A stretch of DNA of 64,000 bases. It comes from Calditrichales bacterium MX18-03. GTDB lineage: Bacteria > Bacillota > Clostridia > Lutisporales > Lutisporaceae. Below are positions 1 to 64,000 of this stretch, piece by piece (the first letter of the stretch is position 1; each line of letters opens with the position of its first letter). Under the pieces are notes generated by a model. That model had not been told where the DNA came from and ran no database searches. It worked only from the letters and a program-made list of their open reading frames with translations. Where the stretch lies: contig JAJGRE010000001.1 in the NCBI GenBank assembly GCA_021083345.1, positions 496,001-560,000 on the forward strand, given 5' to 3'. A program made the position numbers and the translations under genes.

Positions 1-785
1 TCATAATTGTCCACGATTTTGATGCCGTTTACAGGCTCATCCTCTTTGCCCGGCTTCTTGGACTTTATGGCATTCATGATCTCCTTCATACTATCCAGCT
101 TGAAGCTTTTGATGTGGAGGGGATTGAGGATCTGCTCATAGCCATCCAGCTGATAGCTTATTATTCCCGTTGTTTGAGCAAATATATCATCAATGTTATT
201 CTTGTAAATGCTTTCCAAAGTCGCTTTTTCTTTGACGAGGCTATCCAGGTTCTTGCCAAAAAAACTGCCGCTGCCATAGATCAGAGACTTCTTGTACAGG
301 CTGGCTACCAGTTCTTCCTTTATTTTCGGCAGGTTCTCCATAGCGCCTGACTTTGTTGCGCTTTTTAAAGCCTGCACATTCTCCTCGATCCTGCCCTCGA
401 TCTTCTCCTTGTCCTGGGAAAAGAAGTTGTTGCTGACCTCGGACTGCTTCACTTCGTTGATCCGCTCTTCCATTTGCTTGATCTTTACTTCCAGGTATGC
501 GTCGGAGCTGCTGTTCTTGATGATCTCCAGGATCTTTTTGCCGAAGTAGACCTTCTCGCCCTCTTCCGCTTTATAATCAATCAGGACGCCGGCCGGCAGC
601 GGGGTCACCCACTCGCTTCGGACCACCAGCCCTTCGGCGGCGGCAACATTCTCCCTGGTCTCATACTGCACGATATCCGTTTCAATATTGAAAAATAAAA
701 AACGGAAAATATAGGAGATGCAAATAACGGTGAAGATAATGGGAAATATATATATAGAAGAAAAACGCTTTCTCTTTGGTTTCAT
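1..785 (-). CDS. HlyD-family efflux adaptor-like membrane protein (3' end outside window)
   Basis: Translated from the minus strand starting MKPKRKRFSSIYIFPIIFTV. A basic N-terminus is followed by one membrane segment at about residues 10-32, then a beta-rich stretch (EGLVVRSEWVTPLPAGVLID) typical of the lipoyl/barrel-sandwich part of membrane-fusion proteins, and a long charged helical region. No stop occurs before the window edge, so the C-terminus is missing (261 codons seen). The start follows an AAAGGAG ribosome binding site. Clostridial proteins of this type are often encoded beside the yggS/sepF/yggT cell-division genes, but those would lie outside the window. Family assignment is by N-terminal layout, so it could be a related envelope protein. 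Confidence 0.7.
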   Translation of the reverse strand, partial: MKPKRKRFSSIYIFPIIFTVICISYIFRFLFFNIETDIVQYETRENVAAAEGLVVRSEWVTPLPAGVLIDYKAEEGEKVYFGKKILEIIKNSSSDAYLEVKIKQMEERINEVKQSEVSNNFFSQDKEKIEGRIEENVQALKSATKSGAMENLPKIKEELVASLYKKSLIYGSGSFFGKNLDSLVKEKATLESIYKNNIDDIFAQTTGIISYQLDGYEQILNPLHIKSFKLDSMKEIMNAIKSKKPGKEDEPVNGIKIVDNY

Positions 786-942
786 GGTGTATTAGCTCCT
801 TTGTCGGCACAGGGATTTACATAATCACTATATATTTCTCCATATATTTCTTATATCCTTCAAAAAATAAACAAAATATTAATTTAGTGCCGTATACCCA
901 GTGCTCCTACACTATAGGCCTATTTTCACTCATAAAATGGTA

Positions 943-971
943 TTGCATTTTTCTTGGAACTATGATATATT
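943..971 (+). promoter_or_regulatory. sigma-A type promoter of tRNA-Pro
   Basis: TTGCAT (943-948) and TATATT (966-971) are separated by exactly 17 bp, about 58 bp upstream of the tRNA. The surrounding 786-1028 gap is AT-rich and otherwise holds only the start region of the leftward adaptor gene. Confidence 0.6.
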
Positions 972-995
972 ATGAAAGTGTCAAAACGAAAAATC

Positions 996-1012
996 AAAAA
1001 CCTTCGGTTTTT
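996..1012 (+). other. small A/U-rich hairpin in the tRNA leader
   Basis: AAAAACC-TTC-GGTTTTT forms a 7-bp stem ending in a T run, between the promoter and the tRNA. It looks like a weak intrinsic terminator, but it sits upstream of the gene it would have to let through. Confidence 0.3.
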
Positions 1013-1028
1013 CTTTTTGGTTCGACGT

Positions 1029-1105
1029 CTGGGTGTGGCGCAGCTTGGTAGCGCGCTTGAATGGGGTTCAAGAGGTCGCAGGTTCAATTCCTGTCACCCA
1101 GACCA
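1029..1105 (+). tRNA. tRNA-Pro (anticodon GGG)
   Basis: A full cloverleaf is readable. The acceptor stem is CTGGGTG/CACCCAG, the D-arm is GCGC...GCGC with GG in the loop, and the anticodon stem CTTGA/TCAAG encloses loop ATGGGGT with anticodon GGG. The T-arm contains GGTTCAATTCC. The discriminator A and the CCA end (1103-1105) are encoded. It begins with C, as tRNA-Pro does. Its 3' 48 nt recur as a fragment at 16049-16096. Confidence 0.95.
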
Positions 1106-1120
1106 TTATCGAAAGTTAAA

Positions 1121-1162
1121 AGCCAGTGATTCTTATGAATTGCTGGCTTGTTTGTTTTTTGC
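1121..1162 (+). terminator. intrinsic terminator of tRNA-Pro
   Basis: A 12-bp stem AGCCAGTGATTC / GAATTGCTGGCT with two G-U pairs is followed by a T-rich tract. Close relatives of this hairpin recur at 5874, 7979 and 16113. Confidence 0.85.
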
Positions 1163-1254
1163 TGTTATATGTAAAAACTATTAACGTAAGTGTGTTACTG
1201 AATTTTTAGAAGTTAATTGGGTAAACTAGCCCTGATAAATGAGAGGTGATTATA

Positions 1255-1463
1255 ATGACGGTTCAAAGTGATTTGCAAAAAACGATGGCTACCTGTGAAA
1301 CGATGAAGGGCAGTTATGCACTGATGGCGGAGTCAACCGAAGACCAGCAGGCAAAACAGATGTTTAACAGCATGAAAGCCGAATTGAGAAACATATTCTA
1401 TTTCTGAGTGATAGACTGGATTATATCAATCATAACAATCAATTAAACCAGAAAGATCAATAG
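1255..1463 (+). pseudogene. DUF1657 protein, frameshifted
   Basis: The first frame reads MTVQSDLQKTMATCETMKGS and stops after 50 codons at 1407. The next frame then gives ILFLSDRLDYINHNNQLNQK and ends at 1463, which matches the remainder of the small DUF1657 family (about 65-70 aa). Total length is 209 nt, so adding one base to the A run near 1387-1391 restores a 69-residue protein. The start follows GAGAGGTGAT. DUF1657 genes commonly travel with DUF421 and spoVA-type spore genes, and a DUF421 gene lies at 2997. This is either a fresh pseudogene or a sequencing/assembly error in a homopolymer. The short frame alone would be a truncated protein. Confidence 0.75.
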
Positions 1464-1487
1464 TTTGCTTGTTTGGAGAAGGCTTAT

Positions 1488-2615
1488 ATGAATAACTCAT
1501 TCGATGATGACAACGGGAAAGAAAAATATATAAGCTTCATTACAACACTATTCAAATGGGTACTGTGGGGAATTATTATCGGCTACTTATATAAGCATTT
1601 CGGCAAGGATTCTGACAAGGGAAACAACGTAGTTCTGGAGTATATCCACCACGGTCAGGGAGCTGTTCCTCTCCGAATGGGTCCCCTGGTCTTTTTGGCC
1701 TCCTTTATTACCCATCTGTTTGGCGGTTCAACTGGCAGGGAAGCTGCAGCCGTACAAATGGGAGGCAGCATAACAGAGATGCTAAACCGGCTGTTTAAAG
1801 TAAACAAAACCGATCAGAGAATTCTATTTATGAGCGGAATAAGCAGTGGGTTCGGCTCCGCCTTTAGTGCACCTTTAACGGGAACAGTTTTCGGAATGGA
1901 AGCCGTCGCTTTAGGACACATGAAGTACGAAGCACTGGTTCCCTGCTTTATATCCAGCTTTTCAGCCTATTTTACAACTAAGGCCTGGGGAGCTCCGGTC
2001 GACCGGCATATTATCCATGAGGTACCGGCTGTAGCAGCAGATACCCTCATAAAAATTATTATTGCCTCCATTCTCTTTAGTTTTACAAGTGTCCTGTATA
2101 GTAAGTTAAGACATAACATTGAAAGCCTCTCCAAGAAATATTTAAAGGATCCGATGCTGATCGGCATGGTAGGTGGATTTATTATTATAGCGTTAGTTCA
2201 TATGGTGGGTTCCCGGGATTATACGGGCCGCGGTTTAAAAATGGTAACGGATGCCTTCGAAGGATATGTCCCTGCTTACGCCTTTTTAGCTAAAATCGTG
2301 TTTACAGCCGTTACGATGGGAACAGGCTTTCGCGGCGGAGAAGCTATACCTCTCTTTTTTGTAGGCGCCACATTGGGAAATACATTATCAGGGCTAGCTG
2401 GTCTGCCAGCCTCCTTCCTCGCAGGCATTGGACTTATTGCTGTATTTTATGGTGCTGCCAACGCACCGATTTCCTGTTTTCTGCTTAGTATAGAAATGTT
2501 TGAAGGAAAAGGTGTTGTTTTTTTCTTTATCGCCTGTATAATCAGCTATATATTCTCAGGACATAATGGGATCTATACTTCTCAAAAAATATATGAGCCC
2601 AAAGCAGGATGCTGA
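1488..2615 (+). CDS. CLC-family chloride channel/transporter, N-terminally short
   Basis: Polytopic membrane protein with CLC landmarks: the selectivity-filter region GGSTGREAAAVQMGGS, the SAFSAPLTGTVFGMEA segment, the FRGGEAIPLFFVGATLGN loop and the PISCFLLSIEMFEG segment. CLC proteins pass chloride or exchange it for protons across the cytoplasmic membrane. At 375 residues it is shorter than the usual 400 or more. The first membrane helices appear reduced to FITTLFKWVLWGIIIGYLYK, so part of helix B and the following loop seems to be lost in frame. ATG 1488 follows GGAGAAGG at good spacing; an in-frame TTG at 1473 would overlap that site. It starts 24 bp after the DUF1657 remnant and may share its transcript. 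Confidence 0.8.
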   Translation: MNNSFDDDNGKEKYISFITTLFKWVLWGIIIGYLYKHFGKDSDKGNNVVLEYIHHGQGAVPLRMGPLVFLASFITHLFGGSTGREAAAVQMGGSITEMLNRLFKVNKTDQRILFMSGISSGFGSAFSAPLTGTVFGMEAVALGHMKYEALVPCFISSFSAYFTTKAWGAPVDRHIIHEVPAVAADTLIKIIIASILFSFTSVLYSKLRHNIESLSKKYLKDPMLIGMVGGFIIIALVHMVGSRDYTGRGLKMVTDAFEGYVPAYAFLAKIVFTAVTMGTGFRGGEAIPLFFVGATLGNTLSGLAGLPASFLAGIGLIAVFYGAANAPISCFLLSIEMFEGKGVVFFFIACIISYIFSGHNGIYTSQKIYEPKAGC

Positions 2616-2996
2616 ATATTCCAAGCGGAGAGAGAATTGATTTCTTCCAGCAAAAGAAAAAGTAATCCATGAATTGCAGAATGTTTATTATATACTAATC
2701 TTAATAAGTAAATCTTCGGTCCGGCTAACCGGGCTCTACTTGTATTCAGTTCTTATATTTACGAACACATAAGCCTCCGACTATTCACATATACCTTATG
2801 ATTTAACTTCTGCCCCAGGTGCTGCATAATGAAATCTTCTTCAATAAAAACTTCCCTGCTGCTTCATTGTTAGTCGTCCATGATCAAAACTAATAGAGGA
2901 AATATTTATAACAGCCGTCTAAATGCAGAGAATCGTGGGGATAATATCCATGTCAGCATATATAGGTAGCTGATGCTTATGCAGGAGGAAAGCAAC
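2616..2996. other. intergenic region between CLC and DUF421 genes
   Basis: No reading frame with a credible start was found. A short hairpin (CCGG-CTAA-CCGG, about 2720-2732) lies in it but lacks a T run. The ribosome binding site of the DUF421 gene (AGGAGG, 2983-2988) is at its right end. Confidence 0.5.
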
Positions 2997-3716
2997 ATGG
3001 CCCAAGAAATCATACAATCGGGTATTAAGACATTAATTGCCTATGTCCTACTTTTAGTATCAACACGAATAATGGGAAGAAAGATGGTAGCACAGGTAAC
3101 ATTTTTTTATTTTGTTGTTGCTATCATTGTTGGATCCGTCGTTGCAAATATAGCTGTAAACCAAGACATGCCTGTGGTTTCAGGTTTCACCGTACTGATA
3201 GCGCTCACCGTTATGACAATCGGTATACAATTCCTTCTTCCGAAGAGTTTCCTATTGAGAAAACTCGTTGACTTTGGGTCCATCATTGTAATTGAAAATG
3301 GTAGGATCATATCGGAGAACCTCAAGAAGTGCAGGCTGCGCCTGGATAATCTATTGATGCTGCTTAGGGAGAAGGATGCTTTTTCTATTGCCGATGTAGA
3401 ATACGCAGTGCTTGAGACAGACGGTAAACTGTCGGTTTTGAAAAAGTCACAGAAGCAGCCTGTAACTCCGTCGGACTTGAAAATTCCAACGTCATATATC
3501 GGACTTTCGAAGGATATTATCATGGATGGGAAAGTGCTTGCTGAAAACCTGAAAGGTGCAAACTTGAACAGAGAATGGCTGGAGCAGATGCTTCAAGCTC
3601 AGAATTACCAGCGTGTAGAGGACGTTTTTTATGCCGGTTTGGATACATCAGGCAATTTATACATCTCATCTAGAAACAGAGGCCAGGTAAAAAAGAGGCA
3701 GAGTGGGATTGAGTAG
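2997..3716 (+). CDS. DUF421 (YetF-like) membrane protein
   Basis: 239 residues. Three N-terminal membrane helices lie within about residues 5-85, including the family motif LVSTRIMGRKMVAQVTFFYF. Two soluble beta-alpha modules follow, each with the DUF421 signature (IIVIENGRIISENLKK and IIMDGKVLAENLKGANLNR). The biochemical role is unknown. The family is common in spore formers and is often linked to DUF1657 genes, as here. ATG 2997 is preceded by AGGAGG at 8-nt spacing, which favours it over an ATG eight codons upstream. Confidence in the family is high. Confidence 0.85.
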   Translation: MAQEIIQSGIKTLIAYVLLLVSTRIMGRKMVAQVTFFYFVVAIIVGSVVANIAVNQDMPVVSGFTVLIALTVMTIGIQFLLPKSFLLRKLVDFGSIIVIENGRIISENLKKCRLRLDNLLMLLREKDAFSIADVEYAVLETDGKLSVLKKSQKQPVTPSDLKIPTSYIGLSKDIIMDGKVLAENLKGANLNREWLEQMLQAQNYQRVEDVFYAGLDTSGNLYISSRNRGQVKKRQSGIE

Positions 3717-3749
3717 CTATAAGACAGCAAGGATCCCATGCTCCAAAAA

Positions 3750-3777
3750 TAAGAAAAAGACAGGCAAGCTACCTGTC
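3750..3777 (-). terminator. terminator of the minus-strand sensor kinase
   Basis: On the minus strand GACAGG-TAGCTTG-CCTGTC is followed by TTTTTC and further T runs, 60 bp beyond the kinase stop codon. Confidence 0.55.
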
Positions 3778-3836
3778 CCCATATCTTATATCCAAAATTT
3801 GCATTTAAAACTATATGTCCATATTACCTTCTTTTG

Positions 3837-5699
3837 TTACAAATAAATATCCGAAAATTCCACTCGTATCCTTTCTACATTTGCAACACTTACATAAAGT
3901 TGTGATTCTTCTTCACTCACACAAAGTACATTTGGCAGTTCAATTATAAACTCACTACCACTACCTATTTCACTTGTAAGGCTAATAGAGCCTCCATGCA
4001 GTTCGACTAACGACTGTACCAGAGATAAGCCAATCCCACTGCCCTCTGTTTTACGATGAAGTGAACCATCTACTTGTGTAAAGCAGTTGAATATCTTTTC
4101 GTGCATATCCTTTGGGATACCAATTCCAGTATCCTTTACCGAGATTGCAATTGTATCTAGCCTATCATAAATGTTTACGTAAATCTTTCCATTTGCATCT
4201 GTAAACTTTATTGCATTAGAAAGTAGATTAAGCATAATTCTTTCAATCATGTCAGGGTCAAATGCAATTGTCTTTTCTTCCATTTGAGTATCAAAAATCA
4301 AATCTATGTTCTTTTGTCTTGCATATTCAGCAACACTTAGAGATATATTTTCAACTATATGCACTATGTCGAGATTTTGAGGGGTGATTGATAATTGACT
4401 AACTTCTAACTTATTTACATCAATCAAGTTGCATATCAATCTTAACAACCTCAAGCTATTTTGCTTTAGCAACCCTAAATGTCTTCGCATTTTGCTGTCA
4501 TACATGTCTGTATCTCTATTGTCTAATCTCTCCATTAGTTGTGTAGATGCAAGTATAACATTAAGAGGTGTTTTTAGTTCATGGGAAATAGTTGCAAAAA
4601 AATGCGACTTTAGTCTGTTGTCTTCTTCTGTTTCATGAATCTTCGTATTAACTTTTTCTGTCATTAAATCAAAGGCTTGACTTGTTACATCTAATTCATC
4701 AAACCCCGCAATATTTGTTTTTACATCAAAGTTGCCTTTTGCAACTTCTTCAGTGGCCTCTTTAAATCTTACAAGAGCATTTATAAATCTGTTGCCAAAC
4801 AATATTGCTACGATAAGAGAACAAATTGTAATTAGCAGTAAAATAGCAATATCTCCGTACATATCCTGCCTGTAGTTGCCCAATAACTCACCTTCAGATG
4901 TTGTAACAAAGCAAGCCCAATTGATTTGTGGTATTGGTATAGTTACACCCATTCTAACGGTATTGTCAACCATTGACGGTACTCCCTTTATTCGCATAGT
5001 CTTGCCTTCTTTTATAGACACCCAAGCTTCTGCGTCAGAGCTAATTTTCCTTTTCTCATATTGAAGGTACAATGAACCTTTTCGAAAGACAATCATACCA
5101 TTTTTATCAATTAATCCATAGGAACTAGTTTCGCCTATTCTGTCTGTTGAAAAAATTGTATTCAATTTATTCACATCTATGGTGCTGACCAAAATACCTA
5201 TGGGCTTGTTATCAACTAAAATTTTACGAGCAACAGGTAATAAAGCTTCATGATTTAAATAGCCCTGAACTAAATTTGATATCGTCTTTTCTTCTCCATT
5301 AATAAGTCTGGTATAGTATTCCCTTTGCTTGATAGATTTACCTACCATTATCTTCTCTACGCTTGCCAAAACAGTACCGTCAAGGCTTACCCATGAAATG
5401 TTTATTAACTCTTTATTTAATTTAATTACTTCATCAAAATAATCCTCTATATCTTCCTGATCCCAACCATCATTCTTGCCAATTGCCAATCCGATAGTAT
5501 ATTGTTCAGACCAAGTTTTTTCAACATAATTCATAAACGACTCACTAAATGCCTGAGCAAAATCTTCACTTGCCTTATATTCAGCTTCCAAACTTTTTTT
5601 AAAATCTGTTTTTATTCTGACTGCATTAAGTATTACTACCGGGATAAGGACCAAAAGCATGAGTAAGATTAGTTTTGTTCTTATGCTTATTTTTTTCAT
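3837..5699 (-). CDS. membrane sensor histidine kinase (Cache-HAMP-HisKA-HATPase)
   Basis: 620 residues. A membrane helix lies at about 8-28, an extracellular Cache-type sensor at about 35-280, a second helix at about 285-305 and a HAMP region to about 355. The HisKA domain carries the phospho-acceptor motif FFATISHELKTPLN, and the ATPase domain shows an N-box (NLLSNAIKFT), G1 (DTGIGIP), F-box (IFNCFTQVD) and G2 (EGSGIGLSL). It autophosphorylates on His in response to an extracellular ligand. No response regulator is adjacent, so it is an orphan. The gene is visibly more AT-rich than its neighbours, which hints at separate ancestry. The start follows a G-rich site (GGGGGG). Confidence 0.9.
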   Translation of the reverse strand: MKKISIRTKLILLMLLVLIPVVILNAVRIKTDFKKSLEAEYKASEDFAQAFSESFMNYVEKTWSEQYTIGLAIGKNDGWDQEDIEDYFDEVIKLNKELINISWVSLDGTVLASVEKIMVGKSIKQREYYTRLINGEEKTISNLVQGYLNHEALLPVARKILVDNKPIGILVSTIDVNKLNTIFSTDRIGETSSYGLIDKNGMIVFRKGSLYLQYEKRKISSDAEAWVSIKEGKTMRIKGVPSMVDNTVRMGVTIPIPQINWACFVTTSEGELLGNYRQDMYGDIAILLLITICSLIVAILFGNRFINALVRFKEATEEVAKGNFDVKTNIAGFDELDVTSQAFDLMTEKVNTKIHETEEDNRLKSHFFATISHELKTPLNVILASTQLMERLDNRDTDMYDSKMRRHLGLLKQNSLRLLRLICNLIDVNKLEVSQLSITPQNLDIVHIVENISLSVAEYARQKNIDLIFDTQMEEKTIAFDPDMIERIMLNLLSNAIKFTDANGKIYVNIYDRLDTIAISVKDTGIGIPKDMHEKIFNCFTQVDGSLHRKTEGSGIGLSLVQSLVELHGGSISLTSEIGSGSEFIIELPNVLCVSEEESQLYVSVANVERIRVEFSDIYL

Positions 5700-6138
5700 A
5701 TGAAGTTTTACCCCCCAAGTTGTGGTGTCTATTAATGATATATCATTATGTTAATATGCACTATTCCATATTAATGTAATTTCCATAATTAAGCAATATA
5801 TCAAAATAGTCAACATCTAAAGCAGTTATCCAGCAACCGACATAAGATTTCATTCAGTAAAAAGTAGGTTAAAAGCCAGTGATCCGAAAAGATTGCTGGC
5901 TTGTTTGTTTTTGGGGAATTATACAGACTTGTTTTTAACTTATTCCCGCGCATTATAAAGATGAAAGCCGAATTAGGTAAACAGCCTGGCAGATATTCAT
6001 TTAGCCGCTTTTGTATAAGAGAACTTTTAGAAAGACAGTCAGAATTTGCCTAAATAACAAAGGAATTGTGTGAAGCATGTCGAAAATATAATAAATATAG
6101 ATTTATGCCAAGTAAAAATAGCATACGGGGGTGTGGTT
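5700..6138. other. intergenic region with orphan terminator and possible DUF1657 scrap
   Basis: It holds divergent upstream regions for the kinase and cheX. An orphan terminator-like hairpin sits at 5874-5913. At 5962 a short frame (MKAELGKQPGRYSF...) shares 14 identical bases with the middle of the DUF1657 gene at 1372-1385. The order terminator-then-DUF1657-like echoes 1121-1463, but the protein-level match is too short to call a gene. Confidence 0.4.
5874..5913 (+). terminator. orphan copy of the tRNA-Pro type terminator
   Basis: AGCCAGTGATC / GATTGCTGGCT followed by TTGTTTGTTTTT. The preceding GTTAAA and the loop-flanking bases match the terminator at 1121. No plus-strand gene precedes it. 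Confidence 0.6.
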
Positions 6139-6687
6139 ATGACCGGAAACACAGCGTTTGTTTTTGAATCAGATTCAGGTGCCAGAACCTTTATGGAGGT
6201 AATAGTGGAGAGAACGAAGGCTTTCCTGGCAGAAGAAGGTGCTATAGCAGAGCTTTCAGACGCTATTGGTTTTCTCGAATCCCAAAGCCTGGTGCTTAAA
6301 AGCATGACTGCGATCCTGACTGTTGAGGACGGCGCAAAAATGGTACTGGCTTTCAGCTTTGACAGGGAACTCATTGACAGGCTGTTTGAGCAGTACTCTC
6401 TGGGAATTGAGATTCCTGAGGATGAAAAAGAGATGTATGTAGAAGAAACAGCTGGGGATATGATCAACATCGTTGTAGGGAATGTATTGGCGAGATTCCA
6501 GCAGCCTGGAATCGCTTTTAAAATATCCACTCCACTTATCATAAATGAAGCAAAAAGTATTTCCAAATACAAGAATACACGGTTTTACAGCGCACAAATA
6601 AACACGGAGGCAGGCTCTATGATGGTGTATTGCGTCACGCCTGGGGAACTGTATAATAAGCATTTTAAACGGGAGAAGGTGTTATAA
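6139..6687 (+). CDS. CheX/CheC-family chemotaxis protein
   Basis: 182 residues with the CheX-like fold pattern. CheX/CheC proteins bind CheY-P and dephosphorylate it. The usual E-x-x-N active-site helix appears here as D107-M-I-N110 within EETAGDMINIVVGNVL, so the acidic residue is Asp rather than Glu. Activity is likely but not certain. ATG 6139 lies just after a GGGGGTG site; an in-frame GTG 23 codons upstream has no clear site. The gene is followed after one base by cheY and then a diguanylate cyclase, which fits a role in shutting off that CheY. Confidence 0.75.
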   Translation: MTGNTAFVFESDSGARTFMEVIVERTKAFLAEEGAIAELSDAIGFLESQSLVLKSMTAILTVEDGAKMVLAFSFDRELIDRLFEQYSLGIEIPEDEKEMYVEETAGDMINIVVGNVLARFQQPGIAFKISTPLIINEAKSISKYKNTRFYSAQINTEAGSMMVYCVTPGELYNKHFKREKVL

Positions 6688-6688
6688 A

Positions 6689-7075
6689 ATGAAAGCTTTA
6701 AGGGTTTTAATCGTAGATGACTCAAAAATAACAGTAAAAAGGCTGTCCGATATGGTGAAAAACGCAGGACATAATGTTGTCTCCACTGCAACCTCGGGAA
6801 TGCTCGCTCTTACCGAATATGAAAAATGCAAACCGGATATTGTGACTATGGATATTACAATGCCCGATATGGATGGTTTGGAGACAACCAAAAAACTGAT
6901 AGAATATGACCCGAATACGTTAGTCGTGATGATGACATCCCACAGCCAGGAACAGATGGTGCTTGACGCGATCGAGGCAGGTGCAAAGGGATACCTTCTG
7001 AAGCCCTTTGATGCTGGCAGGCTGAAGGTAGTGCTGGAAGAAACTTATGAAAAATACGGTGAGAAAAATGCTTGA
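6689..7075 (+). CDS. cheY: CheY-like single-domain response regulator
   Basis: 128-residue stand-alone receiver with D10 and D11 (metal binding), the phosphorylated D55 (TMDITMP), T83/S84 and the conserved K105 (LLKPF). It has no output domain and so acts by protein contact, as CheY does on the flagellar switch or on enzymes. It is sandwiched between cheX and a diguanylate cyclase and overlaps the latter by 8 bp, so the three are probably co-translated. The partner kinase may be the CheA encoded on the opposite strand at 10549-13611; that link is inferred from proximity. Confidence 0.9.
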   Translation: MKALRVLIVDDSKITVKRLSDMVKNAGHNVVSTATSGMLALTEYEKCKPDIVTMDITMPDMDGLETTKKLIEYDPNTLVVMMTSHSQEQMVLDAIEAGAKGYLLKPFDAGRLKVVLEETYEKYGEKNA

Positions 7076-7967
7076 GAATAATTTGTTCAAAGCACTGTTC
7101 GACGTGATACCTTTCGGGATTTACGTCGTTGATGTAGAAAACTTTGATATCGTTTATATGAATAAATTAATGATTGAAAAAAGAGGCGACTATACAGGCA
7201 GGAAATGCTACGAAAGCATCTATGGAGAAGAGAAACCATGCTATTTCTGCAAAACGCCCCTGCTTCTCAGCCCGGACAGCAGGCCGAATGAAAGCACCAT
7301 TGTGTTTGAAATCTATAATGCAGTGGACGACAACTGGTATCAGCTGCAGGAAAAGTGCCTGACATGGCCTGATGGCCGGCTTGTCAAGTATTCTATTGCT
7401 GTCGGGATCAATGAATTGAAAGCAACCCAAAACAGGCTAGCAGAAGCACATGCGATACTGGCCTTAAAAAACAAGGAGTTGGAAAAGCTGTCAACCACCG
7501 ACCGGCTGACTAATCTCAACAATCGGTTGAAGCTCGAAGAAATACTCAGTCAGGAGCTGGAAAAGACCGGTCAAAACGGCAAGGATATGGCGGTCCTGCT
7601 TCTGGACATTGACCATTTTAAAAAAGTCAACGACACTTACGGCCATCAGGTAGGAGATTCCGTACTAAGTGAATTCGCCAGACTGATACTTGACAGCATC
7701 AGAAAGGTTGACTATGCTTCCAGGTGGGGAGGCGAAGAATTCCTTGTCGTATGTCCTGAAACCGACATCAAGAGCAGTATGTCTTTTGCCGAAGATCTGA
7801 GGGGAATTATCCAGCATCATCCTTTTACCACTGTGAATCAAATAACCTGCAGCATAGGTTTGACTATTTCCAGAGATGGGGACGATGAAAACTCAATTAT
7901 AGGCAGAGCGGATAAAGCGCTGTACAAAGCTAAACAAAACGGCCGCAACCGTGTGGAAATTGAATGA
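7068..7967 (+). CDS. PAS-GGDEF diguanylate cyclase
   Basis: 299 residues. An N-terminal PAS domain (about 5-125) carries a cysteine group C47, C58, C61 (CYESIYGEEKPCYFC), followed by a short coiled linker and a GGDEF domain (about 140-299). The active-site motif is GGEEF (221-225). An RxxD inhibitory site (RKVD, 212-215) lies five residues before it, so product feedback by c-di-GMP is expected. The enzyme makes c-di-GMP from two GTP in the cytoplasm. ATG 7068 is preceded by GGTGAG and overlaps the cheY stop; ATG 7047 is a longer alternative without a site. The PAS cysteines could hold a redox centre, which is inference. Confidence 0.88.
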   Translation: MLENNLFKALFDVIPFGIYVVDVENFDIVYMNKLMIEKRGDYTGRKCYESIYGEEKPCYFCKTPLLLSPDSRPNESTIVFEIYNAVDDNWYQLQEKCLTWPDGRLVKYSIAVGINELKATQNRLAEAHAILALKNKELEKLSTTDRLTNLNNRLKLEEILSQELEKTGQNGKDMAVLLLDIDHFKKVNDTYGHQVGDSVLSEFARLILDSIRKVDYASRWGGEEFLVVCPETDIKSSMSFAEDLRGIIQHHPFTTVNQITCSIGLTISRDGDDENSIIGRADKALYKAKQNGRNRVEIE

Positions 7968-7978
7968 GCCCGATATTA

Positions 7979-8017
7979 AAGCCAGTAATCGCAAGAATTG
8001 CTGGCTTGGTTGTTTTT
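7979..8017 (+). terminator. terminator of the cheX-cheY-cyclase operon
   Basis: AGCCAGTAATC / GAATTGCTGGCT hairpin, then TTGGTTGTTTTT, 12 bp after the cyclase stop. It belongs to the same sequence family as the tRNA-Pro terminator. Confidence 0.8.
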
Positions 8018-8032
8018 GGGTTCCGCTCCTTG

Positions 8033-8155
8033 TTAGCAAGCTCTTCCGCTGGAAGCCTCCGGTACGGTATCATTCAACTCCTGCAGGGCATTCTTTATGA
8101 CTTTGCGTATAGTCGAGGAATCGTCTTCTGATAAAATCTTAGATTTGAGACCCAT
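8033..8155 (-). pseudogene. truncated cheY-like receiver fragment
   Basis: Starts four bases after the cheR stop and reads MGLKSKILSEDDSSTIRKVI then KNALQELNDTVPEASSGRAC before a stop at 40 codons. This is the beginning of a CheY receiver (IL..DDSSTIRKVIKNALQEL), including the acidic pair. The sequence goes off-consensus after about residue 30 and the phospho-Asp and Lys regions are absent. It is read as a decayed or 3'-deleted cheY that once closed the che operon. Confidence 0.65.
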
Positions 8156-8159
8156 ATGC

Positions 8160-9008
8160 TCACTCTTTTTTTCTATAAAAGATGCCGTTTTGATACTGCT
8201 CCATAGAAAAATCCTTGCCGTAATCCTCAAACAGCTCCGAGCTCCCGATAAACAATATCCCTCCGGGTTTCAAAGCCCTTGCCATTCCTTCCATCACTTG
8301 CTTTTTGAACCGTCCCGAGAAGTAAATCAAGACATTCCTGCAGAATATAATATCATACTGCTTGTAAGGGTAATCCCTCCCTATAAGATTGAACTGCCCG
8401 AAATTGACTCTCCTTTTTATCTCCTCGTTGAGCCTCCAGGTTCTGCCGACTTTACTGAAATACAGAAACTTGTATTGATCCTCTAAACCCCGGGAAATGG
8501 ATATCCCGTCATATTCCCCTGCGGCTGCCTTTAAAAGGGCCTGCTTTGATATATCGGTAGCCAGTATTTCAATTTTATTCTCCGGAACATCCGTAATACC
8601 GTTTACTCTCAAAAACCTGTTGACGCACATTGCTATTGAATAAGGCTCCTGCCCATTGGAGCAGGCAGCACTCCATATCTTTAAGCCGTCTTTAAAGCTA
8701 TTTCTGTATTGCCTGATAAAATCCGGCAGGAGTATGTCCTCGATTATCTGCCAGGGGGTTTTATCCCTGAACCAGAAGGTTTCATTTATGGCAACCGCTT
8801 CAATAATCTCTTCAATGATTTCCGGGTTTTCTTCCAAGCATGCTTTCAGGTACAGCTCCTCCAGACTCGACAATCCGTATTGGGGGAGCAGCGTGGAAAG
8901 TTTATTCTCCAAAAGATATGATTTTTCTTTGCTTAAGGCAATGCCGCATTTATCTTCAATAAGTTGTTGTATCATAGCAAATCCCGTAGCGCTGCTGTAA
9001 TATTTCAT
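8160..9008 (-). CDS. cheR: chemotaxis protein methyltransferase CheR
   Basis: 282-residue S-adenosylmethionine-dependent methyltransferase that methylates receptor glutamates. It has an N-terminal helical domain (about 1-85) with the INETFWFRDKTPW motif, and a Rossmann methyltransferase domain with KIWSAACSNGQEPYSIAM, the ATDIS motif and IIFCRNVLIYF. ATG 9008 sits at good distance from GGCGGTG; GTG 9017 and ATG 9014 overlap the cheB stop. Translation is likely coupled to cheB. It is part of the hydrogenase-like receptor operon and its expected substrate is that receptor. Confidence 0.93.
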   Translation of the reverse strand: MKYYSSATGFAMIQQLIEDKCGIALSKEKSYLLENKLSTLLPQYGLSSLEELYLKACLEENPEIIEEIIEAVAINETFWFRDKTPWQIIEDILLPDFIRQYRNSFKDGLKIWSAACSNGQEPYSIAMCVNRFLRVNGITDVPENKIEILATDISKQALLKAAAGEYDGISISRGLEDQYKFLYFSKVGRTWRLNEEIKRRVNFGQFNLIGRDYPYKQYDIIFCRNVLIYFSGRFKKQVMEGMARALKPGGILFIGSSELFEDYGKDFSMEQYQNGIFYRKKE

Positions 9009-9013
9009 ATGCA

Positions 9014-10084
9014 TCACCGCCTGCCCTTTGAAATCTGGTATATTCTAAAGCCGATATCCTTCAGGTCAACGGCTTCGTCCGACAGCCCTGCGTCATAAAC
9101 ACACTTCGGCATGCCGTATACGACGCATGTACTTTCGCTCTGGGTAATGCAGTAACAGTTACACTGCTGCTTCAGCTCCAGCACTCCCTGCATACCGTCG
9201 TTTCCCATGCCTGTGAGTATTACCGCCAATACGTTCTTCCCCCTGTATACATCGGCAGCGGAATGAAAAAGAACATCGGCAGACGGACGGACGCCGTTTA
9301 CCGAAGGTGTATCCAGCAAGCGTATTTTCTTGCCATGGTCATCTTCCGCCTCAACAATCATATGCCTGTCTCCCGGAGCTATAATTACATAGCCTGGCTG
9401 TACCTTGTCCCCATTCTTGCCCTCTCGGACCTCATAGACAAGCTTTTTGTTCAATTTTTCCGCAAGTGCTTTGGTAAAGCCTGACGGCATGTGCTGAACA
9501 ACCAGCACGGGTATCTTAAAGTCTGCCGGAATCTGTTGAAAAAGCGTGTCCAAAGCCACCGGCCCGCCTGTAGAGGAAGTGACCAGTACCAGGTCAACAC
9601 CCTCATGCACTATTCTGTCCAGTATCTCTCCACTGTCTGTTATGGGACTTTGAGCCACTGCAGGCTTACTGACACCTCCTACGGCTGCAGGAGCAGCAGT
9701 AAAGCCTTTCACTTTGATCTGTGCAAAAATCATCTGCAGCTGATTTTTTATAACAGCCATGTTCTTTATTAGGTTATCCTCACTCGGTTTCACAATGTAA
9801 TCGGTAATACTGTCGCCTCCGGAACTCTCATTGCCGATGATGACGACTTCAAGCCCCGGATGCTCCCCCAATAAGCGCTTCAGAACACCCGCGCCCCTCC
9901 TGGTAAGCAAGTCGGCATCAATCAAAACTACTTCTATTGATTTTTGTGACAGCCAGCCGAACATTATATCGGTATCCGATACAGCTTGCTCCACGACGCC
10001 AAAGTCTGTGCCGTTTACAGCTTCTGTGAAGAACTTTCTGTAGGTGCTGGTATTTTCTACGATCAGTGTTCTGAGCTTTTCCAA
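9014..10084 (-). CDS. cheB: CheB methylesterase with altered receiver domain
   Basis: 356 residues: receiver (about 1-120), linker, and CheB methylesterase domain (about 160-352). The esterase triad is visible as the Ser in VTSSTGGPVALD, the His in VVQHMPSGFT and the Asp in LTGMGNDGMQG. It removes receptor methyl esters or deamidates glutamines. The receiver keeps the phospho-acceptor position D56 (LIDAD) and a Lys in YIVKPS. However, the usual acidic pair is E10-N11, so metal binding and phosphorylation may be weak. It starts with TTG after AAGGGGTGAT. Confidence 0.9.
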   Translation of the reverse strand: MEKLRTLIVENTSTYRKFFTEAVNGTDFGVVEQAVSDTDIMFGWLSQKSIEVVLIDADLLTRRGAGVLKRLLGEHPGLEVVIIGNESSGGDSITDYIVKPSEDNLIKNMAVIKNQLQMIFAQIKVKGFTAAPAAVGGVSKPAVAQSPITDSGEILDRIVHEGVDLVLVTSSTGGPVALDTLFQQIPADFKIPVLVVQHMPSGFTKALAEKLNKKLVYEVREGKNGDKVQPGYVIIAPGDRHMIVEAEDDHGKKIRLLDTPSVNGVRPSADVLFHSAADVYRGKNVLAVILTGMGNDGMQGVLELKQQCNCYCITQSESTCVVYGMPKCVYDAGLSDEAVDLKDIGFRIYQISKGRR

Positions 10085-10108
10085 AATATCACCCCTTGCC
10101 TGCTGTAC

Positions 10109-10552
10109 TCAATTATCAATACTTCCGTGCTCGCTGAACATTTTTTCGGTATTGAGGACAATCAACAGTTCCTCCTTCAGTTTCACAATATTATTGATGA
10201 ATTCACCTTCCACCGGACCGACATTAGCCGGAGGCACCTCGAACTCATCACTTTCGACCTCAATAACATCTCCCGGCCGGTCTATAAGAAATCCCACCTG
10301 GTTGGGGTCCTTGGGGATTTTCATTATGATACAGGCAGTACCCGGCTGCCTGCGGTCTCCCTCCAAACCCAAAACCACCCTCAGGTCAAAAAGAGTGACT
10401 ACCTGTCCTCTCATGTTGAAAAAACCGGTAACATAAGGCTTCGCACCTGGAACAGGAGTCCAGTCCACTCTCCGGTTAATTTCCTTAACCAGCGTTACAT
10501 TGATTCCGAAGTAACAATCACCAATAAAAAAGGTCAGGAGTTTTTCCTTCAT
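10109..10552 (-). CDS. cheW: CheW coupling protein
   Basis: 147-residue single CheW domain (LLTFFIGDCYFGINVTLVKE ... VTGFFNMRGQVVTLFDLRVV). It bridges receptors and CheA in the signalling array. Its ATG overlaps the cheA stop (ATGA) and is preceded by AGGAGGAGG, so it is translationally coupled to cheA. The che operon also supplies two CheW-like domains inside CheA. Confidence 0.92.
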   Translation of the reverse strand: MKEKLLTFFIGDCYFGINVTLVKEINRRVDWTPVPGAKPYVTGFFNMRGQVVTLFDLRVVLGLEGDRRQPGTACIIMKIPKDPNQVGFLIDRPGDVIEVESDEFEVPPANVGPVEGEFINNIVKLKEELLIVLNTEKMFSEHGSIDN

Positions 10553-13500
10553 ACGTTCCTCCTCCTATCCCTTATAACCCTGTCTACAACCTCCAGCAGC
10601 CGCGACCTGTCCAGCTTGTACTCATAGGCATCAAAGCCCGCTTCAAGGCCTTCATTCTTCTGCTTCTCCCCGGTGAGAGACGTAACGGCAATCACAGGAA
10701 GGCTGCAGAGTCTGCTGTCGGAACGGATCCGCTTGACAAGCTCCAGTCCGTTCATCACAGGCATGTTTATGTCGCTGACTACCACATCGATCTGCCGATC
10801 CTTCAGAAGCTCCAGCGCCTCTTTCCCCTCCCGGGCTACTATGACCCGGTACCCGGCATTTTCAAAGTAATCCTTCTCCATCCGCTGGAAGAAAGGAGTA
10901 TCCTCTGCCAGAAGGATCGTTATCTTCTCCGTCAATTTAGCGTCGGTTTCGATTTTGTAATGCTCCGGACTGGCCATTTCAAAAAGCTCATATATATTTA
11001 TGAGCAGCACGATACTGCCGCAAATAATGCTGGACCCCACAAGCCCCTTTGCCTTTATCCCATCATCCTCGGCTATGTCTATGTGAGCCTGCACCGTATC
11101 CTTGATCTCCTCAATCAGGATACCTATAGGATGCTTGACCAGCTTTGGTATGATGACAAAATACTTGTCCCTTTCCCTCTTCTCCCTGTTTAAGGGCAGG
11201 AAACTTTCAGGACGTATCACTCTTAAAACCTGTCCCCGGAATTGTATGAATTCCTTGTCTCCGATCCGCTCGATCTCATCCGGCCTTATTTCCTCAACCC
11301 TTGAAATCATACTCATGTCAAGCGCCAGTGTTTCAGGGCCGGAGCACTTGAACAGGAGCACGCTCTGATACTCGTACATGTTCAGCTTTTCCTGCTCGCG
11401 CTCAATGGCTCTCTTTTCATCCTGTCCTTCGGAATAATGCAGGTTGGCTTTCTCGATGATCCCGCTGGGGTCCAGAATCAAGGCCGTCTTGCCGTCTCCG
11501 AGTATCGTTACCCCGGAGTAGCACTTGCAATCCTTCACATATGCAGGTAACGTCTTTACAAGTATTTCTTCGCTTTCATGAATTGTATCCACTGCAAGCC
11601 CTAGACGCCTTGAGCCAATTTTGATTACCAGTATTCTGATTATGTAGCCGAAGCCGTATTCCCTGCGCTCTTCCTCCAAATCTTTAGCCTGATCGCTTTC
11701 GAGCGCCTCAGCGGGTCCGGAACGCCTGATATCAAACAGATTTTTTCTTTTCTCATGCTTCCGCACTCCCATAACCCGATCCATATAGGTCCTCTCCAGT
11801 CCCAGAACGTCAGCCAGGTGGATTATGGGCAAAAGCCTGCCTCTCAGCCGCAGGACCTCCGAATTATTGATGTATTCGATTTTCCTCGAAGGATCATTTG
11901 CCTTGATCCTGACTATTTCCTGTATATTTATCTGGGGAAGGGCAAACTTCTGCTTCTCCACCTCTACGATAAGTGAAGGAATAATGGCAAGGGTGAGCGG
12001 CAGCAGCAGCCTTATGGTAGTGCCCGCTTTCTGTACCGTGAATATTTCTATCTTTCCCCCAAGCTTTTCTATGTTTGTTTTTACCACGTCCATACCAACA
12101 CCTCGGCCTGAGATATCGGTAATCTTTTCGGATGTTGAAAAGCCAGGCCTGAAAATCAGCTGGAGCACTTCCTGGTCGGTCATTAATGTCAGGTCCGCTT
12201 TACCGATCAGTGCATTTTCCAAGGCTTTGACCTTGATCCTTTCAAGGTCGATACCCTTTCCATCGTCTATAACGTCTATATATACATAGCCGCTCTCATG
12301 GTATGCCTTCAGGCTCAATGTCCCTGTTCTCGGCTTGCCCAGAGCGATCCGCTCCTCCGGCAGCTCCATTCCATGGTCTATTGAATTTCGCACCAGATGT
12401 GTCAACGGATCATATAAAGCTTCAATAATGGATTTATCCAATTCAACCTCGGACCCTCCAAGCACCAACTGTATATCCTTGCCCATCTTTTTGGCAAGCT
12501 CCCGTATTATTCTGGGGAATTTGCTGAAAACATTGGATACGGGCTGCATACGGGTCTGCATTACCTTCTCCTGCAGGTTAGTCGTGATATGATCGACATT
12601 CTGGAGTATTGCCTCAATACCTGGAATAGCTTTTCTATGAGGTTGCATTGTCCGCAGCAGCTGATTCCTGGCCAGCACCATTTCACTGGCTACATTCAGT
12701 AGACTGTTGAGCAGCGTGATGTTGACCCTGATGCTGTCCTCCACCGAAACATTCTGCCATTTGCTTTGCTGGGAAGACCTTTCCGCTTCATCCGGTGCAG
12801 ACTGGCTATACCCTGCAGCTGCCGGCTCTACGTTTCTTTCTGCTTCACCATGCTGTGTTTCTGCAGCTTTCCCTACAATGCGCAGTTCACTAATAGCTTC
12901 CTTAGGCTCTGTCAGCAGAGGCGGAAGTATATCCATTTCCAGGACTGTCGTAAACAGGACCTCGATGTGGATATCCTCCTCCAATCTGTCCAAATCAACA
13001 CTGCAGTCAATGACGCTTCCGAAGGATTCTAATTCCTTTAGCAGTGCCAGCAGGCTCTCCCCCTTGCCGATAAAATCGCCGTAAAGCCTTCTTTTCAGCA
13101 GGTACAGCCTGCAGCCCCTCTCAATTTCACTTGCAATCCTGGACCGCCTTGCTTCCTCCCATTCCAGACTGCTGCAGCTAAAGCTACCGGAAGATTGCTC
13201 CGATGCCTTCGGCAACTCATTCTTTTCGGAGGACGTCCCTTGTAGAACACGGGATAGCCTGCCCATGAGAGCTGATATATCGACGCTCTCACTGTTGGCC
13301 ACGTCGTTGACCATTGCCCTGAGACAGTCATTGGAAGAAAGCAGTATGTCGATTAATTCCTCGTTTATCTCAAGCTTCCCGGAGCGCGCCTCGCCAAATA
13401 CATTCTCCAATGCGTGGGAGAGAACCACAATATTTTTAAAGTCGAAGAAGCTGGATGTGCCTTTGATGCTGTGGACGGCACGAAAAATATTGTTGATGCT

Positions 13501-13611
13501 TTCAGCATTGGTGCCTGCGGTATCCATTTGCACGATCTCGGACTCAACCGTATCCAGATGGCCTATTGCTTCTTCTATAAAGCCTTGAATGAACTCTTCA
13601 TCCTGCATCAT
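10549..13611 (-). CDS. cheA: CheA-type histidine kinase with tandem CheW domains and C-terminal receiver
   Basis: 1020 residues. The Hpt domain (about 1-115) has phospho-acceptor H47 in RAVHSIKGTSSFF. A linker region follows, then a dimerisation domain (about 295-365) and the ATPase core with the N-box LVRNSIDHGMELPEER, G1 DDGKGID and G2 GRGVGMDVVKTNIEKLGG. A CheW-like region (about 545-730) contains an insert of charged residues. A second CheW-like domain (about 745-885) precedes a C-terminal receiver (895-1020) with D947 and K999. Standard CheA proteins are about 650-700 residues; the receiver makes this a hybrid kinase like FrzE or ChpA. It sits between the receptor gene and cheW. Confidence 0.92.
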   Translation of the reverse strand: MMQDEEFIQGFIEEAIGHLDTVESEIVQMDTAGTNAESINNIFRAVHSIKGTSSFFDFKNIVVLSHALENVFGEARSGKLEINEELIDILLSSNDCLRAMVNDVANSESVDISALMGRLSRVLQGTSSEKNELPKASEQSSGSFSCSSLEWEEARRSRIASEIERGCRLYLLKRRLYGDFIGKGESLLALLKELESFGSVIDCSVDLDRLEEDIHIEVLFTTVLEMDILPPLLTEPKEAISELRIVGKAAETQHGEAERNVEPAAAGYSQSAPDEAERSSQQSKWQNVSVEDSIRVNITLLNSLLNVASEMVLARNQLLRTMQPHRKAIPGIEAILQNVDHITTNLQEKVMQTRMQPVSNVFSKFPRIIRELAKKMGKDIQLVLGGSEVELDKSIIEALYDPLTHLVRNSIDHGMELPEERIALGKPRTGTLSLKAYHESGYVYIDVIDDGKGIDLERIKVKALENALIGKADLTLMTDQEVLQLIFRPGFSTSEKITDISGRGVGMDVVKTNIEKLGGKIEIFTVQKAGTTIRLLLPLTLAIIPSLIVEVEKQKFALPQINIQEIVRIKANDPSRKIEYINNSEVLRLRGRLLPIIHLADVLGLERTYMDRVMGVRKHEKRKNLFDIRRSGPAEALESDQAKDLEEERREYGFGYIIRILVIKIGSRRLGLAVDTIHESEEILVKTLPAYVKDCKCYSGVTILGDGKTALILDPSGIIEKANLHYSEGQDEKRAIEREQEKLNMYEYQSVLLFKCSGPETLALDMSMISRVEEIRPDEIERIGDKEFIQFRGQVLRVIRPESFLPLNREKRERDKYFVIIPKLVKHPIGILIEEIKDTVQAHIDIAEDDGIKAKGLVGSSIICGSIVLLINIYELFEMASPEHYKIETDAKLTEKITILLAEDTPFFQRMEKDYFENAGYRVIVAREGKEALELLKDRQIDVVVSDINMPVMNGLELVKRIRSDSRLCSLPVIAVTSLTGEKQKNEGLEAGFDAYEYKLDRSRLLEVVDRVIRDRRRNV

Positions 13612-13654
13612 ACCCTCACCTTGCTTCCATTGTTTTTACTGTTCCCGATATCCG

Positions 13655-15838
13655 TCAAATGACAGAAAGCTCCGCAGCTGTCTCAGCCAGTTTTTTAACT
13701 CCGACGTTGGCTTCGGCAACGCTCTTAGCTGCGGTTTGCGAGTTGATTGCTATATCGCTGGTTTTTTCGGTAATCAGGTTGACCTTCTGGGCTGCTGCAA
13801 CGATGGCATTGGAAATATTCCCCGAAACTGCCGATTGCTCCAGCACTGCTGCGGCAATGGTATTGGTTATGCTCGTCATCTCGTCGATAACCTGCATGAT
13901 GGTTCCCATTGCACTTACTGCATCCGACATATTCTTCTGCATAACCTCAATTTGGGTGCCTATCTCTTCAGTGGACTCAGCCGTCTGCTTTGCCAGCTCC
14001 TTTACTTCTCCCGCCACCACGGCAAAGCCCTTTCCCGCTTCGCCAGCGCCGGCTGCTTCAATAGCTGCATTCAGCGCCAGCATATTTGTCTGGTCTGCAA
14101 TATCGTTGATAACTTTTACAACCTTCCCTATCTGTTTTGAAGACAGGTTGAGGGTTTCAATGATCCTGTTGGTATCCTTGGCCTTTACTTCAGCGTCCGC
14201 GGTGATGTTTTTCGAGCGGCCGCAGTTCTGGCTTATTTCATTGAGCGAGATATTGATTTCCTTCATTGCCAGTACTACACTGTTTACCGAGGCAGAAACA
14301 TCCCTGGCAAAATCCGAGGCATTATTGGTATGCTCGGCGATCCCGTCCATCAGCTCATTTATTTTTTCTATTCCCGCGGAGGTTTGTTCGGATATCTTGG
14401 TAAGCTTTGAAATTATCTTGTTGACCTCCTGGACGCTGTTTTGCCTTTCGTCACTCAACACCCTGACCTCGTCCAGCATTTTGTTGATTTCATCGTTCTT
14501 GGATATGAGCTCACTGTTTTTCAGTTCAAGGACATTCCTTTCCAAGCTGATTTCGCGGCGGTTGTAGTCCATGCAGTTGTTGATACTGTTGATCCCGTTA
14601 TATACTGCCATTACCATATCCCTGCACGAATGATATCCGCAGGCGGAACAGTTCAGCTCCCTCTCCTTCTTATCATGCTTATGCATTTTGCCGAATATCT
14701 CTTCGTACTGCTGGTCAGTAGGCTCCTTCAAGCCTTCCACCTTTATGCTTCTGTTATAGCGCCTTACAAAATCATCCAGCTTGAGCGTTTTATCGAAATA
14801 CTTGTACAACCAGTCAATTTTCCTGGTCATAACCTTGTTGCCTTTATCAGCCAGCTTCTGTACCTTCATCGCGTTGAATTTATGGTCAACATCGTCGACT
14901 GTGATTTTCTTTGTTGTTCCCGTACCTAAGTTACAGCCTGCGGAACAGTTCAATATATCTACCAGCATGGGAACCGGCTTTTTATTCCTCAATCTTTCCC
15001 CATATTCATCCAGGTACCCGTAAGCATGCTCGTGACCTTCAATCTGCCTTACCCAAGCGCTCTTTATCTTAGCCTCCACGTTTTCCCTCAGCCCTCCGGG
15101 TCTGCTGTAAAGGAAGCCAAGGCTGCAGCCGATATCCTGAAAGTCCTGGCTCTTAAAGCTGCTCAGATTTATTTTGTGCTTGTCCAGATATTCTTCAAGC
15201 TTCTTGTATGTCACATTGTATTGAACATAGCCACTGGTATTGGGGTCCCTGATTTCGTTCACTTTGGCTATGCATGGGGACAGGAAGGCAATATCATTGT
15301 AAACATTCGCATACTTTTTGAGATAGATTGCCGTGCAGAGCATCGGGCTGTGAATGGGAGCCAGGTTGTCCAACAGCTCAGGCTTATATCTTTCTATGTA
15401 TCCCACTATGGCAGGACACGGCTGAGCTATGACCGACGACATATGCATGTCTTTAATGGCCTTTAAATATGCCCAGGTGGTAATATCGGCGCCGAAGGAG
15501 ACATCATATATGATTTCAACCCCCTTTGATTTAAGAAAGCCGAATAAGCCTCTGAAATCTTCAAAGTTGGTTCTAACCGATGGCGCTGCTATGACAGCAA
15601 GCTTCTTGCCTTTTTCCAGGTCATGAAAAAAAAGCTCAGTGTCATCCGAGAAATCCCGTGCTTCATGGTCACAGACCTCGATGCACTTGCCGCAAAGCAC
15701 ACATTTGTCGGGATTTACCCTGACCTTGCTTTCTCCGTCGACATTATAGGAGACGTTTGCATCCAAAGCCAGACAGTTCCTGATGCACTTGTTGCATCCT
15801 ACGCATTTCTCTTCCTTGACATGAATTACATTATCCAT
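13655..15838 (-). CDS. cytoplasmic chemoreceptor with ferredoxin and [FeFe]-hydrogenase-like sensor domains
   Basis: 727 residues. Two 4Fe-4S ferredoxin motifs come first (C12, C15, C18, C22 and C46, C49, C52, C56). An iron-only hydrogenase H-domain follows (about 78-350) with L1 AQPC141P, L2 SPC189IAK192 and L3 NC298SAGC302. Next are another cysteine cluster (C397, C400, C405, C422), a coiled coil (about 430-500) and a methyl-accepting signalling domain whose tip reads [20 protein letters not shown]. No membrane segment is seen. The four H-cluster cysteine ligands are kept. The catalytic proton-shuttle cysteine (CpI C299 position) is P140 and the pocket methionines are replaced, as in sensory rather than catalytic hydrogenases. 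ATG 15838 follows AAAGGAGG. It heads the che operon and probably reports hydrogen or redox state to CheA. Confidence 0.88.
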
Positions 15839-15858
15839 TATGCAACCTCCTTTATGAT

Positions 15859-15892
15859 TTCTTAAAGTGAGTGATCTCAAACTTCTTAAAGT
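15859..15892 (-). repeat. direct repeat in the leader of the hydrogenase-like receptor
   Basis: TTCTTAAAGT occurs at 15859-15868 and again at 15883-15892, 24 bp apart, 20-55 bp upstream of the start codon. It may be a regulator site or a small duplication. Confidence 0.4.
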
Positions 15893-16048
15893 TAGCAAGC
15901 CAGTTTACCAGCATTTTGTTTTAATGCTATTTATTTCATTCTATACAAGTCTTCCGATTTATTCAAGCAATTCAGACAGTTTTCCCTATCCTTCAACTTA
16001 AATCGACCATTGTTAATATTTGGTATATAGTTTGCAAACCTAAATTAA

Positions 16049-16096
16049 TGAATAGGGTTCAAAAGGTCGCAGGTTCAATTCCTCTTACCCAGACCA
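16049..16096 (+). pseudogene. 3'-half tRNA-Pro fragment
   Basis: 48 nt aligned without gaps to 1058-1105 of the tRNA-Pro gene with 44 identities, from the 3' side of the anticodon stem-loop through the encoded CCA. No D-arm or 5' acceptor strand precedes it, so it cannot fold as a tRNA. Similarity continues into the following terminator. Confidence 0.85.
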
Positions 16097-16112
16097 TCTA
16101 AAGAATGTTAAA

Positions 16113-16150
16113 AGCCAGTGATTCCAATGGATCGCTGGCTTGATTGTTAC
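16113..16150 (+). terminator. orphan terminator following the tRNA fragment
   Basis: AGCCAGTGAT / ATCGCTGGCT hairpin followed by TTGATTGTTA. It sits at the same position relative to the tRNA fragment as 1121-1162 does to the intact tRNA, and the preceding GTTAAA is shared. The T tract is degraded. Confidence 0.6.
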
Positions 16151-16662
16151 TGAGGTTATGGTAAGTAATATTATAAAGAAATGTTATCAAAAGATAATGG
16201 AATCTGCGCTGTATAGTAAAAAATCTTTGATACTTTTTGGTGTCAATACTTTCTACCGATACTCTATCAGTCAACCACTTAAGCTTTTTCTTAATACTTC
16301 TAGATATAGTTTGAAAAGCTATTGCTTTCTCAGCCCTCATACCCTTTCTCGCAATCATACTTTCAATATCTCCCTCTAAAGAATAATTAAATTGTATCAT
16401 ATTCTTTCCATTCTAGAGCTAAATTTTCTATTCCAAAGGCATATCTTGTAAATAACTTCTTTCAGAGCAAAATTCTTAATCTGTATTGAATACACTTGAC
16501 CTTCTAACCAAAAATCACCTAAAATTGCTGAGCACCCTCTAGGTTAGTCTGGATTAATATTGAACCGCTGTATCGTGCAAAAAATACTATATTTCTCCAA
16601 AAATTGCTATTATAATATAAAATATGGAAAGCATTATAATATTTTTACGGGGGGGATTGTAT

Positions 16663-17671
16663 TGGCTCTATTAGATAAAGCTGTTTATGCATTGATTAAC
16701 GGTAAGAAAAATATTAAAGAACCTATTTTTCTAAAGGTGAACAAAACGTTGCTTTTGAGCTGAAAAATTCCTTCTTACCCATGCTGATTTTGCACGATAT
16801 ACGAATTGAATACAATGATTATGTAGCTCAAATGGACTTCATTTTGATTACTCATCAGTTCATCTATGTACTGGAAACGAAGAAGTTGAACGGTGATATT
16901 GAAATAACTGCTGATGGTGATTTTATAAGGTACTTTAAAAACAGCTTTGGAAAGGTCACAAAAAAAGAAGGAATTTATAGTCCTATATCACAAAACACCA
17001 GGCATGTAACTATTCTGAAAGAAATGCTTACCAAGTGTGGACTTATTAAAAATTTCCCGATAAGATCGGCTGTAATTATAGCAAATCCCAAGACTATAAT
17101 AAACAAGACCAAATGCCCGAAAGCAATACAATGCCAGTTGTTTAAATACGATCAACTAACTAACCTTCTAAAAAGAGAACTTGATAAGCTCAAGGATGAA
17201 ATGCACTTTAGAGAAAAACAGATGTACGAGATAGCTGAATTCCTGATGACAAATCATAGACCTATAATCTTTGATAATATGGCAAAGTATTCACTGACAA
17301 ATGCAGACTATACAAAAAGCAACCAACCAGCTACCCCTGCTCCTCAACCAACGCCGAAAACTCCTATCGTAGAGCCAGAAAAACCAATAAAAGAAGCTCC
17401 CGTTATAGCTGAAACTGCGGCATGCATTGAAGAAAATTCTGTATGTATTGAAGATACTACTGTTTACAAGGCTTTGAAGGAATATCGGCTGAATATTTCA
17501 AGGGCAGAAAACATCAAGCCCTACTTTATTTTTAATAATGATGAAATGGAATCCATAATTCGGACAAATCCAAAAAGCAAAGCAGAGCTATTGACCTGCA
17601 AGGGTTTTGGGGAGAAGAAATTTGAAAAATATGGTGATGCCATTCTAGAGATTTTAAGAAAAAATCAGTAA
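16663..17671 (+). pseudogene. NERD-HRDC domain protein, frameshifted near its start
   Basis: From a TTG start after GGGGGGG the protein reads ALLDKAVYALINGKKNIKEP. It then leaves frame at the T run 16726-16730 and continues in the next frame as SKGEQNVAFELKNSFLPMLI into an intact 296-residue frame. One extra T would rejoin them. The long part holds the NERD nuclease-related domain (DFILITHQFIYVLETKKLNG, about residues 1-110 of that frame), a proline-rich linker and a C-terminal HRDC domain (KPYFIFNNDEM... LLTCKGFGEKKFEKYGDAIL). NERD proteins are linked to nucleic-acid processing, but their role is poorly defined. Pseudogene or sequencing error cannot be told apart here. Confidence 0.7.
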
Positions 17672-17678
17672 AAATTAA

Positions 17679-17750
17679 GTGCCCGACACGATGTTTATGC
17701 GGTTATTGTATGTTTTTCCTAAACAACCAGCAAAACTTCGTGCCTGGCAC
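17679..17750. repeat. long imperfect inverted repeat (GTGCC...GGCAC type)
   Basis: Arms 17679-17691 (GTGCCCGACACGA) and 17738-17750 (TCGTGCCTGGCAC) pair with two mismatches around a 46-nt loop. It lies between the convergent NERD and ribbon-helix-helix genes and may end transcription from one side. Confidence 0.5.
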
Positions 17751-17924
17751 CTATTCTTCCTTGAATCTCCCTTTTTTTCGCTGCTTCACACATTCGGTTA
17801 GCAGATATTCTATCTGTCCGTTTACAGAGCGGAAATCATCCTCCGCCCATTCAGACAATTCCTTCCAAAGAGATGATGATAACCTCAGAGGTATCTGCTT
17901 TTTTTCCTTCTCCTTGCTTTCCAA
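17751..17924 (-). CDS. small Arc-like ribbon-helix-helix protein
   Basis: 57 residues from a TTG start: MESKEKEKKQIPLRLSSSLW then KELSEWAEDDFRSVNGQIEY and LLTECVKQRKKGRFKEE. The IPLRLSSSLWKELSEWA...SVNGQIEYLL pattern is that of MetJ/Arc-type DNA-binding proteins (beta strand, then two helices). No ATG is available in frame, because a stop lies just upstream. TTG follows AAAGGCGGG at 8-nt spacing and lies 24 bp beyond the SPFH stop, so co-expression with the SPFH gene is likely. Such small proteins are a frequent companion of SPFH genes in Firmicutes; whether it represses its own operon is unknown. Confidence 0.65.
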   Translation of the reverse strand: MESKEKEKKQIPLRLSSSLWKELSEWAEDDFRSVNGQIEYLLTECVKQRKKGRFKEE

Positions 17925-17948
17925 ATCATCATCCCGCCTTTCTGTTCA

Positions 17949-18986
17949 TTAGTACAGTGATCCGCTGTTGACAATAGGCTGTGCGTCTTTGTTCCCACAG
18001 AGTACAACCAGCAGGTTGCTTACCATGGCAGCTTTGCGTTCTTCGTCCAGCTCGACGATGTTATTGTCACTCAGCTTTGCAAGGGCCATTTCCACCATTC
18101 CGACAGCTCCCTCAACGATCATCTGCCTTGCGTCGATTATTGCCGACGCCTGCTGCCTCTGCAGCATCGCCGCAGCTATTTCCGGCGCATATGCCAGATG
18201 CGTTATCCTTGCCTCCAGTATTTCCAGGCCGGCAATTTCCACCTTGCTCTGAATTTCTTCCTTTATCTTCTCTGCTACTTCTTGGCTGCTGCCGCGAAGA
18301 GATTTTTCATTGTCATCATTTGAGGAATCATAGGGATATAATCTTACTATATTTCTGAGCGCCGAATCGCATTGTATGGAAAGATATTCAACATAATTAT
18401 CAACATTAAATACGGCCTTAGCTGTGTTAACGACCTTCCAGATGACCACAATCCCTATGATTATCGGATTACCCAGCTGGTCATTGATCTTTTGCCTATC
18501 ATTGCTCAGGGTCATTGCTTTCAGGGAGATTATCTTTTTCCCGACATGGGCAACTGCAGTCTGCCCTGAAGTCTTGCCCGGCGCTGAAACGCTTTCAACG
18601 GATAAAACCGCTGTAGCAGCAGCCTGAGTTGCTGTATTGACAGCTGAAACAAAAGGGTTCACAAAGAAGAATCCTGCCCCCTTAAGTGTCCCATAGTATT
18701 TCCCGAACAAAGTCAGGACAAGGGCTTCATTAGGTTTAAGAACTTTAAGGCCCATGAACAGAATGGGGCCTACGACAAAGAAATAAACGCAGCTCACTAT
18801 TATCGGAAGCGCCTTTGTAACAAAACCCGCGCCTCTGCCATCGTAACCCAACGCAAAAATAAACAAAACAACAGATGCGACATACAGCACCAAATTCGGG
18901 ATAAGCATCAACATTCCGTTGGTTGATTTCGCCTCTATTTCCCGGTGCTGTACCTGGTTTTCTGCAGACTTCACCTTTTCAGACAT
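17949..18986 (-). CDS. SPFH/band-7 domain membrane protein
   Basis: 345 residues. Two N-terminal membrane helices (about 26-50 and 58-82) are followed by an SPFH (stomatin/prohibitin) domain starting at [20 protein letters not shown], through [20 protein letters not shown] and [21 protein letters not shown] helical C-terminal part rich in Ala, Gln and Glu comes last. Family members form oligomeric rings at the membrane and organise microdomains or protease complexes. Start ATG follows GAAAGGGG. It is followed by the small ribbon-helix-helix gene. Confidence 0.88.
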
Positions 18987-19156
18987 TTTAACTAACCCCT
19001 TTCAAATCTCTATTGATATCTTTTTGATATCATTATCATATTAACTCTCTTTTGTCAGGAAGTCAATAGTACATATTACAATGGGGGTCAGGCAGGCTCA
19101 GAATGACAGATTATTGATATATGATGCTGTAGTACTAGACTGTCATAAAAGTCAGA

Positions 19157-19190
19157 AGCCGGTAATCACAACTGATTGCCGGCTTTTATC
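19157..19190. terminator. bidirectional hairpin between lipoprotein cluster and SPFH gene
   Basis: AGCCGGTAATCA / TGATTGCCGGCT (12 bp, one G-U) with TTTTATCCTTTT after it on the plus strand. It most likely ends the minus-strand transcript of 19201-20278. Confidence 0.6.
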
Positions 19191-19200
19191 CTTTTAAACT

Positions 19201-19422
19201 TTATTTGTTTTCATCCTTCACCTGCGATCCGTCAATTCGACGGCACAACCACCACTTTGAGGTCGCCCACAATTCTGCCATTTTACGGTAAGCGTTGAAG
19301 TCAGAATTGCGTACCATTACTCCATTGCGATCCCAGTCGGTGTTCTTCCATCGGGCTGCCAGAACCCCGTTGGTATCCTGTACAAAGGTATTGCCGGATA
19401 TGGATATTGTAAAAGGTTTCAT
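19201..19422 (-). CDS. hypothetical protein, 73 residues
   Basis: Reads MKPFTISISGNTFVQDTNGV then a tryptophan-rich, charged stretch (ARWKNTDWDRNGVMVRNSDF) and ends DGSQVKDENK. No family, signal peptide or membrane segment was recognised. It lies 58 bp after the lipoprotein gene on the same strand and just before a terminator-like hairpin, so it could be expressed with it. The ribosome binding site (ATAGGC) is weak. It may be a fragment of a larger protein. Confidence 0.35.
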   Translation of the reverse strand: MKPFTISISGNTFVQDTNGVLAARWKNTDWDRNGVMVRNSDFNAYRKMAELWATSKWWLCRRIDGSQVKDENK

Positions 19423-19480
19423 TTGCCTATAATATTCAATTTCGCAGTGTAATTAAGAAACAAAGCAGCTCAACTGCCAC

Positions 19481-20278
19481 TCAATCAAGAACTGTATGAA
19501 TGTCCGGCATTGAGAACCCGTCGCCATAGTTCATGAAAATTTCAAACACCTCACCGTTTCCATCTTGAATACGATATACGAACCTGTTTAGCTCATGGCC
19601 ATAATCAAAATTCACAATTTCTGTTTCACTGAGATCATATTGACGGTAATGCTCAATAAGGCGGTTAGCCTCATCTAAATAGTAACCGGCGTCACCATCG
19701 ATGGACAACCATTGTGAAAGCGCCACAGCGTCTCCTTCTAACAGATAGTTCAAGTAAGCTTCTACCGAACTGTGGCTTTGCCTCCCATAGCGGGACAATG
19801 GGCAGTAAAATCGTGGGTCATCATTTTGAAAGATCATGAATAATGGTACGGACCGGTCCCCATTAGGTCCCCTTCCCGTAATGTCACACTGATAGCTGTC
19901 TGGCATGTTATCTGCAGGGCGCAGGTTCGCAACGGCTATGGCTTGCCTGTCAAATAAAAGGTCGAACATGGCTATCGCGTCTTCTCCATTAGCCAAATCC
20001 TGACCGTTCCTGATGGTATCAACGTACAGTTGAGCCATGCCTTGCGCAGTGTCATGCCGGTTTTGCCGATAAGAATCCATGACGGCTTTTTTATCCAGGG
20101 TGTCGTTTGCAATAAACTTATGATTTGGCTGGGAAGCCGGCATTTTCGGAGTGGCAACTGGTGCGACTTTTGCGGCATCCCCCGGTGAAGACGCTGCTTG
20201 ATTCTCTCCAGCGCTGCATCCCGCCAAAAACAGCATCATAGTAATTACGTACAAAACCCTTTTAAGCTTCATTTTCAT
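19481..20278 (-). CDS. putative lipoprotein of unknown function
   Basis: 265 residues. A signal sequence MKMKLKRVLYVITMMLFLAG is followed by the lipobox cysteine (LAGC), an Ala/Pro/Ser-rich linker (about 25-55) and a globular domain. The domain is rich in acidic and aromatic residues (DTAQGMAQLYVDTIRNGQDL, DNMPDSYQCDITGRGPNGDR). It is expected on the outer face of the cytoplasmic membrane. No catalytic motif was recognised. ATG 20278 follows a GGGGGG site; a longer frame to 20326 adds an improbable N-terminus. Confidence 0.65.
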   Translation of the reverse strand: MKMKLKRVLYVITMMLFLAGCSAGENQAASSPGDAAKVAPVATPKMPASQPNHKFIANDTLDKKAVMDSYRQNRHDTAQGMAQLYVDTIRNGQDLANGEDAIAMFDLLFDRQAIAVANLRPADNMPDSYQCDITGRGPNGDRSVPLFMIFQNDDPRFYCPLSRYGRQSHSSVEAYLNYLLEGDAVALSQWLSIDGDAGYYLDEANRLIEHYRQYDLSETEIVNFDYGHELNRFVYRIQDGNGEVFEIFMNYGDGFSMPDIHTVLD

Positions 20279-20728
20279 ACAACCCCCCACTGCAAATATA
20301 AATAATCCGCCAATCGCATCATGCACATCGTATTTATCTGTACTAGTAACATCTTCTACACCGAGTCATAAACTCCTTTATTTCCTTATTATCTGACAGC
20401 TATAAATAAAAGTTATGTCAGCGGATTCAACATACCAATCCAACCACTGACAGTTTACTTCTGCCCTCAAACCCTCAAAAAAATGTAAAAGGCCTGCAAT
20501 CGTGATTTTTTCTTTATCTATTTTTCTTCGTATCTCCAGTTACCCTGAGTCCTACTTACACAATCAGTACATCTGCGAACCTGTTCTTTTCTGCTATTTC
20601 CTTCAATTCCTTCATCTCTTCCTCAGAGGGAGCCTTCAGGATAGGGCAGCTGATTCTCTCAATCTACAGCGATATTGCAGCAGCAGCTGCAGTCATAAAG
20701 TATCTGGCCGATTTTTCTACCCATTCCA
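20279..20728. other. intergenic region upstream of lipoprotein and Crp remnant
   Basis: No intact gene. The right-hand part (about 20600-20728) may be the decayed middle of the Crp/Fnr-type gene whose C-terminus survives at 20729, but frames are broken and no N-terminal cyclic-nucleotide domain is readable. Confidence 0.4.
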
Positions 20729-20941
20729 TTGAGGCATCCGAGAGCAAAGCTGCCCTATTCGATTAAGGATAATAAAGCGTTCATTGCCGATTTGTTGCAA
20801 ATCAATAAAAGAACGCTCTACAGATATCTCGACAGACTGTCAAAGGAAGGTCTGATCCTGAGAGACCGCCAGGATATTATCATAACTGAGAGCCAGATTG
20901 AAAGAATTGAAAAGCACTTTAATTCAATCCATAATACCTAG
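20729..20941 (+). pseudogene. C-terminal DNA-binding remnant of a Crp/Fnr-family regulator
   Basis: The frame contains YSIKDNKAFIADLLQINKRT then LYRYLDRLSKEGLILRDRQD and ends with IITESQIERIEKHFNSIHNT. This is the winged helix-turn-helix and tail of a Crp/Fnr-type regulator. The roughly 150-residue effector domain that should precede it is missing, and upstream frames are interrupted. No ribosome binding site precedes the first ATG. It is read as a gene remnant rather than a working small regulator. Confidence 0.55.
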
Positions 20942-21104
20942 ACCATTATATGCTATAATTATACTGCAACCCAATTTATCATGTAGTAGGTGATATTAAG
21001 ATTAAGCATGTGCCTGAACCCCTTTAGTCCAGGCTTTTACCTGTGCTCCGAGGGCATGCGGACAGCAAGGTTCCATGGTGGAGCATATTCAGGGAGATGA
21101 AAAA

Positions 21105-22241
21105 ATGAAATCAATAATAAGAAGGATGATACGTATGCTGTTGATCCTATTTTTAGTATTACTTGTCAGTGTGTTTCTTTTTATAGGTGTGTTAATCGCA
21201 CGAAGTCCGGGTAATCCGGAGCCTTTCGTGGATGATAACGGAAAACCGCTTACAGGCAGTATTTCCGAAAAAACCCTTATCAACGTCAATGGGATTCAGC
21301 AAGGGATGTTTATCCGTGGTAAGGATATGACGAAGCCTGTGCTGCTCTTCCTTCACGGGGGACCCGGTATGACGACGTATTCGATTTACCGGAATTATCC
21401 TGCCGTACTGGAGGAATACTTTACCGTGTGTTACTGGGATCAGCGCGGTGCCGGACTTTCGTACAGCTCAGGTATTCCCAGCGAGACAATGACAGTGGAG
21501 CAGTTGATCGCCGACGCAGTGGAAGTAACAAATTACCTTCGCAAGCGTTTTGGTCAGGAAAAGATCTACCTTCTTGGGCACTCGTGGGGAAGCTTTCTGG
21601 GAATCCAGGTGGCGGCAAAAGCGCCTGAGCTCTACCACGCCTACATCGGTATGGCCCAGGTGTCAAACCAGCTTCAATCCGAAAAGCTGGCGTATAAATA
21701 CATGGTGGAGCAGTTCAGGCAGGCAGGAGACAAAAGAATGCTGCAAAAGCTTGAGAAATATCCTATTGATACGATGGACACCTTGCCGGATTCATATAAG
21801 AACATGCGTGACGAGCCGATGCACAAGCTTGGTATCGGGACAACGCATGAGATGAAGTCCGTCATTAGCGGCGTCTTCATCCCCACATGGCAGAGCCGTG
21901 AATACACCTTCGGTGAAAAGGTGAATATATGGCGGGGCAAACTCTTTTCTCAAAAATACTTGTGGGATAAGTTGATAGCAGCAGACTTGACTGCCAAGGT
22001 TCCTAAGCTTGATATTCCAGTTTTTCTGTTCCATGGTAAACATGACTTGACGGTTAACTACACTTTGGCAAAGGACTATCTAGAGAAGCTGCAGGCACCC
22101 CTGAAAGGCTTCTACACCTTCGAGCAGTCTGCTCACAGTCCATTGTATGAAGAACCTGAAAAAGCACAGCTTATTATACAGAACGACGTTCTGGCAGGAG
22201 CATACAGCCTTGCCGACGTAAAAGGAGGGCATCATGAATAA
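21105..22241 (+). CDS. membrane-anchored alpha/beta hydrolase (prolyl aminopeptidase-like)
   Basis: 378 residues with an N-terminal membrane anchor (about 8-32) and an alpha/beta-hydrolase fold. The oxyanion-hole motif is HGGPG, the nucleophile elbow GHSWGS, the acid in HGKHDLTVNY and the catalytic His in EQSAHSP. This pattern matches proline-iminopeptidase-type hydrolases that clip N-terminal proline or related substrates. ATG 21105 follows AGGGAG; the frame also extends ten codons upstream without a site. Its end overlaps the M42 peptidase by 8 bp, so the two peptide-degrading enzymes are co-translated. Confidence 0.85.
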   Translation: MKSIIRRMIRMLLILFLVLLVSVFLFIGVLIARSPGNPEPFVDDNGKPLTGSISEKTLINVNGIQQGMFIRGKDMTKPVLLFLHGGPGMTTYSIYRNYPAVLEEYFTVCYWDQRGAGLSYSSGIPSETMTVEQLIADAVEVTNYLRKRFGQEKIYLLGHSWGSFLGIQVAAKAPELYHAYIGMAQVSNQLQSEKLAYKYMVEQFRQAGDKRMLQKLEKYPIDTMDTLPDSYKNMRDEPMHKLGIGTTHEMKSVISGVFIPTWQSREYTFGEKVNIWRGKLFSQKYLWDKLIAADLTAKVPKLDIPVFLFHGKHDLTVNYTLAKDYLEKLQAPLKGFYTFEQSAHSPLYEEPEKAQLIIQNDVLAGAYSLADVKGGHHE

Positions 22242-23292
22242 AGAATCAAAGGAATTCTTGCTGGACCTGCTTAGTACCCCCTCCCCTTCCGGACGCGAGC
22301 AAGAACTGCAGAGGAAATGGGCAGGCTATGTTGGGCCTTATGCAGATAAGGTAGAAACCGACAATGCAGGCAATGTCATAGGCATTATCAACCCGGATGC
22401 ACAGTTTAAGGTACTGCTTGCCGGGCATTGTGATGAAATCGGCTTCATCATAAACCGGATCGACGATAAAGGATTCCTGTACTTTTCAAAAGTAGGGTAC
22501 ATGAGCCCGAAGCTTGCTCCCGGCATGAAGGTTGAGGTGCTTGGCTTTAAAGGCAATATTATCGGTGTTATAGGTGTTAAGCCAGAACATTTTAATGAAG
22601 AGAAGGATAATATCGACTTTGAGGATTTGTATATCGACTGCGGGGCAAAAAATAAGGAAGAAATGGAGCAATATGTCCGGTTCGGAGACTTTGTAGTATA
22701 CAAAAGGGAGCCGGAGCTTCTGTTGAACGACCGAATAAGCGGCAAAGGCCTTGACAACAAGACGGGTGCCTTTATCGCAGCCGAGGTACTGAAGAATGCT
22801 GCAGGCCGTAATCCCAAGATCGGGCTGTACTGCGCAAGTACTGCATATGAGGAGACCAATACGCAGGGTGCCTTCAGTGCAGGTGTGGGCATCGAGCCGG
22901 ATATGGCCATCATTTGCGATGTAACCTTTGCTACGGACCACCCTGGAATTAACAGAAATAAACATGGCGAGGTTTTTCTTGAAAAAGGTCCTGTCCTGGG
23001 TATAGGGCCTGCGGTCAATATCAGAATCAACGAAATGCTGGAACACACGGCAGAAAAACTGCAGATGAAGCTTCAATATGAGCTTTACGTCAACTCAACC
23101 GGTACTGACGGGGACAAAATCAGATATACCGGAAAAGGGGTGCCGATTGCATTGGTATCCTTGCCGCTTCGATATATGCATTCACCGGTCGAAACAGCCA
23201 GCATCAAGGATATTGAAGAAGAAATCCTGCTTCTGTCCGAGTTCATAGTCAGTCTAACCGGGCAAGAGAGCTTGAAACCGCTGGAGCTATAG
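22234..23292 (+). CDS. M42-family aminopeptidase (glutamyl aminopeptidase/endoglucanase M type)
   Basis: 352-residue dinuclear-metal peptidase. Ligand motifs are in the family order: GHCDEIGF (His and Asp), SGKGLDNKTG (bridging Asp), AYEETNTQGA (catalytic Glu pair), CDVTFATD (Asp) and MHSPVE (terminal His). M42 enzymes form large tetrahedral complexes that trim peptides in the cytoplasm; some were misnamed cellulases. The start overlaps the hydrolase stop, preceded by AAAGGAGG. Confidence 0.92.
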   Translation: MNKESKEFLLDLLSTPSPSGREQELQRKWAGYVGPYADKVETDNAGNVIGIINPDAQFKVLLAGHCDEIGFIINRIDDKGFLYFSKVGYMSPKLAPGMKVEVLGFKGNIIGVIGVKPEHFNEEKDNIDFEDLYIDCGAKNKEEMEQYVRFGDFVVYKREPELLLNDRISGKGLDNKTGAFIAAEVLKNAAGRNPKIGLYCASTAYEETNTQGAFSAGVGIEPDMAIICDVTFATDHPGINRNKHGEVFLEKGPVLGIGPAVNIRINEMLEHTAEKLQMKLQYELYVNSTGTDGDKIRYTGKGVPIALVSLPLRYMHSPVETASIKDIEEEILLLSEFIVSLTGQESLKPLEL

Positions 23293-23301
23293 CCCATGTG
23301 A

Positions 23302-23333
23302 AAGCCTGTAACCTCACTGATTACAGGCTTTTA
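23302..23333. terminator. bidirectional terminator between M42 peptidase and nitroreductase
   Basis: Perfect 10-bp stem AAGCCTGTAA / TTACAGGCTT with a 9-nt loop and TTTAT after it, in the gap between convergent genes. Confidence 0.8.
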
Positions 23334-23357
23334 TGTATACTATTAAACTGCGAATCA

Positions 23358-23924
23358 CTATCTGATATATGTAACACACCCAGGCTTCCTGTCAGGTATA
23401 TCCACTGCTTCTTCATTCTTATATCCAAACACTGCTGAATAGTAGGGCTTATAATCTTCGGGTATTTTCAGCTCTCTCCGCAGATCAGCGCCTTGAGACG
23501 AGCTGAATGCCATCTGTACAAAGTAAATCCAGCATGTCCCCAGCCCCATGGACTCTGCGGCAATCAGCATATTCTGGGTAGACGCAGCGCAATCTGCTTC
23601 CAGAGGTACAAAAGTATTCTGATCACCTGAAACAATGATCAATGTGGGTGCTCCGTACAAGCAGTTGAATTCTTCATTGCTCCCCAACTCGCTTAAATGC
23701 TGGATGCCTGATTGCCTAGCGGCCTCCTTCGCTGCAAGGTTCAGCCTCTCAAGTAGCTCCCTATTCTGCACAACGGTGAAATGCCATGCCTGATCCCCTG
23801 CGTTGGGTGCATGCATCCCCGCTTCCAACACCGCCTGCAGCACTTCTTCCCTTATCTGCTCATTCTTATAATGCCTGATGCTCCTGCGCTGCTTGATGAT
23901 TTGAAGCGTCTCATTTGTCATCAT
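23358..23924 (-). CDS. nitroreductase-family flavoprotein
   Basis: 188 residues with nitroreductase landmarks: the N-terminal RRSIRHYKNEQI FMN-binding arginines, APNAGDQAWHFTVV, and the central AAESMGLGTCWI segment. These FMN enzymes reduce nitro compounds, quinones or similar acceptors with NAD(P)H in the cytoplasm. The start follows GGAGGAATG and lies inside the end of the HxlR regulator gene (14-bp overlap), a classic regulator-target pair. Confidence 0.9.
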   Translation of the reverse strand: MMTNETLQIIKQRRSIRHYKNEQIREEVLQAVLEAGMHAPNAGDQAWHFTVVQNRELLERLNLAAKEAARQSGIQHLSELGSNEEFNCLYGAPTLIIVSGDQNTFVPLEADCAASTQNMLIAAESMGLGTCWIYFVQMAFSSSQGADLRRELKIPEDYKPYYSAVFGYKNEEAVDIPDRKPGCVTYIR

Positions 23925-24285
23925 CCGTACATTCCTCCTCCTGTTGTAATTGCCGGCTTTTCATGATGCTCCCCCAATGCGCAAGCGCTTTGAGGGCGTG
24001 AATAAGGTTTTCTCCGTTTTCGGTCAGTGTATACTCAACTCGGGGCGGCACTTCCATGTATTGCTTTCGGTTGATGATGCCATACTGCTCCAAATCTTTC
24101 AGAGACTGTGTCAGCATCATATTGGTTATCCCATGGATACGTCTTTTTAGCTCATTATACCGCATCGACCCATTCTTGCTCAGCGCCCAGATGATCGGCA
24201 GCCGCCATTTTCCGCCGATCAGGTTCAGGGCAAAGGTCAGCGGGCAGCTGTCAAAGCTGCTTTTGTACAGTGCCTGATCCTCCAT
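23911..24285 (-). CDS. HxlR-family transcriptional regulator
   Basis: 124 residues. HxlR/DUF24 winged helix: an N-terminal Cys (C14 in SFDSCPLTFALNLIGGKW), which in several family members senses reactive electrophiles, then GGKWRLPIIWAL, the recognition region MRYNELKRRIHGITNMMLTQ and the wing VEYTLTENG. It probably controls itself and the nitroreductase that overlaps its 3' end. A 10-bp palindrome lies 29 bp upstream. Confidence 0.9.
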   Translation of the reverse strand: MEDQALYKSSFDSCPLTFALNLIGGKWRLPIIWALSKNGSMRYNELKRRIHGITNMMLTQSLKDLEQYGIINRKQYMEVPPRVEYTLTENGENLIHALKALAHWGSIMKSRQLQQEEECTDDDK

Positions 24286-24313
24286 GCCATCACTCCAATA
24301 CTCAGTTTTTGCT

Positions 24314-24323
24314 TACTTAAGTA
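24314..24323. promoter_or_regulatory. candidate HxlR operator
   Basis: Perfect palindrome TACTTAAGTA in the divergent gap between hxlR and the GNAT gene. The form TACT-N-AGTA resembles known HxlR-family sites. Assignment rests on position and symmetry only. Confidence 0.4.
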
Positions 24324-24420
24324 GAAAATACTGCATACTTGTCATTATCAGTGCTGCTGATATAATGATATCAAAGCTGATTGATCAAGCAAACCTATTT
24401 TTTTCGAAAGGAAGATGCGT

Positions 24421-24963
24421 ATGAGTATCCGGTATGAGGTTCTTTCCGATGACAATATCCTTTGCATCAGGGATCTTTGTAATGCGTTGATGACCTATCA
24501 GAAATCCAAAGCAGCGATACATCCTGAGTGGTTTGACAATATGTCCTTCGAGACCAGGATGATTCCATCTGTCAGAAGCGCTAAAGCCAACTTTGTCATC
24601 GTTGCCATGGAAGGTGATGAAGTAGTCGGCTATGCATACAGCAATATTTGTCCCAAGACTACCTATTCCGGGGGTTTTGCAACGCTTGCACCCGTCAATT
24701 TCTTCGATTTTGATTCTGTCCAAGGTGACGATGTGGGCTGCTTATCCCAGTTTTACATCAAAGAAGGCAGCCGCAGTTCCGGCATCGGTACCGTCTTGTT
24801 CGACAAATCCATGGAGTGGCTGAAGTCCTTTGAGTCGATCCACGATCTGTTTATTTTTGTATCCAACGGAAACGATAACGCATTGAAGTTCTATCTCAAC
24901 AAGGGTTTCAAAATAAGCCACCGGATACTCGACGGATTTATTACAGTGTTGAGGAATATTTAG
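24421..24963 (+). CDS. GNAT-family N-acetyltransferase
   Basis: 180 residues with the GNAT fold. The acetyl-CoA pyrophosphate-binding loop appears as EGSRSSGIGTVLFDKSMEWL, preceded by the beta strand FVIVAMEGDEVVGYAY and followed by NDNALKFYLNKGFKISHRIL. The acceptor is unknown; such genes often encode antibiotic or protein N-acetylation. ATG 24421 is spaced 8 nt from GAAAGGAAG; ATG 24415 is too close to the site. Confidence 0.85.
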   Translation: MSIRYEVLSDDNILCIRDLCNALMTYQKSKAAIHPEWFDNMSFETRMIPSVRSAKANFVIVAMEGDEVVGYAYSNICPKTTYSGGFATLAPVNFFDFDSVQGDDVGCLSQFYIKEGSRSSGIGTVLFDKSMEWLKSFESIHDLFIFVSNGNDNALKFYLNKGFKISHRILDGFITVLRNI

Positions 24964-24993
24964 CCCTTTTCTGTTCGGCAGACCGTTATCAAA

Positions 24994-25027
24994 AGTCAGT
25001 AATTTCAATGGATTACTGGCTTTTTTC
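24994..25027 (+). terminator. terminator of the GNAT gene
   Basis: AGTCAGTAAT / ATTACTGGCT (one G-U) with six T after the stem. Confidence 0.8.
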
Positions 25028-25201
25028 ATTTGGATAAGCCCAGAGTATAAAAGCTGAGTGCATTTTCTAAAGGATATGGGACAAGCACATTTCCGATACT
25101 TAACTGAAAATTAACAAGTTCTAGTCTTAGTTGAAATATAAGGGTGCTAGAATATCAGTAATAAAGTGTTTTGTTGAGATATGTAAAGAGAGGTAAAAAA
25201 A

Positions 25202-27238
25202 ATGTCGATTGGGAAAAAGTTCACACTTCTGATCTTCTTGCTTATTGTGATTTCCATGACCTCCACCGCATTGTTCATCTACCGTGAAGTATCTGCACTG
25301 ACTTTTGAAAAAATCATGCTGGATATGAAGTACCTTAACGAAAGTCTTACGCAGCTCGTTCATGAACAAATCAAAAAAGAAGAGGCTGTCATGCGCACCA
25401 TAGCCAAACAGGATGATATCATAGCCATCCTTCAAACACCCAAAGAAGCCAGGTATACCGATGAGTATAATGCCGCCGTAGAGCAGATCAATTCCAAGTT
25501 GGACAAACACAAAAGCGGGCTTGGTACATCCGAACATCTATTTGTCGTTGATACCGACGGTGTCGTCATAGCCGATACCGACAGAAAACTCATCAGAAGG
25601 AATATTCTGGAGCGGGAGTATGTTAAAGAGACGCTTGCAAATGCCAACTCTGCGTACAGCAGAGTCATGCTCTCTGAGTCCACCGGCGGGTTCGTCTCTG
25701 CAATATCAAGCCCCATCGTGCATGAAGGCAAGCTGTTAGGCTTTACTGCAAATGCAGTCTACGCTGATTCTTTTTCCAAGTATCTAAAAAACGTCAAGGT
25801 CGGTAGTACAAAAACCAGCTACGCCTATGTCGTTGAGAGCAACGGCAACATACTATACCATCCGACAAAGGAAAAAATCAATAAACCCGTAGAGAATGCC
25901 GCAATAAGAGAAATTCAGGAAAAAGTCAAAGCCGGTGAAGATATAAAACCAGATACGACAAACTACCTGTTCAATGGCAAAGAGAAGATTGCAGCTTACA
26001 GTGTCGTACCGGATTGCAGGTGGATCCTGGTTCTGACAGCTGATGTTAAAGAATTGGAAGAACCCATAAATAAAATACTTTATACGATAACCTTAATCAC
26101 ACTCATCATGATCATTGCAGCTACAAGTATCGGATTATTCACATCCTACACGTTTACCAAGCCGATTAAAAAAGTGACTGAAGCCATTTATCGTACGGCT
26201 GATTTTGACTTGAAGGACGATAAGTCCTTTGATTATCTGTTGAAGTATAAAGATGAAGTCGGAACAATAACTGTTGCTGTGGCAAAAATGCGGAAATCCC
26301 TCAGGGAACTGATGACCGTCATGAATCTTGTTTCTCAAAACGTTGGAGATAATTCCGACAGAGTAAAAGGCATGGCTACCGAGTTGAAGATTCATTCAGG
26401 CGCGACTGCTGCTTCAACTGAATCCATATCGGCGGGTATGGAAGAATCAGCCGCTTCAGCACAGGAAATCAATGCAGCTATCCATGATATTGAAGCGATA
26501 GTCAGCTCCATTTCGGAAAAAGCAGCCTTCGGTGCCGAAGCTGCCGGCAATGTAGGAATCAGGGCGCAAAAGCTTAAGGCGGAATCTCTCTCCAGCTATG
26601 AGAATTCAAAGAAAGTTTATAATCATGTAAAGGAAGCTATGGAGAAGGCGATTATCGAATCAAAAGCAGCAGCCAGAATTGATGATTTGGCGAAGGGCAT
26701 TCTGGAGATTACGGCTCAAACAAACCTTCTTGCACTGAATGCTTCCATTGAGGCTGCAAGAGCGGGTAATGCAGGAAAAGGTTTCGCTGTTGTTGCAGGT
26801 GAGATAAGAAGCCTTGCGGAACAATCAAAGGTCACTGCCGGTCATATTCAAGATATCGTGAAAATTGTCAATAATTCGGTTTCAGCCCTGTCATCCAATG
26901 CTTCCAACATCATGGGCTTCATGGATAAAGAAGTTATTGCCGGGTTCGAGAAACTGGTGGATACAGCAGACCAATACAACAAGGATGCTCATCTGTTTGA
27001 TGGAATGATGTCGGAACTGCAAGAAACAACCAATATGATGCGCCTTTCTGTCTCAAGCATTTCAAATGCAATACAGGAAGTATCGCTTGCTCTGAATGAG
27101 GGTGCAGAAGGTGTAGAAAGCATCGCTGGTATGACAGCATCGCTTACCGACAAAACTGACGACCTGTTGGCAAGTGCTGACGAAAACGCAGAAAATGCAA
27201 GTAAGCTGAGGGATATGATTTCAAAATTCCACATCTAA
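25202..27238 (+). CDS. transmembrane methyl-accepting chemotaxis protein (dCache type)
   Basis: 678 residues. A membrane helix lies at about 8-28 and an extracellular double-Cache sensor at about 35-285 ([40 protein letters not shown]). A second helix at about 287-312, a HAMP region and a cytoplasmic signalling hairpin with tip [20 protein letters not shown] follow. It binds a small extracellular ligand, often an amino or carboxylic acid for dCache domains, and controls CheA. The start follows AGAGAGGT. It stands alone, so it probably feeds the main chemotaxis array encoded elsewhere. Confidence 0.93.
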
Positions 27239-27298
27239 GCAATAAAGTAACAAAGCCGATAATCTGTCAGGATTATCGGCTTTGTTACTTTATTGCTT
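27237..27298. terminator. 28-bp perfect hairpin terminator shared by the receptor gene and xylB
   Basis: Arms 27237-27264 and 27271-27298 are exact reverse complements around the loop TGTCAG. The left arm begins within the stop codon of the chemoreceptor gene. The right arm ends 19 bp from the xylB stop. The core is AAAGCCGATAATC / GATTATCGGCTTT. Confidence 0.85.
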
Positions 27299-27317
27299 GG
27301 GCTTATATTTCCAGTGA

Positions 27318-28850
27318 TCAGGCTTGGTTGATTTCCGATAGCGCCTTGAATTGCACCTTCAGAGACTGATACACGTTCTGATATACTTTGTAGTATGCTT
27401 TGTAAAGGCCTACATTCTCCATAATGGGCGGCTGAACCGTCACAGGCTTGATGATGTCGGCACAGGCCTCCTCCACACTACCATAGATGCCTGCACCAAC
27501 GCCCGCAAGGATCGCTACACCCAGCGCTCCCCCTTCCGAGGCGTTTACAGTCACAATGTTCTTGTCGAACATGTCCGCCTGGATCTGCCGCCAGACGCTG
27601 CTCCTGCCGCCGCCGCCCGAGGCTCTGACCTCGTCGATCTCAATCCCCATCTCCGCCACAATACTCAGGCAATCCTTCAGGCTATGCCCCACACCTTCCA
27701 TTACGGCTCGCAGCATGTCATTCCGTGTATGTCTGGCTGACAAGCCGAAGAAAACTCCCCTGGCATAGGGGTCCAGATGCGGCGTCCGCTCTCCCATCAG
27801 ATATGGCAGGTATAGAAGACCGTCACAGCCAGGCGCAACCTTTTCGGCTTCCTGATTCAGCAGAATATATGGATCGATGCCCGACACTGCCGCCATATCC
27901 TTTTCCTTGCCGCAAAACTGGTCTCTGAACCACTTCAGAGATAAGCCTGCCCCCTGTGTAACTCCCATGACATGCCAGGTATTTGGTACCGCATGGCAGA
28001 AGGTATGCACTCTTCCCAACTTATCGATGGTGACCTTGTCGGTGTAGGCAAAAACGACGCCGGATGTGCCGATCGTAGACGACACGATGCCTTTTTTTAC
28101 GATGCCGTTTCCGATGGCACCTGCCGCCTGATCTCCGGCACCTCCCACAACGGGTGTCCCCTCCTGCAGTCCGGTCAGCTCAGAAGCGTTCCTGTTTACC
28201 AGTCCTGTTACCTCAGGGGACTCATATACTTTTCCGAGTTTGGACGGTTCAATGCCCAGCTTATCGATGACTTCCCTGCTCCAGTTTCTCTTTGCAATGT
28301 CAAGAAGCTGCATACCGCTTGCATCTGAGACTTCTGTGGCAAATTCCCCGGTCAGCATGTAGCGTATGTAGTCTTTGGGCAGCATTATTTTTGATGTCTT
28401 TTCAAACAGCTCCGGCTCGTGATTCTTGACCCACATGATCTTGGAAGCAGTAAAACCGGTTAAGGCGGGGTTGGCCGTAATCTCTATCAAGCGCTCTCTG
28501 CCAATAAGAGATGTGATCTGCTCACACTCCTGGTTTGTCCTCTGATCACACCAGATGATGGCGGGCCGCAGAACCCTGTCCTCCCGGTCCAGCAGCACCA
28601 ATCCGTGCATTTGCCCGGACAAACCGACGCCCTTGACCTCGGAAGGCTTTACACCACTGGCTGCCAGGACGCTTCTTATTGTCTGGACCACAGCCTGCCA
28701 CCAGTCCTCGGGATGCTGCTCCGCCCAACCGTTATTTGGCTGATAAAGGGCATACTCCGATACCGCACTGGCTGCCGTATTGCCGAAATAATCAAACAGA
28801 ACGGTCTTGGTACCCGAGGTACCGATGTCTATCCCAAGTAAATAGCCCAT
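27318..28850 (-). CDS. xylB: xylulokinase
   Basis: 510-residue FGGY sugar kinase that phosphorylates D-xylulose to D-xylulose 5-phosphate. Visible motifs are GIDIGTSGTKTVLFD (phosphate 1 loop), LSGQMHGLVLLD, the ATP-binding GGAGDQAAGAIGNG and ASGGGGRSSVWRQIQADMFD near the C-terminus. ATG 28850 follows GAAGGTGG; a GTG three codons upstream is possible. It is last in the xylA-xylR-xylB cluster, and its context decides among FGGY kinases. Confidence 0.93.
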   Translation of the reverse strand: MGYLLGIDIGTSGTKTVLFDYFGNTAASAVSEYALYQPNNGWAEQHPEDWWQAVVQTIRSVLAASGVKPSEVKGVGLSGQMHGLVLLDREDRVLRPAIIWCDQRTNQECEQITSLIGRERLIEITANPALTGFTASKIMWVKNHEPELFEKTSKIMLPKDYIRYMLTGEFATEVSDASGMQLLDIAKRNWSREVIDKLGIEPSKLGKVYESPEVTGLVNRNASELTGLQEGTPVVGGAGDQAAGAIGNGIVKKGIVSSTIGTSGVVFAYTDKVTIDKLGRVHTFCHAVPNTWHVMGVTQGAGLSLKWFRDQFCGKEKDMAAVSGIDPYILLNQEAEKVAPGCDGLLYLPYLMGERTPHLDPYARGVFFGLSARHTRNDMLRAVMEGVGHSLKDCLSIVAEMGIEIDEVRASGGGGRSSVWRQIQADMFDKNIVTVNASEGGALGVAILAGVGAGIYGSVEEACADIIKPVTVQPPIMENVGLYKAYYKVYQNVYQSLKVQFKALSEINQA

Positions 28851-28865
28851 ATGCTCCACCTTCTT

Positions 28866-30044
28866 CTAAATAATTTTCTCCCTGATGAAAAACAGGGTCT
28901 GAAGCGGCAGCAGGGAGGCACCCAATATGGAAGAAGCGCCTTCCAGCTTGGATGCAAACAGCACCGTATCTTCCATTGAGAACAGGCTGCTTCCTTCAAA
29001 GACTGCCTTTTTGAGCGTTTCCATGAAGTGTTCCTGGTAGGCGCTTATCTGCCCGCCAATAATGATATAGTGGGGATCCAGTCCCAGGATGATATTCTGA
29101 ATACCTATGGCCAGGAAATCAACATACTCCGCCAGCGCGTTTGACGCGCCGCTGACATTTTCCCTGATCAGGCTGAAAAAGTCATCCAGCTGCTTTATTT
29201 TTACAGGTGCATTTTCGTTATACTTTTTCAGCAGTGCCTTTTCGGACGCATACAGCTCCCAGCAGCCGCGCTTCCCGCAATTGCAGGGTTTGCCTTTGGA
29301 TACAATGGTGGCATGCCCGAATTCGCCTGCTCTTTTGTTTTTTCCTTTGTACAGGTGGTCCTGAATGACAATGCCCGTACCGATCCCCTGGGTAATGGAT
29401 ATATAGACCAGATTTTTCATTTCCTTGCCGATTCCCAGGATCATTTCACCGAAAGCTGCCGCATTGGCTTCATTCTCTATGTAGACAGGAAAATCAAAGC
29501 GCTCTGCGTACTTCCCAAAATAGATGTCCTTGATGTTCATATTGGGTGCCATGTTGAGTACCAGGTTTTCCTCATCCACGGTCCCCGGCAGCGAAAACCC
29601 GATCCCAAGGATTTTCTCCCTGGGTATTTGCTGCGACTCAATATGGCCATCTACGATGCCGATGATTTTGTCCATGATGCTGTCGAAAGCGCCGATGCCG
29701 TCAATACTGAAATTATCCTGAAACTTGATTTCCGAGTAGAGATTGGTCATGATGACCTGGACAGCATCCGGCCTGATATCGACACCAAAGGAAAACCGGG
29801 CATCCGGCAGAAATGCAATGATAACCGGTTTCCTGCCGCCGGTGGAGGTAGCAACCCCTTTTTCAGCCACAATGCCTTCCTCCAGAAGAAAGTTGACGTT
29901 GTTGATGACGGTGGGGATGCTGACTCCGGTTTGCTTCGCAATCTCCATTTTTGTCAGCTCTTTTTTCTCATACAGCAGGTTCAGTATCTTCTTCCGGTTG
30001 GAATCCTTAATGATTTCCCGGCCTAATTCCCTAATGTTCAGCAT
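28866..30044 (-). CDS. xylR: ROK-family xylose repressor
   Basis: 392 residues. An N-terminal winged helix-turn-helix (KMEIAKQTGVSIPTVINNVN, about residues 30-55) is followed by a ROK sugar-binding domain with GIGFSLPGTVD, the IENEANAAAFGE segment and the zinc motif HATIVSKGKPCNCGKRGCWE. Xylose-bound XylR releases its operator. It lies between xylA and xylB, so it represses its own operon. The likely operator is the palindrome at 31481-31494. Confidence 0.9.
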   Translation of the reverse strand: MLNIRELGREIIKDSNRKKILNLLYEKKELTKMEIAKQTGVSIPTVINNVNFLLEEGIVAEKGVATSTGGRKPVIIAFLPDARFSFGVDIRPDAVQVIMTNLYSEIKFQDNFSIDGIGAFDSIMDKIIGIVDGHIESQQIPREKILGIGFSLPGTVDEENLVLNMAPNMNIKDIYFGKYAERFDFPVYIENEANAAAFGEMILGIGKEMKNLVYISITQGIGTGIVIQDHLYKGKNKRAGEFGHATIVSKGKPCNCGKRGCWELYASEKALLKKYNENAPVKIKQLDDFFSLIRENVSGASNALAEYVDFLAIGIQNIILGLDPHYIIIGGQISAYQEHFMETLKKAVFEGSSLFSMEDTVLFASKLEGASSILGASLLPLQTLFFIREKII

Positions 30045-30094
30045 TTATCTCACCACTTGCATTCTTCCGTATTAAGCGCGTACGCCCATATCCA

Positions 30095-31408
30095 TTATAC
30101 CTCAAGTATGCAGCGATTCAAAATGGCTTCCAGCATTTCCTGCCGCCCGGAAGCGTTGATGATCCTGTCATTTTTCAATGCATACTGCTCCAGTGACTTG
30201 AAATCAGTCTTGCCTTCAACGATATCTTTGCCTATGCCATAACGGAAGCTGCCATACCGCTCATTGATGAAGTTTTCCAGATCGCCTGTCTCAAGAAGCT
30301 TGGCGGCAACCTTTAGCCCCTTGGCAAAAGCATCCATGCCTGCGATGTGACTGTAGAACAGGTCTATCGGCTCAAAAGATCCCCTTCTGGGCTTTGCGTC
30401 GAAGTTCAATCCCCCGCTGTGCAGTCCGCCGTTCTTTATGATCTCATACATAGCCAGCGTTGTATCGTAGAGGTTGGTGGGGAACTGGTCGGTATCCCAG
30501 CCCAGCAGTGCATCACCCTGGTTTGCATCCACACTGCCCAGGACGCCGTTGATCCTCGCCAGGTGCAGCTCGTGCTGGAAGCTATGTCCGGCCAGGGTTG
30601 CATGGTTCGCTTCTATATTCATCTTGAAATAAGATTCCAGCCCGTATTTTCTCAGGAAGCCCATAACGGTGGCAACATCGAAGTCATATTGATGCTTTGT
30701 TGGTTCTTTCGGTTTGGGCTCGATCAGGAGCTGTCCCTTGAAGCCGATCTCTTTGGCATAATCGACGGCCATCTGCAGGAACCGGGCAAAGTTGTCGCTC
30801 TCAAGCTGCATATCGGTGTTCAGAAGGGTTTCATAGCCTTCTCTCCCGCCCCAGAAGACATAGTTCTCACCGCCCAAAGCGGCTGTTGCTTCCATCGCCT
30901 TTTTTACCTGTGCGGCCGCATAAGCATATACATCGGCATTGCAGGAGGTGGCAGCCCCATGGACAAATCTCGGATTCGAGAAAAGATTGGCTGTCCCCCA
31001 CAGTATTTTTACGTCGCTGCTTTTCTTTCGCTCTGCAATGACTGCAATGATCTCGTCCAATATTTGATTGGTTTCTGCCAGGGTCTCACCTTCTGGTGCG
31101 ACATCCCTGTCGTGGAAGCAGAAAAACGGGATGTCCAGCTTCTCACAGAACTCGAACATGGCTAAAGCCCTCTCCTTGGCAAGCTCTATTCCTGCTTTGC
31201 CATCCCATGGCCGCTGCATGGTCCCGGAGCCGAAGGGATCTGAGCCGCTGCCAGTCAAGGTATGCCAGAAAGCAACCGAGAACCGGAGATATTCCTTCAT
31301 GGTCTTCCCGTTGATGACCTCCTCAGGATTGTAATACTTAAATGCCAAGGGGTTCCTGGATTCTTTTCCCTCATACCGGATCTTCGACACCTCATTAAAA
31401 AACGCCAT
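30095..31408 (-). CDS. xylA: xylose isomerase
   Basis: 437 residues, class II xylose isomerase (with the longer N-terminus). It converts D-xylose to D-xylulose using two divalent metals. Signature motifs are [13 protein letters not shown] (catalytic His and Asp), [12 protein letters not shown], the metal ligands in [16 protein letters not shown] and [12 protein letters not shown], and GSVDANQGD...WDTDQFP. The start follows AGGAGGGTGC. It is the first gene of the xyl cluster with its own promoter. Confidence 0.97.
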
Positions 31409-31449
31409 AATGCACCCTCCTAAAAATCTTCATGATATGTATTGACCTC

Positions 31450-31494
31450 ATTATACCAAGGATAAATTACTTTTTCAATTAACTTTATAAAGTT
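31450..31494 (-). promoter_or_regulatory. xylA promoter and candidate XylR operator
   Basis: On the minus strand TTGAAA (31478-31473) and TATAAT (31455-31450) are 17 bp apart, 42 bp upstream of xylA. Just upstream of the -35 box is the perfect 14-bp palindrome AACTTTATAAAGTT (31481-31494), placed where a bound XylR would block RNA polymerase. Confidence 0.75.
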
Positions 31495-31510
31495 TATTTA
31501 ATAAATGTGG

Positions 31511-31551
31511 AAGAAAAAATCCAAGCCGATTCATCCTGATCAACTCGGATT
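31511..31551 (-). terminator. terminator of the RR/HK operon
   Basis: On the minus strand AATCCGAG ... CTTGGATT (G-U pairs) precedes TTTTTTCTT, just after the kinase stop codon and upstream of the xylA promoter region. Confidence 0.6.
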
Positions 31552-31559
31552 TTTTTGCT

Positions 31560-33050
31560 TCAGTTCTTCTCGCATTGTCTTTTGGGTACCTTGATACGGA
31601 CACAGGTGCCATACCCGGGCTTGCTGCAGATGTCCACTACATTTTTACCGTAAGTCAGATCCAGTCGTCTGATCACGTTGACGATGCCGATGCTGTTGCT
31701 GCTGTCCATATCTTCCTTGGTGAGCACCGAGAACCGCTCCAGGGTGTTGGCCGGCATGCCCACGCCGTCATCCTCAATGGCAATATAGATGTTTTCCGCA
31801 TCCTCTGTTATTTCCAGCAAAAGCTTTCCCTCTCCCTCCTTGGGTTCCAGGCCATGGGTAATGGCATTCTCTACAAAAGGCTGGATGATCATGCTGGGTA
31901 TCTTGCATGCCATGGCAGCTTCATCAACCTTGATGTCGTAGCTGATCCTGTCTCCAAAGCGGGTCTGCTGGATGTTCAGATAGTTCATTATGATCTGATA
32001 CTCTTCTCTCAAGGTAACAAACTCGTTGATTTTCTTCAGGTTGAACCTCAAAATGCCGGCCATACTGTCCAGAAGCTTCTTGGTTTCCTGTGCGTTCTCC
32101 ATATCGGCCAAAGCTGAAATAGTATTGAGGGTATTGAACAAAAAGTGGGGATTGATCTGCAGCTGCAGGAACTTTAGCTCTGATTGGTGGAGCAGGGCGG
32201 CCATCTGAAGGTTGTTTATTTTTTCTTCCTTCAGCTCATTTTCGATATTGGCTTTGGCTGTCATCTCATCGAGCAGGTCCCTTAGCCGCTTCTTCATCAT
32301 ATTGAAGGAACTGATGAGTATATTGATCTCGCCGCTGTTTCTGCCAACGGCCAGGGGTTCTGAGTCGAACTGGCCGCTGGCAACCTCTTTCAGGCTCAGT
32401 ACCAGCTTGTGTATCGGTACTGATATCTGCTTGGAAAAGCGGTATGCGATAATGAAGCATAACAGTGTGATGAAGCCTGCCGTAATATAGATCAGCATTT
32501 CATTTCCGCTCATGCTTCTAAAAAAGCTCTCGTAGTAGGTCTGTGTCTCCAGCAGCTTCTGGAAATGCAGCTTTTTGATTTCGTCGTCGATATAACCGTT
32601 CAGCCTCTTCAGCTCGGTGACATAGTGGTTCAGATAGATCTGGCTTTTTCCGTTTTCGTATTCCTTGAAAATGAGCCGGCTTTTTTCGTCAAAGGTGATG
32701 ATCATGTTCTGAATATCCACATACCGGTAATAAATGCTGCCGGTGTTTTTTGCCTTCAGGTGCCGGAGCTTGTTATGAATCAGATTCAGGTTGGCGGTGT
32801 ATTCATCGATATATCTGACCGTGCCGCTGTGAACATAGTTTTCAACATCATCCTCTAGTTCATCCATGTCCATGGTGATGCTGTGGGCCTCTACCAGCTG
32901 CCCGTACATCTCATAAAACTTCATGTTGAAGCGCTTATAGCCATAGACTGAATACATATCCAGCAAGAACATCATGATGATGATGAATATAAAATAGCTG
33001 AATATTTTTCTCATTAAAGATGCGTTTATGATCTGATCGTACTGCTTCAT
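31560..33050 (-). CDS. YesM/LytS-type sensor histidine kinase
   Basis: 496 residues. A membrane helix (about 15-40), a helical extracellular sensor (about 45-180), a second helix (about 185-208), a HAMP region, then a His_kinase domain with phospho-acceptor motif LQLQINPHFLFNTLNTISAL and an ATPase domain (QPFVENAITHGLEP, DDGVGMP, NSIGIVNVIRRL). It pairs with the AraC-type response regulator directly upstream (33072). ATG 33050 follows GGAAGGTG. The pair closes an operon headed by a sugar-binding protein, so it probably controls that importer. Confidence 0.88.
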   Translation of the reverse strand: MKQYDQIINASLMRKIFSYFIFIIIMMFLLDMYSVYGYKRFNMKFYEMYGQLVEAHSITMDMDELEDDVENYVHSGTVRYIDEYTANLNLIHNKLRHLKAKNTGSIYYRYVDIQNMIITFDEKSRLIFKEYENGKSQIYLNHYVTELKRLNGYIDDEIKKLHFQKLLETQTYYESFFRSMSGNEMLIYITAGFITLLCFIIAYRFSKQISVPIHKLVLSLKEVASGQFDSEPLAVGRNSGEINILISSFNMMKKRLRDLLDEMTAKANIENELKEEKINNLQMAALLHQSELKFLQLQINPHFLFNTLNTISALADMENAQETKKLLDSMAGILRFNLKKINEFVTLREEYQIIMNYLNIQQTRFGDRISYDIKVDEAAMACKIPSMIIQPFVENAITHGLEPKEGEGKLLLEITEDAENIYIAIEDDGVGMPANTLERFSVLTKEDMDSSNSIGIVNVIRRLDLTYGKNVVDICSKPGYGTCVRIKVPKRQCEKN

Positions 33051-33071
33051 TGAAACACCTTCCATCAACCT

Positions 33072-34679
33072 TTAGACCTTTCTTCCCCTGTTGCTCCGGT
33101 ACTGTCCCGGTGTAATGCCGATATTTTTCTTGAATATGCGGCAGAAATAGTTGGCATCGGAATAACCGATGGCATTGCTGATCTCACTGATGCTTTTATC
33201 CGTTGTACTCAGCAGGACCTTGGAATAGTTCAAGCGCATCTCTATGATATAATCGATAAAGTTCATGCCGTAACCTTCCTTGAAAACCTTGCTGAGGTAC
33301 TGGGGGCTGATATCCACTTTCTCAGCAATGCTGTCCAGAGAGATGTCCTTGTTGAAATTGGCATGCATGTAGTGATGGATTTGCTCCAGAATGTTGACAT
33401 CCCTGTTTTTCTTTAAGGCTTCTATCAGCCCGATGATGCTGACCACACTGTTCTTCAGCCATAATTTCAGTTCATCCGGCTCCGATATCTTTTTCAGCTC
33501 CTCAAAAGCACCCACATTTTTCAAGATATCAGGCTTGACACCCATTTTCAAAGCTGTCCGCTTCAATACGGCGATGAATTGAACCACGTCTTCACTGATC
33601 ACAGCTGTATCGAAAGTTCCGCTGAAAGTATACGTCAGCAAATCATCCAGCAGGTTCTGCGCCTTTTTCAGGTTGCCAATTTTGATTTGATCCAGCAGCT
33701 CCTTCTCCAGCTCCAAGGGGTACTGGCTTGTGACGGCACCATAATCCTGCTTTTCATCGGCATAGTGCAGTACCGTATTTTCCGTCACAGCCTTTTTCAA
33801 TATCCGACTTGCCTCCTCATAGGACTGCTTCAGGTTCAAAAAGCCTTCGTAAGGGCTTCCGATACTGATTGCCACGGCAACCCCGGTTTTCTCCCGGATG
33901 CTTTTCTTTATTTGGCTCCCTATTTGAATGGAATCCTTTACAATCTTGTTCTGAACCCATTTCTTTGTAATGGGAAAAAAGGCAATGATGTTGTTGCCTA
34001 TGGCATTACCTAAGAGAAACCGCACCTCCAAATCGAGGCGGTTTTCCAGAAATGTGATGATCATATCCTTCATCAGCTTCATGTTGGCGTGGTGGTAAAG
34101 CGTGTCGGAAGCAGGCTTTTCTATGGAAATAATCATAAAATAACCTGCTTCAAAGCTTTCATGCAGGAAATCCATATACCCTGTCGTATCCTCACTATCC
34201 GCGTTTCCAGATAGGACGGCATTCAAAAGCTCTTTCTTGATGACGGGCTTGACCTTATCCATCCTGCTTTCCGTCTGCTGGTAGATGCTCTGCTCGCTTC
34301 TTTCTTTCTCAATGCTTCTGATCAGTTTGTTCAGCTTATCGATGACCTCATCGTTCTGTATGGGCTTCAGCAGATACCCATTGATCCCGATATTGATGGC
34401 CTTCCTGGCATATTCAAAATGGTCATAGGCGGTCAATATGAGGATTTTGACATGCGGCGTTTCTGGCAGCATGTATTGGGAAGCCTCGATGCCGTTCATT
34501 CCGGGCATTTTGATATCCATGATGATGATATCCGGCCTGAGCCTCCGGTTCATTTCGATGGCTGTCCTGCCGTTATCGGCTTCACCGACGATCTCTATGT
34601 TCTTGAATTCTCTTGTAATAAGAGTATTGAAAGCGTATCGGGACAATGCTTCGTCATCAACTATCAGCAACCTATACAT
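33072..34679 (-). CDS. YesN-type response regulator (REC + AraC helix-turn-helix)
   Basis: 535 residues. The receiver (about 1-120) has the acidic pair in LLIVDDEALSR, phospho-Asp in DIIIMDIKMPGMNG and Lys in GYLLKPI. A long middle domain follows, then a C-terminal AraC DNA-binding domain (about 425-530) with DISLDSIAEKVDISPQYLSK and ISEISNAIGYSDANYFCRIF. The start follows AAAGGAG. A TATAAT lies in the 77-bp gap after the URO-D gene, so a weak internal promoter for this RR/HK pair is possible. Confidence 0.9.
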   Translation of the reverse strand: MYRLLIVDDEALSRYAFNTLITREFKNIEIVGEADNGRTAIEMNRRLRPDIIIMDIKMPGMNGIEASQYMLPETPHVKILILTAYDHFEYARKAINIGINGYLLKPIQNDEVIDKLNKLIRSIEKERSEQSIYQQTESRMDKVKPVIKKELLNAVLSGNADSEDTTGYMDFLHESFEAGYFMIISIEKPASDTLYHHANMKLMKDMIITFLENRLDLEVRFLLGNAIGNNIIAFFPITKKWVQNKIVKDSIQIGSQIKKSIREKTGVAVAISIGSPYEGFLNLKQSYEEASRILKKAVTENTVLHYADEKQDYGAVTSQYPLELEKELLDQIKIGNLKKAQNLLDDLLTYTFSGTFDTAVISEDVVQFIAVLKRTALKMGVKPDILKNVGAFEELKKISEPDELKLWLKNSVVSIIGLIEALKKNRDVNILEQIHHYMHANFNKDISLDSIAEKVDISPQYLSKVFKEGYGMNFIDYIIEMRLNYSKVLLSTTDKSISEISNAIGYSDANYFCRIFKKNIGITPGQYRSNRGRKV

Positions 34680-34756
34680 CCGTTCTCTTCTCCTTTACAG
34701 CAGAATCGCAATCCTCCGTTCAAACACCGGACTGATACTATTATACCTCATCCGGG

Positions 34757-35929
34757 CTATTTGGCATATACGCCGTATTCCTGCAAAGTTTCCCACATGG
34801 CCATGAAATTTTCCGGCGGAACATCGCTTTGGATGTTGTGAACACCCGCGAATATAAAGCCTCCGTCCCTGGCCAGCGTTTCGATCCTGTGTTTGACCTC
34901 CTCCCGCACCTCTGCCGGTTTTCCAAAGGGCAGGACATGCTGGGTGTCCACCCCGCCGCCCCAGAAGGTCATATCCTTACCGAACTCTTTTTTGAGAAAA
35001 GCCGTATCCATGCCGGCAGCATTGACCTGAACGGGGTTCAGGACATCCACCCCTTCCTCGATCAGGTAGGGGATCAACGGCACCACTGCCCCGCAGGTGT
35101 GATAGAAAATGTGAACTTCATTTTTTGCTTTTTTCCGGATGAAATTAAAAAGCTTCTTGTGATAAGGATGCACCACTTTTTTATACAGGTCCACAGAGCA
35201 CAACAGGCTCTTCTGTGTGGCCAGGTCATCCGCCTCGGAGATAATGAGGACGTTCTCCCCTACTGTTTCCAATGCTTTTTCCCAATATTGCATTTTCAGC
35301 TCGGTGATCTTATCCATGAGGGCATGGGCATAATCTTCATTCAGCATCATATCACAGAAGAACTTTTCAAAGCCGCTCATCCACAGCGCCGTTTCCCATA
35401 TTCCCGCGTACTGCCTTCCCAATATATAAGCCTTTTTGTCCTCCAGCACGTATTTGTCCGCTCTTTGCTTCAAGGTTGCAAACCGCGCCGGGTCGACAGG
35501 ATCAGGCCATGGAAAGGCATCCAGCGCCTCAACGGACTCCGTATCGGCCAAAGGCCTTTCCACCATATCAAAATAATGCCCGTTGACGGCAGGCATCTTC
35601 CATACGATACCCCATTCATCCGTCATTTTATAATAATTGCCATCCAGCTCCGCATCCCTGGCCAGCCCTTTCTTCGACGGGGGATTGGGATCAACGCAGC
35701 GAACATCCACCTTCAACCTTTCGATCATATCCTCATCGATCCTGGCCAACTGCTGCATGGTATCCACGATCTCAATTTCCTTTTCCGGCATGCCCAGGTA
35801 TTGCCTCAGCCTTTTGTAGCAGTGCCTGTTCATCCCCGTCAGGACGCTCCCGCCCAGGTCAAAGGGTATCTTGTCGGATTCTTTATGATTCAAGGCGGCC
35901 TTTACTCTTTCATAACTTGTATATTGCAT
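34757..35929 (-). CDS. URO-D/MtaA-family protein in a sugar importer operon
   Basis: 390 residues of the uroporphyrinogen decarboxylase-like superfamily (MHESDKIP-like opening NHKESDKIPFDLGG, YHTCGAVVPLIPYLIEEGVD, FWGGGVDTQHVLPFG). The HTC motif is the zinc-ligand HxC seen in corrinoid-dependent methyltransferases of this superfamily (MtaA/MtbA), while other parts resemble decarboxylases. No corrinoid protein is encoded nearby. It overlaps the permease gene by 28 bp and precedes the RR/HK pair. A role in handling the imported compound is inferred from context; true heme-pathway UroD is unlikely because no other heme genes are present. Confidence 0.75.
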   Translation of the reverse strand: MQYTSYERVKAALNHKESDKIPFDLGGSVLTGMNRHCYKRLRQYLGMPEKEIEIVDTMQQLARIDEDMIERLKVDVRCVDPNPPSKKGLARDAELDGNYYKMTDEWGIVWKMPAVNGHYFDMVERPLADTESVEALDAFPWPDPVDPARFATLKQRADKYVLEDKKAYILGRQYAGIWETALWMSGFEKFFCDMMLNEDYAHALMDKITELKMQYWEKALETVGENVLIISEADDLATQKSLLCSVDLYKKVVHPYHKKLFNFIRKKAKNEVHIFYHTCGAVVPLIPYLIEEGVDVLNPVQVNAAGMDTAFLKKEFGKDMTFWGGGVDTQHVLPFGKPAEVREEVKHRIETLARDGGFIFAGVHNIQSDVPPENFMAMWETLQEYGVYAK

Positions 35930-36906
35930 GTCAGATCCTCCCCTTTCTTAACTGAAGCCTTTCTTTCTTTTCTCATCTTGCCGTAGCGGTCTATCAATAC
36001 GGCAATCAATAAGGTGGCACCGATGACGAAGGTTTGCCAATACACATCGACGTTGAGAAGCGTCAAAGCATTGGTGATCTGCGCCATCAGCAGGGAGCCC
36101 AGAAATGCGCCGATGACCGTTCCTTCGCCCCCCTGCAGACTTGCGCCGCCTATAATGACAGCAGTTATAACCCTGAGCTCAAGGCCTGATCCGGCAGTAA
36201 CCGAAGCCGCTCCCAGCCTCGCTGTCATGACAACGCCTGCAAAACCTGCCAACAGCCCTGTAATGCCGTAATTCAGGATCTTCATCCTGTCAACGGGAAT
36301 ACCGGATAGCCTTGCTGCCTTTTCATTACCGCCGATGTAATAGTTCTGCCTGAAAAATCTGGATTGTCTCAGCAATATGTCTCCGATGATCACAAAAAGG
36401 ATGGCAAACCAAATCGGCGCCTGGATCCCCAGCAGCGTTTTCTGGCCAATGGCCGTAAAGCTGTCGCTGAGACCGGAGATATTCTGTCCCTTGGTAAGGA
36501 TCAGCGTCAAGCCCCTGAAAAGGCTTAAGCTGGCCAGGGTGGTGACAAAAGGGTTTATGCCCAGCTTGGAGACCACAAAGCCGTTAAAAAGGCCGATTGT
36601 CGTTCCCACCAGCAGCCCCACCAATATGGCAGCAAAGGCAGGTACGCCATTGGTCACGCACATGGCCACCACCGCGCCTGTGAAAGCTACAATGGAACCT
36701 ACCGACATGTCAAAACCGCCGCTGACCATCAGGTTGGTCATGCCCACTGCAATGATGACTTCAATGGACAGACCCAGAAGCAAGGCCAGTATGTTCCCCT
36801 GGTTTAGAAAATACGGGGAAACAAAGCTCATGGTGATGAATGTCGCCAGGACGATAATGAATATCATAAACTCTCTTTGCTTTGCAATTCTTCTTAACAA
36901 ATTCAA
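35902..36906 (-). CDS. RbsC-like sugar ABC transporter permease
   Basis: 334 residues, eight to ten membrane helices, with the family motif GGFDMSVGSIVAFTGAVVAM and the loop NEKAARLSGIPVDRMKILNY that contacts the ATPase. It forms the membrane channel for a monosaccharide-type importer. It starts with TTG after GAGGTG. It lies 14 bp after the ATPase gene and overlaps the URO-D gene. Confidence 0.9.
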   Translation of the reverse strand: MNLLRRIAKQREFMIFIIVLATFITMSFVSPYFLNQGNILALLLGLSIEVIIAVGMTNLMVSGGFDMSVGSIVAFTGAVVAMCVTNGVPAFAAILVGLLVGTTIGLFNGFVVSKLGINPFVTTLASLSLFRGLTLILTKGQNISGLSDSFTAIGQKTLLGIQAPIWFAILFVIIGDILLRQSRFFRQNYYIGGNEKAARLSGIPVDRMKILNYGITGLLAGFAGVVMTARLGAASVTAGSGLELRVITAVIIGGASLQGGEGTVIGAFLGSLLMAQITNALTLLNVDVYWQTFVIGATLLIAVLIDRYGKMRKERKASVKKGEDLTCNIQVMKE

Positions 36907-36920
36907 ATCCTACACCTCAT

Positions 36921-38426
36921 TTACCTTATATTCGATCCCGCTGCAAGGGAGATGATATTTTCTTCGTTTGCATCCTTTTTCAGAACCTCTCCTGCCAACC
37001 GGCCATCCTTCATGACAATGATCCTGTCACTCAGCCCCAGAACCTCCGGCAAGTCGGAAGAAATCAGGATAATGCCGACACCTGTCTGAGCCAGCTTTCT
37101 GATCAGGTCATAGATATCGCTCTTGGCACCTACATCCACGCCTCTTGTGGGTTCATCAACAATGAGCAGCTTCGGTTTGATGCTGAACCATGTCCCGAGA
37201 AGGATTTTCTGCTGGTTCCCACCGGAAAGATTGGCAACGACCTGCTCATTTCCGGTTGCAGCCACATGGAATTCCCTGATGCAGCTTTCACTGTTCTCCT
37301 TCACCTTGTTTTCCTTGATAAAGCCTTTGAAACTGAAATCCTTCAGTTTGTTTGAGATGAAATTGTCCTTGATGCCGAATTTCAGGTACAGTCCCTGGGA
37401 TTTTCTATCTTCGCTCAGGTAACCGATGCCCATATTGATGGCATCGCCGGGCGTCCTGACATGGATTTTTCTGCCTTCCAGATACAGCTCGCCTGCATCA
37501 ATGGGCTCAGAGCCGAATATCCCTCTAGCGACCTCCGTTCTTCCTGCACCGATAAGTCCCGCAAAACCTACGATTTCTCCCTTTCCAACCTTGAAGCTGA
37601 CCGCTTTGAAGTCGGAGCCCCGAGAGATATTCTTTGCTTCAAAAAGCACATCCTCCGGCACATAACCTTCCGCCCGCATTCCGAAGATGTTCTCAATCTT
37701 TCTGCCCACCATTTTTGAGATCAGGAAATCTTCATCGATGTCCTTTACCTGCGCCTCACAAATGTATTCCCCATCCCGCAGGACGGTCACCGTATCGGCG
37801 ATTTCGAATATTTCTTTCAGATGGTGGGAGATATATATGAAGGAAATGCCTTTATCCTTAAGCGCCCTAATATTCTTAAATAATTGTTTCACTTCGATTT
37901 CGGTAAGGGAAGATGTGGGTTCATCCAGTATCAGCACCCTGGGGCTGAAGGACATGGCCTTCAGTATTTCCACCACCTGCTGGTTTGCCAGGGACAAATC
38001 GCTTACCGGCACCATGGGATCAATAGCATCAATATCAAAATATGACAGCATCTCTGCCGTACGCTTGCGCAGCGCGTCCCAATCGATCCGATTCAAGCCC
38101 TTGACGGGCTGACGGTTCGCAAAAATGTTCTCTGCTACGCTAAGGCTTGGTATCAGGCTCAGCTCCTGATAAACGATGCTGATGCCCTTTTCGTTGGCAT
38201 CATGAGGTGAAGAAAACTCCTGCTTTTCCCCTTCCAGATAGATTTCTCCGGCATCCGGCTTGTAAATGCCGCCTAATGTCAGCATAAGCGTACTCTTACC
38301 GGCTCCGTTTTCGCCTACAATCGCGTGTACCTCGCCTTTTCTCACGTTCAAATCGACGCAGTTCAATGCCCTGACCCCTGGAAAATGCTTGATAATGCCT
38401 TTGGCCTGAAGTATATATTCTTCCAT
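36921..38426 (-). CDS. RbsA-like double ATPase of a sugar ABC transporter
   Basis: 501 residues with two ABC domains. The first has Walker A GENGAGKST, signature LSLANQQ and Walker B VLILDEPTS. The second has the degenerate Walker A GLIGAGRTE usual in this family, signature LSGGNQQK and LLIVDEPTRGVDVG. It energises uptake of a monosaccharide. ATG 38426 follows AGGTG; the frame extends seven codons further without need. Confidence 0.92.
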   Translation of the reverse strand: MEEYILQAKGIIKHFPGVRALNCVDLNVRKGEVHAIVGENGAGKSTLMLTLGGIYKPDAGEIYLEGEKQEFSSPHDANEKGISIVYQELSLIPSLSVAENIFANRQPVKGLNRIDWDALRKRTAEMLSYFDIDAIDPMVPVSDLSLANQQVVEILKAMSFSPRVLILDEPTSSLTEIEVKQLFKNIRALKDKGISFIYISHHLKEIFEIADTVTVLRDGEYICEAQVKDIDEDFLISKMVGRKIENIFGMRAEGYVPEDVLFEAKNISRGSDFKAVSFKVGKGEIVGFAGLIGAGRTEVARGIFGSEPIDAGELYLEGRKIHVRTPGDAINMGIGYLSEDRKSQGLYLKFGIKDNFISNKLKDFSFKGFIKENKVKENSESCIREFHVAATGNEQVVANLSGGNQQKILLGTWFSIKPKLLIVDEPTRGVDVGAKSDIYDLIRKLAQTGVGIILISSDLPEVLGLSDRIIVMKDGRLAGEVLKKDANEENIISLAAGSNIR

Positions 38427-38468
38427 TTCAACACCTGCCTTTCCCAACTCCCATGGGTTTATTAAGCA

Positions 38469-38494
38469 ATAGCTTGGGTGTTACCCCAAGCTAT
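38469..38494. other. intergenic hairpin between binding-protein and ATPase genes
   Basis: Perfect 10-bp stem ATAGCTTGGG / CCCAAGCTAT with a 6-nt loop, no T run. Such hairpins often protect the upstream binding-protein mRNA and lower downstream expression. Confidence 0.6.
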
Positions 38495-38543
38495 CACTTA
38501 GCCTACTTCTCCTGAAGTATTATTTGATTGTAATGCGTTCCGC

Positions 38544-39569
38544 TTATTTGTTTCTCATGAAGTAGGTGTAGTTGGTCTCATCAACGATAATGACGCCTGT
38601 ATCGACGGTTGACGGGATCCCCATGACCTTTGCCGCTTTATTGTCGCTTGTGATTTCAACCTTGCTGTTGTTGAGGTTGTAAAGGATCTGTACGGCATAA
38701 TACGGCATCAAAGCTGTCTGCTGTGCAACCGAGGCCGAAATGACACCCTTGCTGATGGCATCCAGCACCTCATTGCCCCTATCCATTGCTACGATCTTGA
38801 CCTTTCCTGCCAGCTTGGCTTCTGATACTGCGGTAGCTGCCCCAGACCCGCCGGCAGCTTCCACACATGCAATCCCGGCCAGGTCGGGGAATTTCTGCAA
38901 CAACGCAGCTGCTGCTGAAGCTGCGACGATGGGGTCTGATTGCGTGTCAACGATTTGAACCACTTCGATGTCCGGATATTTTGCCAGGGCTGTCTTATAA
39001 CCCAGAACCCGTTCCTCAAGGTTGGACTGTCCGGGTTTTGTCATAATGGCAACTTTGCCTTTTCCGCCGATGAGGGAAGCCAGTTTCTCTCCGCCCATCA
39101 TGCCGGCATTGACATTTCCGGTACCTACAAAGGCCATCCGTGTAGAATCAGGAAGGTCGGCATCCACGGTTACGACTGGTATACCTGCATCGGTAGCTTT
39201 TTTTACAATGGAATTAAGAGACGGTTCAAAACCTACGACAACAATTCCGTGGGGTTTCTTTGCGATAGCCTGCTCAAAAGCAGCTACCATGGCATTCATA
39301 TCATACTCGGCCGGTCCCACATATTCGGTTCTGACCCCAAGTTCTTCCCCTACTTTTTTCATGCCCATTTTATGATCATAGAAATAGTCAAGATTTCCCA
39401 GTGCCGAGACTTCGATATAGAGCTGGTCCTTGACAGCTGGAGCAGCCGGTGCAGCTGCTTCTGCTTCTGTTGCCGCCGGTGCAGCCGGGGCTTCGGGCTT
39501 CGGTGCTGCGCAGGCAGCCAGCGAGATAACCATGACCACTGTGAGAACAAGTGCCATCCATCTTTTCAT
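38544..39569 (-). CDS. RbsB-like sugar-binding lipoprotein
   Basis: 341 residues. Lipoprotein signal MKRWMALVLTVVMVISLAAC, an Ala/Pro-rich linker (about 21-47), then a type-I periplasmic-binding fold (LGVRTEYVGPAEYDMNAMVA, GIVVVGFEPSLNSIVKKATD, AGIPVVTVDADLPDSTRMAF). It captures a monosaccharide or similar ligand outside the membrane and hands it to the permease and ATPase downstream. The ligand cannot be read from sequence; the xyl operon nearby makes a pentose possible. Confidence 0.88.
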   Translation of the reverse strand: MKRWMALVLTVVMVISLAACAAPKPEAPAAPAATEAEAAAPAAPAVKDQLYIEVSALGNLDYFYDHKMGMKKVGEELGVRTEYVGPAEYDMNAMVAAFEQAIAKKPHGIVVVGFEPSLNSIVKKATDAGIPVVTVDADLPDSTRMAFVGTGNVNAGMMGGEKLASLIGGKGKVAIMTKPGQSNLEERVLGYKTALAKYPDIEVVQIVDTQSDPIVAASAAAALLQKFPDLAGIACVEAAGGSGAATAVSEAKLAGKVKIVAMDRGNEVLDAISKGVISASVAQQTALMPYYAVQILYNLNNSKVEITSDNKAAKVMGIPSTVDTGVIIVDETNYTYFMRNK

Positions 39570-39652
39570 TACTCTTAATCCCCCTTTTGATTTATGGTAT
39601 AAACCGATTATAGCATGGCAACAATCCGGATATTTATATAAGAAATTAAGAA

Positions 39653-39685
39653 AAGAGTGAATATTTTAATATAAACTTCACTCTT
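39653..39685 (-). terminator. possible terminator of the GH65/pgmB operon
   Basis: Inverted repeat AAGAGTGAA / TTCACTCTT (9 bp, 15-nt loop). On the minus strand it is followed by TTTTCTTAATTTCTT, about 65 bp after the pgmB stop. Confidence 0.45.
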
Positions 39686-39749
39686 CTCATCAGCTCGATT
39701 ATTCGATTTAAATTAGTGCTACCGCTTAAAAAAATGCTATAAGTCCTCC

Positions 39750-40385
39750 CTATCCCATTAATTCATAAAGGCCCGGCACCACGATATCCGCATCCTTGAG
39801 GATATCCCTGCTGCCTATGCCCACAGTCCTCATACCGGCTGCCCTGGCTGCTTCTATGCCGGCTTCGGCATCTTCATAGACGACGCATTCTTCCGGCCGG
39901 AGTCCCAGCTCCTGGGCGGCTATCAAAAACACTTCCGGATCCGGCTTTGCCTTGGAGGTCTTGTTTCCATCCACAATAGCATCAAAAAGTGCCGTAATGC
40001 TTAGCCGATTCAGTATGATCGGCGAGTTTTTACTGGCAGAACCCAGGGCTATCTTGACACCCCTGTCCTTCAGCATTTCCATGTATGCTTTTGCGCCTTC
40101 CAGCAATTCCGATTCATCTATGGCAGATATGTATTCCACATACCACGCATTCTTTTTATCGGCAAGCTGCAGCTTCTCGTCTTCACTAAAGCTGAGCCCT
40201 CCTACTTCAAGCAGGATTTCCAGGGAACGCATCCTGCTCACCCCCTTGAGCCGTTCATTGTGTGACGCGTCGAATTCAAAGCCCAGTTCATTGGCCAGTC
40301 TTTTCCATGCTTGATAATGGAATTTAGCAGTATCCACAATGACACCATCCAGATCAAAGATGGCGCCTTTCATATTTTCCAGCAT
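39750..40385 (-). CDS. pgmB: beta-phosphoglucomutase
   Basis: 211 residues from the chosen ATG. HAD-superfamily enzyme: nucleophile motif GAIFDLDGVIVDTAKFHYQA, motif 2 ALGSASKNS, motif 3 Lys in TSKAKPDPEVFL and motif 4 VYEDAEAGIEAARAAGM. It converts beta-glucose 1-phosphate to glucose 6-phosphate. Inverting GH65 phosphorylases release beta-glucose 1-phosphate, and two such genes lie directly upstream, so the pathway is coherent. Start is uncertain: ATG 40385 follows GAAAGGGG at long spacing; GTG 40430 overlaps the upstream stop but has no site. Confidence 0.9.
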   Translation of the reverse strand: MLENMKGAIFDLDGVIVDTAKFHYQAWKRLANELGFEFDASHNERLKGVSRMRSLEILLEVGGLSFSEDEKLQLADKKNAWYVEYISAIDESELLEGAKAYMEMLKDRGVKIALGSASKNSPIILNRLSITALFDAIVDGNKTSKAKPDPEVFLIAAQELGLRPEECVVYEDAEAGIEAARAAGMRTVGIGSRDILKDADIVVPGLYELMG

Positions 40386-40426
40386 GTTGTACTTATACCC
40401 CTTTCTTGCAGCAGCAATTTCATCTT

Positions 40427-42619
40427 TCACCCTAATTTTACTATATTCTGGCGATCATGTGTAAGCTCTATGGAATATTTTTCTCCCCTCACATTGACTT
40501 TAAAGGCAAGCCGGCTCCACTTTTGGGGTAGGTTGGGTGTGACGGAAACCCGACCGTCCCGTACGCATAATCCCGCAAATCCGAGAATGGCTGACATCCA
40601 TGCACCGCCATTGGCTGCCGGATGTGTACCGCCTATATAAATGGTGCCCGCAAACTGCTTTGACTCTCCGGTCAAATCAATGCTTGCGCTTTTCTTGAAA
40701 AAGGGATAGGCCCACTCTGCATTTCCTGTTTCGCAGGAAAGCAGTGCATAGATGCAGGGGCTAAGGCTGGAACCGTGCTCCGTTCTGGGCTCGTAATAGG
40801 TCCAGTTGGCTTTCAGCACTTCCGAATGATATGTGTCCCTGAAAAGGTAAAGCATCAGGACCACATCTGCCTGTTTGATGATCCTGGTGTCTGACGCAAC
40901 ACCGTGTCCGCCGCCCCAATACTCCCTGGGATCGAGGAGTCTGTTTTTCACTTCTGCCAGGGAACAATCCTCCAGACGGTGGTAGCCGTCGAACTGCTCT
41001 ATGACCAGTGTCTTTTCATCCGGCTGTATCACATACAGCTTTTCCTTCATCCTGGCTATATTGGCGATTTCTCCGCTGTAATCCAGCTTTTCCAGCAATT
41101 CCGCATAAACTTCCGGATTGCCTTCTTTCAGCAGCTGCAATACCTGCAGCGCAGCCTCCAATGTATGGTGCACCATTCTGTTGGTGTATGCGTTGTTATT
41201 GACCCTTTCATGGTATTCATCCGGACCGATTACATCCAAAATCTCATACCGGTCCTTATCCTCTTTGAAGTAAGCATAGCTGTGATAGAACCTAGCACAT
41301 TCGAGGATGACCTCTGCGCCGCCTTCCGACAGGATGCTCATGTCCCCGGTATATCTGTAGAATTCCCAGATAGCATAGGCAATAGCAGCGCTGATGTGGA
41401 CCTGTTTATCCTTGAAATACGTTCTGACAGGCCGTCCTGTAAAAACATCCGTTACATTGTAGTCGCTGCACGCATCGTCGCCGTTTTCCTGGCTCTCCCA
41501 GGCATAAAAGGCACCCCGGTATCCATAGCAAGCCGCTTTCCTCCTGGCTCCATTCAAGGATTTGATGCGGTACCGGATCAGGCTCTTTGCTGCATCCGGA
41601 TGGGTATGCAAAAAGAAAGGAAGCATGAATAGCTCCGTATCCCAGAATATGGCCCCTTTATAGGTTTGTCCCGATAGTCCTCTGGCCGGTATGGACTGAT
41701 CCTGGGCATGGAAAGGTGCAATGATTTCAAGCTGGTAGATGCTGTACCGGAGGGCCAGCTGATCCTGCTCATCCCCTTCGATCACCACATCCGCGTCTTC
41801 CCATCTGGTCTTCCAGCATGCTGCATGGTCCTGACTGGCTCTAATGTAACCTGCTTCGGCAGTTTTCAGGACTGCTTCACCAGCGGCTTCAACCATATCC
41901 GTGACATTGTCTTTCCCAGTATAGACTGAGACATATTTATAGAAGGTATAAGCCGTATCCGGCTCTGAACACCACTTAATGATGCGGAAAATACCTTTAT
42001 CCTGCTTTTCTATCGTTTCCTCCGCTATGAAGCTTCTTTTACAGGCCTCTGCTACGACGATGGGGACCATCAGCTCCTGGGTTATGCTTTGAACCCGGAT
42101 GACATCTCCCGCTTGTTCGCAAGAAAAGCCCTCGAGATGAGGGCCGTTGATATCCCATACATCTCCGTCGATTCCCGTCTTTATGGTGATCTCACAGCTC
42201 TTTTCCAATCTGACGGTATACTTCAGGCACAACATGTGGTACGCCGACAGGCTAGCAAACCGCTCCGCCTCAACAGTTACCCGGCCATATGCCGTATCCC
42301 ACACCGTATTTCGCCAGTGAAGCCCCTCCCTGATATCCAACATCTGCCGATGGCATACCGGTTTCTCTTGCAATACGCCGATTGACTTACCTTCAACGGC
42401 CAGTGAAGTAAAAAGCCCATTGGGTGCATTGACAGGCTCACGCCATTTGTTCCCGACTCTGTCGTAAACACCGGGGAGATTACAAGCCACCAGTTCATTT
42501 TTTGTATACTCCTCCATGGTTCCGCGATAGCCCATATATCCGTTGCCGGTCATGAATTTATTCCCGTTGCTTGTTATACGGCTGCTGTCAAACCCTTCCT
42601 CACATACCCGCCATGTCAT
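40427..42619 (-). CDS. GH65 family disaccharide phosphorylase
   Basis: 730 residues with the GH65 layout: an N-terminal beta-sandwich domain (about 1-250), a linker, an (alpha/alpha)6 barrel (about 300-650) and a small C-terminal domain. The catalytic acid motif is visible as DVIGPDEYHERVNNNAYTNR, and the phosphate-binding region as YYEPRTEHGSSLSPCIY...GGTHPAANGG. It phosphorolyses an alpha-linked glucose disaccharide (maltose, kojibiose, nigerose, trehalose or glucosyl-rhamnose in known members) to beta-glucose 1-phosphate. The start follows GGAGGGGAT one base after the upstream GH65 stop. Confidence 0.88.
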   Translation of the reverse strand: MTWRVCEEGFDSSRITSNGNKFMTGNGYMGYRGTMEEYTKNELVACNLPGVYDRVGNKWREPVNAPNGLFTSLAVEGKSIGVLQEKPVCHRQMLDIREGLHWRNTVWDTAYGRVTVEAERFASLSAYHMLCLKYTVRLEKSCEITIKTGIDGDVWDINGPHLEGFSCEQAGDVIRVQSITQELMVPIVVAEACKRSFIAEETIEKQDKGIFRIIKWCSEPDTAYTFYKYVSVYTGKDNVTDMVEAAGEAVLKTAEAGYIRASQDHAACWKTRWEDADVVIEGDEQDQLALRYSIYQLEIIAPFHAQDQSIPARGLSGQTYKGAIFWDTELFMLPFFLHTHPDAAKSLIRYRIKSLNGARRKAACYGYRGAFYAWESQENGDDACSDYNVTDVFTGRPVRTYFKDKQVHISAAIAYAIWEFYRYTGDMSILSEGGAEVILECARFYHSYAYFKEDKDRYEILDVIGPDEYHERVNNNAYTNRMVHHTLEAALQVLQLLKEGNPEVYAELLEKLDYSGEIANIARMKEKLYVIQPDEKTLVIEQFDGYHRLEDCSLAEVKNRLLDPREYWGGGHGVASDTRIIKQADVVLMLYLFRDTYHSEVLKANWTYYEPRTEHGSSLSPCIYALLSCETGNAEWAYPFFKKSASIDLTGESKQFAGTIYIGGTHPAANGGAWMSAILGFAGLCVRDGRVSVTPNLPQKWSRLAFKVNVRGEKYSIELTHDRQNIVKLG

Positions 42620-42620
42620 G

Positions 42621-44930
42621 CTATCCCCTCCAACATTCCGGTATCGCCAGCGTCAATCCCTTGGGGACAACCTCATATCTTTCATTGTAAACCTCGATCG
42701 ATGCGGTCTTTTCATTCAGCGTCCGGAAGCTTACGTTTTCCTTGTTTACTTTTATTAAAAGCACTGCCCCCCGGTATACGATCCTGAAGCTATAGCTGTT
42801 CCATGCCTTGGGTATGGAAGGATTGAACCTGAGGCTTGCGCCGTCGCTGCGCATCCCGCCAAAGCCGTAAACGATATTGATCCAGGCGCCGGCCAGGCTT
42901 GTGGTGTGGAGACCTTCCCTGGTGTTCCGGTTATAGTTGTCAAGATCCAGCCGGGTTGCAAAACCGAAGAAATCAAAGGCTTCTTCATGTTTCTGCAGCT
43001 CGGAGGCAAAAATCGAATGAATGCAGGGTGAAAGCGATGACTCGTGAATCGTCCTGGGTTCGTAGAAATCATAATTGGCTTTTTTGCATTCATAAGTGAA
43101 CGCCTGATTGTACAGGAACATAAACATCAGGACATCCGGCTGCTTGATCATGTCGGAACGATAGATCCGGTCGTAGGACCAATTGTGGTACAGGGGAAAC
43201 TCCTCTACCGGGATAGCATCCACATCGATCCGCGGCAGGTTGAAATAGCCTTCATGCTGCTCGTAGATCCCGCTGGCTTCATCCAACAGGAGCAGCATAT
43301 TGTCGGAACAGTTTTTGAAGCTTGCCAGCTCTTCTTCAGTAAACCCTGTTAGCGTTTTGAGTGCAGCATACTGAGCCGCAGCCTTCTCTTTCATTTCTTC
43401 CAAAACCTCCAGGGTATACTCAAAGGTTCTTTTCGCCATATAATTGGTATAGCAGTTATTATTCACCATCATATGGAACTCATCCGGTCCCATGACGGAG
43501 AAGAATCCGAACTTTTTGGTGACCTGCCCCCAGGCGCCCCGGGACTTCAGGAACCGGCTGATCTGTAGCAGCATCTCTGCACCGTGGGTGTACAAGAATG
43601 CCTTGTCTTCGCTTAAGTGCACGTAATGCCAGATTCCATAAGCAACACCTGTACTAGGCTGGAACTGGATGCTGGCATGCTGCCAGAGATCACAGGCTTC
43701 CTCCCCGTTCAAGGTTGCCACCGGATAGCAGGCACCGCCGCCATCCAGCATCTTGGCACGTTCCATCGCTCTTCCAAGATTGCTGTATCTGAATTCCAGC
43801 AGATTTCTGGCAGCCGTCGGATTGTTGAATATATAAAAAGGCAGGCAATAGGTTTCGGTATCCCAGAATGCATGCCCGTTATAGGCTTCGCCTGTCAGAC
43901 CCTTCGCGCCGATATTATTGGCAGGGTTTTGGCCGTGGTAGGTCTGCTGCATTTGAAAGATGCAAAAGCGTATCCCCTGCTGATTCTTCTCATCACCGTC
44001 AATTTCAATATCAAACCGGTCCCAGAATTGCTTCCACAGCGCTTTATTTTCCGACAGAGCGGTGTCCCAGCTCTTGACAGCTTGTGCCCTGACCCCGCTG
44101 ATACCGCTTTCCCAAAGGCTCTCGTTATCTATTTCCATATCCTTCTGTACAATATTCGCTACACGCTTATCTACTGTACTGGCTTCACCGGAGCGGAGCA
44201 TCAAGGTAAATTCATAGCCGATGGATTTTTCGATCGCAAAGGTACGCATTTTTGCAGAGGCGCCGATATCCAGTGTGAAGCCGGAAAAAACCCGCTGCCC
44301 GGATGTCAGCGTTTCGCCGATCATGGCTGCAATATCGCCGACGGCTTCCTTCCTGACAACATTCCAATAGTTCTTCTTTTTCGAAGCATGCAAAGTTCCA
44401 AAGTCCAGCCCCAGGATCAAGTCAACGCTTCCGTCGAAATTGAGCGGCTCAAATACCATTCGCTGATAGCCTTCACTGGTTTTGTCCATGTTGAGGAAGC
44501 GGACGAAGCTGATTTTCAGGTATTTGCCGCTGCGCGTCCTCCAGACAAATTCACGTGTCAGCGTCCCTTCCCTCAGGTCCAATACCCGCGCAAACCCGTC
44601 ATAATCTGCCGTTTTCAGGTCTAGCTGCTCGCCGTCCACCGATATTCTGGTATACAACCAGTCTACGGCATTGACCATGAAATGGGTATGATCGATGATG
44701 CCTTTGTAGGATAACTTGTTTATATCATCTGCGTATTCATAAACACCGTTGAAGTAGCTGCCGATAAGGCTATCGCAGGAGGATCCCTCTTCGAAATAGC
44801 CTCTAACCCCCATGTATTCGTTTCCCAATGAAAAAACGGATTCGGATACCATGCTGCGGGCGGGATCAAAACCTTCTTCAATGATTTTCCATGGATCAAG
44901 CTTATAATAAACATCTGCAACTTTTGCCAT
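42621..44930 (-). CDS. GH65 family disaccharide phosphorylase (second copy)
   Basis: 769 residues. Same family as its neighbour but clearly diverged (catalytic region FSVMGPDEFHMMVNNNCYTN; phosphate region YEPRTIHESSLSPCIHSIFA). The N-terminus SVFSLGNEYMGVRGYFEEG is typical of GH65 proteins. The two enzymes probably act on different linkages or chain forms of imported alpha-glucosides; exact specificity cannot be read. ATG 44930 follows GTGGGGG; a GTG four codons upstream overlaps that site. Confidence 0.88.
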   Translation of the reverse strand: MAKVADVYYKLDPWKIIEEGFDPARSMVSESVFSLGNEYMGVRGYFEEGSSCDSLIGSYFNGVYEYADDINKLSYKGIIDHTHFMVNAVDWLYTRISVDGEQLDLKTADYDGFARVLDLREGTLTREFVWRTRSGKYLKISFVRFLNMDKTSEGYQRMVFEPLNFDGSVDLILGLDFGTLHASKKKNYWNVVRKEAVGDIAAMIGETLTSGQRVFSGFTLDIGASAKMRTFAIEKSIGYEFTLMLRSGEASTVDKRVANIVQKDMEIDNESLWESGISGVRAQAVKSWDTALSENKALWKQFWDRFDIEIDGDEKNQQGIRFCIFQMQQTYHGQNPANNIGAKGLTGEAYNGHAFWDTETYCLPFYIFNNPTAARNLLEFRYSNLGRAMERAKMLDGGGACYPVATLNGEEACDLWQHASIQFQPSTGVAYGIWHYVHLSEDKAFLYTHGAEMLLQISRFLKSRGAWGQVTKKFGFFSVMGPDEFHMMVNNNCYTNYMAKRTFEYTLEVLEEMKEKAAAQYAALKTLTGFTEEELASFKNCSDNMLLLLDEASGIYEQHEGYFNLPRIDVDAIPVEEFPLYHNWSYDRIYRSDMIKQPDVLMFMFLYNQAFTYECKKANYDFYEPRTIHESSLSPCIHSIFASELQKHEEAFDFFGFATRLDLDNYNRNTREGLHTTSLAGAWINIVYGFGGMRSDGASLRFNPSIPKAWNSYSFRIVYRGAVLLIKVNKENVSFRTLNEKTASIEVYNERYEVVPKGLTLAIPECWRG

Positions 44931-44968
44931 TGTAACCCCCACTTTATTCTAAAGATTATATGCAGGCT

Positions 44969-45841
44969 TTACCCTTTGATTCCTGAATGAGTGCTGCTCT
45001 GGGTAATCTGTTTTTGAAAAGCTGTAAACAAAAGGATGGGCGGAATAATTGCAAATACAATTGCCCTAATTATGTCTACATCCGCTGTCTTGCCGTTTCT
45101 GAATTGGAACAAACGAACCATGACCGTCTCCAGTCCCGAGTTGTTGAGTACCAGATAAGGCAGAAGGAAATCCGACCAGGCACAGTTGACTGCATACATT
45201 GCAACGACCATTGTAATGGGCTTGCTCAGCGGCATAACGATCCTGGAAAATATCTGCAGGTTGTTGCAGCCGTCTATCCGGGCTGCTTCGATGATAGATT
45301 TCGGAAGCGTATCAAAATACTGCTTATACAAAACCACGTAGAAAGCATTGGCACCGATGGAGAACCAAAGCGGATAAAAAGTTCCGCTTAAACCCAGCTT
45401 GTTGATGTTGATAAACAAGGGGACGATGCTTGTGGTCGCCGGAACCATAAGACTTCCCAGTACAAGTGCATAAACTAATTTTGATCCCTTGGGCTTGATG
45501 ATGGAGAGCGCAAATGCCAGCAAACCGTTGAATACGATAGCACATATGACACTGCCGGCCACGGAGTATAATGAGTTGATATAGAACTTATAAAACTTAA
45601 GGTCGTTCCACGTCCTCACGAACTTGCTGAAATCAAATTCCTTCGGGAGTATGGACGGCGACAGTGTAAATTCCTTGATGTCCTTAAAGCTGGAAAGCAT
45701 GATCCATACAGGAGGTGCAATGGATATAAGCGTTATAAGCAAACAAACCGTAAATAACGCATAGTAAAGAATCCTGACACCTGGTCTTCTGAGATCCGAC
45801 CGGGTGATAATGCCGTTTTCCTTATCCTGAAGCCTTGACAA
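44969..45841 (-). CDS. MalG-like ABC transporter permease
   Basis: About 290 residues, six membrane helices, with the ATPase-contact EAA motif IIEAARIDGCNNLQIFSRIV before MPLSKP. It is the second membrane subunit of an oligosaccharide importer (CUT1 class). Start is ambiguous: TTG 45841 lies 7 nt from AAAGGGG, while GTG 45850 abuts it. No ATPase is encoded in this operon; CUT1 importers often share an MsmK-type ATPase encoded elsewhere. Confidence 0.88.
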   Translation of the reverse strand: MSRLQDKENGIITRSDLRRPGVRILYYALFTVCLLITLISIAPPVWIMLSSFKDIKEFTLSPSILPKEFDFSKFVRTWNDLKFYKFYINSLYSVAGSVICAIVFNGLLAFALSIIKPKGSKLVYALVLGSLMVPATTSIVPLFININKLGLSGTFYPLWFSIGANAFYVVLYKQYFDTLPKSIIEAARIDGCNNLQIFSRIVMPLSKPITMVVAMYAVNCAWSDFLLPYLVLNNSGLETVMVRLFQFRNGKTADVDIIRAIVFAIIPPILLFTAFQKQITQSSTHSGIKG

Positions 45842-45856
45842 AGCATTCACCCCTTT

Positions 45857-46780
45857 CTATATATCCAGCTCTTTGTTGAATTTGTTGTAAACAGCAGTCA
45901 AAGAGATTAAAAAAATGCTGATAATGACGGAAACTGCCGCGGCCTTCGGGTAATCAAATTTCTCAAAGGCATATTTAAAAACCAGCTGCATGATTGAAAT
46001 CGATGCATTATTGGGACCGCCATTGGTCATGACCAATGGTTCATAGAGAATCTGAAAAACAGCGATAACCTGCAAGATGAGAAGTGTCCGGGCCAGGTTC
46101 CGAAGATTGGGTATGGTTACATGCCTGATTCGGTCCCAGATGCCGGCACCATCGATGATGGCTGCCTCGTACAGCTCAGGGTTGATCCCCTGAAGTGCTG
46201 CCAGATAGATCAGTGCGGTAGCACCTGCCGCTTTCCAGGTCATCGTTAAGACAATCAAGGGAATTGTCAATTTGGGATTACTAAGCCATACCATCGGCTC
46301 TATTCCGAATTGACCCAGAATGATATTAAGCACGCCCGTTTTGCCGGGCTTGAAGATGAAGCCCCACATCAAAACCGTTGCCAAGCCCGGTACCACGTTG
46401 GGGAAATAAATCCCCACCCTGAACAGGGATTTTGCATGAACCATCTCATTGATCAGGATAGCCAGGACGATAGGTACGAGGAAACCGATGACCAATGACC
46501 AGATCGTATAGGAAAAAGTATTTCTGACAGCAGGCAGAAAATCGGGATGGCGAAACACATCGATATAATTTTTGAAGCCGACAAATTCTATAAGTTTCAT
46601 CCCTTTGGCACTATAGAATGAAAGGCGTACACTTTCCAGCAGCGGTTCCCAAACAAAAAAAGCAAACAAAAGAAGTGTTGGCGCCATTACAAGCCATCCG
46701 CCCATGTTATGCTTCAGGTTTTCAGACATCTTGTACTTTGTTATTCTCTTTTTATTCACTTCAAGCATACGGTCAAGCAA
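45857..46780 (-). CDS. MalF-like ABC transporter permease
   Basis: 307 residues, six membrane helices, with the EAA-type loop LYEAAIIDGAGIWDRIRHVT before IPNLRN. It pairs with the MalG-like subunit to form the membrane channel. The TTG start at 46780 is 8 nt from GGAGGGGG; ATG 46768 is too far from it. It follows the binding-protein gene after a strong hairpin. Confidence 0.88.
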   Translation of the reverse strand: MLDRMLEVNKKRITKYKMSENLKHNMGGWLVMAPTLLLFAFFVWEPLLESVRLSFYSAKGMKLIEFVGFKNYIDVFRHPDFLPAVRNTFSYTIWSLVIGFLVPIVLAILINEMVHAKSLFRVGIYFPNVVPGLATVLMWGFIFKPGKTGVLNIILGQFGIEPMVWLSNPKLTIPLIVLTMTWKAAGATALIYLAALQGINPELYEAAIIDGAGIWDRIRHVTIPNLRNLARTLLILQVIAVFQILYEPLVMTNGGPNNASISIMQLVFKYAFEKFDYPKAAAVSVIISIFLISLTAVYNKFNKELDI

Positions 46781-46832
46781 CCGAGATTCCCCCTCCGGTT
46801 CTTTAATTTACTACAATGAAGCTACTTAGAGT

Positions 46833-46879
46833 ATACACCGTGAAAGTACAGAGCTCTCTTCCTTTCACGGTGTATACGA
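46833..46879. other. strong intergenic hairpin between binding-protein and permease genes
   Basis: Perfect 16-bp stem GTATACACCGTGAAAG / CTTTCACGGTGTATAC with a 15-nt loop and no clear T run. It is probably a 3'-end stabiliser or partial terminator for the binding-protein mRNA. Confidence 0.75.
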
Positions 46880-46901
46880 TAATCCTGATATCTACATTTT
46901 A

Positions 46902-48329
46902 TTACTTGTTCACCTGGCTGTCCAACAGGCTTTGGAGATTTGCATTTGCTGTATCCAACAGTTTTTGTACATTTGCGTTCTTATCGGTTATGACGGCCTG
47001 AAGCACTTTTGTCAATTCCGCATACATGTCCTGTGTGAGCTTCGGCTCTTCCAGGTGCAGATTGCCGTTTTGCTTCAGCTTCTCATAGTAGTCGTTGTAA
47101 AGTGCCATATCAATATTTGAATTCTTCGAAATGGCTTCCTGTTTTGCTTTTATGAATTCCGGATCGGTCCAGGCTGGGAAGTCGGGAATAACAGGGATTC
47201 CGGCTGTAACCTTGTTCTTTGCGTCATCTTCCATACCGGCTAAGGATTCCGGTGTTGTCACCGGTGCTTTGCCCATTACTTCGATATAGTTGAGCGCTGC
47301 TTTGACTTCTTCCGCCGTTGCTTTTGCCGAGAACATATACGGCGTACCGCCCATCAGGGAGTACTGTCCGCCCGGTCCGGCAGGCAGCGGCACAAGCGCA
47401 AGCTTCTTAACATCCAGCTTGTTGACCTGAGTTGGCTGGTTGACGGCGTCGTTGGCACCGATGTACATTGCAGCTTCGCCGGTTCCGAGGGCTTTGAAGC
47501 CTGTGCCCCAGTCTTCATTTGTCGGATCAGCTGTCAAGACATCATACTTCCATTTCAGGTCTTTAACAAAACTCATGGCTGCTACGTTTTCAGGAGAATT
47601 CAGCTGTGCAACCCATTTGCCGTCCTTCAACGCTTCCATCTGCGCGCCGAAAGCCCATGCGATGCTGGAGTAATGCCATCCGCCGGCGTTGTCTTTTGCC
47701 AGGATGCATATTCCGGCACTTCCTGTCTTATCCTTTATGGTCTTTGCACATTGTGCAAGCTCTTCCCAGGTCTTCGGGTACTGCGGGATGCCGTTGGCAT
47801 CGACGAGGCCTGCTTTTTCGAATAACTCAACATTCAGCATAAGTCCCAATGCGTAGCCGTCTCTTGGAATACCATAGATCTTTCCATCCTTGGACAGCAG
47901 TTCCCTTATGGTGGGGTTCATCGCGTTATCCCAGCCCAGTTCTTTGAGCTCGGCAGTAATGTCTTTTACAAATCCACCTTCAATCAGCTTCTGAGGTTCT
48001 GTGTACCAGGTTTCAAATACCGTAGGGAGATTGCCTGATTCGGCCAGGGAGACAAAGGTGTCGGTTGCATACTTGTAGTATGCAGGGACCACTTTAACGT
48101 TAGGATACTTGGAATTGAAGGTCTTTACCCAGTTTTCATGCATCTTGATATCATCGGCCAATGTATCTTCCGGCCAGATACCAAGCTTAAGTGTAATCTC
48201 TTCCGGTGTTGGCTCCGGTGTAGCTGCCGGTGCGGCGGTTTCGGTGTTGCTCTTCGCACAGCCTGCCAACAATGACAGCATCGTTAACAATAAAACCAAG
48301 GAAATGAGTCTCAGAATACCCTTCTTCAT
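46902..48329 (-). CDS. family 1 extracellular solute-binding lipoprotein (MalE-like)
   Basis: 475 residues. Lipoprotein signal ending LSLLAGC, a Thr/Pro/Ala-rich linker, then a type-II binding fold with TDTFVSLAESGNLPTVFETW, GKIYGIPRDGYALGLMLNVE and KALGTGEAAMYIGAND. It binds an oligosaccharide for the MalFG-like permeases. With the two GH65 enzymes and pgmB it forms an uptake-and-phosphorolysis operon for alpha-glucosides. Expression is likely repressed by the adjacent LacI protein. Confidence 0.9.
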   Translation of the reverse strand: MKKGILRLISLVLLLTMLSLLAGCAKSNTETAAPAATPEPTPEEITLKLGIWPEDTLADDIKMHENWVKTFNSKYPNVKVVPAYYKYATDTFVSLAESGNLPTVFETWYTEPQKLIEGGFVKDITAELKELGWDNAMNPTIRELLSKDGKIYGIPRDGYALGLMLNVELFEKAGLVDANGIPQYPKTWEELAQCAKTIKDKTGSAGICILAKDNAGGWHYSSIAWAFGAQMEALKDGKWVAQLNSPENVAAMSFVKDLKWKYDVLTADPTNEDWGTGFKALGTGEAAMYIGANDAVNQPTQVNKLDVKKLALVPLPAGPGGQYSLMGGTPYMFSAKATAEEVKAALNYIEVMGKAPVTTPESLAGMEDDAKNKVTAGIPVIPDFPAWTDPEFIKAKQEAISKNSNIDMALYNDYYEKLKQNGNLHLEEPKLTQDMYAELTKVLQAVITDKNANVQKLLDTANANLQSLLDSQVNK

Positions 48330-48361
48330 ACAACTTCCCCCTTACAAATTTTATATGCAAG

Positions 48362-48409
48362 GTTTAACGTTAAACAAACAAGTATAAAAATAAGGTTTAA
48401 CGTTTAACC
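48362..48409. promoter_or_regulatory. two LacI-type operators upstream of the alpha-glucoside operon
   Basis: GTTTAACGTTAAAC (48362-48375) is a perfect palindrome with a central CG. GGTTTAACGTTTAACC (48394-48409) is a near-perfect second site. Their centres are 33 bp apart, about three helical turns. They lie between the binding-protein start and the lacI stop. No unambiguous -35/-10 pair could be placed. Confidence 0.75.
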
Positions 48410-48475
48410 TATTTTTACTATAAGCTTTTTCCCATTGTTTGTCAATATGAGCCTTGCATTATTTATGAATGAAAT

Positions 48476-49501
48476 TTAAATTGCCGGGTGACGGATATCC
48501 TTGACGCTATGTCTTTCCACCAGCTTAACCGGCAATGTAATGTTGTTGCTTGCGATGGGAAAGCCTTCTATTACCCGGATCAGTGATTCCGCCGCCATTT
48601 TGCCTTTTTCCTGGGTATCCTGGTGGATCGTGGTTAACCTGGGCGCCGTTAGCGAGCTGATATACAGATCATCAAAACCGACCACAGAAAAGTCATCGGG
48701 TACCCGCTTCCCCTTTTCGTTGAGTCCGGAAATGATCCCGGCAGCCAATATGTCAGCAGTTGCAAATATGGCGGATACGTCGGATCTGCTGCTTAATTTG
48801 TGTCCAAGGCCAATGCCCTCGGTAATGGTGATTTCCTGCTGGTAAACATTCTTGCTTTCAAAGGGGATATCGGCCTCCTTCAATGCTTGCTTGTAACCTT
48901 TGAACCTTTCTTCCACGACACCGTTATGCTTGATGATCGGCGAAGCAAAGACAATATGCCGATGACCCTTATCAATCAGGTATTTAGTGGCCATATAACC
49001 GCCATTGCAGTCCTCCAATCCGATGTTCAGCACCTTCCGGTTATCTATATAACTGTCAACCAATACAAAAGGTACGCCGGCATTCATCAGCTTCTCAAAG
49101 AAATCATCCTGAAACAGGCCGGTTAAAATCAAACCGTCCATATTCCAGTTGCGCAGCAGGGAAAACAGTTCATCCTCGTTGTAGACGGTACGGATCATCA
49201 GGTAATAGCCTTTTTCACGGAGCTTCTTTTCGATACCGTCAATGACAACGCTGTGAAAAGGGTCCGAAATGAAGTTGCCGCTTTTCTCCGGCACTACCCG
49301 GTTTATCACCCCTATAATTTTCGACAGCTTGTTGACCAATGACCTGGCTGTCATATTGGGAATATAATTGTTTTTCTCAATGATCATTTTTATTTTTTCA
49401 ACGGTTTCCGGTGCAACACGCTTATAATTCCCGTGAATGACGTTTGAAACGGACGTAACACTTACATTCGCTTCTTTTGCAATATCCTTCAGTGTAACCA
49501 T
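48476..49501 (-). CDS. LacI-family transcriptional regulator
   Basis: 341 residues. The N-terminal LacI helix-turn-helix reads TLKDIAKEANVSVTSVSNVI, followed by the hinge helix NMTARSLVNK and an effector domain with GLILTGLFQDDFFEKLMNAG, SAIFATADILAAGIISGLNE and VVGFDDLYISSLTAPRLTTI. It probably represses the downstream oligosaccharide operon through the palindromes at 48362-48409 and is relieved by the sugar or a phosphorylase product. Both genes run in the same direction. Confidence 0.92.
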   Translation of the reverse strand: MVTLKDIAKEANVSVTSVSNVIHGNYKRVAPETVEKIKMIIEKNNYIPNMTARSLVNKLSKIIGVINRVVPEKSGNFISDPFHSVVIDGIEKKLREKGYYLMIRTVYNEDELFSLLRNWNMDGLILTGLFQDDFFEKLMNAGVPFVLVDSYIDNRKVLNIGLEDCNGGYMATKYLIDKGHRHIVFASPIIKHNGVVEERFKGYKQALKEADIPFESKNVYQQEITITEGIGLGHKLSSRSDVSAIFATADILAAGIISGLNEKGKRVPDDFSVVGFDDLYISSLTAPRLTTIHQDTQEKGKMAAESLIRVIEGFPIASNNITLPVKLVERHSVKDIRHPAI

Positions 49502-49524
49502 ATCTATTCCCCCTCAACCGGTTT

Positions 49525-49685
49525 AGTACTCTGTTAACCCTAATTCTATATATTATCGCCGGTTAAATTTCCGTAGTACTACGTTGTCGTCACTCGCAAT
49601 ACATAGAGTATTACTCACTCCTCCGTCTTGTTCTACGAAAATTTTCCTCGCCGAGTAGTACATAGTTTAGAGTTAACAGAGTACT
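49525..49685. repeat. 161-bp element with near-identical terminal inverted repeats
   Basis: Left end 49525-49543 and right end 49667-49685 are 19-bp inverted repeats with one mismatch (core AGTACTCTGTTAAC / GTTAACAGAGTACT). Inside are a second nested pair (49565-49576 with 49634-49645, one mismatch) and the palindrome CGTAGTACTACG (49572-49583). No coding frame. It overlaps the lacI promoter region. The layout is like a miniature inverted-repeat element; no target duplication was evident. Confidence 0.5.
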
Positions 49686-49710
49686 TGGTGCAGATTTGTC
49701 CTGTTATTCC

Positions 49711-49762
49711 AAATAGTACCTTTTTGGCGGCAAAAAAACAACCCCCTGCCAAGCCGTATTTC
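49711..49762. repeat. direct repeat copy 1 flanking the GHL10 gene
   Basis: About 52 bp, closely similar to 53169-53220 (shared blocks AATACC-like, CAAAAAAACAACCCCC and CAAGCCGT). It lies upstream of the GHL10 gene, in the same 366-bp gap as the inverted-repeat element. Confidence 0.6.
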
Positions 49763-49867
49763 CCAGCTGACCGTTTCCCAAAAAAGGACCGTATGCTATA
49801 ATCAGACTTGACACCTTACTCCAATTAAGGCCGTTGTTTTAATTTAAATGAAAAGGAGTCTGTATAC

Positions 49868-52800
49868 ATGAGGTTTATTCATCGCACTATAAGCATGTTT
49901 TTCATATTTGCTGTTCTCTTTATGGGTCAGAATGCATACGCTTCTTCCACCGGCCATTCCTATGACACGGCTGCAATTGTTTTTGACGATAATACAGCAT
50001 ACCCGGTAGGTGTGCTCGATGCCCAAGGAAAAGAAGGGCAAATCACCATTTATACCCGGAATTATGGGGAACGGACCAGGCCTTTTACTGCCGGCACCTC
50101 TGAGTATATTGTCGCAGATAATATTGTTGTGTATATAAATACCGATGGGGAGAGGGGCACGTACATTCCCTCCGGCGGCTATGTCGTTTCATGTTCGGAC
50201 CTTGATACCGGTATTTCAGACAGAATGCATATCGGTGCCGGGTTAGAGCTAATAAACTATGCTCTTCCTGACATGCCCGACATGTATTTTGAACTGGACG
50301 GCATGGTGGTGCCCGTTGACCATTCCGATTCTCAAAGAGGAGCCGGAGAGGCCGTCCTTTACACGCCGGCTTACGGCGAATCTACAGAAACAAATGCATG
50401 GGGCCTGGAATTAACAATTGTAGATAACGTAATATACCGGATTACCTCTATGAAAAAGGTGAACAACGTTTGGGCAGATAACAATTCGTCAATACCGCCC
50501 AATGGCGTAGTCGTATCTATTCATACAGCCAGCCCCTATTACGGCAAATTGCTTGAAAAAGCAAAGCTAGGCGGTTCAATCCTTATCGACCAGGGCAATA
50601 CGATATTTTATCACGCAGGCAAAAGCACTTATGCCGCCTACAACCCCATATCACTGACGGATAATCCCCAAGCCTGGGACGAGAATAACGGCAAGCCTTA
50701 TGAAAGCTTTAGAGGTCCCAATCAGCTGGTTATTTATGACAGCAGCTATGGCAGCCATACCGGGACGAACCCCTTCGGCTACGAGGTTGCCGTAAATGCT
50801 TGGGGCAGCATCATCAAGACAGGCGGGAACGATTCGGAGATTCCAGAAGGCGGCTATGTGATCTCCGGACACGGCAATAAATTGAAATGGCTTCAAAAGT
50901 ATGCCCTCATCGGTCAAAAAGTCCTTATAAACAGGGACAAGCAGGAAATTGCGATTATTTTCACGCCTCAATCCTATGTGGATATGGCGGCCGGCAACCT
51001 GGGCCTGACGCAAGACCGTCTGACTCTGGCAAAAAAACAGTTGTTGGATATTCCCTATGAGGACATACAGGGAAAGATCGATAAAACTGTAGAGAAGCTG
51101 AAAGCGTTGCAGCTGAAGGTTGACCGAATGCAGTTCGAAGGCCTGGTTGATGAAGCTGCAGCCATACAGGCTGAGACACTGGACACTTATTACATGACCT
51201 ATGAGTCAAAAAAAGTTGAAGACAGGGCGGTCTGGCTGAGACCCCGAGAAACTTGCATTGAAGAGATAAGAATCCGGCTTGACAGGCTGAAAGAATTGAA
51301 TATAAACACCGTTTATCTGGAAACCTATTGGAACGGCTATGCCATTTACCCCACCGGCAGCTCATTGTTGCAGCATAACCCATTATTCAATGGGTTGGAT
51401 GTGCTGGATGCATACATAAAGGAAGCTCACAGCAGGGACATGACGTTGCATGCCTGGGTTGAAGATTTCCTGACAGACCTGCCACTTGCTGAAAAAAAGC
51501 CCCAATGGCTGGCAGTCAGCAGGAAGGGTGACAGATACTTTCTGGAAAACGGGATAACCAAGTATTATTTCCTGAATCCTGCCTTACCGGAAGTGCGCAG
51601 CTTTCTATCCAAGTTCTATACGTCGCTGGTAAAAACATATGCCCTTGACGGCATACAGTTTGACTACTTGAGATATCCCCATTCAGGAGATTACACCAAT
51701 GACTTCGGATACGACAGCTATACCAGGCAGCTTTTTAAGAGCTTTACCGGCACTGATCCGGCAGCCTTGAAGCCGGGTGATGCATTATGGGAAAAGTGGT
51801 GTGCGTACAGGACTTATCTCATAAGCTCTTTTGCCTATGAAACCTTTACTGAAATCAAAGCCCTGAAGTCTGATGTCCGGATATCGGCAGCTGTTTGGCC
51901 GGACTATGACAAAACTCTGACAGATATATTCCAGGATCCGCGGTCCTGGGTTGCGGGAGATTATATCAATAACCTGATTTCAATGTCTTATTATCTTAAC
52001 GAGGCCCCTGTTGTGGATGACGCGATAAAGACACAAGCTTTCGCAAAAGGGCACGCTCAGGTTACTTCCGGAATTGCGACACTGACTAAAGTGCCGCAGG
52101 CCATCCTTCTGAGACAGGTTGATGCCGTCAGGTCGGCTGATGTAAATGGAATCGGGATCTTTGAATTTGAGTCGCTGTTCAGAGGTGGTTACGACGTCCC
52201 TTTAAAACGCGGTGCCTTCCGAACCCCTGCTGTCATAACCCATAAGGATCCCGAGCTATCTTTAACCGTTTTGCTCAATGATATGACCCGGAAGATAAAT
52301 GAGATTTATGTCCCTTTCGGTGGTATGGATGCAGAGCGGGCGGGTTTGTATGAAAAAAAGATAGGAGAAATCAATATCGATTTTGGTGATGTGAAAGCTG
52401 GTAGAAGCAGAGCTGCCAACATAAAAAGCCACACCATAGACATACTGAACGCAGTAAATCATGATATCGGCCTGAATGAGCATGTCAAAAACCGTATGAT
52501 CTCCGACTTGAATAATGCGGTAAGCATACTGGAAGCTTTCAATTCAGGCCTCCGTTTTGTGGAAAACCTCGTTGTAATGGGATTCCAGGCGGAGCTGGCG
52601 CTGGAAGCCCTGAAAAGCGGCAATGAGACACCCGTCAGGATAAAGGCAGTTCTCAACAATGGTACTTGCATCTATCTTGACAGCAAGTACTATACAATAA
52701 AGTCCGACAATCCAGAATCACTTGAGATAAAAGACGGCATGGTGAGGTACATTGCCGGTCATGGCGCGGCATCAATCCAAATTGCGGTTTCGGATGCATT

Positions 52801-53164
52801 TCCTATTACCCTTGCCGGTGGTTTAAACAGAAATTTCGAGTTCACAATGGATCCCGGGATGATGGCTTTGGTAGAAAATGCAGCACATGGCTGCTTGACC
52901 GCATCGGAAATCTCTTATACGGGTGTGAGGCTTGACTGGCGGGGTAAGGTAGTCGATTCCAATATAGCCGGGTATATCGTTTACCGAAACGGCACACAAA
53001 TTGCCGGCGTTACTGCTGAAACCTTCAAGGACGGGGACCTGGAGGCCGATACGGAATATACGTACGAGATACACGGCTTTGATGCATTCGGCAAGGTTAT
53101 CTATTTGAGCAACCAGATTCATATAAAAACAAAAGCTCCGTTCCTGATTTCTTCTTTACATTGA
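49868..53164 (+). CDS. secreted GHL10 (DUF187) glycoside hydrolase-like protein with FN3 domain
   Basis: 1098 residues. Signal peptide about 1-25. Residues about 50-350 hold three diverged repeats, each with a YG motif, a central hydrophobic strand and an IPxxGYVxS-like end (IPSGGYVVS, IPPNGVVVS, IPEGGYVIS). A helical linker follows, then the GHL10 barrel (about 455-780) with AVWLRPRETC, NINTVYLETYWNGYA and DGIQFDYLRYP. A helical segment and a C-terminal fibronectin type III domain (about 1010-1092) complete it. Relatives include E. coli DigH/YddW, which cuts denuded peptidoglycan glycans, so a wall or glycan substrate is likely. The start follows AAAAGGAG. Confidence 0.85.
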   Translation: MRFIHRTISMFFIFAVLFMGQNAYASSTGHSYDTAAIVFDDNTAYPVGVLDAQGKEGQITIYTRNYGERTRPFTAGTSEYIVADNIVVYINTDGERGTYIPSGGYVVSCSDLDTGISDRMHIGAGLELINYALPDMPDMYFELDGMVVPVDHSDSQRGAGEAVLYTPAYGESTETNAWGLELTIVDNVIYRITSMKKVNNVWADNNSSIPPNGVVVSIHTASPYYGKLLEKAKLGGSILIDQGNTIFYHAGKSTYAAYNPISLTDNPQAWDENNGKPYESFRGPNQLVIYDSSYGSHTGTNPFGYEVAVNAWGSIIKTGGNDSEIPEGGYVISGHGNKLKWLQKYALIGQKVLINRDKQEIAIIFTPQSYVDMAAGNLGLTQDRLTLAKKQLLDIPYEDIQGKIDKTVEKLKALQLKVDRMQFEGLVDEAAAIQAETLDTYYMTYESKKVEDRAVWLRPRETCIEEIRIRLDRLKELNINTVYLETYWNGYAIYPTGSSLLQHNPLFNGLDVLDAYIKEAHSRDMTLHAWVEDFLTDLPLAEKKPQWLAVSRKGDRYFLENGITKYYFLNPALPEVRSFLSKFYTSLVKTYALDGIQFDYLRYPHSGDYTNDFGYDSYTRQLFKSFTGTDPAALKPGDALWEKWCAYRTYLISSFAYETFTEIKALKSDVRISAAVWPDYDKTLTDIFQDPRSWVAGDYINNLISMSYYLNEAPVVDDAIKTQAFAKGHAQVTSGIATLTKVPQAILLRQVDAVRSADVNGIGIFEFESLFRGGYDVPLKRGAFRTPAVITHKDPELSLTVLLNDMTRKINEIYVPFGGMDAERAGLYEKKIGEINIDFGDVKAGRSRAANIKSHTIDILNAVNHDIGLNEHVKNRMISDLNNAVSILEAFNSGLRFVENLVVMGFQAELALEALKSGNETPVRIKAVLNNGTCIYLDSKYYTIKSDNPESLEIKDGMVRYIAGHGAASIQIAVSDAFPITLAGGLNRNFEFTMDPGMMALVENAAHGCLTASEISYTGVRLDWRGKVVDSNIAGYIVYRNGTQIAGVTAETFKDGDLEADTEYTYEIHGFDAFGKVIYLSNQIHIKTKAPFLISSLH

Positions 53165-53168
53165 TCCT

Positions 53169-53220
53169 AAATAATACCTTTTGGGGGCTGCAAAAAAAAC
53201 AACCCCCGTCAAGCCGTTTA
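53169..53220. repeat. direct repeat copy 2 flanking the GHL10 gene
   Basis: Similar to 49711-49762. It contains GGGGGCTGCAAAAAAAACAA before CCCCC, which can form a G5/C5 stem. It begins five bases after the GHL10 stop. Confidence 0.6.
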
Positions 53221-53300
53221 CCTTCATTTTGGGTTCGGCTATCTGGGGGAAGCTTGTATGCTGCCTTTCACTTAGCAGTTCGTTGAGACCTTCCTTCGGT

Positions 53301-54341
53301 TTATTTGATCCGGATAACTGCCTTGACCACGTCCCTGGCATTATTCACCACAAAATCAAAGGCTTCCTTGGTATTTTCGAAGTCAAACGCGTGGCTGACA
53401 ATATCCTTGACATTGATGGCGCCGCTGGCAATCGCATTGATGGCGACAGGATAAAGGTTTCTATACCGGAAGATGGTCTTCATCTGCCCCTCTTTGCTCA
53501 TCAGCTTCATAAAGTTGAATTCGACCTCGTCCTTGGCAGTCATGCCTACAAGAACGATGGTACCGCCGATCCTGAGCACATCTGCGGTCTGCTTGACTGT
53601 TACCTCAGCTGCTGCCGTATCAATGACCACATGGGCCCCTTTTCCTTCAGTAATCTCAGCGATTGACTTGACGACATCGGCTTCCTTCGGGTTGATGACA
53701 TGGGTCGCACCTAGCTTTACAGCCGTTTTCAGCCTGTTTTCCAGTACATCCACAGTAATGACCTTTGAAGCGCCTTTTGCCTTGCAGGCCAATAATGTCA
53801 CCAGACCGATGCAGCCTGAACCGTAAATGACAACAGTATCCCCAAGCTTTACACCGCCTACGTTGGCAGCATGGAGGCCCACGGCCAGGGGCTCAACCAG
53901 CGCGCCCTCGACATTGGATACGTTTTCAGGCAGCTTGAAGCACATATCTTCGGGATGGGTCACATAATTGGTAAGCACACCATGATAAGGTGGTGTTGCA
54001 AAAAATTCTACATCCGGGCAAAGGTTATACCGGCCTTCCTTGCAGAACTCGCATTTTCCGCAGGTTTTGCCGGGTTCCAGTGCAACACGGTCGCCCACCT
54101 TCAGGTTTTTGACGCCGCTGCCTATTTCCACGACTTCACCGGCGCACTCATGCCCTAGTACAAAGTCGCCTTCTACAACGAAATCACCGATTCTGCCGTG
54201 CTGGTAGTAATGGACGTCTGAGCCGCAGATACCCACTGCATCTACCTTGATCAGAACTTCCTTTTCCTTTGGGGCGGGCATCGGCACGTCCTTCCAAATC
54301 ATCTGGTTGGTGCCATGCATGAAAATGGCTTTATTGCTCAT
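53301..54341 (-). CDS. zinc-dependent polyol dehydrogenase (sorbitol/xylitol type)
   Basis: 346 residues, medium-chain dehydrogenase. The catalytic zinc region is VGICGSDVHYYQHGRIG and GHECAGEV, the structural zinc cysteines are CGKCEFCKEGRYNLC, and the NAD-binding Rossmann motif is YGSGCIGLVT with Asp at the end of the next strand (VITVDVLENR), favouring NAD. It oxidises a sugar alcohol to a ketose. The start follows AAGGAGG. It closes the second RbsABC-like operon, so a polyol or related compound is a plausible import substrate; this is inferred from position. Confidence 0.9.
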   Translation of the reverse strand: MSNKAIFMHGTNQMIWKDVPMPAPKEKEVLIKVDAVGICGSDVHYYQHGRIGDFVVEGDFVLGHECAGEVVEIGSGVKNLKVGDRVALEPGKTCGKCEFCKEGRYNLCPDVEFFATPPYHGVLTNYVTHPEDMCFKLPENVSNVEGALVEPLAVGLHAANVGGVKLGDTVVIYGSGCIGLVTLLACKAKGASKVITVDVLENRLKTAVKLGATHVINPKEADVVKSIAEITEGKGAHVVIDTAAAEVTVKQTADVLRIGGTIVLVGMTAKDEVEFNFMKLMSKEGQMKTIFRYRNLYPVAINAIASGAINVKDIVSHAFDFENTKEAFDFVVNNARDVVKAVIRIK

Positions 54342-54377
54342 TGATTTAACCTCCTTAATAAATCAGTCAGTATGAAA

Positions 54378-54408
54378 TGGTACGCGGATTTTTTCAATCC
54401 GCGTACCA
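54378..54408. other. strong intergenic hairpin after the second sugar-binding gene
   Basis: Perfect 13-bp stem TGGTACGCGGATT / AATCCGCGTACCA with a 5-nt loop. It sits between the binding-protein and dehydrogenase genes and lacks a following T run on the minus strand. Confidence 0.7.
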
Positions 54409-54432
54409 AAGATTCAGCTTATGAGAGCTATC

Positions 54433-55440
54433 TTATTGTATTGCTCCGGCTTTCTTATGCATTTCGATATACTTCTGAACGTTGTCCTTTGTGATCAGCG
54501 GGCAATCGATATCCATGTTGATTTCCTTCTCAGCGCCGGTTACCAGCTTGTTTGTCGTATCCAAAAGTGAAGTAGCAAGGTCATATGCGCTCTGTAAGCT
54601 TGTTGAAGTCATCAAGCCCTTTTCGATCAGGAGGCAAGCTTCAGCTGTTCCGTCAACACCGTATGCCAGTGTATTTTTGAACTTCGGGTTGTCTTTGATA
54701 ACTTCCAATGCACCTGCAGCCATGTTGTCGTTCATTGCGATGATAGCATCGATCTTGTCGTTGGCCTGTACCCATGTTTCCATGTAGTTCATCGCTTCAT
54801 CCTTGTTCCAGTTGGCAATTTCTTCGCCTACGATCTTGACATCCGGCCGCTTCTCAAAGAACTCTTTCTTCCAGCTTTCACGTCTTGCATCCGCGTGGAA
54901 GTTTCCGGGAGGTCCCATCAGCACAACAACCTTGGCATTCTGGGGAACCTGTGATACTGCCAGGTCGCAGTTTACTTTTGCCTGCATGTACGGATCTGCG
55001 TCAACAGAGGATGATCCAGGGATGCCGCTGATGCGCGCATTGGTTGTAATAACCTTGATGCCTGCGGCTACTGCTTTTTCTACGTAAGGTCTCTGTGCTT
55101 CGCCGTTGTTCGGCTGAACAATGATGACATCGTATTTGTTTGTTATAGCGTTTTCGATCAGGCCGTTTTCTGTATCATCATTGGCCTGGCCGTCAAATAC
55201 GTCCAATTTGATATTGTCATACTTCGCTGCTTCTTCCTTCACCGCATTGGCCAGCCATGCTGCGAAAGAGTCTGCCTGTGCTCTGGCGATATAAGCGACT
55301 CTGTATTCCTTCTGCTCTGCCGCTGCTGTCGGTGCTGCTGCGGGTTCAGCAGGCGCTGCTGCCGGTGCCGGCTGACTGCAGCCTGTCAACAAGGATGCCA
55401 TCATTGAAACAATTAGAGCGATTACCAACCATTTTTTCAT
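54433..55440 (-). CDS. RbsB-like sugar-binding lipoprotein
   Basis: 335 residues. Lipoprotein signal MKKWLVIALIVSMMASLLTG then Cys, an Ala/Pro-rich linker (about 22-43) and a type-I binding domain (AYIARAQADSFAAWLANAVK, YDVIIVQPNNGEAQRPYVEK, IDAIIAMNDNMAAGALEVIK). It delivers ligand to the RbsC/RbsA-like subunits encoded upstream in the operon. The ligand is not readable. The start follows TAGGGGGG. Confidence 0.88.
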   Translation of the reverse strand: MKKWLVIALIVSMMASLLTGCSQPAPAAAPAEPAAAPTAAAEQKEYRVAYIARAQADSFAAWLANAVKEEAAKYDNIKLDVFDGQANDDTENGLIENAITNKYDVIIVQPNNGEAQRPYVEKAVAAGIKVITTNARISGIPGSSSVDADPYMQAKVNCDLAVSQVPQNAKVVVLMGPPGNFHADARRESWKKEFFEKRPDVKIVGEEIANWNKDEAMNYMETWVQANDKIDAIIAMNDNMAAGALEVIKDNPKFKNTLAYGVDGTAEACLLIEKGLMTSTSLQSAYDLATSLLDTTNKLVTGAEKEINMDIDCPLITKDNVQKYIEMHKKAGAIQ

Positions 55441-55499
55441 TTCTCTGCCCCCTAATAATTTTTTATTTATATAAACCGCAAATATCTCTTCTATCCAAG

Positions 55500-55523
55500 A
55501 TACAGCGGTTTATAACGCTGTAT
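55500..55523. other. intergenic hairpin between permease and binding-protein genes
   Basis: ATACAGCG / CGCTGTAT, 8-bp perfect stem, 8-nt loop, in the 87-bp gap. Confidence 0.5.
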
Positions 55524-55527
55524 GAGA

Positions 55528-56511
55528 CTATTTTGCTTCGGCACTGCCGAGTTTCCGCTTTGTCCGTTTTGTTTTTGCCCATATGTCATAGATAACCGCC
55601 AGAGCGATGATCGCACCGCGTACGATCTGCTGCAGATAGGAATTCACACCCACCAGAACCATGATATTATCCAGGAAGCCGACAATGAATGCGCCGGCAA
55701 GTGTTCCCGAAGCTGTCCCGATACCCCCTGAAAAGCTGGTTCCGCCGATGACGGCTGCCGTAAGCGCCTTGAACTCGTAACCGACGGCACCGTTGGGCAT
55801 TCCGCCGTTTACACGAGACATGAACAGCACACCGGCAATACCTACAAAGATACCGTTTATGATGAAGGCCTGCATTTTAATCCGGTTGACGTTGATGCCG
55901 GAAGCATTTGCCGCTTCCTCATTGCCGCCAATCGCATAGATGGATCTGCCGAATACCGTATGCCGCAAGAGATACCAGGTCAGCACCAGAAGCGTCACCA
56001 TGAAGATGACCGGTGTCGGCATCCCCAGGATTCTGCCTTGACCGAACTTTATATACGCGCCGATCTGATAGATGTTTTGTCCATTTGTATACATCAGTGC
56101 TGCGCCCCGTGCGATCGTCATCATGGCCAATGTTGCAATAAAAGGCGGCGTCTTGAATCTGGTAACCATCAATCCATTCAGAATATTGCATATGACGCCC
56201 ACCAAGATAGCAGCAACAAAAGCAAGAAGCAGCGAGCCTGTCATTTTATAGACCGATACCGAGAGCACACCGGCCAGCGCCAACACCGAAGCTGATGACA
56301 GATCCAGCATGCCGCTGATGATCAGGATCGTCTGGCCAAAGGCCAGGATGGTTCCCACAGAAATCTGCGTCGATATGTTCTTAATGTTTTCAACCGATAC
56401 AAAGTTCTCGTTGGCAAGCCAGCAGACCAGAAAGAGAACGATCAGAACGAAATAGATGCTGTACTTGCTTTTTATGCTTGTCCATAAGCTCTGTTTGTTT
56501 ACCTTGCTCAT
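55528..56511 (-). CDS. RbsC-like sugar ABC transporter permease
   Basis: 327 residues, multiple membrane helices, with the family motifs SGMLDLSSASVLALAGVLSV and the ATPase-contact loop NEEAANASGINVNRIKMQAF. The start ATG overlaps the ATPase stop by 4 bp and follows AGGAGGGGG. Gene order ATPase-permease-binding protein differs from the first importer (binding protein-ATPase-permease), so the two systems are not recent duplicates. Confidence 0.9.
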   Translation of the reverse strand: MSKVNKQSLWTSIKSKYSIYFVLIVLFLVCWLANENFVSVENIKNISTQISVGTILAFGQTILIISGMLDLSSASVLALAGVLSVSVYKMTGSLLLAFVAAILVGVICNILNGLMVTRFKTPPFIATLAMMTIARGAALMYTNGQNIYQIGAYIKFGQGRILGMPTPVIFMVTLLVLTWYLLRHTVFGRSIYAIGGNEEAANASGINVNRIKMQAFIINGIFVGIAGVLFMSRVNGGMPNGAVGYEFKALTAAVIGGTSFSGGIGTASGTLAGAFIVGFLDNIMVLVGVNSYLQQIVRGAIIALAVIYDIWAKTKRTKRKLGSAEAK

Positions 56512-58022
56512 TGATTCACCCCCTCCTGGCTGATGGTTTCAGTTGCATAAGCCATGATTCTTTCCTGAGAAAATTCCTCTCTTCTCAATACACCAGTTAT
56601 TTTACCCTTGGACATGACATAAATTTTGTCGCACATCATGATCAGCTCAGGCAGCTCCGAAGAAACCATGATCAGCGCTTTTCCCTGCTTTGCCAGCATT
56701 GTCATCAGCTTGTATATCTCATGCTTTGCGCCTACATCGATCCCCCGTGTCGGCTCGTCCAATATGAGGATATCCGGGTTGGTTACCATCCACTTCGCCA
56801 GTACGACTTTTTGCTGGTTTCCCCCGCTTAATGCCTCAATAGAGGTTTCATAGTCGGGGGTCTTTACATTCATTTTCTTGCAGAAATCTGTTACGGTCTG
56901 ATTCTCCACCTCCGGATGCAGCCTTCCGTCGTATATGAACTTTCTCAGGCTTGACAAGGATACATTTTCTCTGACGCTGCGGACCGGGATAATGCCGAAC
57001 CGCCTTCTGTCTTCCGAAAGCATGACCATCTTCCTGTCGATACTGGTCTTTACGTTTTTTATGTTAACGTTCTTGTTTTTGATGGTGATTTCTCCCGCCT
57101 GATAGGGATCCAACCCAAAGAGCACCCGCATGACCTCTGTCCTGCCTGCGCCCATCAGGCCTGCAAAACCGACGATTTCTCCTTCAGAAACTTCAAAGCT
57201 TACATTATCGAACTTGCCGTCACTGGTTAATCCTTTGACCTGGAGCACCGTTCCGCCTATCTTGATGTCTTCCTTCTGAAAAACGCTCTCCAGCTTTCGA
57301 CCCACCATCTGCGTGATGACCGTTTCCATGTCATAAGCATCCTTTGGCCTGGAATCCACCACACAGCCGTCTCTGAATACGGTGATCTCATCCGCTATCC
57401 TGAATATTTCATCCATTTTATGTGAGATATAGATGATGCTGGTCCCACGCGCCTTAAGCTCATTTATTTTCTTGAACAGGACTTCAACCTCTTTTTGCGT
57501 GATGGCCGATGTGGGCTCATCCATGATGATGATGTCCGAGTTATAGGAAATGGCCTTCAGGATCTCCAGCATTTGTATGTCCGAAACCGTCAGGTCCTTG
57601 AGCTTTGTCTCAGGGTCATAGCTTAGCTGTTCTTTTTCCAGGAGCGTCAGTGTGCGCTTTCTTATCTCCTTCCAGTCAACCTTGCCGAATTTATCTTTTG
57701 GCCAGTTTCCAACGAACAGGCTCTCCTCAATGGTCATTTCCGGCATGTAGTTGAGTTCCTGAAAAATCATGGATATGCCAAGGCTTCTGGCTTGAATGGG
57801 ATTGCTGATCTCTACAACCTGTCCGTCAATCAGGATCTGGCCTGAGTCGGGCTTATGGATACCATTTATCACCTTCATCAAGGTTGATTTGCCTGCACCG
57901 TTCTCGCCGCAAAGGACATGCACCGTTCCTTTTTTTACGGCGAAATTAATCTTGTCCAAAGCCTTGACTCCCGGAAAGGATTTCTCGATGTTGGAAACTC
58001 TTAATTTGACTTCCACATTCAT
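56508..58022 (-). CDS. RbsA-like double ATPase of a sugar ABC transporter
   Basis: 504 residues with two ABC domains. Domain 1 has Walker A GENGAGKST, a signature region LTVSDIQMLEILKAISY (degenerate) and Walker B IIIMDEPTS. Domain 2 has GLMGAGRTE, signature LSGGNQQK and LILDEPTRGIDVG. It powers the importer with the following permease and binding protein. It is first in its operon; a 267-bp gap with repeat motifs separates it from the two-component genes. Confidence 0.92.
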   Translation of the reverse strand: MNVEVKLRVSNIEKSFPGVKALDKINFAVKKGTVHVLCGENGAGKSTLMKVINGIHKPDSGQILIDGQVVEISNPIQARSLGISMIFQELNYMPEMTIEESLFVGNWPKDKFGKVDWKEIRKRTLTLLEKEQLSYDPETKLKDLTVSDIQMLEILKAISYNSDIIIMDEPTSAITQKEVEVLFKKINELKARGTSIIYISHKMDEIFRIADEITVFRDGCVVDSRPKDAYDMETVITQMVGRKLESVFQKEDIKIGGTVLQVKGLTSDGKFDNVSFEVSEGEIVGFAGLMGAGRTEVMRVLFGLDPYQAGEITIKNKNVNIKNVKTSIDRKMVMLSEDRRRFGIIPVRSVRENVSLSSLRKFIYDGRLHPEVENQTVTDFCKKMNVKTPDYETSIEALSGGNQQKVVLAKWMVTNPDILILDEPTRGIDVGAKHEIYKLMTMLAKQGKALIMVSSELPELIMMCDKIYVMSKGKITGVLRREEFSQERIMAYATETISQEGVNQ

Positions 58023-58240
58023 AGTGCATGCATTCCCCTTTGTCTATTTTTAAGAATTCAGCTTTTCCTTTGCTTTAATAACATCATAATGGATGCGCGT
58101 ACCCCTATAAATGGTCTGCATTATGCTGATTATGCACAATTTTGCTTTGTAAAATGCCCATCGTGCTATACTTAATCCGTCTTTGCACCGGATTAATGTT
58201 TTTGTGTCCTAGATTAAGTACCCCCGTCACCCTATTCCTG
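58023..58240 (-). promoter_or_regulatory. regulatory gap upstream of the second importer operon
   Basis: Contains the inverted repeat TTAATCCG (58172-58179) / CGGATTAA (58189-58196) and a further GATTAA at 58212-58217, which is 21 bp from the GATTAA at 58191. Direct half-sites two helical turns apart are typical for AraC-type activators, and such a regulator is encoded at 58290. No certain -35/-10 pair was chosen. Confidence 0.45.
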
Positions 58241-58245
58241 CCCTC

Positions 58246-58275
58246 AAAAAAAAACCTCCGCATATGCGAAGGTTT
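58246..58275 (-). terminator. terminator of the binding protein/HK/RR operon
   Basis: Near-perfect hairpin AAACCTTCGCAT / ATGCGGAGGTTT on the minus strand followed by nine T, 15 bp after the response-regulator stop. Confidence 0.85.
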
Positions 58276-58289
58276 CATTCCATTCGGTT

Positions 58290-59888
58290 CTATTTTTTTG
58301 CCGTCATGCTTTCCTTGTATTCCATAACCGTCATTCCCGTTATTTTCTTAAACACCTTGCTGAAATACTGTTGGTTGGAGTATCCCACTTCCTCAAAAAT
58401 CTCCTTGACCCTTCCGTCCGAGTCCAGCAGCAGTCTTTTGGCCTTTTCAATCCGAAGCTTGTTGATATATAAGGACATGTTTTCTCCGGTGGCTTTTTTG
58501 AATGCATTGCACAAATAGTGTTTGGAAAGATGAAGCTTCTCGGCAACGTCGTCAAGGGATATCTTCTCATCATAATGATATTGGATAAAGTTTAATGCGC
58601 GGTTGATCAGCACTTTTGAGCTGGCATAACGCATCTGCTTGATTTCACCAATGACTTTTTCGGTGAAATCACACAGCAAATTCACGATACTCTGCAAGGA
58701 CTCGGCATTCTCGATCTGAAAGTGATAATCCTTATGATTGCTGAAGATCTTGTTGCTTTCCAGGAACAGGCCGTAACTGCTGAAAACATCTCCCATCAGG
58801 CTGGAATAGAATATCTTTACCAGCCTTGGATTGACATTGTTCTGCTCAAACCAACAGCCCAGCTGCCGGACCAGCTCCTTGGTCCCGTTGATGCTTTCTG
58901 CGCCTATCGCCTCAATAAACTTTTTGTTGTGCTCCTTTTTTAATTGAAAAATATTCGGTTCACTGAAACGGATGCTGTCTGTATTTGAAATATAGCAGGA
59001 GTCCTGACCCTTGTAGAACAAGACCTGCTCCTTGTCGGCAAAATCCCTGTAAATGCCGGCTGCTTTGCTGATATCATCAAAGCAATCCGTATAGACAACA
59101 TTCAGAAAGCAATCAAAGTATTGCTTTGCTGAATGACTGACGGAATGAAGCATCCGGTTCAACTCGGTGACTTTCAGTGTTTGCGCCGACAGAAGCATGG
59201 CGTACCTGCTGCTCTGATGGACATAAATATAGTCAAGGGTTCTTTCTGCAAGTTGATCAAGAAGGATGTTCAATACAGCATTACCTGTCTGGCTGGTTGG
59301 ATTGTCTTGCGATATTCCATGGCTGCTGCTAATGGATACGCTTGCAAAAGCAAACCGGGTACCGGTCAAGGGAAAGCCGATACTGCTGCAACGGTCTGCC
59401 AATTGCGTATCGATTGCAAAATCCGATTTGATCATATCTACAAATATGGACCGTTTAATGTCGTTTATACTTTTCAGATCTTTTTCCTTAACATGCTTTG
59501 CCTTATTCTGCACGTCGATCTTCTTTCTGATGGACTGCATGACGGCCACCAGCTCTTCATCCTCAACTTCAGATTTGAGTATATAATCGTCCGCACCGAT
59601 TTTCAGGGCTTTCCGGGCATAAGCGAAGTCGTCATAGCAGGTCAGAACCAATATTTTAACATGCTGGTCCGCTTTTCTGACTTCTTCCACCAGCCAAAGC
59701 CCATCCTTCTTCGGCATTTTGATATCCGTTATGATCACATCCGGCATGTGTTTCCTGTACTGCTCATAGCCTTGCTCACCGTTGGATGCTTCCGCCACAA
59801 CCGTGAAGCCGTTGGCTTCCCAGTCAATGGTGGTCTTGAGCCCCACCCGGACCAGCACTTCATCATCAATGATAAGAACTTTGTACAT
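58290..59888 (-). CDS. YesN-type response regulator (REC + AraC helix-turn-helix)
   Basis: 532 residues. The receiver (about 1-125) has the acidic pair in VLIIDDEVLVR, phospho-Asp in DVIITDIKMPKKDG and Lys in DYILKSE. A middle domain follows, then an AraC domain (about 425-530) with ISLDDVAEKLHLSKHYLCNA and VKEIFEEVGYSNQQYFSKVF. It probably activates the importer operon that begins at 58022. It is partnered with the kinase immediately upstream. Confidence 0.9.
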   Translation of the reverse strand: MYKVLIIDDEVLVRVGLKTTIDWEANGFTVVAEASNGEQGYEQYRKHMPDVIITDIKMPKKDGLWLVEEVRKADQHVKILVLTCYDDFAYARKALKIGADDYILKSEVEDEELVAVMQSIRKKIDVQNKAKHVKEKDLKSINDIKRSIFVDMIKSDFAIDTQLADRCSSIGFPLTGTRFAFASVSISSSHGISQDNPTSQTGNAVLNILLDQLAERTLDYIYVHQSSRYAMLLSAQTLKVTELNRMLHSVSHSAKQYFDCFLNVVYTDCFDDISKAAGIYRDFADKEQVLFYKGQDSCYISNTDSIRFSEPNIFQLKKEHNKKFIEAIGAESINGTKELVRQLGCWFEQNNVNPRLVKIFYSSLMGDVFSSYGLFLESNKIFSNHKDYHFQIENAESLQSIVNLLCDFTEKVIGEIKQMRYASSKVLINRALNFIQYHYDEKISLDDVAEKLHLSKHYLCNAFKKATGENMSLYINKLRIEKAKRLLLDSDGRVKEIFEEVGYSNQQYFSKVFKKITGMTVMEYKESMTAKK

Positions 59889-59918
59889 ATAAGTACTCCA
59901 ACCTTTTCAGCATATTTG

Positions 59919-61658
59919 TTATAACGCGTTTATGGGTAGATTTACAAGAACCTTGGTCCCCATGCCAACCTCCGTCTCGATGCTCAGTCCATACTCGCTT
60001 CCGCAGTAGAGCTTGATCCTCTGGTTGACATTGTTCAGGCCTACTTTGCTGAATTTGCTTTTGTTTGATGCATTATTGAATATATTCTTTAATATTTCAT
60101 CTTCTATGCCCGGTCCGTCATCCAGAATTTCTATCATCAGCTGCTGATCTTCAAGGTGGGCCCTGATTTCGATATTCAGCTCGTGCTGCTCGTCCTCCAT
60201 GCCGTAGATGATGGAGTTTTCCACGATAGGCTGCAATATCAGCTTGGGGACGGTCAGGTCCATACAGCTGTCGTCAATATTGTAGACAATATTCATGGCC
60301 TTGTTGAAGCGCAGCTTCTGAATCACGATATAATTCATCACATAGTCGATCTCTTCTCTCAGGGAAATCATTTCCCGCCCCAGATTGGTGCTGATTCGGA
60401 GGAGCTTGACAAGTGCCGTAATGGCCTTGCTGACACCGCTGTTGCCCTGAATTTTCGCCATCCATTTTATGGTATTCAGCGTATTGTATAGGAAATGTGG
60501 GTTGATCTGCGCATGCAGAGCTTCCAGCTCTACTTCCTTTTTCTCCTGTTCTTCCCGGATCAGCTGGTCTATAAGCTTCTGCATCTCTGCAATCATGTTG
60601 TTGAGGCTATGTCCCAGCTGTCCCACCTCGTCGTTTGATTGAACTTCTGTTCTTGCCGTCAGGTCACCCTGTTCGACCTTTTTGATGACATTCATCATTT
60701 TCATCATAGGCTCCGTATATCTGAATGAGAAAAACAGGATATAAGTGATAATGACCAAGCTATAGAAGATGCCGGCAATATTCAGGTATCTTTGAATCTC
60801 ATTAAGCTCCTGGTACAAATAATCCGTGGAGATGGTCTTGATAATTTTCCAGCCATTGTTTTCAACGGTTGAATAGATGGCAACCTTATCTATGCTTGAT
60901 TCGTATTGCACATAATCATGACCATCCTTGTCGGCCAGCACCGCTGCGGCATAGGGTTCCCCAATGATGGATGCACCGATTTTGCTTTTGTCCGTATGGC
61001 TGATGATGCTGCCCTGATCGTCGCAGATGAGGACCTCTACCTTCTCGTTATCCAGCAGTCCTGCATAGGCCTGCTCCAGTATCACCTCTTCCAGGTCGAT
61101 CAGCAGATAGCCATAGGCTTCCAGCGTATTGAAATCGATGACTTTCCTAGCCAGTGTAAAATAATTTTTCTTGAACTTTCCGGATAATATCTCCACTTCT
61201 TCGCTTTTTGTCGGCAGCCAGAGCGGTTGCCCCAGGGATTTCTCCAGATGCTGGTCAATGCGTTCCAGTTTGTTGATTTTTTTTGCACCCACCGAATAAT
61301 AAGCACCATCCAGTACCAGGTCGATGACTTCAATATCATCCCTGGACAAAATGAAGTTTCTTAAAACGCGTCCGTACTCATCCGCACGGAAATCCGATTT
61401 ATGGTTCAGCATATCCAGCAATTCACTGTTGGAGGTGATGACCGTGGAGAATTCCTGAATATCATCCAGGATGAAGTTCAATTTCTCTCCGGTCTCAAAT
61501 ACCGATTGAATGGCCGTTTCGGTGTACTTATTCCGGATGATTTCCTTGACGGTCCTGGAATAAGTAAAGGATATGACCATTACGGGAATGACAATCAGCA
61601 CGATGGCAAAAATGCCCAGCTTGACACGCAGTGAATTGAAAACCTTGAATTGATTCAT
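59919..61658 (-). CDS. YesM-type sensor histidine kinase
   Basis: 579 residues. A membrane helix (about 12-35), a Cache-like extracellular domain (about 40-270), a second helix (about 278-300), a HAMP region, a His_kinase domain with LEALHAQINPHFLYNTLNTI and an ATPase domain (LQPIVENSIIYGME, DDGPGIE, KVGLNNVNQRIKLY). ATG 61658 follows GGGAGGGG; the frame runs 32 codons further upstream into the preceding gene without a site. It lies between a lone binding protein and the response regulator. Confidence 0.88.
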   Translation of the reverse strand: MNQFKVFNSLRVKLGIFAIVLIVIPVMVISFTYSRTVKEIIRNKYTETAIQSVFETGEKLNFILDDIQEFSTVITSNSELLDMLNHKSDFRADEYGRVLRNFILSRDDIEVIDLVLDGAYYSVGAKKINKLERIDQHLEKSLGQPLWLPTKSEEVEILSGKFKKNYFTLARKVIDFNTLEAYGYLLIDLEEVILEQAYAGLLDNEKVEVLICDDQGSIISHTDKSKIGASIIGEPYAAAVLADKDGHDYVQYESSIDKVAIYSTVENNGWKIIKTISTDYLYQELNEIQRYLNIAGIFYSLVIITYILFFSFRYTEPMMKMMNVIKKVEQGDLTARTEVQSNDEVGQLGHSLNNMIAEMQKLIDQLIREEQEKKEVELEALHAQINPHFLYNTLNTIKWMAKIQGNSGVSKAITALVKLLRISTNLGREMISLREEIDYVMNYIVIQKLRFNKAMNIVYNIDDSCMDLTVPKLILQPIVENSIIYGMEDEQHELNIEIRAHLEDQQLMIEILDDGPGIEDEILKNIFNNASNKSKFSKVGLNNVNQRIKLYCGSEYGLSIETEVGMGTKVLVNLPINAL

Positions 61659-61677
61659 GCATGACCCCTCCCGTCCA

Positions 61678-63186
61678 TTATTCACCAGCTCTGATCTGTT
61701 CCAGCTGCTCATATATTTTTTGGGCAACTTCACTGCTTTCTGAATTGTCCTCAATCATTTGGTGCAGGCTGCTGTTCAACACCTTTTCAACCTCATAGAA
61801 ATTGGAAATCTTCGGCCTCAGGTAGATATTCTGCGGCTTCCATGCTTCCAGCACGGCATTCATATGCTTCAATGCAACCTGTTCATCCGATACCAGTTCC
61901 GGGTTGTTAATTTGTGCCTTTATCAGCGAGTCTCCATATGCGGATTTTCTTGTCGGCAGGCTGCCGCCTTCAGGGTGCTTAAGCACTCTTAACTGCATAT
62001 CCTTTGAGGTAGCCCAAACGATATAAAGCCATGCCGCCTGCTTTTCTGCCTCCGTTGAATACTTGTTAATGCCGATTCCGGAGCCGCCGTAAATATTTGC
62101 ACTTCTGACATCACCATAGGGCAAAATGGAGTACCCGACCTTACCGGCTACTTTGGAGTGAACCTGATCCTCCACATAAGTATAGTTCTCATCCCAATTA
62201 GCCATCATGGCAACCTCGCCGTTCCTGAAAACTCTGGCCAAATCGGTCCAGTTCCAATTGACGCTTTGGGGAGCCGAAACACTTGCAACTTTCTTATACA
62301 TGTCCAGCGCCTGGATAAAATCTCCATCCAAAACATGGATGTTGTTGAAGGCTTTTAATCCCAGCGTATTGATTTTTTCATCGAAAAAATAATCACCGCC
62401 ATATGCCGCAAGGATATTGGAAAACTCGCAGAAAATCGAGTTGTGCTCCTGCGCCATCAGACCGCTGCCGTATTTTACCAATTCATTGGGCACATTTTCA
62501 TCAATCCATCTGGCGATCTCACTATACCTTTCCCAGGTGAACCCGCTTGTCCCGGGCGTCCAGTCATAGCCCATCTCCTTAAAAAACCGGTCTCTGTACT
62601 TATCAAAGACATCTTTCCGGTAGTATAGGATCATGGTGGTACTGTCAAAAGGCACTGCATAGATGTTCTTATCTTCTTCGAAATACGAGCAGACGGCTGT
62701 CTGATTCTCGAAAAAGTCCTCCGTAAGGCCTTTGATCTGAGGCAGCTCGGGGTTACTGCCGTACGGGTTCAGTATCTCCAGATAGCCATAAAAACGGTTC
62801 AAGGTCTGGTACGGATCCACATAAACCAACTGATACTTACCGGCCTGTGCAATAAAGTCAAGGTTGACCTTTTGCACCAGCGTATCGAAATCCACCGGTT
62901 TTATTTTGATATTGATGCCCGTGACTGCCGAGAACTCCTCATTCTCATGGGAGAGGATGCTGGCATACAGATTGTTTTCCACGATAAAATTAAGCGTCAT
63001 GCCTTCAAACTGCCTGATGTCGTAGTCTTCGGACAATTCGAGGTTTTCAAAGCTTGTCCCTTTGAAGCTTTTGCTTGATACGCCTGCCGCCTTGCCAGGC
63101 ACGACGGCGTTATTTTCCGTGACGCTGCCGGAACAGCCTGTAAGAAAAATACAAATCATCATGAATGCTAAAATTCTCTTATACAT
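61678..63186 (-). CDS. family 1 solute-binding lipoprotein linked to a two-component system
   Basis: 502 residues. Lipoprotein signal MYKRILAFMMICIFLTG then Cys, followed by a MalE-like type-II binding fold (TLNFIVENNLYASILSHENE, YVDPYQTLNRFYGYLEILNP, VFRNGEVAMMANWDENYTYV). No permease or ATPase accompanies it. It is first in an operon with the YesM/YesN-type pair, so it may present ligand to the kinase rather than to a transporter, as XylFII does for LytS/YesN in solventogenic clostridia (a different binding-protein class). ATG 63186 follows GGGTGG. Confidence 0.82.
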   Translation of the reverse strand: MYKRILAFMMICIFLTGCSGSVTENNAVVPGKAAGVSSKSFKGTSFENLELSEDYDIRQFEGMTLNFIVENNLYASILSHENEEFSAVTGINIKIKPVDFDTLVQKVNLDFIAQAGKYQLVYVDPYQTLNRFYGYLEILNPYGSNPELPQIKGLTEDFFENQTAVCSYFEEDKNIYAVPFDSTTMILYYRKDVFDKYRDRFFKEMGYDWTPGTSGFTWERYSEIARWIDENVPNELVKYGSGLMAQEHNSIFCEFSNILAAYGGDYFFDEKINTLGLKAFNNIHVLDGDFIQALDMYKKVASVSAPQSVNWNWTDLARVFRNGEVAMMANWDENYTYVEDQVHSKVAGKVGYSILPYGDVRSANIYGGSGIGINKYSTEAEKQAAWLYIVWATSKDMQLRVLKHPEGGSLPTRKSAYGDSLIKAQINNPELVSDEQVALKHMNAVLEAWKPQNIYLRPKISNFYEVEKVLNSSLHQMIEDNSESSEVAQKIYEQLEQIRAGE

Positions 63187-63255
63187 ACAGTCCACCCACT
63201 TATTCACTGTCATTTATAAATTATATTAACATAATCGCCTGATATAATAAACAAC

Positions 63256-63304
63256 CCCTTGAAAAGTAGAATAACCTTCATTTTTTATCACTACTTTCCA
63301 AGGG
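63256..63304 (-). terminator. terminator of the HD-GYP gene
   Basis: On the minus strand CCCTTGGAAAGTAG pairs with CTACTTTTCAAGGG (14 bp, one G-U), followed by GTTGTTTATTAT. Confidence 0.6.
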
Positions 63305-63342
63305 AGTGGTTTTTAGTCTTTTCAGTTATATGAAAGCTGTCC

Positions 63343-64000
63343 TTACAAAAGGTTCCTGTCATAAAGATCCTGCATGACCCGGACGATTTCCGGACAAAAC
63401 TGGGTTCCGCTGTGCTTTTGCAGCTCCAAAACCGCTTCAGCCTTCGTCATGGGTGATTTGTAGGATCTAAAAGAAATCATGGCATCATAGGCATCCGCCA
63501 CGCCGATAATTCTTGCCACAAGCGGCAGGCCGTCCATCTGGGATGTGATGGGGTAGCCTCGCAGGTCGAAGCGTTTGTGATGGAGCAGCGTTCCCATGAT
63601 CACATTCTCCGAAAGGCCAGTCTGCTCCAGGATGCGCCGTCCAATTTCAGGATGCAGCTTGATCGTTTCAAATTCGTCCGGTTCCAGACACCCCGGCTTG
63701 GACAGCAGGGTATCGCTGATTCCTATTTTTCCGATATCATGCAGAATCCCCGCAATTTCGATTTCTTCCGTTTCCAAATCGGTCAAACCCAATTCCCTGC
63801 CGATCATAACGGCATTTTGCGAGACCCTTACCGAGTGCCCCTGGGTATAGGTGTCCTTGACTTCCATCGCTACTACCAATGCTTTGATGGTGCTCAAATA
63901 GTGCTGCTTGACTTCAAAATACAGGTTTGTCCTTTCAATGGCAAAGACAATGATGTTCGCCAGCGCGTTCAGCATGGTCATATAGTCTTCTTCTAGGGTC
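63343..64000 (-). CDS. GAF/HD-GYP domain protein (5' end outside window)
   Basis: The C-terminal 218 codons are present and the frame stays open to the window edge. The first residues (LEEDYMTMLNALANIIVFAI) look like the end of a GAF domain. An HD-GYP domain follows with HSVRVSQ, the HD pair in ILHDIGKIG, KLHPEIG, and the GYP region HHKRFDLRGYP. HD-GYP proteins hydrolyse c-di-GMP. The usual HHE...DGxGYP reads HHK...DLRGYP, so a conserved Glu and Gly are replaced and activity is uncertain. An internal ATG at 63981 is probably not the real start. Confidence 0.82.
   Translation of the reverse strand, partial: TLEEDYMTMLNALANIIVFAIERTNLYFEVKQHYLSTIKALVVAMEVKDTYTQGHSVRVSQNAVMIGRELGLTDLETEEIEIAGILHDIGKIGISDTLLSKPGCLEPDEFETIKLHPEIGRRILEQTGLSENVIMGTLLHHKRFDLRGYPITSQMDGLPLVARIIGVADAYDAMISFRSYKSPMTKAEAVLELQKHSGTQFCPEIVRVMQDLYDRNLL

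Follow-up and report, generated by a model that had tools for sequence, protein, structure and literature searches.

HydDB places MCP-linked [FeFe]-hydrogenases in group C2, "chemotactic (putative)," and they have been proposed to sense H2 (PMC5037454; also discussed in PMC9431212). TmHydS and TamHydS, both termed putative sensors, lack Cys299, yet the H-cluster is bound and turned over in both (PMC10055695, PMC11803613); in TamHydS, a group D sensor, Ala137, Ser191, and Leu291 occupy the positions of Cys299, Met353, and Met497 (PMC11803613). In the literature on these two proteins, a kinase readout was not found for either.

In the window, i.e., the whole stretch of 64,000 nucleotides analyzed here, from an anaerobic bacterium, a receptor with a hydrogenase module of this kind is encoded in one operon with CheA, CheW, CheB, and CheR (Table 1). 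The extent (positions 8160 to 15838, minus strand) and gene order given in the initial annotation were matched exactly. All five genes have open frames. The receptor gene and cheA are separated by 43 nt and cheW and cheB by 24 nt, and there are 4-nt overlaps between cheA and cheW and between cheB and cheR. A sigma-70 promoter scan of the locus gave nothing better than shuffled sequence. CheA indeed has a receiver of its own, as had been claimed, but its CheW part consists of three CheW-like stretches, not one; the active-site motifs of Hpt, kinase, and receiver are kept in the alignment. Also, both enzymes of the claimed full adaptation set, CheR and CheB, are present, but the CheB receiver has VEN in place of VDD and has thus lost its acidic pair.

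Table 1. Positions of the operon, its receptor domains, and neighboring features in the window
Feature	Position	Strand	Remark
tRNA-Pro(GGG)	1029..1105	+	left end of segment
CheX-like phosphatase	6070..6687	+	Asp replaces usual motif Glu
CheY-like single receiver	6689..7075	+	Pfam
PAS-GGDEF diguanylate cyclase	7047..7967	+	GGEEF motif
Inverted-repeat terminator	7979..8007	+	between two convergent gene sets
CheR	8160..9017	-	Pfam
CheB	9014..10084	-	Pfam: methylesterase domain strong, receiver weak
CheW	10109..10552	-	Pfam
CheA	10549..13611	-	1020 aa; Hpt, dimerization, HATPase, three CheW stretches, receiver
Receptor gene	13655..15838	-	727 aa, soluble; ATG at 15838
MCP signaling hairpin, residues 481-727	13658..14398	-	MCPsignal match residues 542-713, E 1e-35
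Class-specific MCP tip (12 protein letters)	14024..14059	-	single copy in genome
Coiled-coil linker and inferred fusion junction, residues 430-480	14399..14551	-	
PF04060 FeS cluster, residues 395-422	14573..14656	-	Pfam
H-domain PF02906, residues 78-305	14924..15607	-	Pfam E 1e-28
N-terminal ferredoxin-like part, residues 11-60	15659..15808	-	two CxxCxxCxxxC-type [4Fe-4S] sites
Repeat of 1058-1156 (tRNA-Pro 3' half and terminator)	16049..16148	+	87% over 100 bp; right end of segment

A Pfam search of the receptor matched all the domains named in the initial annotation (PF02906, Fer4, and MCPsignal), and the extra cysteine cluster reported there is real; it corresponds to PF04060, a cluster that sensory [FeFe]-hydrogenases typically carry. 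The H-domain has the motifs IAQPCP, SPCIAK, and LNCSAGC, and the H-cluster ligands of L1 to L3 (C141, C189, C298, and C302) are all present and invariant across 40 aligned relatives; the Cys residues of both N-terminal [4Fe-4S] sites are likewise invariant among aligned relatives. The alignment puts Pro140 at Cys299, Ser187 at Met353, and Leu296 at Met497, which sets the receptor apart from catalytic group A, and LGTGT stands where a GGGQP-type motif is usual. Judged from sequence, the replacements of Cys299 and the two Met residues are as expected for slow "sensory" hydrogenases; catalysis by the receptor may be nil, Pro140 differing from the Ala of characterized sensors. The receptor model has pLDDT values mostly >90 for residues 1 to 430 and a complete hydrogenase fold: receptor residues 2 to 365 matched CbA5H (8zqd_A) with a VIA-align Z of 38.8 and an rmsd of 2.9 over 347 residues, and the match to CpI had a Z of 34 to 36. 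The MCP half had no match in the structure list, which carries little weight since the list was filled by the hydrogenase half. The best 19-residue Kyte-Doolittle mean was 1.12, versus 2.2 to 2.9 in homologous membrane MCPs, which bears out the claim that the receptor has no membrane segment. The genome also encodes the maturase HydG.

The receptor shares with TmHydS and TamHydS the two N-terminal [4Fe-4S] sites, the H-domain, the C-terminal [4Fe-4S] site, the loss of Cys299, and the replacement of Met353 and Met497, the latter two by Ser and Leu as in TamHydS. It differs in having Pro at the Cys299 position and an MCP as output, whereas TmHydS ends in a PAS domain and TamHydS has no fused output. 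With a sensory-type H-domain and an MCP in one polypeptide, it can be assigned by architecture as C2-like. The fusion reported in the initial annotation thus exists, but as a new type it is ruled out by HydDB C2 and by more than 80 relatives. In the sampled sensor relatives that have an MCP, it is mostly a short tail of about 205 to 220 residues, whereas the window MCP is long, belongs to another clade, and heads an operon; a complete cheA-W-B-R operon adjoined none of the roughly 80 sampled sensor relatives. The new element is the junction of a hydrogenase sensor with a cassette-class MCP, not the receptor type.

We found 15 operons homologous to the window cassette (L150 to L154, L181 to L188, L190, and L191), forming a CheA(3xCheW-REC)-CheW-MCP-CheB-CheR cassette class whose CheA is rare and recurs in Bacillota. 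A name for this class was not found in the open literature, including under 58H chemoreceptors with CheA. The window CheA is related over its full length to those of L150 and L190 (1037 to 1148 bits), and the likeness to the class extends to CheW, CheB, CheR, and the MCP hairpin and tip; relatives also have CheX/CheY. The class hairpin is present in L150, L151, L153, L154, L184 to L188, L190, and L191. H-domains are absent from all class receptors, most of which are membrane MCPs of the 4HB or dCache type; those with an identifiable sensor are 4HB_MCP-HAMP or dCache-HAMP membrane proteins, a sensor type usual though not universal in the class, whereas the window receptor has an H-domain and no transmembrane segment. 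A second H-domain chimera was seen in 0 of the 15 cassettes, of which L152 and L181 to L183 had no MCP in the stretch examined, some lying on short contigs. The MCP gene is usually between cheW and cheB in the class but precedes cheA in the window. The operon was also considered as a trait of the order, but the order's 21 other genomes all lack this CheA.

Along the receptor, family similarity changes at residues 460 to 480, and model confidence drops at residues 461 to 487. The hairpin groups with class receptors in the tree (support, 100/97), with bit scores of 167 to 269 against these and at most 76 against other MCPs, and the sensor nests within modules carrying short MCPs and kinases. Since the hairpin is 77% identical to class MCPs and the sensor shares 57 to 60% identity with hydrogenase modules that carry other outputs, the receptor is, by sequence comparison, a chimera of two separate ancestries, a sensor swap joined near residues 460 to 480. 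Derivation of the whole receptor from the short-MCP type of the same genome (L039; sensor 57% identical) was rejected because the hairpin falls in a different clade. The C-terminal arm after the tip has 126 residues versus 195 to 203 in class relatives and is thus shorter than the full class arm, whose roughly 202 residues make up 29 heptads, a count like that of 58H receptors. A strict methylation consensus was not found in the receptor hairpin. Only 1 of the genome's approximately 37 MCPs has the class tip, which, with the complete Che set, upholds the claim of a private Che pathway headed by a hydrogenase-like receptor.

The operon lies in a segment bounded by tRNA-Pro and its partial repeat, which suggests that the segment arrived horizontally. 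Judged by neighborhood, the CheX, CheY, and PAS-GGDEF set is probably the output arm of the operon. The window CheX has a weak likeness (20 to 24 bits) to that of relatives; CheY/CheX recur beside homologous cassettes, and REC-GGDEF, REC-SpoIIE, or REC-HD is found at L154, L181, and L185. With a complete, apparently non-flagellar Che set adjoining a diguanylate cyclase, the locus resembles Wsp-type/ACF pathways (PMC3447774), but its GGDEF protein carries PAS instead of a receiver and its CheR has no TPR fusion. Near the operon, where a multidomain response regulator was looked for as in ACF pathways, there are a CheY gene and a separate PAS-GGDEF gene.

The operon probably encodes a dedicated cytoplasmic chemosensory pathway, built by domain swap, that would sense H2 or redox state. 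A putatively sensory [FeFe]-hydrogenase module, otherwise usually joined to a short MCP, a histidine kinase, or a diguanylate cyclase, would have replaced the transmembrane sensor of a class receptor. H2, or a redox state set by H2, would alter the H-cluster together with the Fe-S clusters close to it; the alteration would shift the C-terminal Fe-S domain and the coiled-coil linker and reach the MCP hairpin, which would control CheA autophosphorylation. CheA might pass phosphate to its own receiver, which would act as a sink or a further output, and also to a CheY, probably that of the neighboring CheX-CheY-PAS-GGDEF set, and the effect would be on gene control or c-di-GMP, not on flagellar steering. 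Methylation by CheR and CheB would reset the receptor, with phospho-control of CheB apparently weakened. More tentatively, the whole could be an H2-gated chemosensory kinase in which a swapped H-cluster receptor directly controls the CheA of a private Che pathway that came in on the tRNA-Pro segment and, through CheY/CheX and the diguanylate cyclase, acts on c-di-GMP. If true, this would to our knowledge be the first hydrogen-sensing pathway that adapts, with methylation as the reset.

Pro in place of the proton-relay Cys, LGTGT in place of the GGGQP-type motif, and the numerous Fe-S clusters in each chain would also suit a general redox or oxygen sensor based on Fe-S clusters, one that uses cubanes only, with the [2Fe] subsite absent or irrelevant and H2 not a ligand. 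We consider such a sensor rather doubtful: the bridging C302 and all [4Fe-4S]H ligands are invariant in 40 diverse relatives, which a plain cubane sensor does not obviously require, HydG is encoded in the genome, and TmHydS and TamHydS retain H-cluster binding and turnover without this Cys (PMC10055695, PMC11803613).

The initial annotation had left the choice between taxis and gene control. For H2 taxis, in which CheY cross-talk would steer swimming through the flagellar motor, speak the flagellins and the flagellar che cluster of the genome and the HydDB label of C2 (PMC5037454). However, the CheA and CheB of that cluster, which lies at C7:313 kb together with FlhA/FlhF, are a separate set, the window receptor's tip signature is absent from all other MCPs of the genome, and CheY/CheX and REC-GGDEF, REC-SpoIIE, or REC-HD outputs accompany homologous cassettes. 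Gene control or c-di-GMP is therefore favored over taxis, which we regard as improbable. The CheA of the operon was rejected as the flagellar CheA, which sits with FlhA/FlhF, and no flagellar genes were seen beside the operon. Less likely still is a recent fusion that works poorly or decays and has a minor physiological role. The altered CheB receiver and CheX motif, the trimmed hairpin arm, the occurrence of the fusion in one genome only, and the tRNA-bounded segment would fit decay, but the five frames are open, CheA retains its kinase, Hpt, and receiver motifs, the hairpin keeps its 77% identity to its kin, and the sensor Cys ligands are intact.

The locus allows a direct test of H2 or redox signaling by "sensory" [FeFe]-hydrogenases: one operon provides a soluble sensor, kinase, coupler, and both adaptation enzymes, so that H2-dependent kinase control could be measured in vitro. 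Natural controls are at hand: this type of MCP hairpin also occurs with membrane sensors, and this type of sensor also occurs with short MCPs, kinases, or cyclases as output. The sensor swap is an example of an H-cluster module wired to a new output. Long-MCP fusions are also found in spirochaetes (L063 and L070); in the MCP tree, these group with another clade, next to the receptor of the second Che cluster of the window's genome, and this placement suggests an independent sensor swap.

The five genes lie at the positions given in the initial annotation, and domain searches of their products agreed with the domain content claimed there; a hydropathy check also upheld the claim that the receptor has no membrane segment. 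Since they adjoin with overlaps and short gaps (4, 24, 4 and 43 nt), the genes likely form a single operon. CheA has three CheW-like stretches and, as had been proposed, a C-terminal receiver of its own; its Hpt histidine region, ATP-binding boxes and receiver residues align with those of relatives. CheB has a strong methylesterase domain, and the acidic pair of its receiver is lost. The operon is real, complete and unusual.

A search with the C-terminal half of CheA gave only 5 clear relatives across 398 phylum genomes and 8 across 391 class genomes, with 2 additional ones in the class of another sampled genome (G309). The 15 homologous cassettes have the order CheA-CheW-(MCP)-CheB-CheR, and CheY and one to three CheX often accompany them. 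Receptors of the MCP class of the window hairpin are present in 11/15; their sensors, where identified, are 4HB_MCP or dCache with HAMP, and no H-domain was found in the cassette receptors sampled. The tip of canonical MCPs carries an Arg (EAARAG), and that of the cassette class reads EAAGAG. Of the roughly 37 MCPs encoded in the window's genome, one carries this tip. There are three CheA genes in all, and a separate CheA and CheB belong to the flagellar cluster.

The sensor half of the receptor was modelled with high confidence (residues 1 to 430), and residues 2 to 365 match [FeFe]-hydrogenases in structure comparison (Z of 38.8 to CbA5H). The receptor has the full set of four H-cluster cysteines, which do not vary across 40 aligned relatives. 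When aligned to solved group A enzymes, the motifs TSCCP, MPC and MACxxGC read AQPCP, SPC and LNCxxGC; therefore, Cys299, Met353 and Met497 are replaced by Pro, Ser and Leu. The group D protein TamHydS, which shares Ser and Leu with the receptor but has Ala in place of Pro, still carries the H-cluster (PMC11803613), as does TmHydS, with Ala, Gly and Ser (PMC10055695). HydG is encoded in the same genome, as are nine PF02906 proteins besides the receptor.

The two halves of the receptor group with different families. In the MCP tree, the hairpin fell within the cassette clade (support 100/97), and it is 77% identical to a receptor at locus L150. Outside this clade fell other MCPs, among them 28 hydrogenase-MCP fusions and 19 MCPs encoded in the same genome. 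In the sensor tree, the receptor was placed among fusions to short MCPs and kinases, close to L039 (57%), a paralogue from the same genome, and to L055 (60%). Local identity changes from the hydrogenase family to cassette MCPs at residues 460 to 480, overlapping a dip in model confidence at residues 461 to 487. The arm past the tip has 195 to 203 residues in cassette receptors. These observations are most simply explained by a swap of the sensor, together with trimming of the far end of the hairpin to its present 126 residues. In two Spirochaetales loci (L063, L070), the same sensor is fused to a long MCP that belongs to another clade and groups with the receptor of the window genome's second Che cluster (L135); this was apparently an independent swap.

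Most likely, H2, or a redox state set by it, would alter the H-cluster and neighbouring Fe-S clusters, and the ensuing movement of the C-terminal Fe-S domain and coiled coil would gate CheA, with CheR and CheB resetting the receptor. Because the C-terminal cluster of TamHydS was itself not reduced by H2, yet secondary structure changed with H2 (PMC13104023), we think the signal more likely reaches the hairpin by a conformational relay than by a redox one. The value of the operon lies in offering a system in which hydrogen sensing could be tested.

CheX, CheY and a PAS-GGDEF cyclase are encoded convergently to cheR, beyond a terminator. Since CheX, CheY and REC-output genes, namely REC-SpoIIE (L154, L181), REC-HD (L181) and REC-GGDEF (L185), recur beside homologous cassettes, these neighbours are the likeliest candidate outputs, but the window CheX is only weakly similar to CheX of relatives and has Asp in place of the motif Glu. 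A low-GC (0.34) dCache histidine kinase gene adjoins this set.

The terminator palindrome AAGCCAG...CTGGCTT has four copies in the whole genome, every one in the window. The tRNA and palindrome on the left, and the partial tRNA copy (87% over 100 bp) and palindrome on the right, give a segment of about 15 kb attachment-site-like ends, with the whole signalling set inside. Its GC content is mixed, and no integrase was seen in it. Because the segment is tRNA bounded and this CheA is absent from 21 order-mates, horizontal arrival is likely.

Coordinates of features in the window and at related loci (L, loci in sampled genomes; C8, contig of the same genome)
Feature	Place	Coordinates	Context
Signalling segment	window	1029-16148	
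Palindrome copy 1	window	1120, within 1029-1156	after tRNA-Pro(GGG)
dCache histidine kinase	window	3837-5699	between palindrome copies
Palindrome copy 2	window	5873-5902	
Palindrome copy 3	window	7979-8007	
Palindrome copy 4	window	16112, within 16049-16148	preceded by copy of tRNA-Pro 3' half
Sensor, CheA-like region	L027	1-2832	
Sensor, CheA-like region	L029	1489-4323	
Sensor, CheA-like region	L030	1-2811	
Sensor, short MCP	L059	1911-3152 and 3162-3860	two neighbouring frames
Sensor, long MCP	L063	10001-12394	
Sensor, long MCP	L070	6307-8625	
Paralogous receptor	L008/L039	7952-9865	
Sensor, activator-like	C8	621891-622589	

Relatives of the sensor module occur in 156/398 sampled phylum genomes, and MCP-linked [FeFe]-hydrogenases are already named as group C2 in HydDB (PMC5037454). 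We surveyed fusions at the closest 80 named loci and 30 others. The module behaves as a plug-in: in most loci, a short MCP forms the C-terminal tail (about 205 to 220 residues past the Fe-S cluster), and the remainder carry histidine kinase, kinase-receiver, GGDEF or further outputs. A cheA-W-B-R operon directly adjoined the module in none of the 80 closest named loci; at L059 and L071, Che genes lie several kb away. In L027, L029 and L030, the sensor is followed by an in-frame region similar to the Hpt/kinase parts of CheA, possibly a direct sensor-CheA fusion. At L059 (a Gastranaerophilales record), sensor and short MCP occupy separate, neighbouring frames, either because the gene is split or through an error in sequencing. 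At L033, L042 to L044 and L007, for example in the window's own genome (C8), the module heads sigma54-activator-like proteins (PAS-AAA+). The same-genome paralogue, a hydrogenase-short MCP receptor, adjoins a ferritin-like gene, with ApbE and ETF alpha genes in its neighbourhood.
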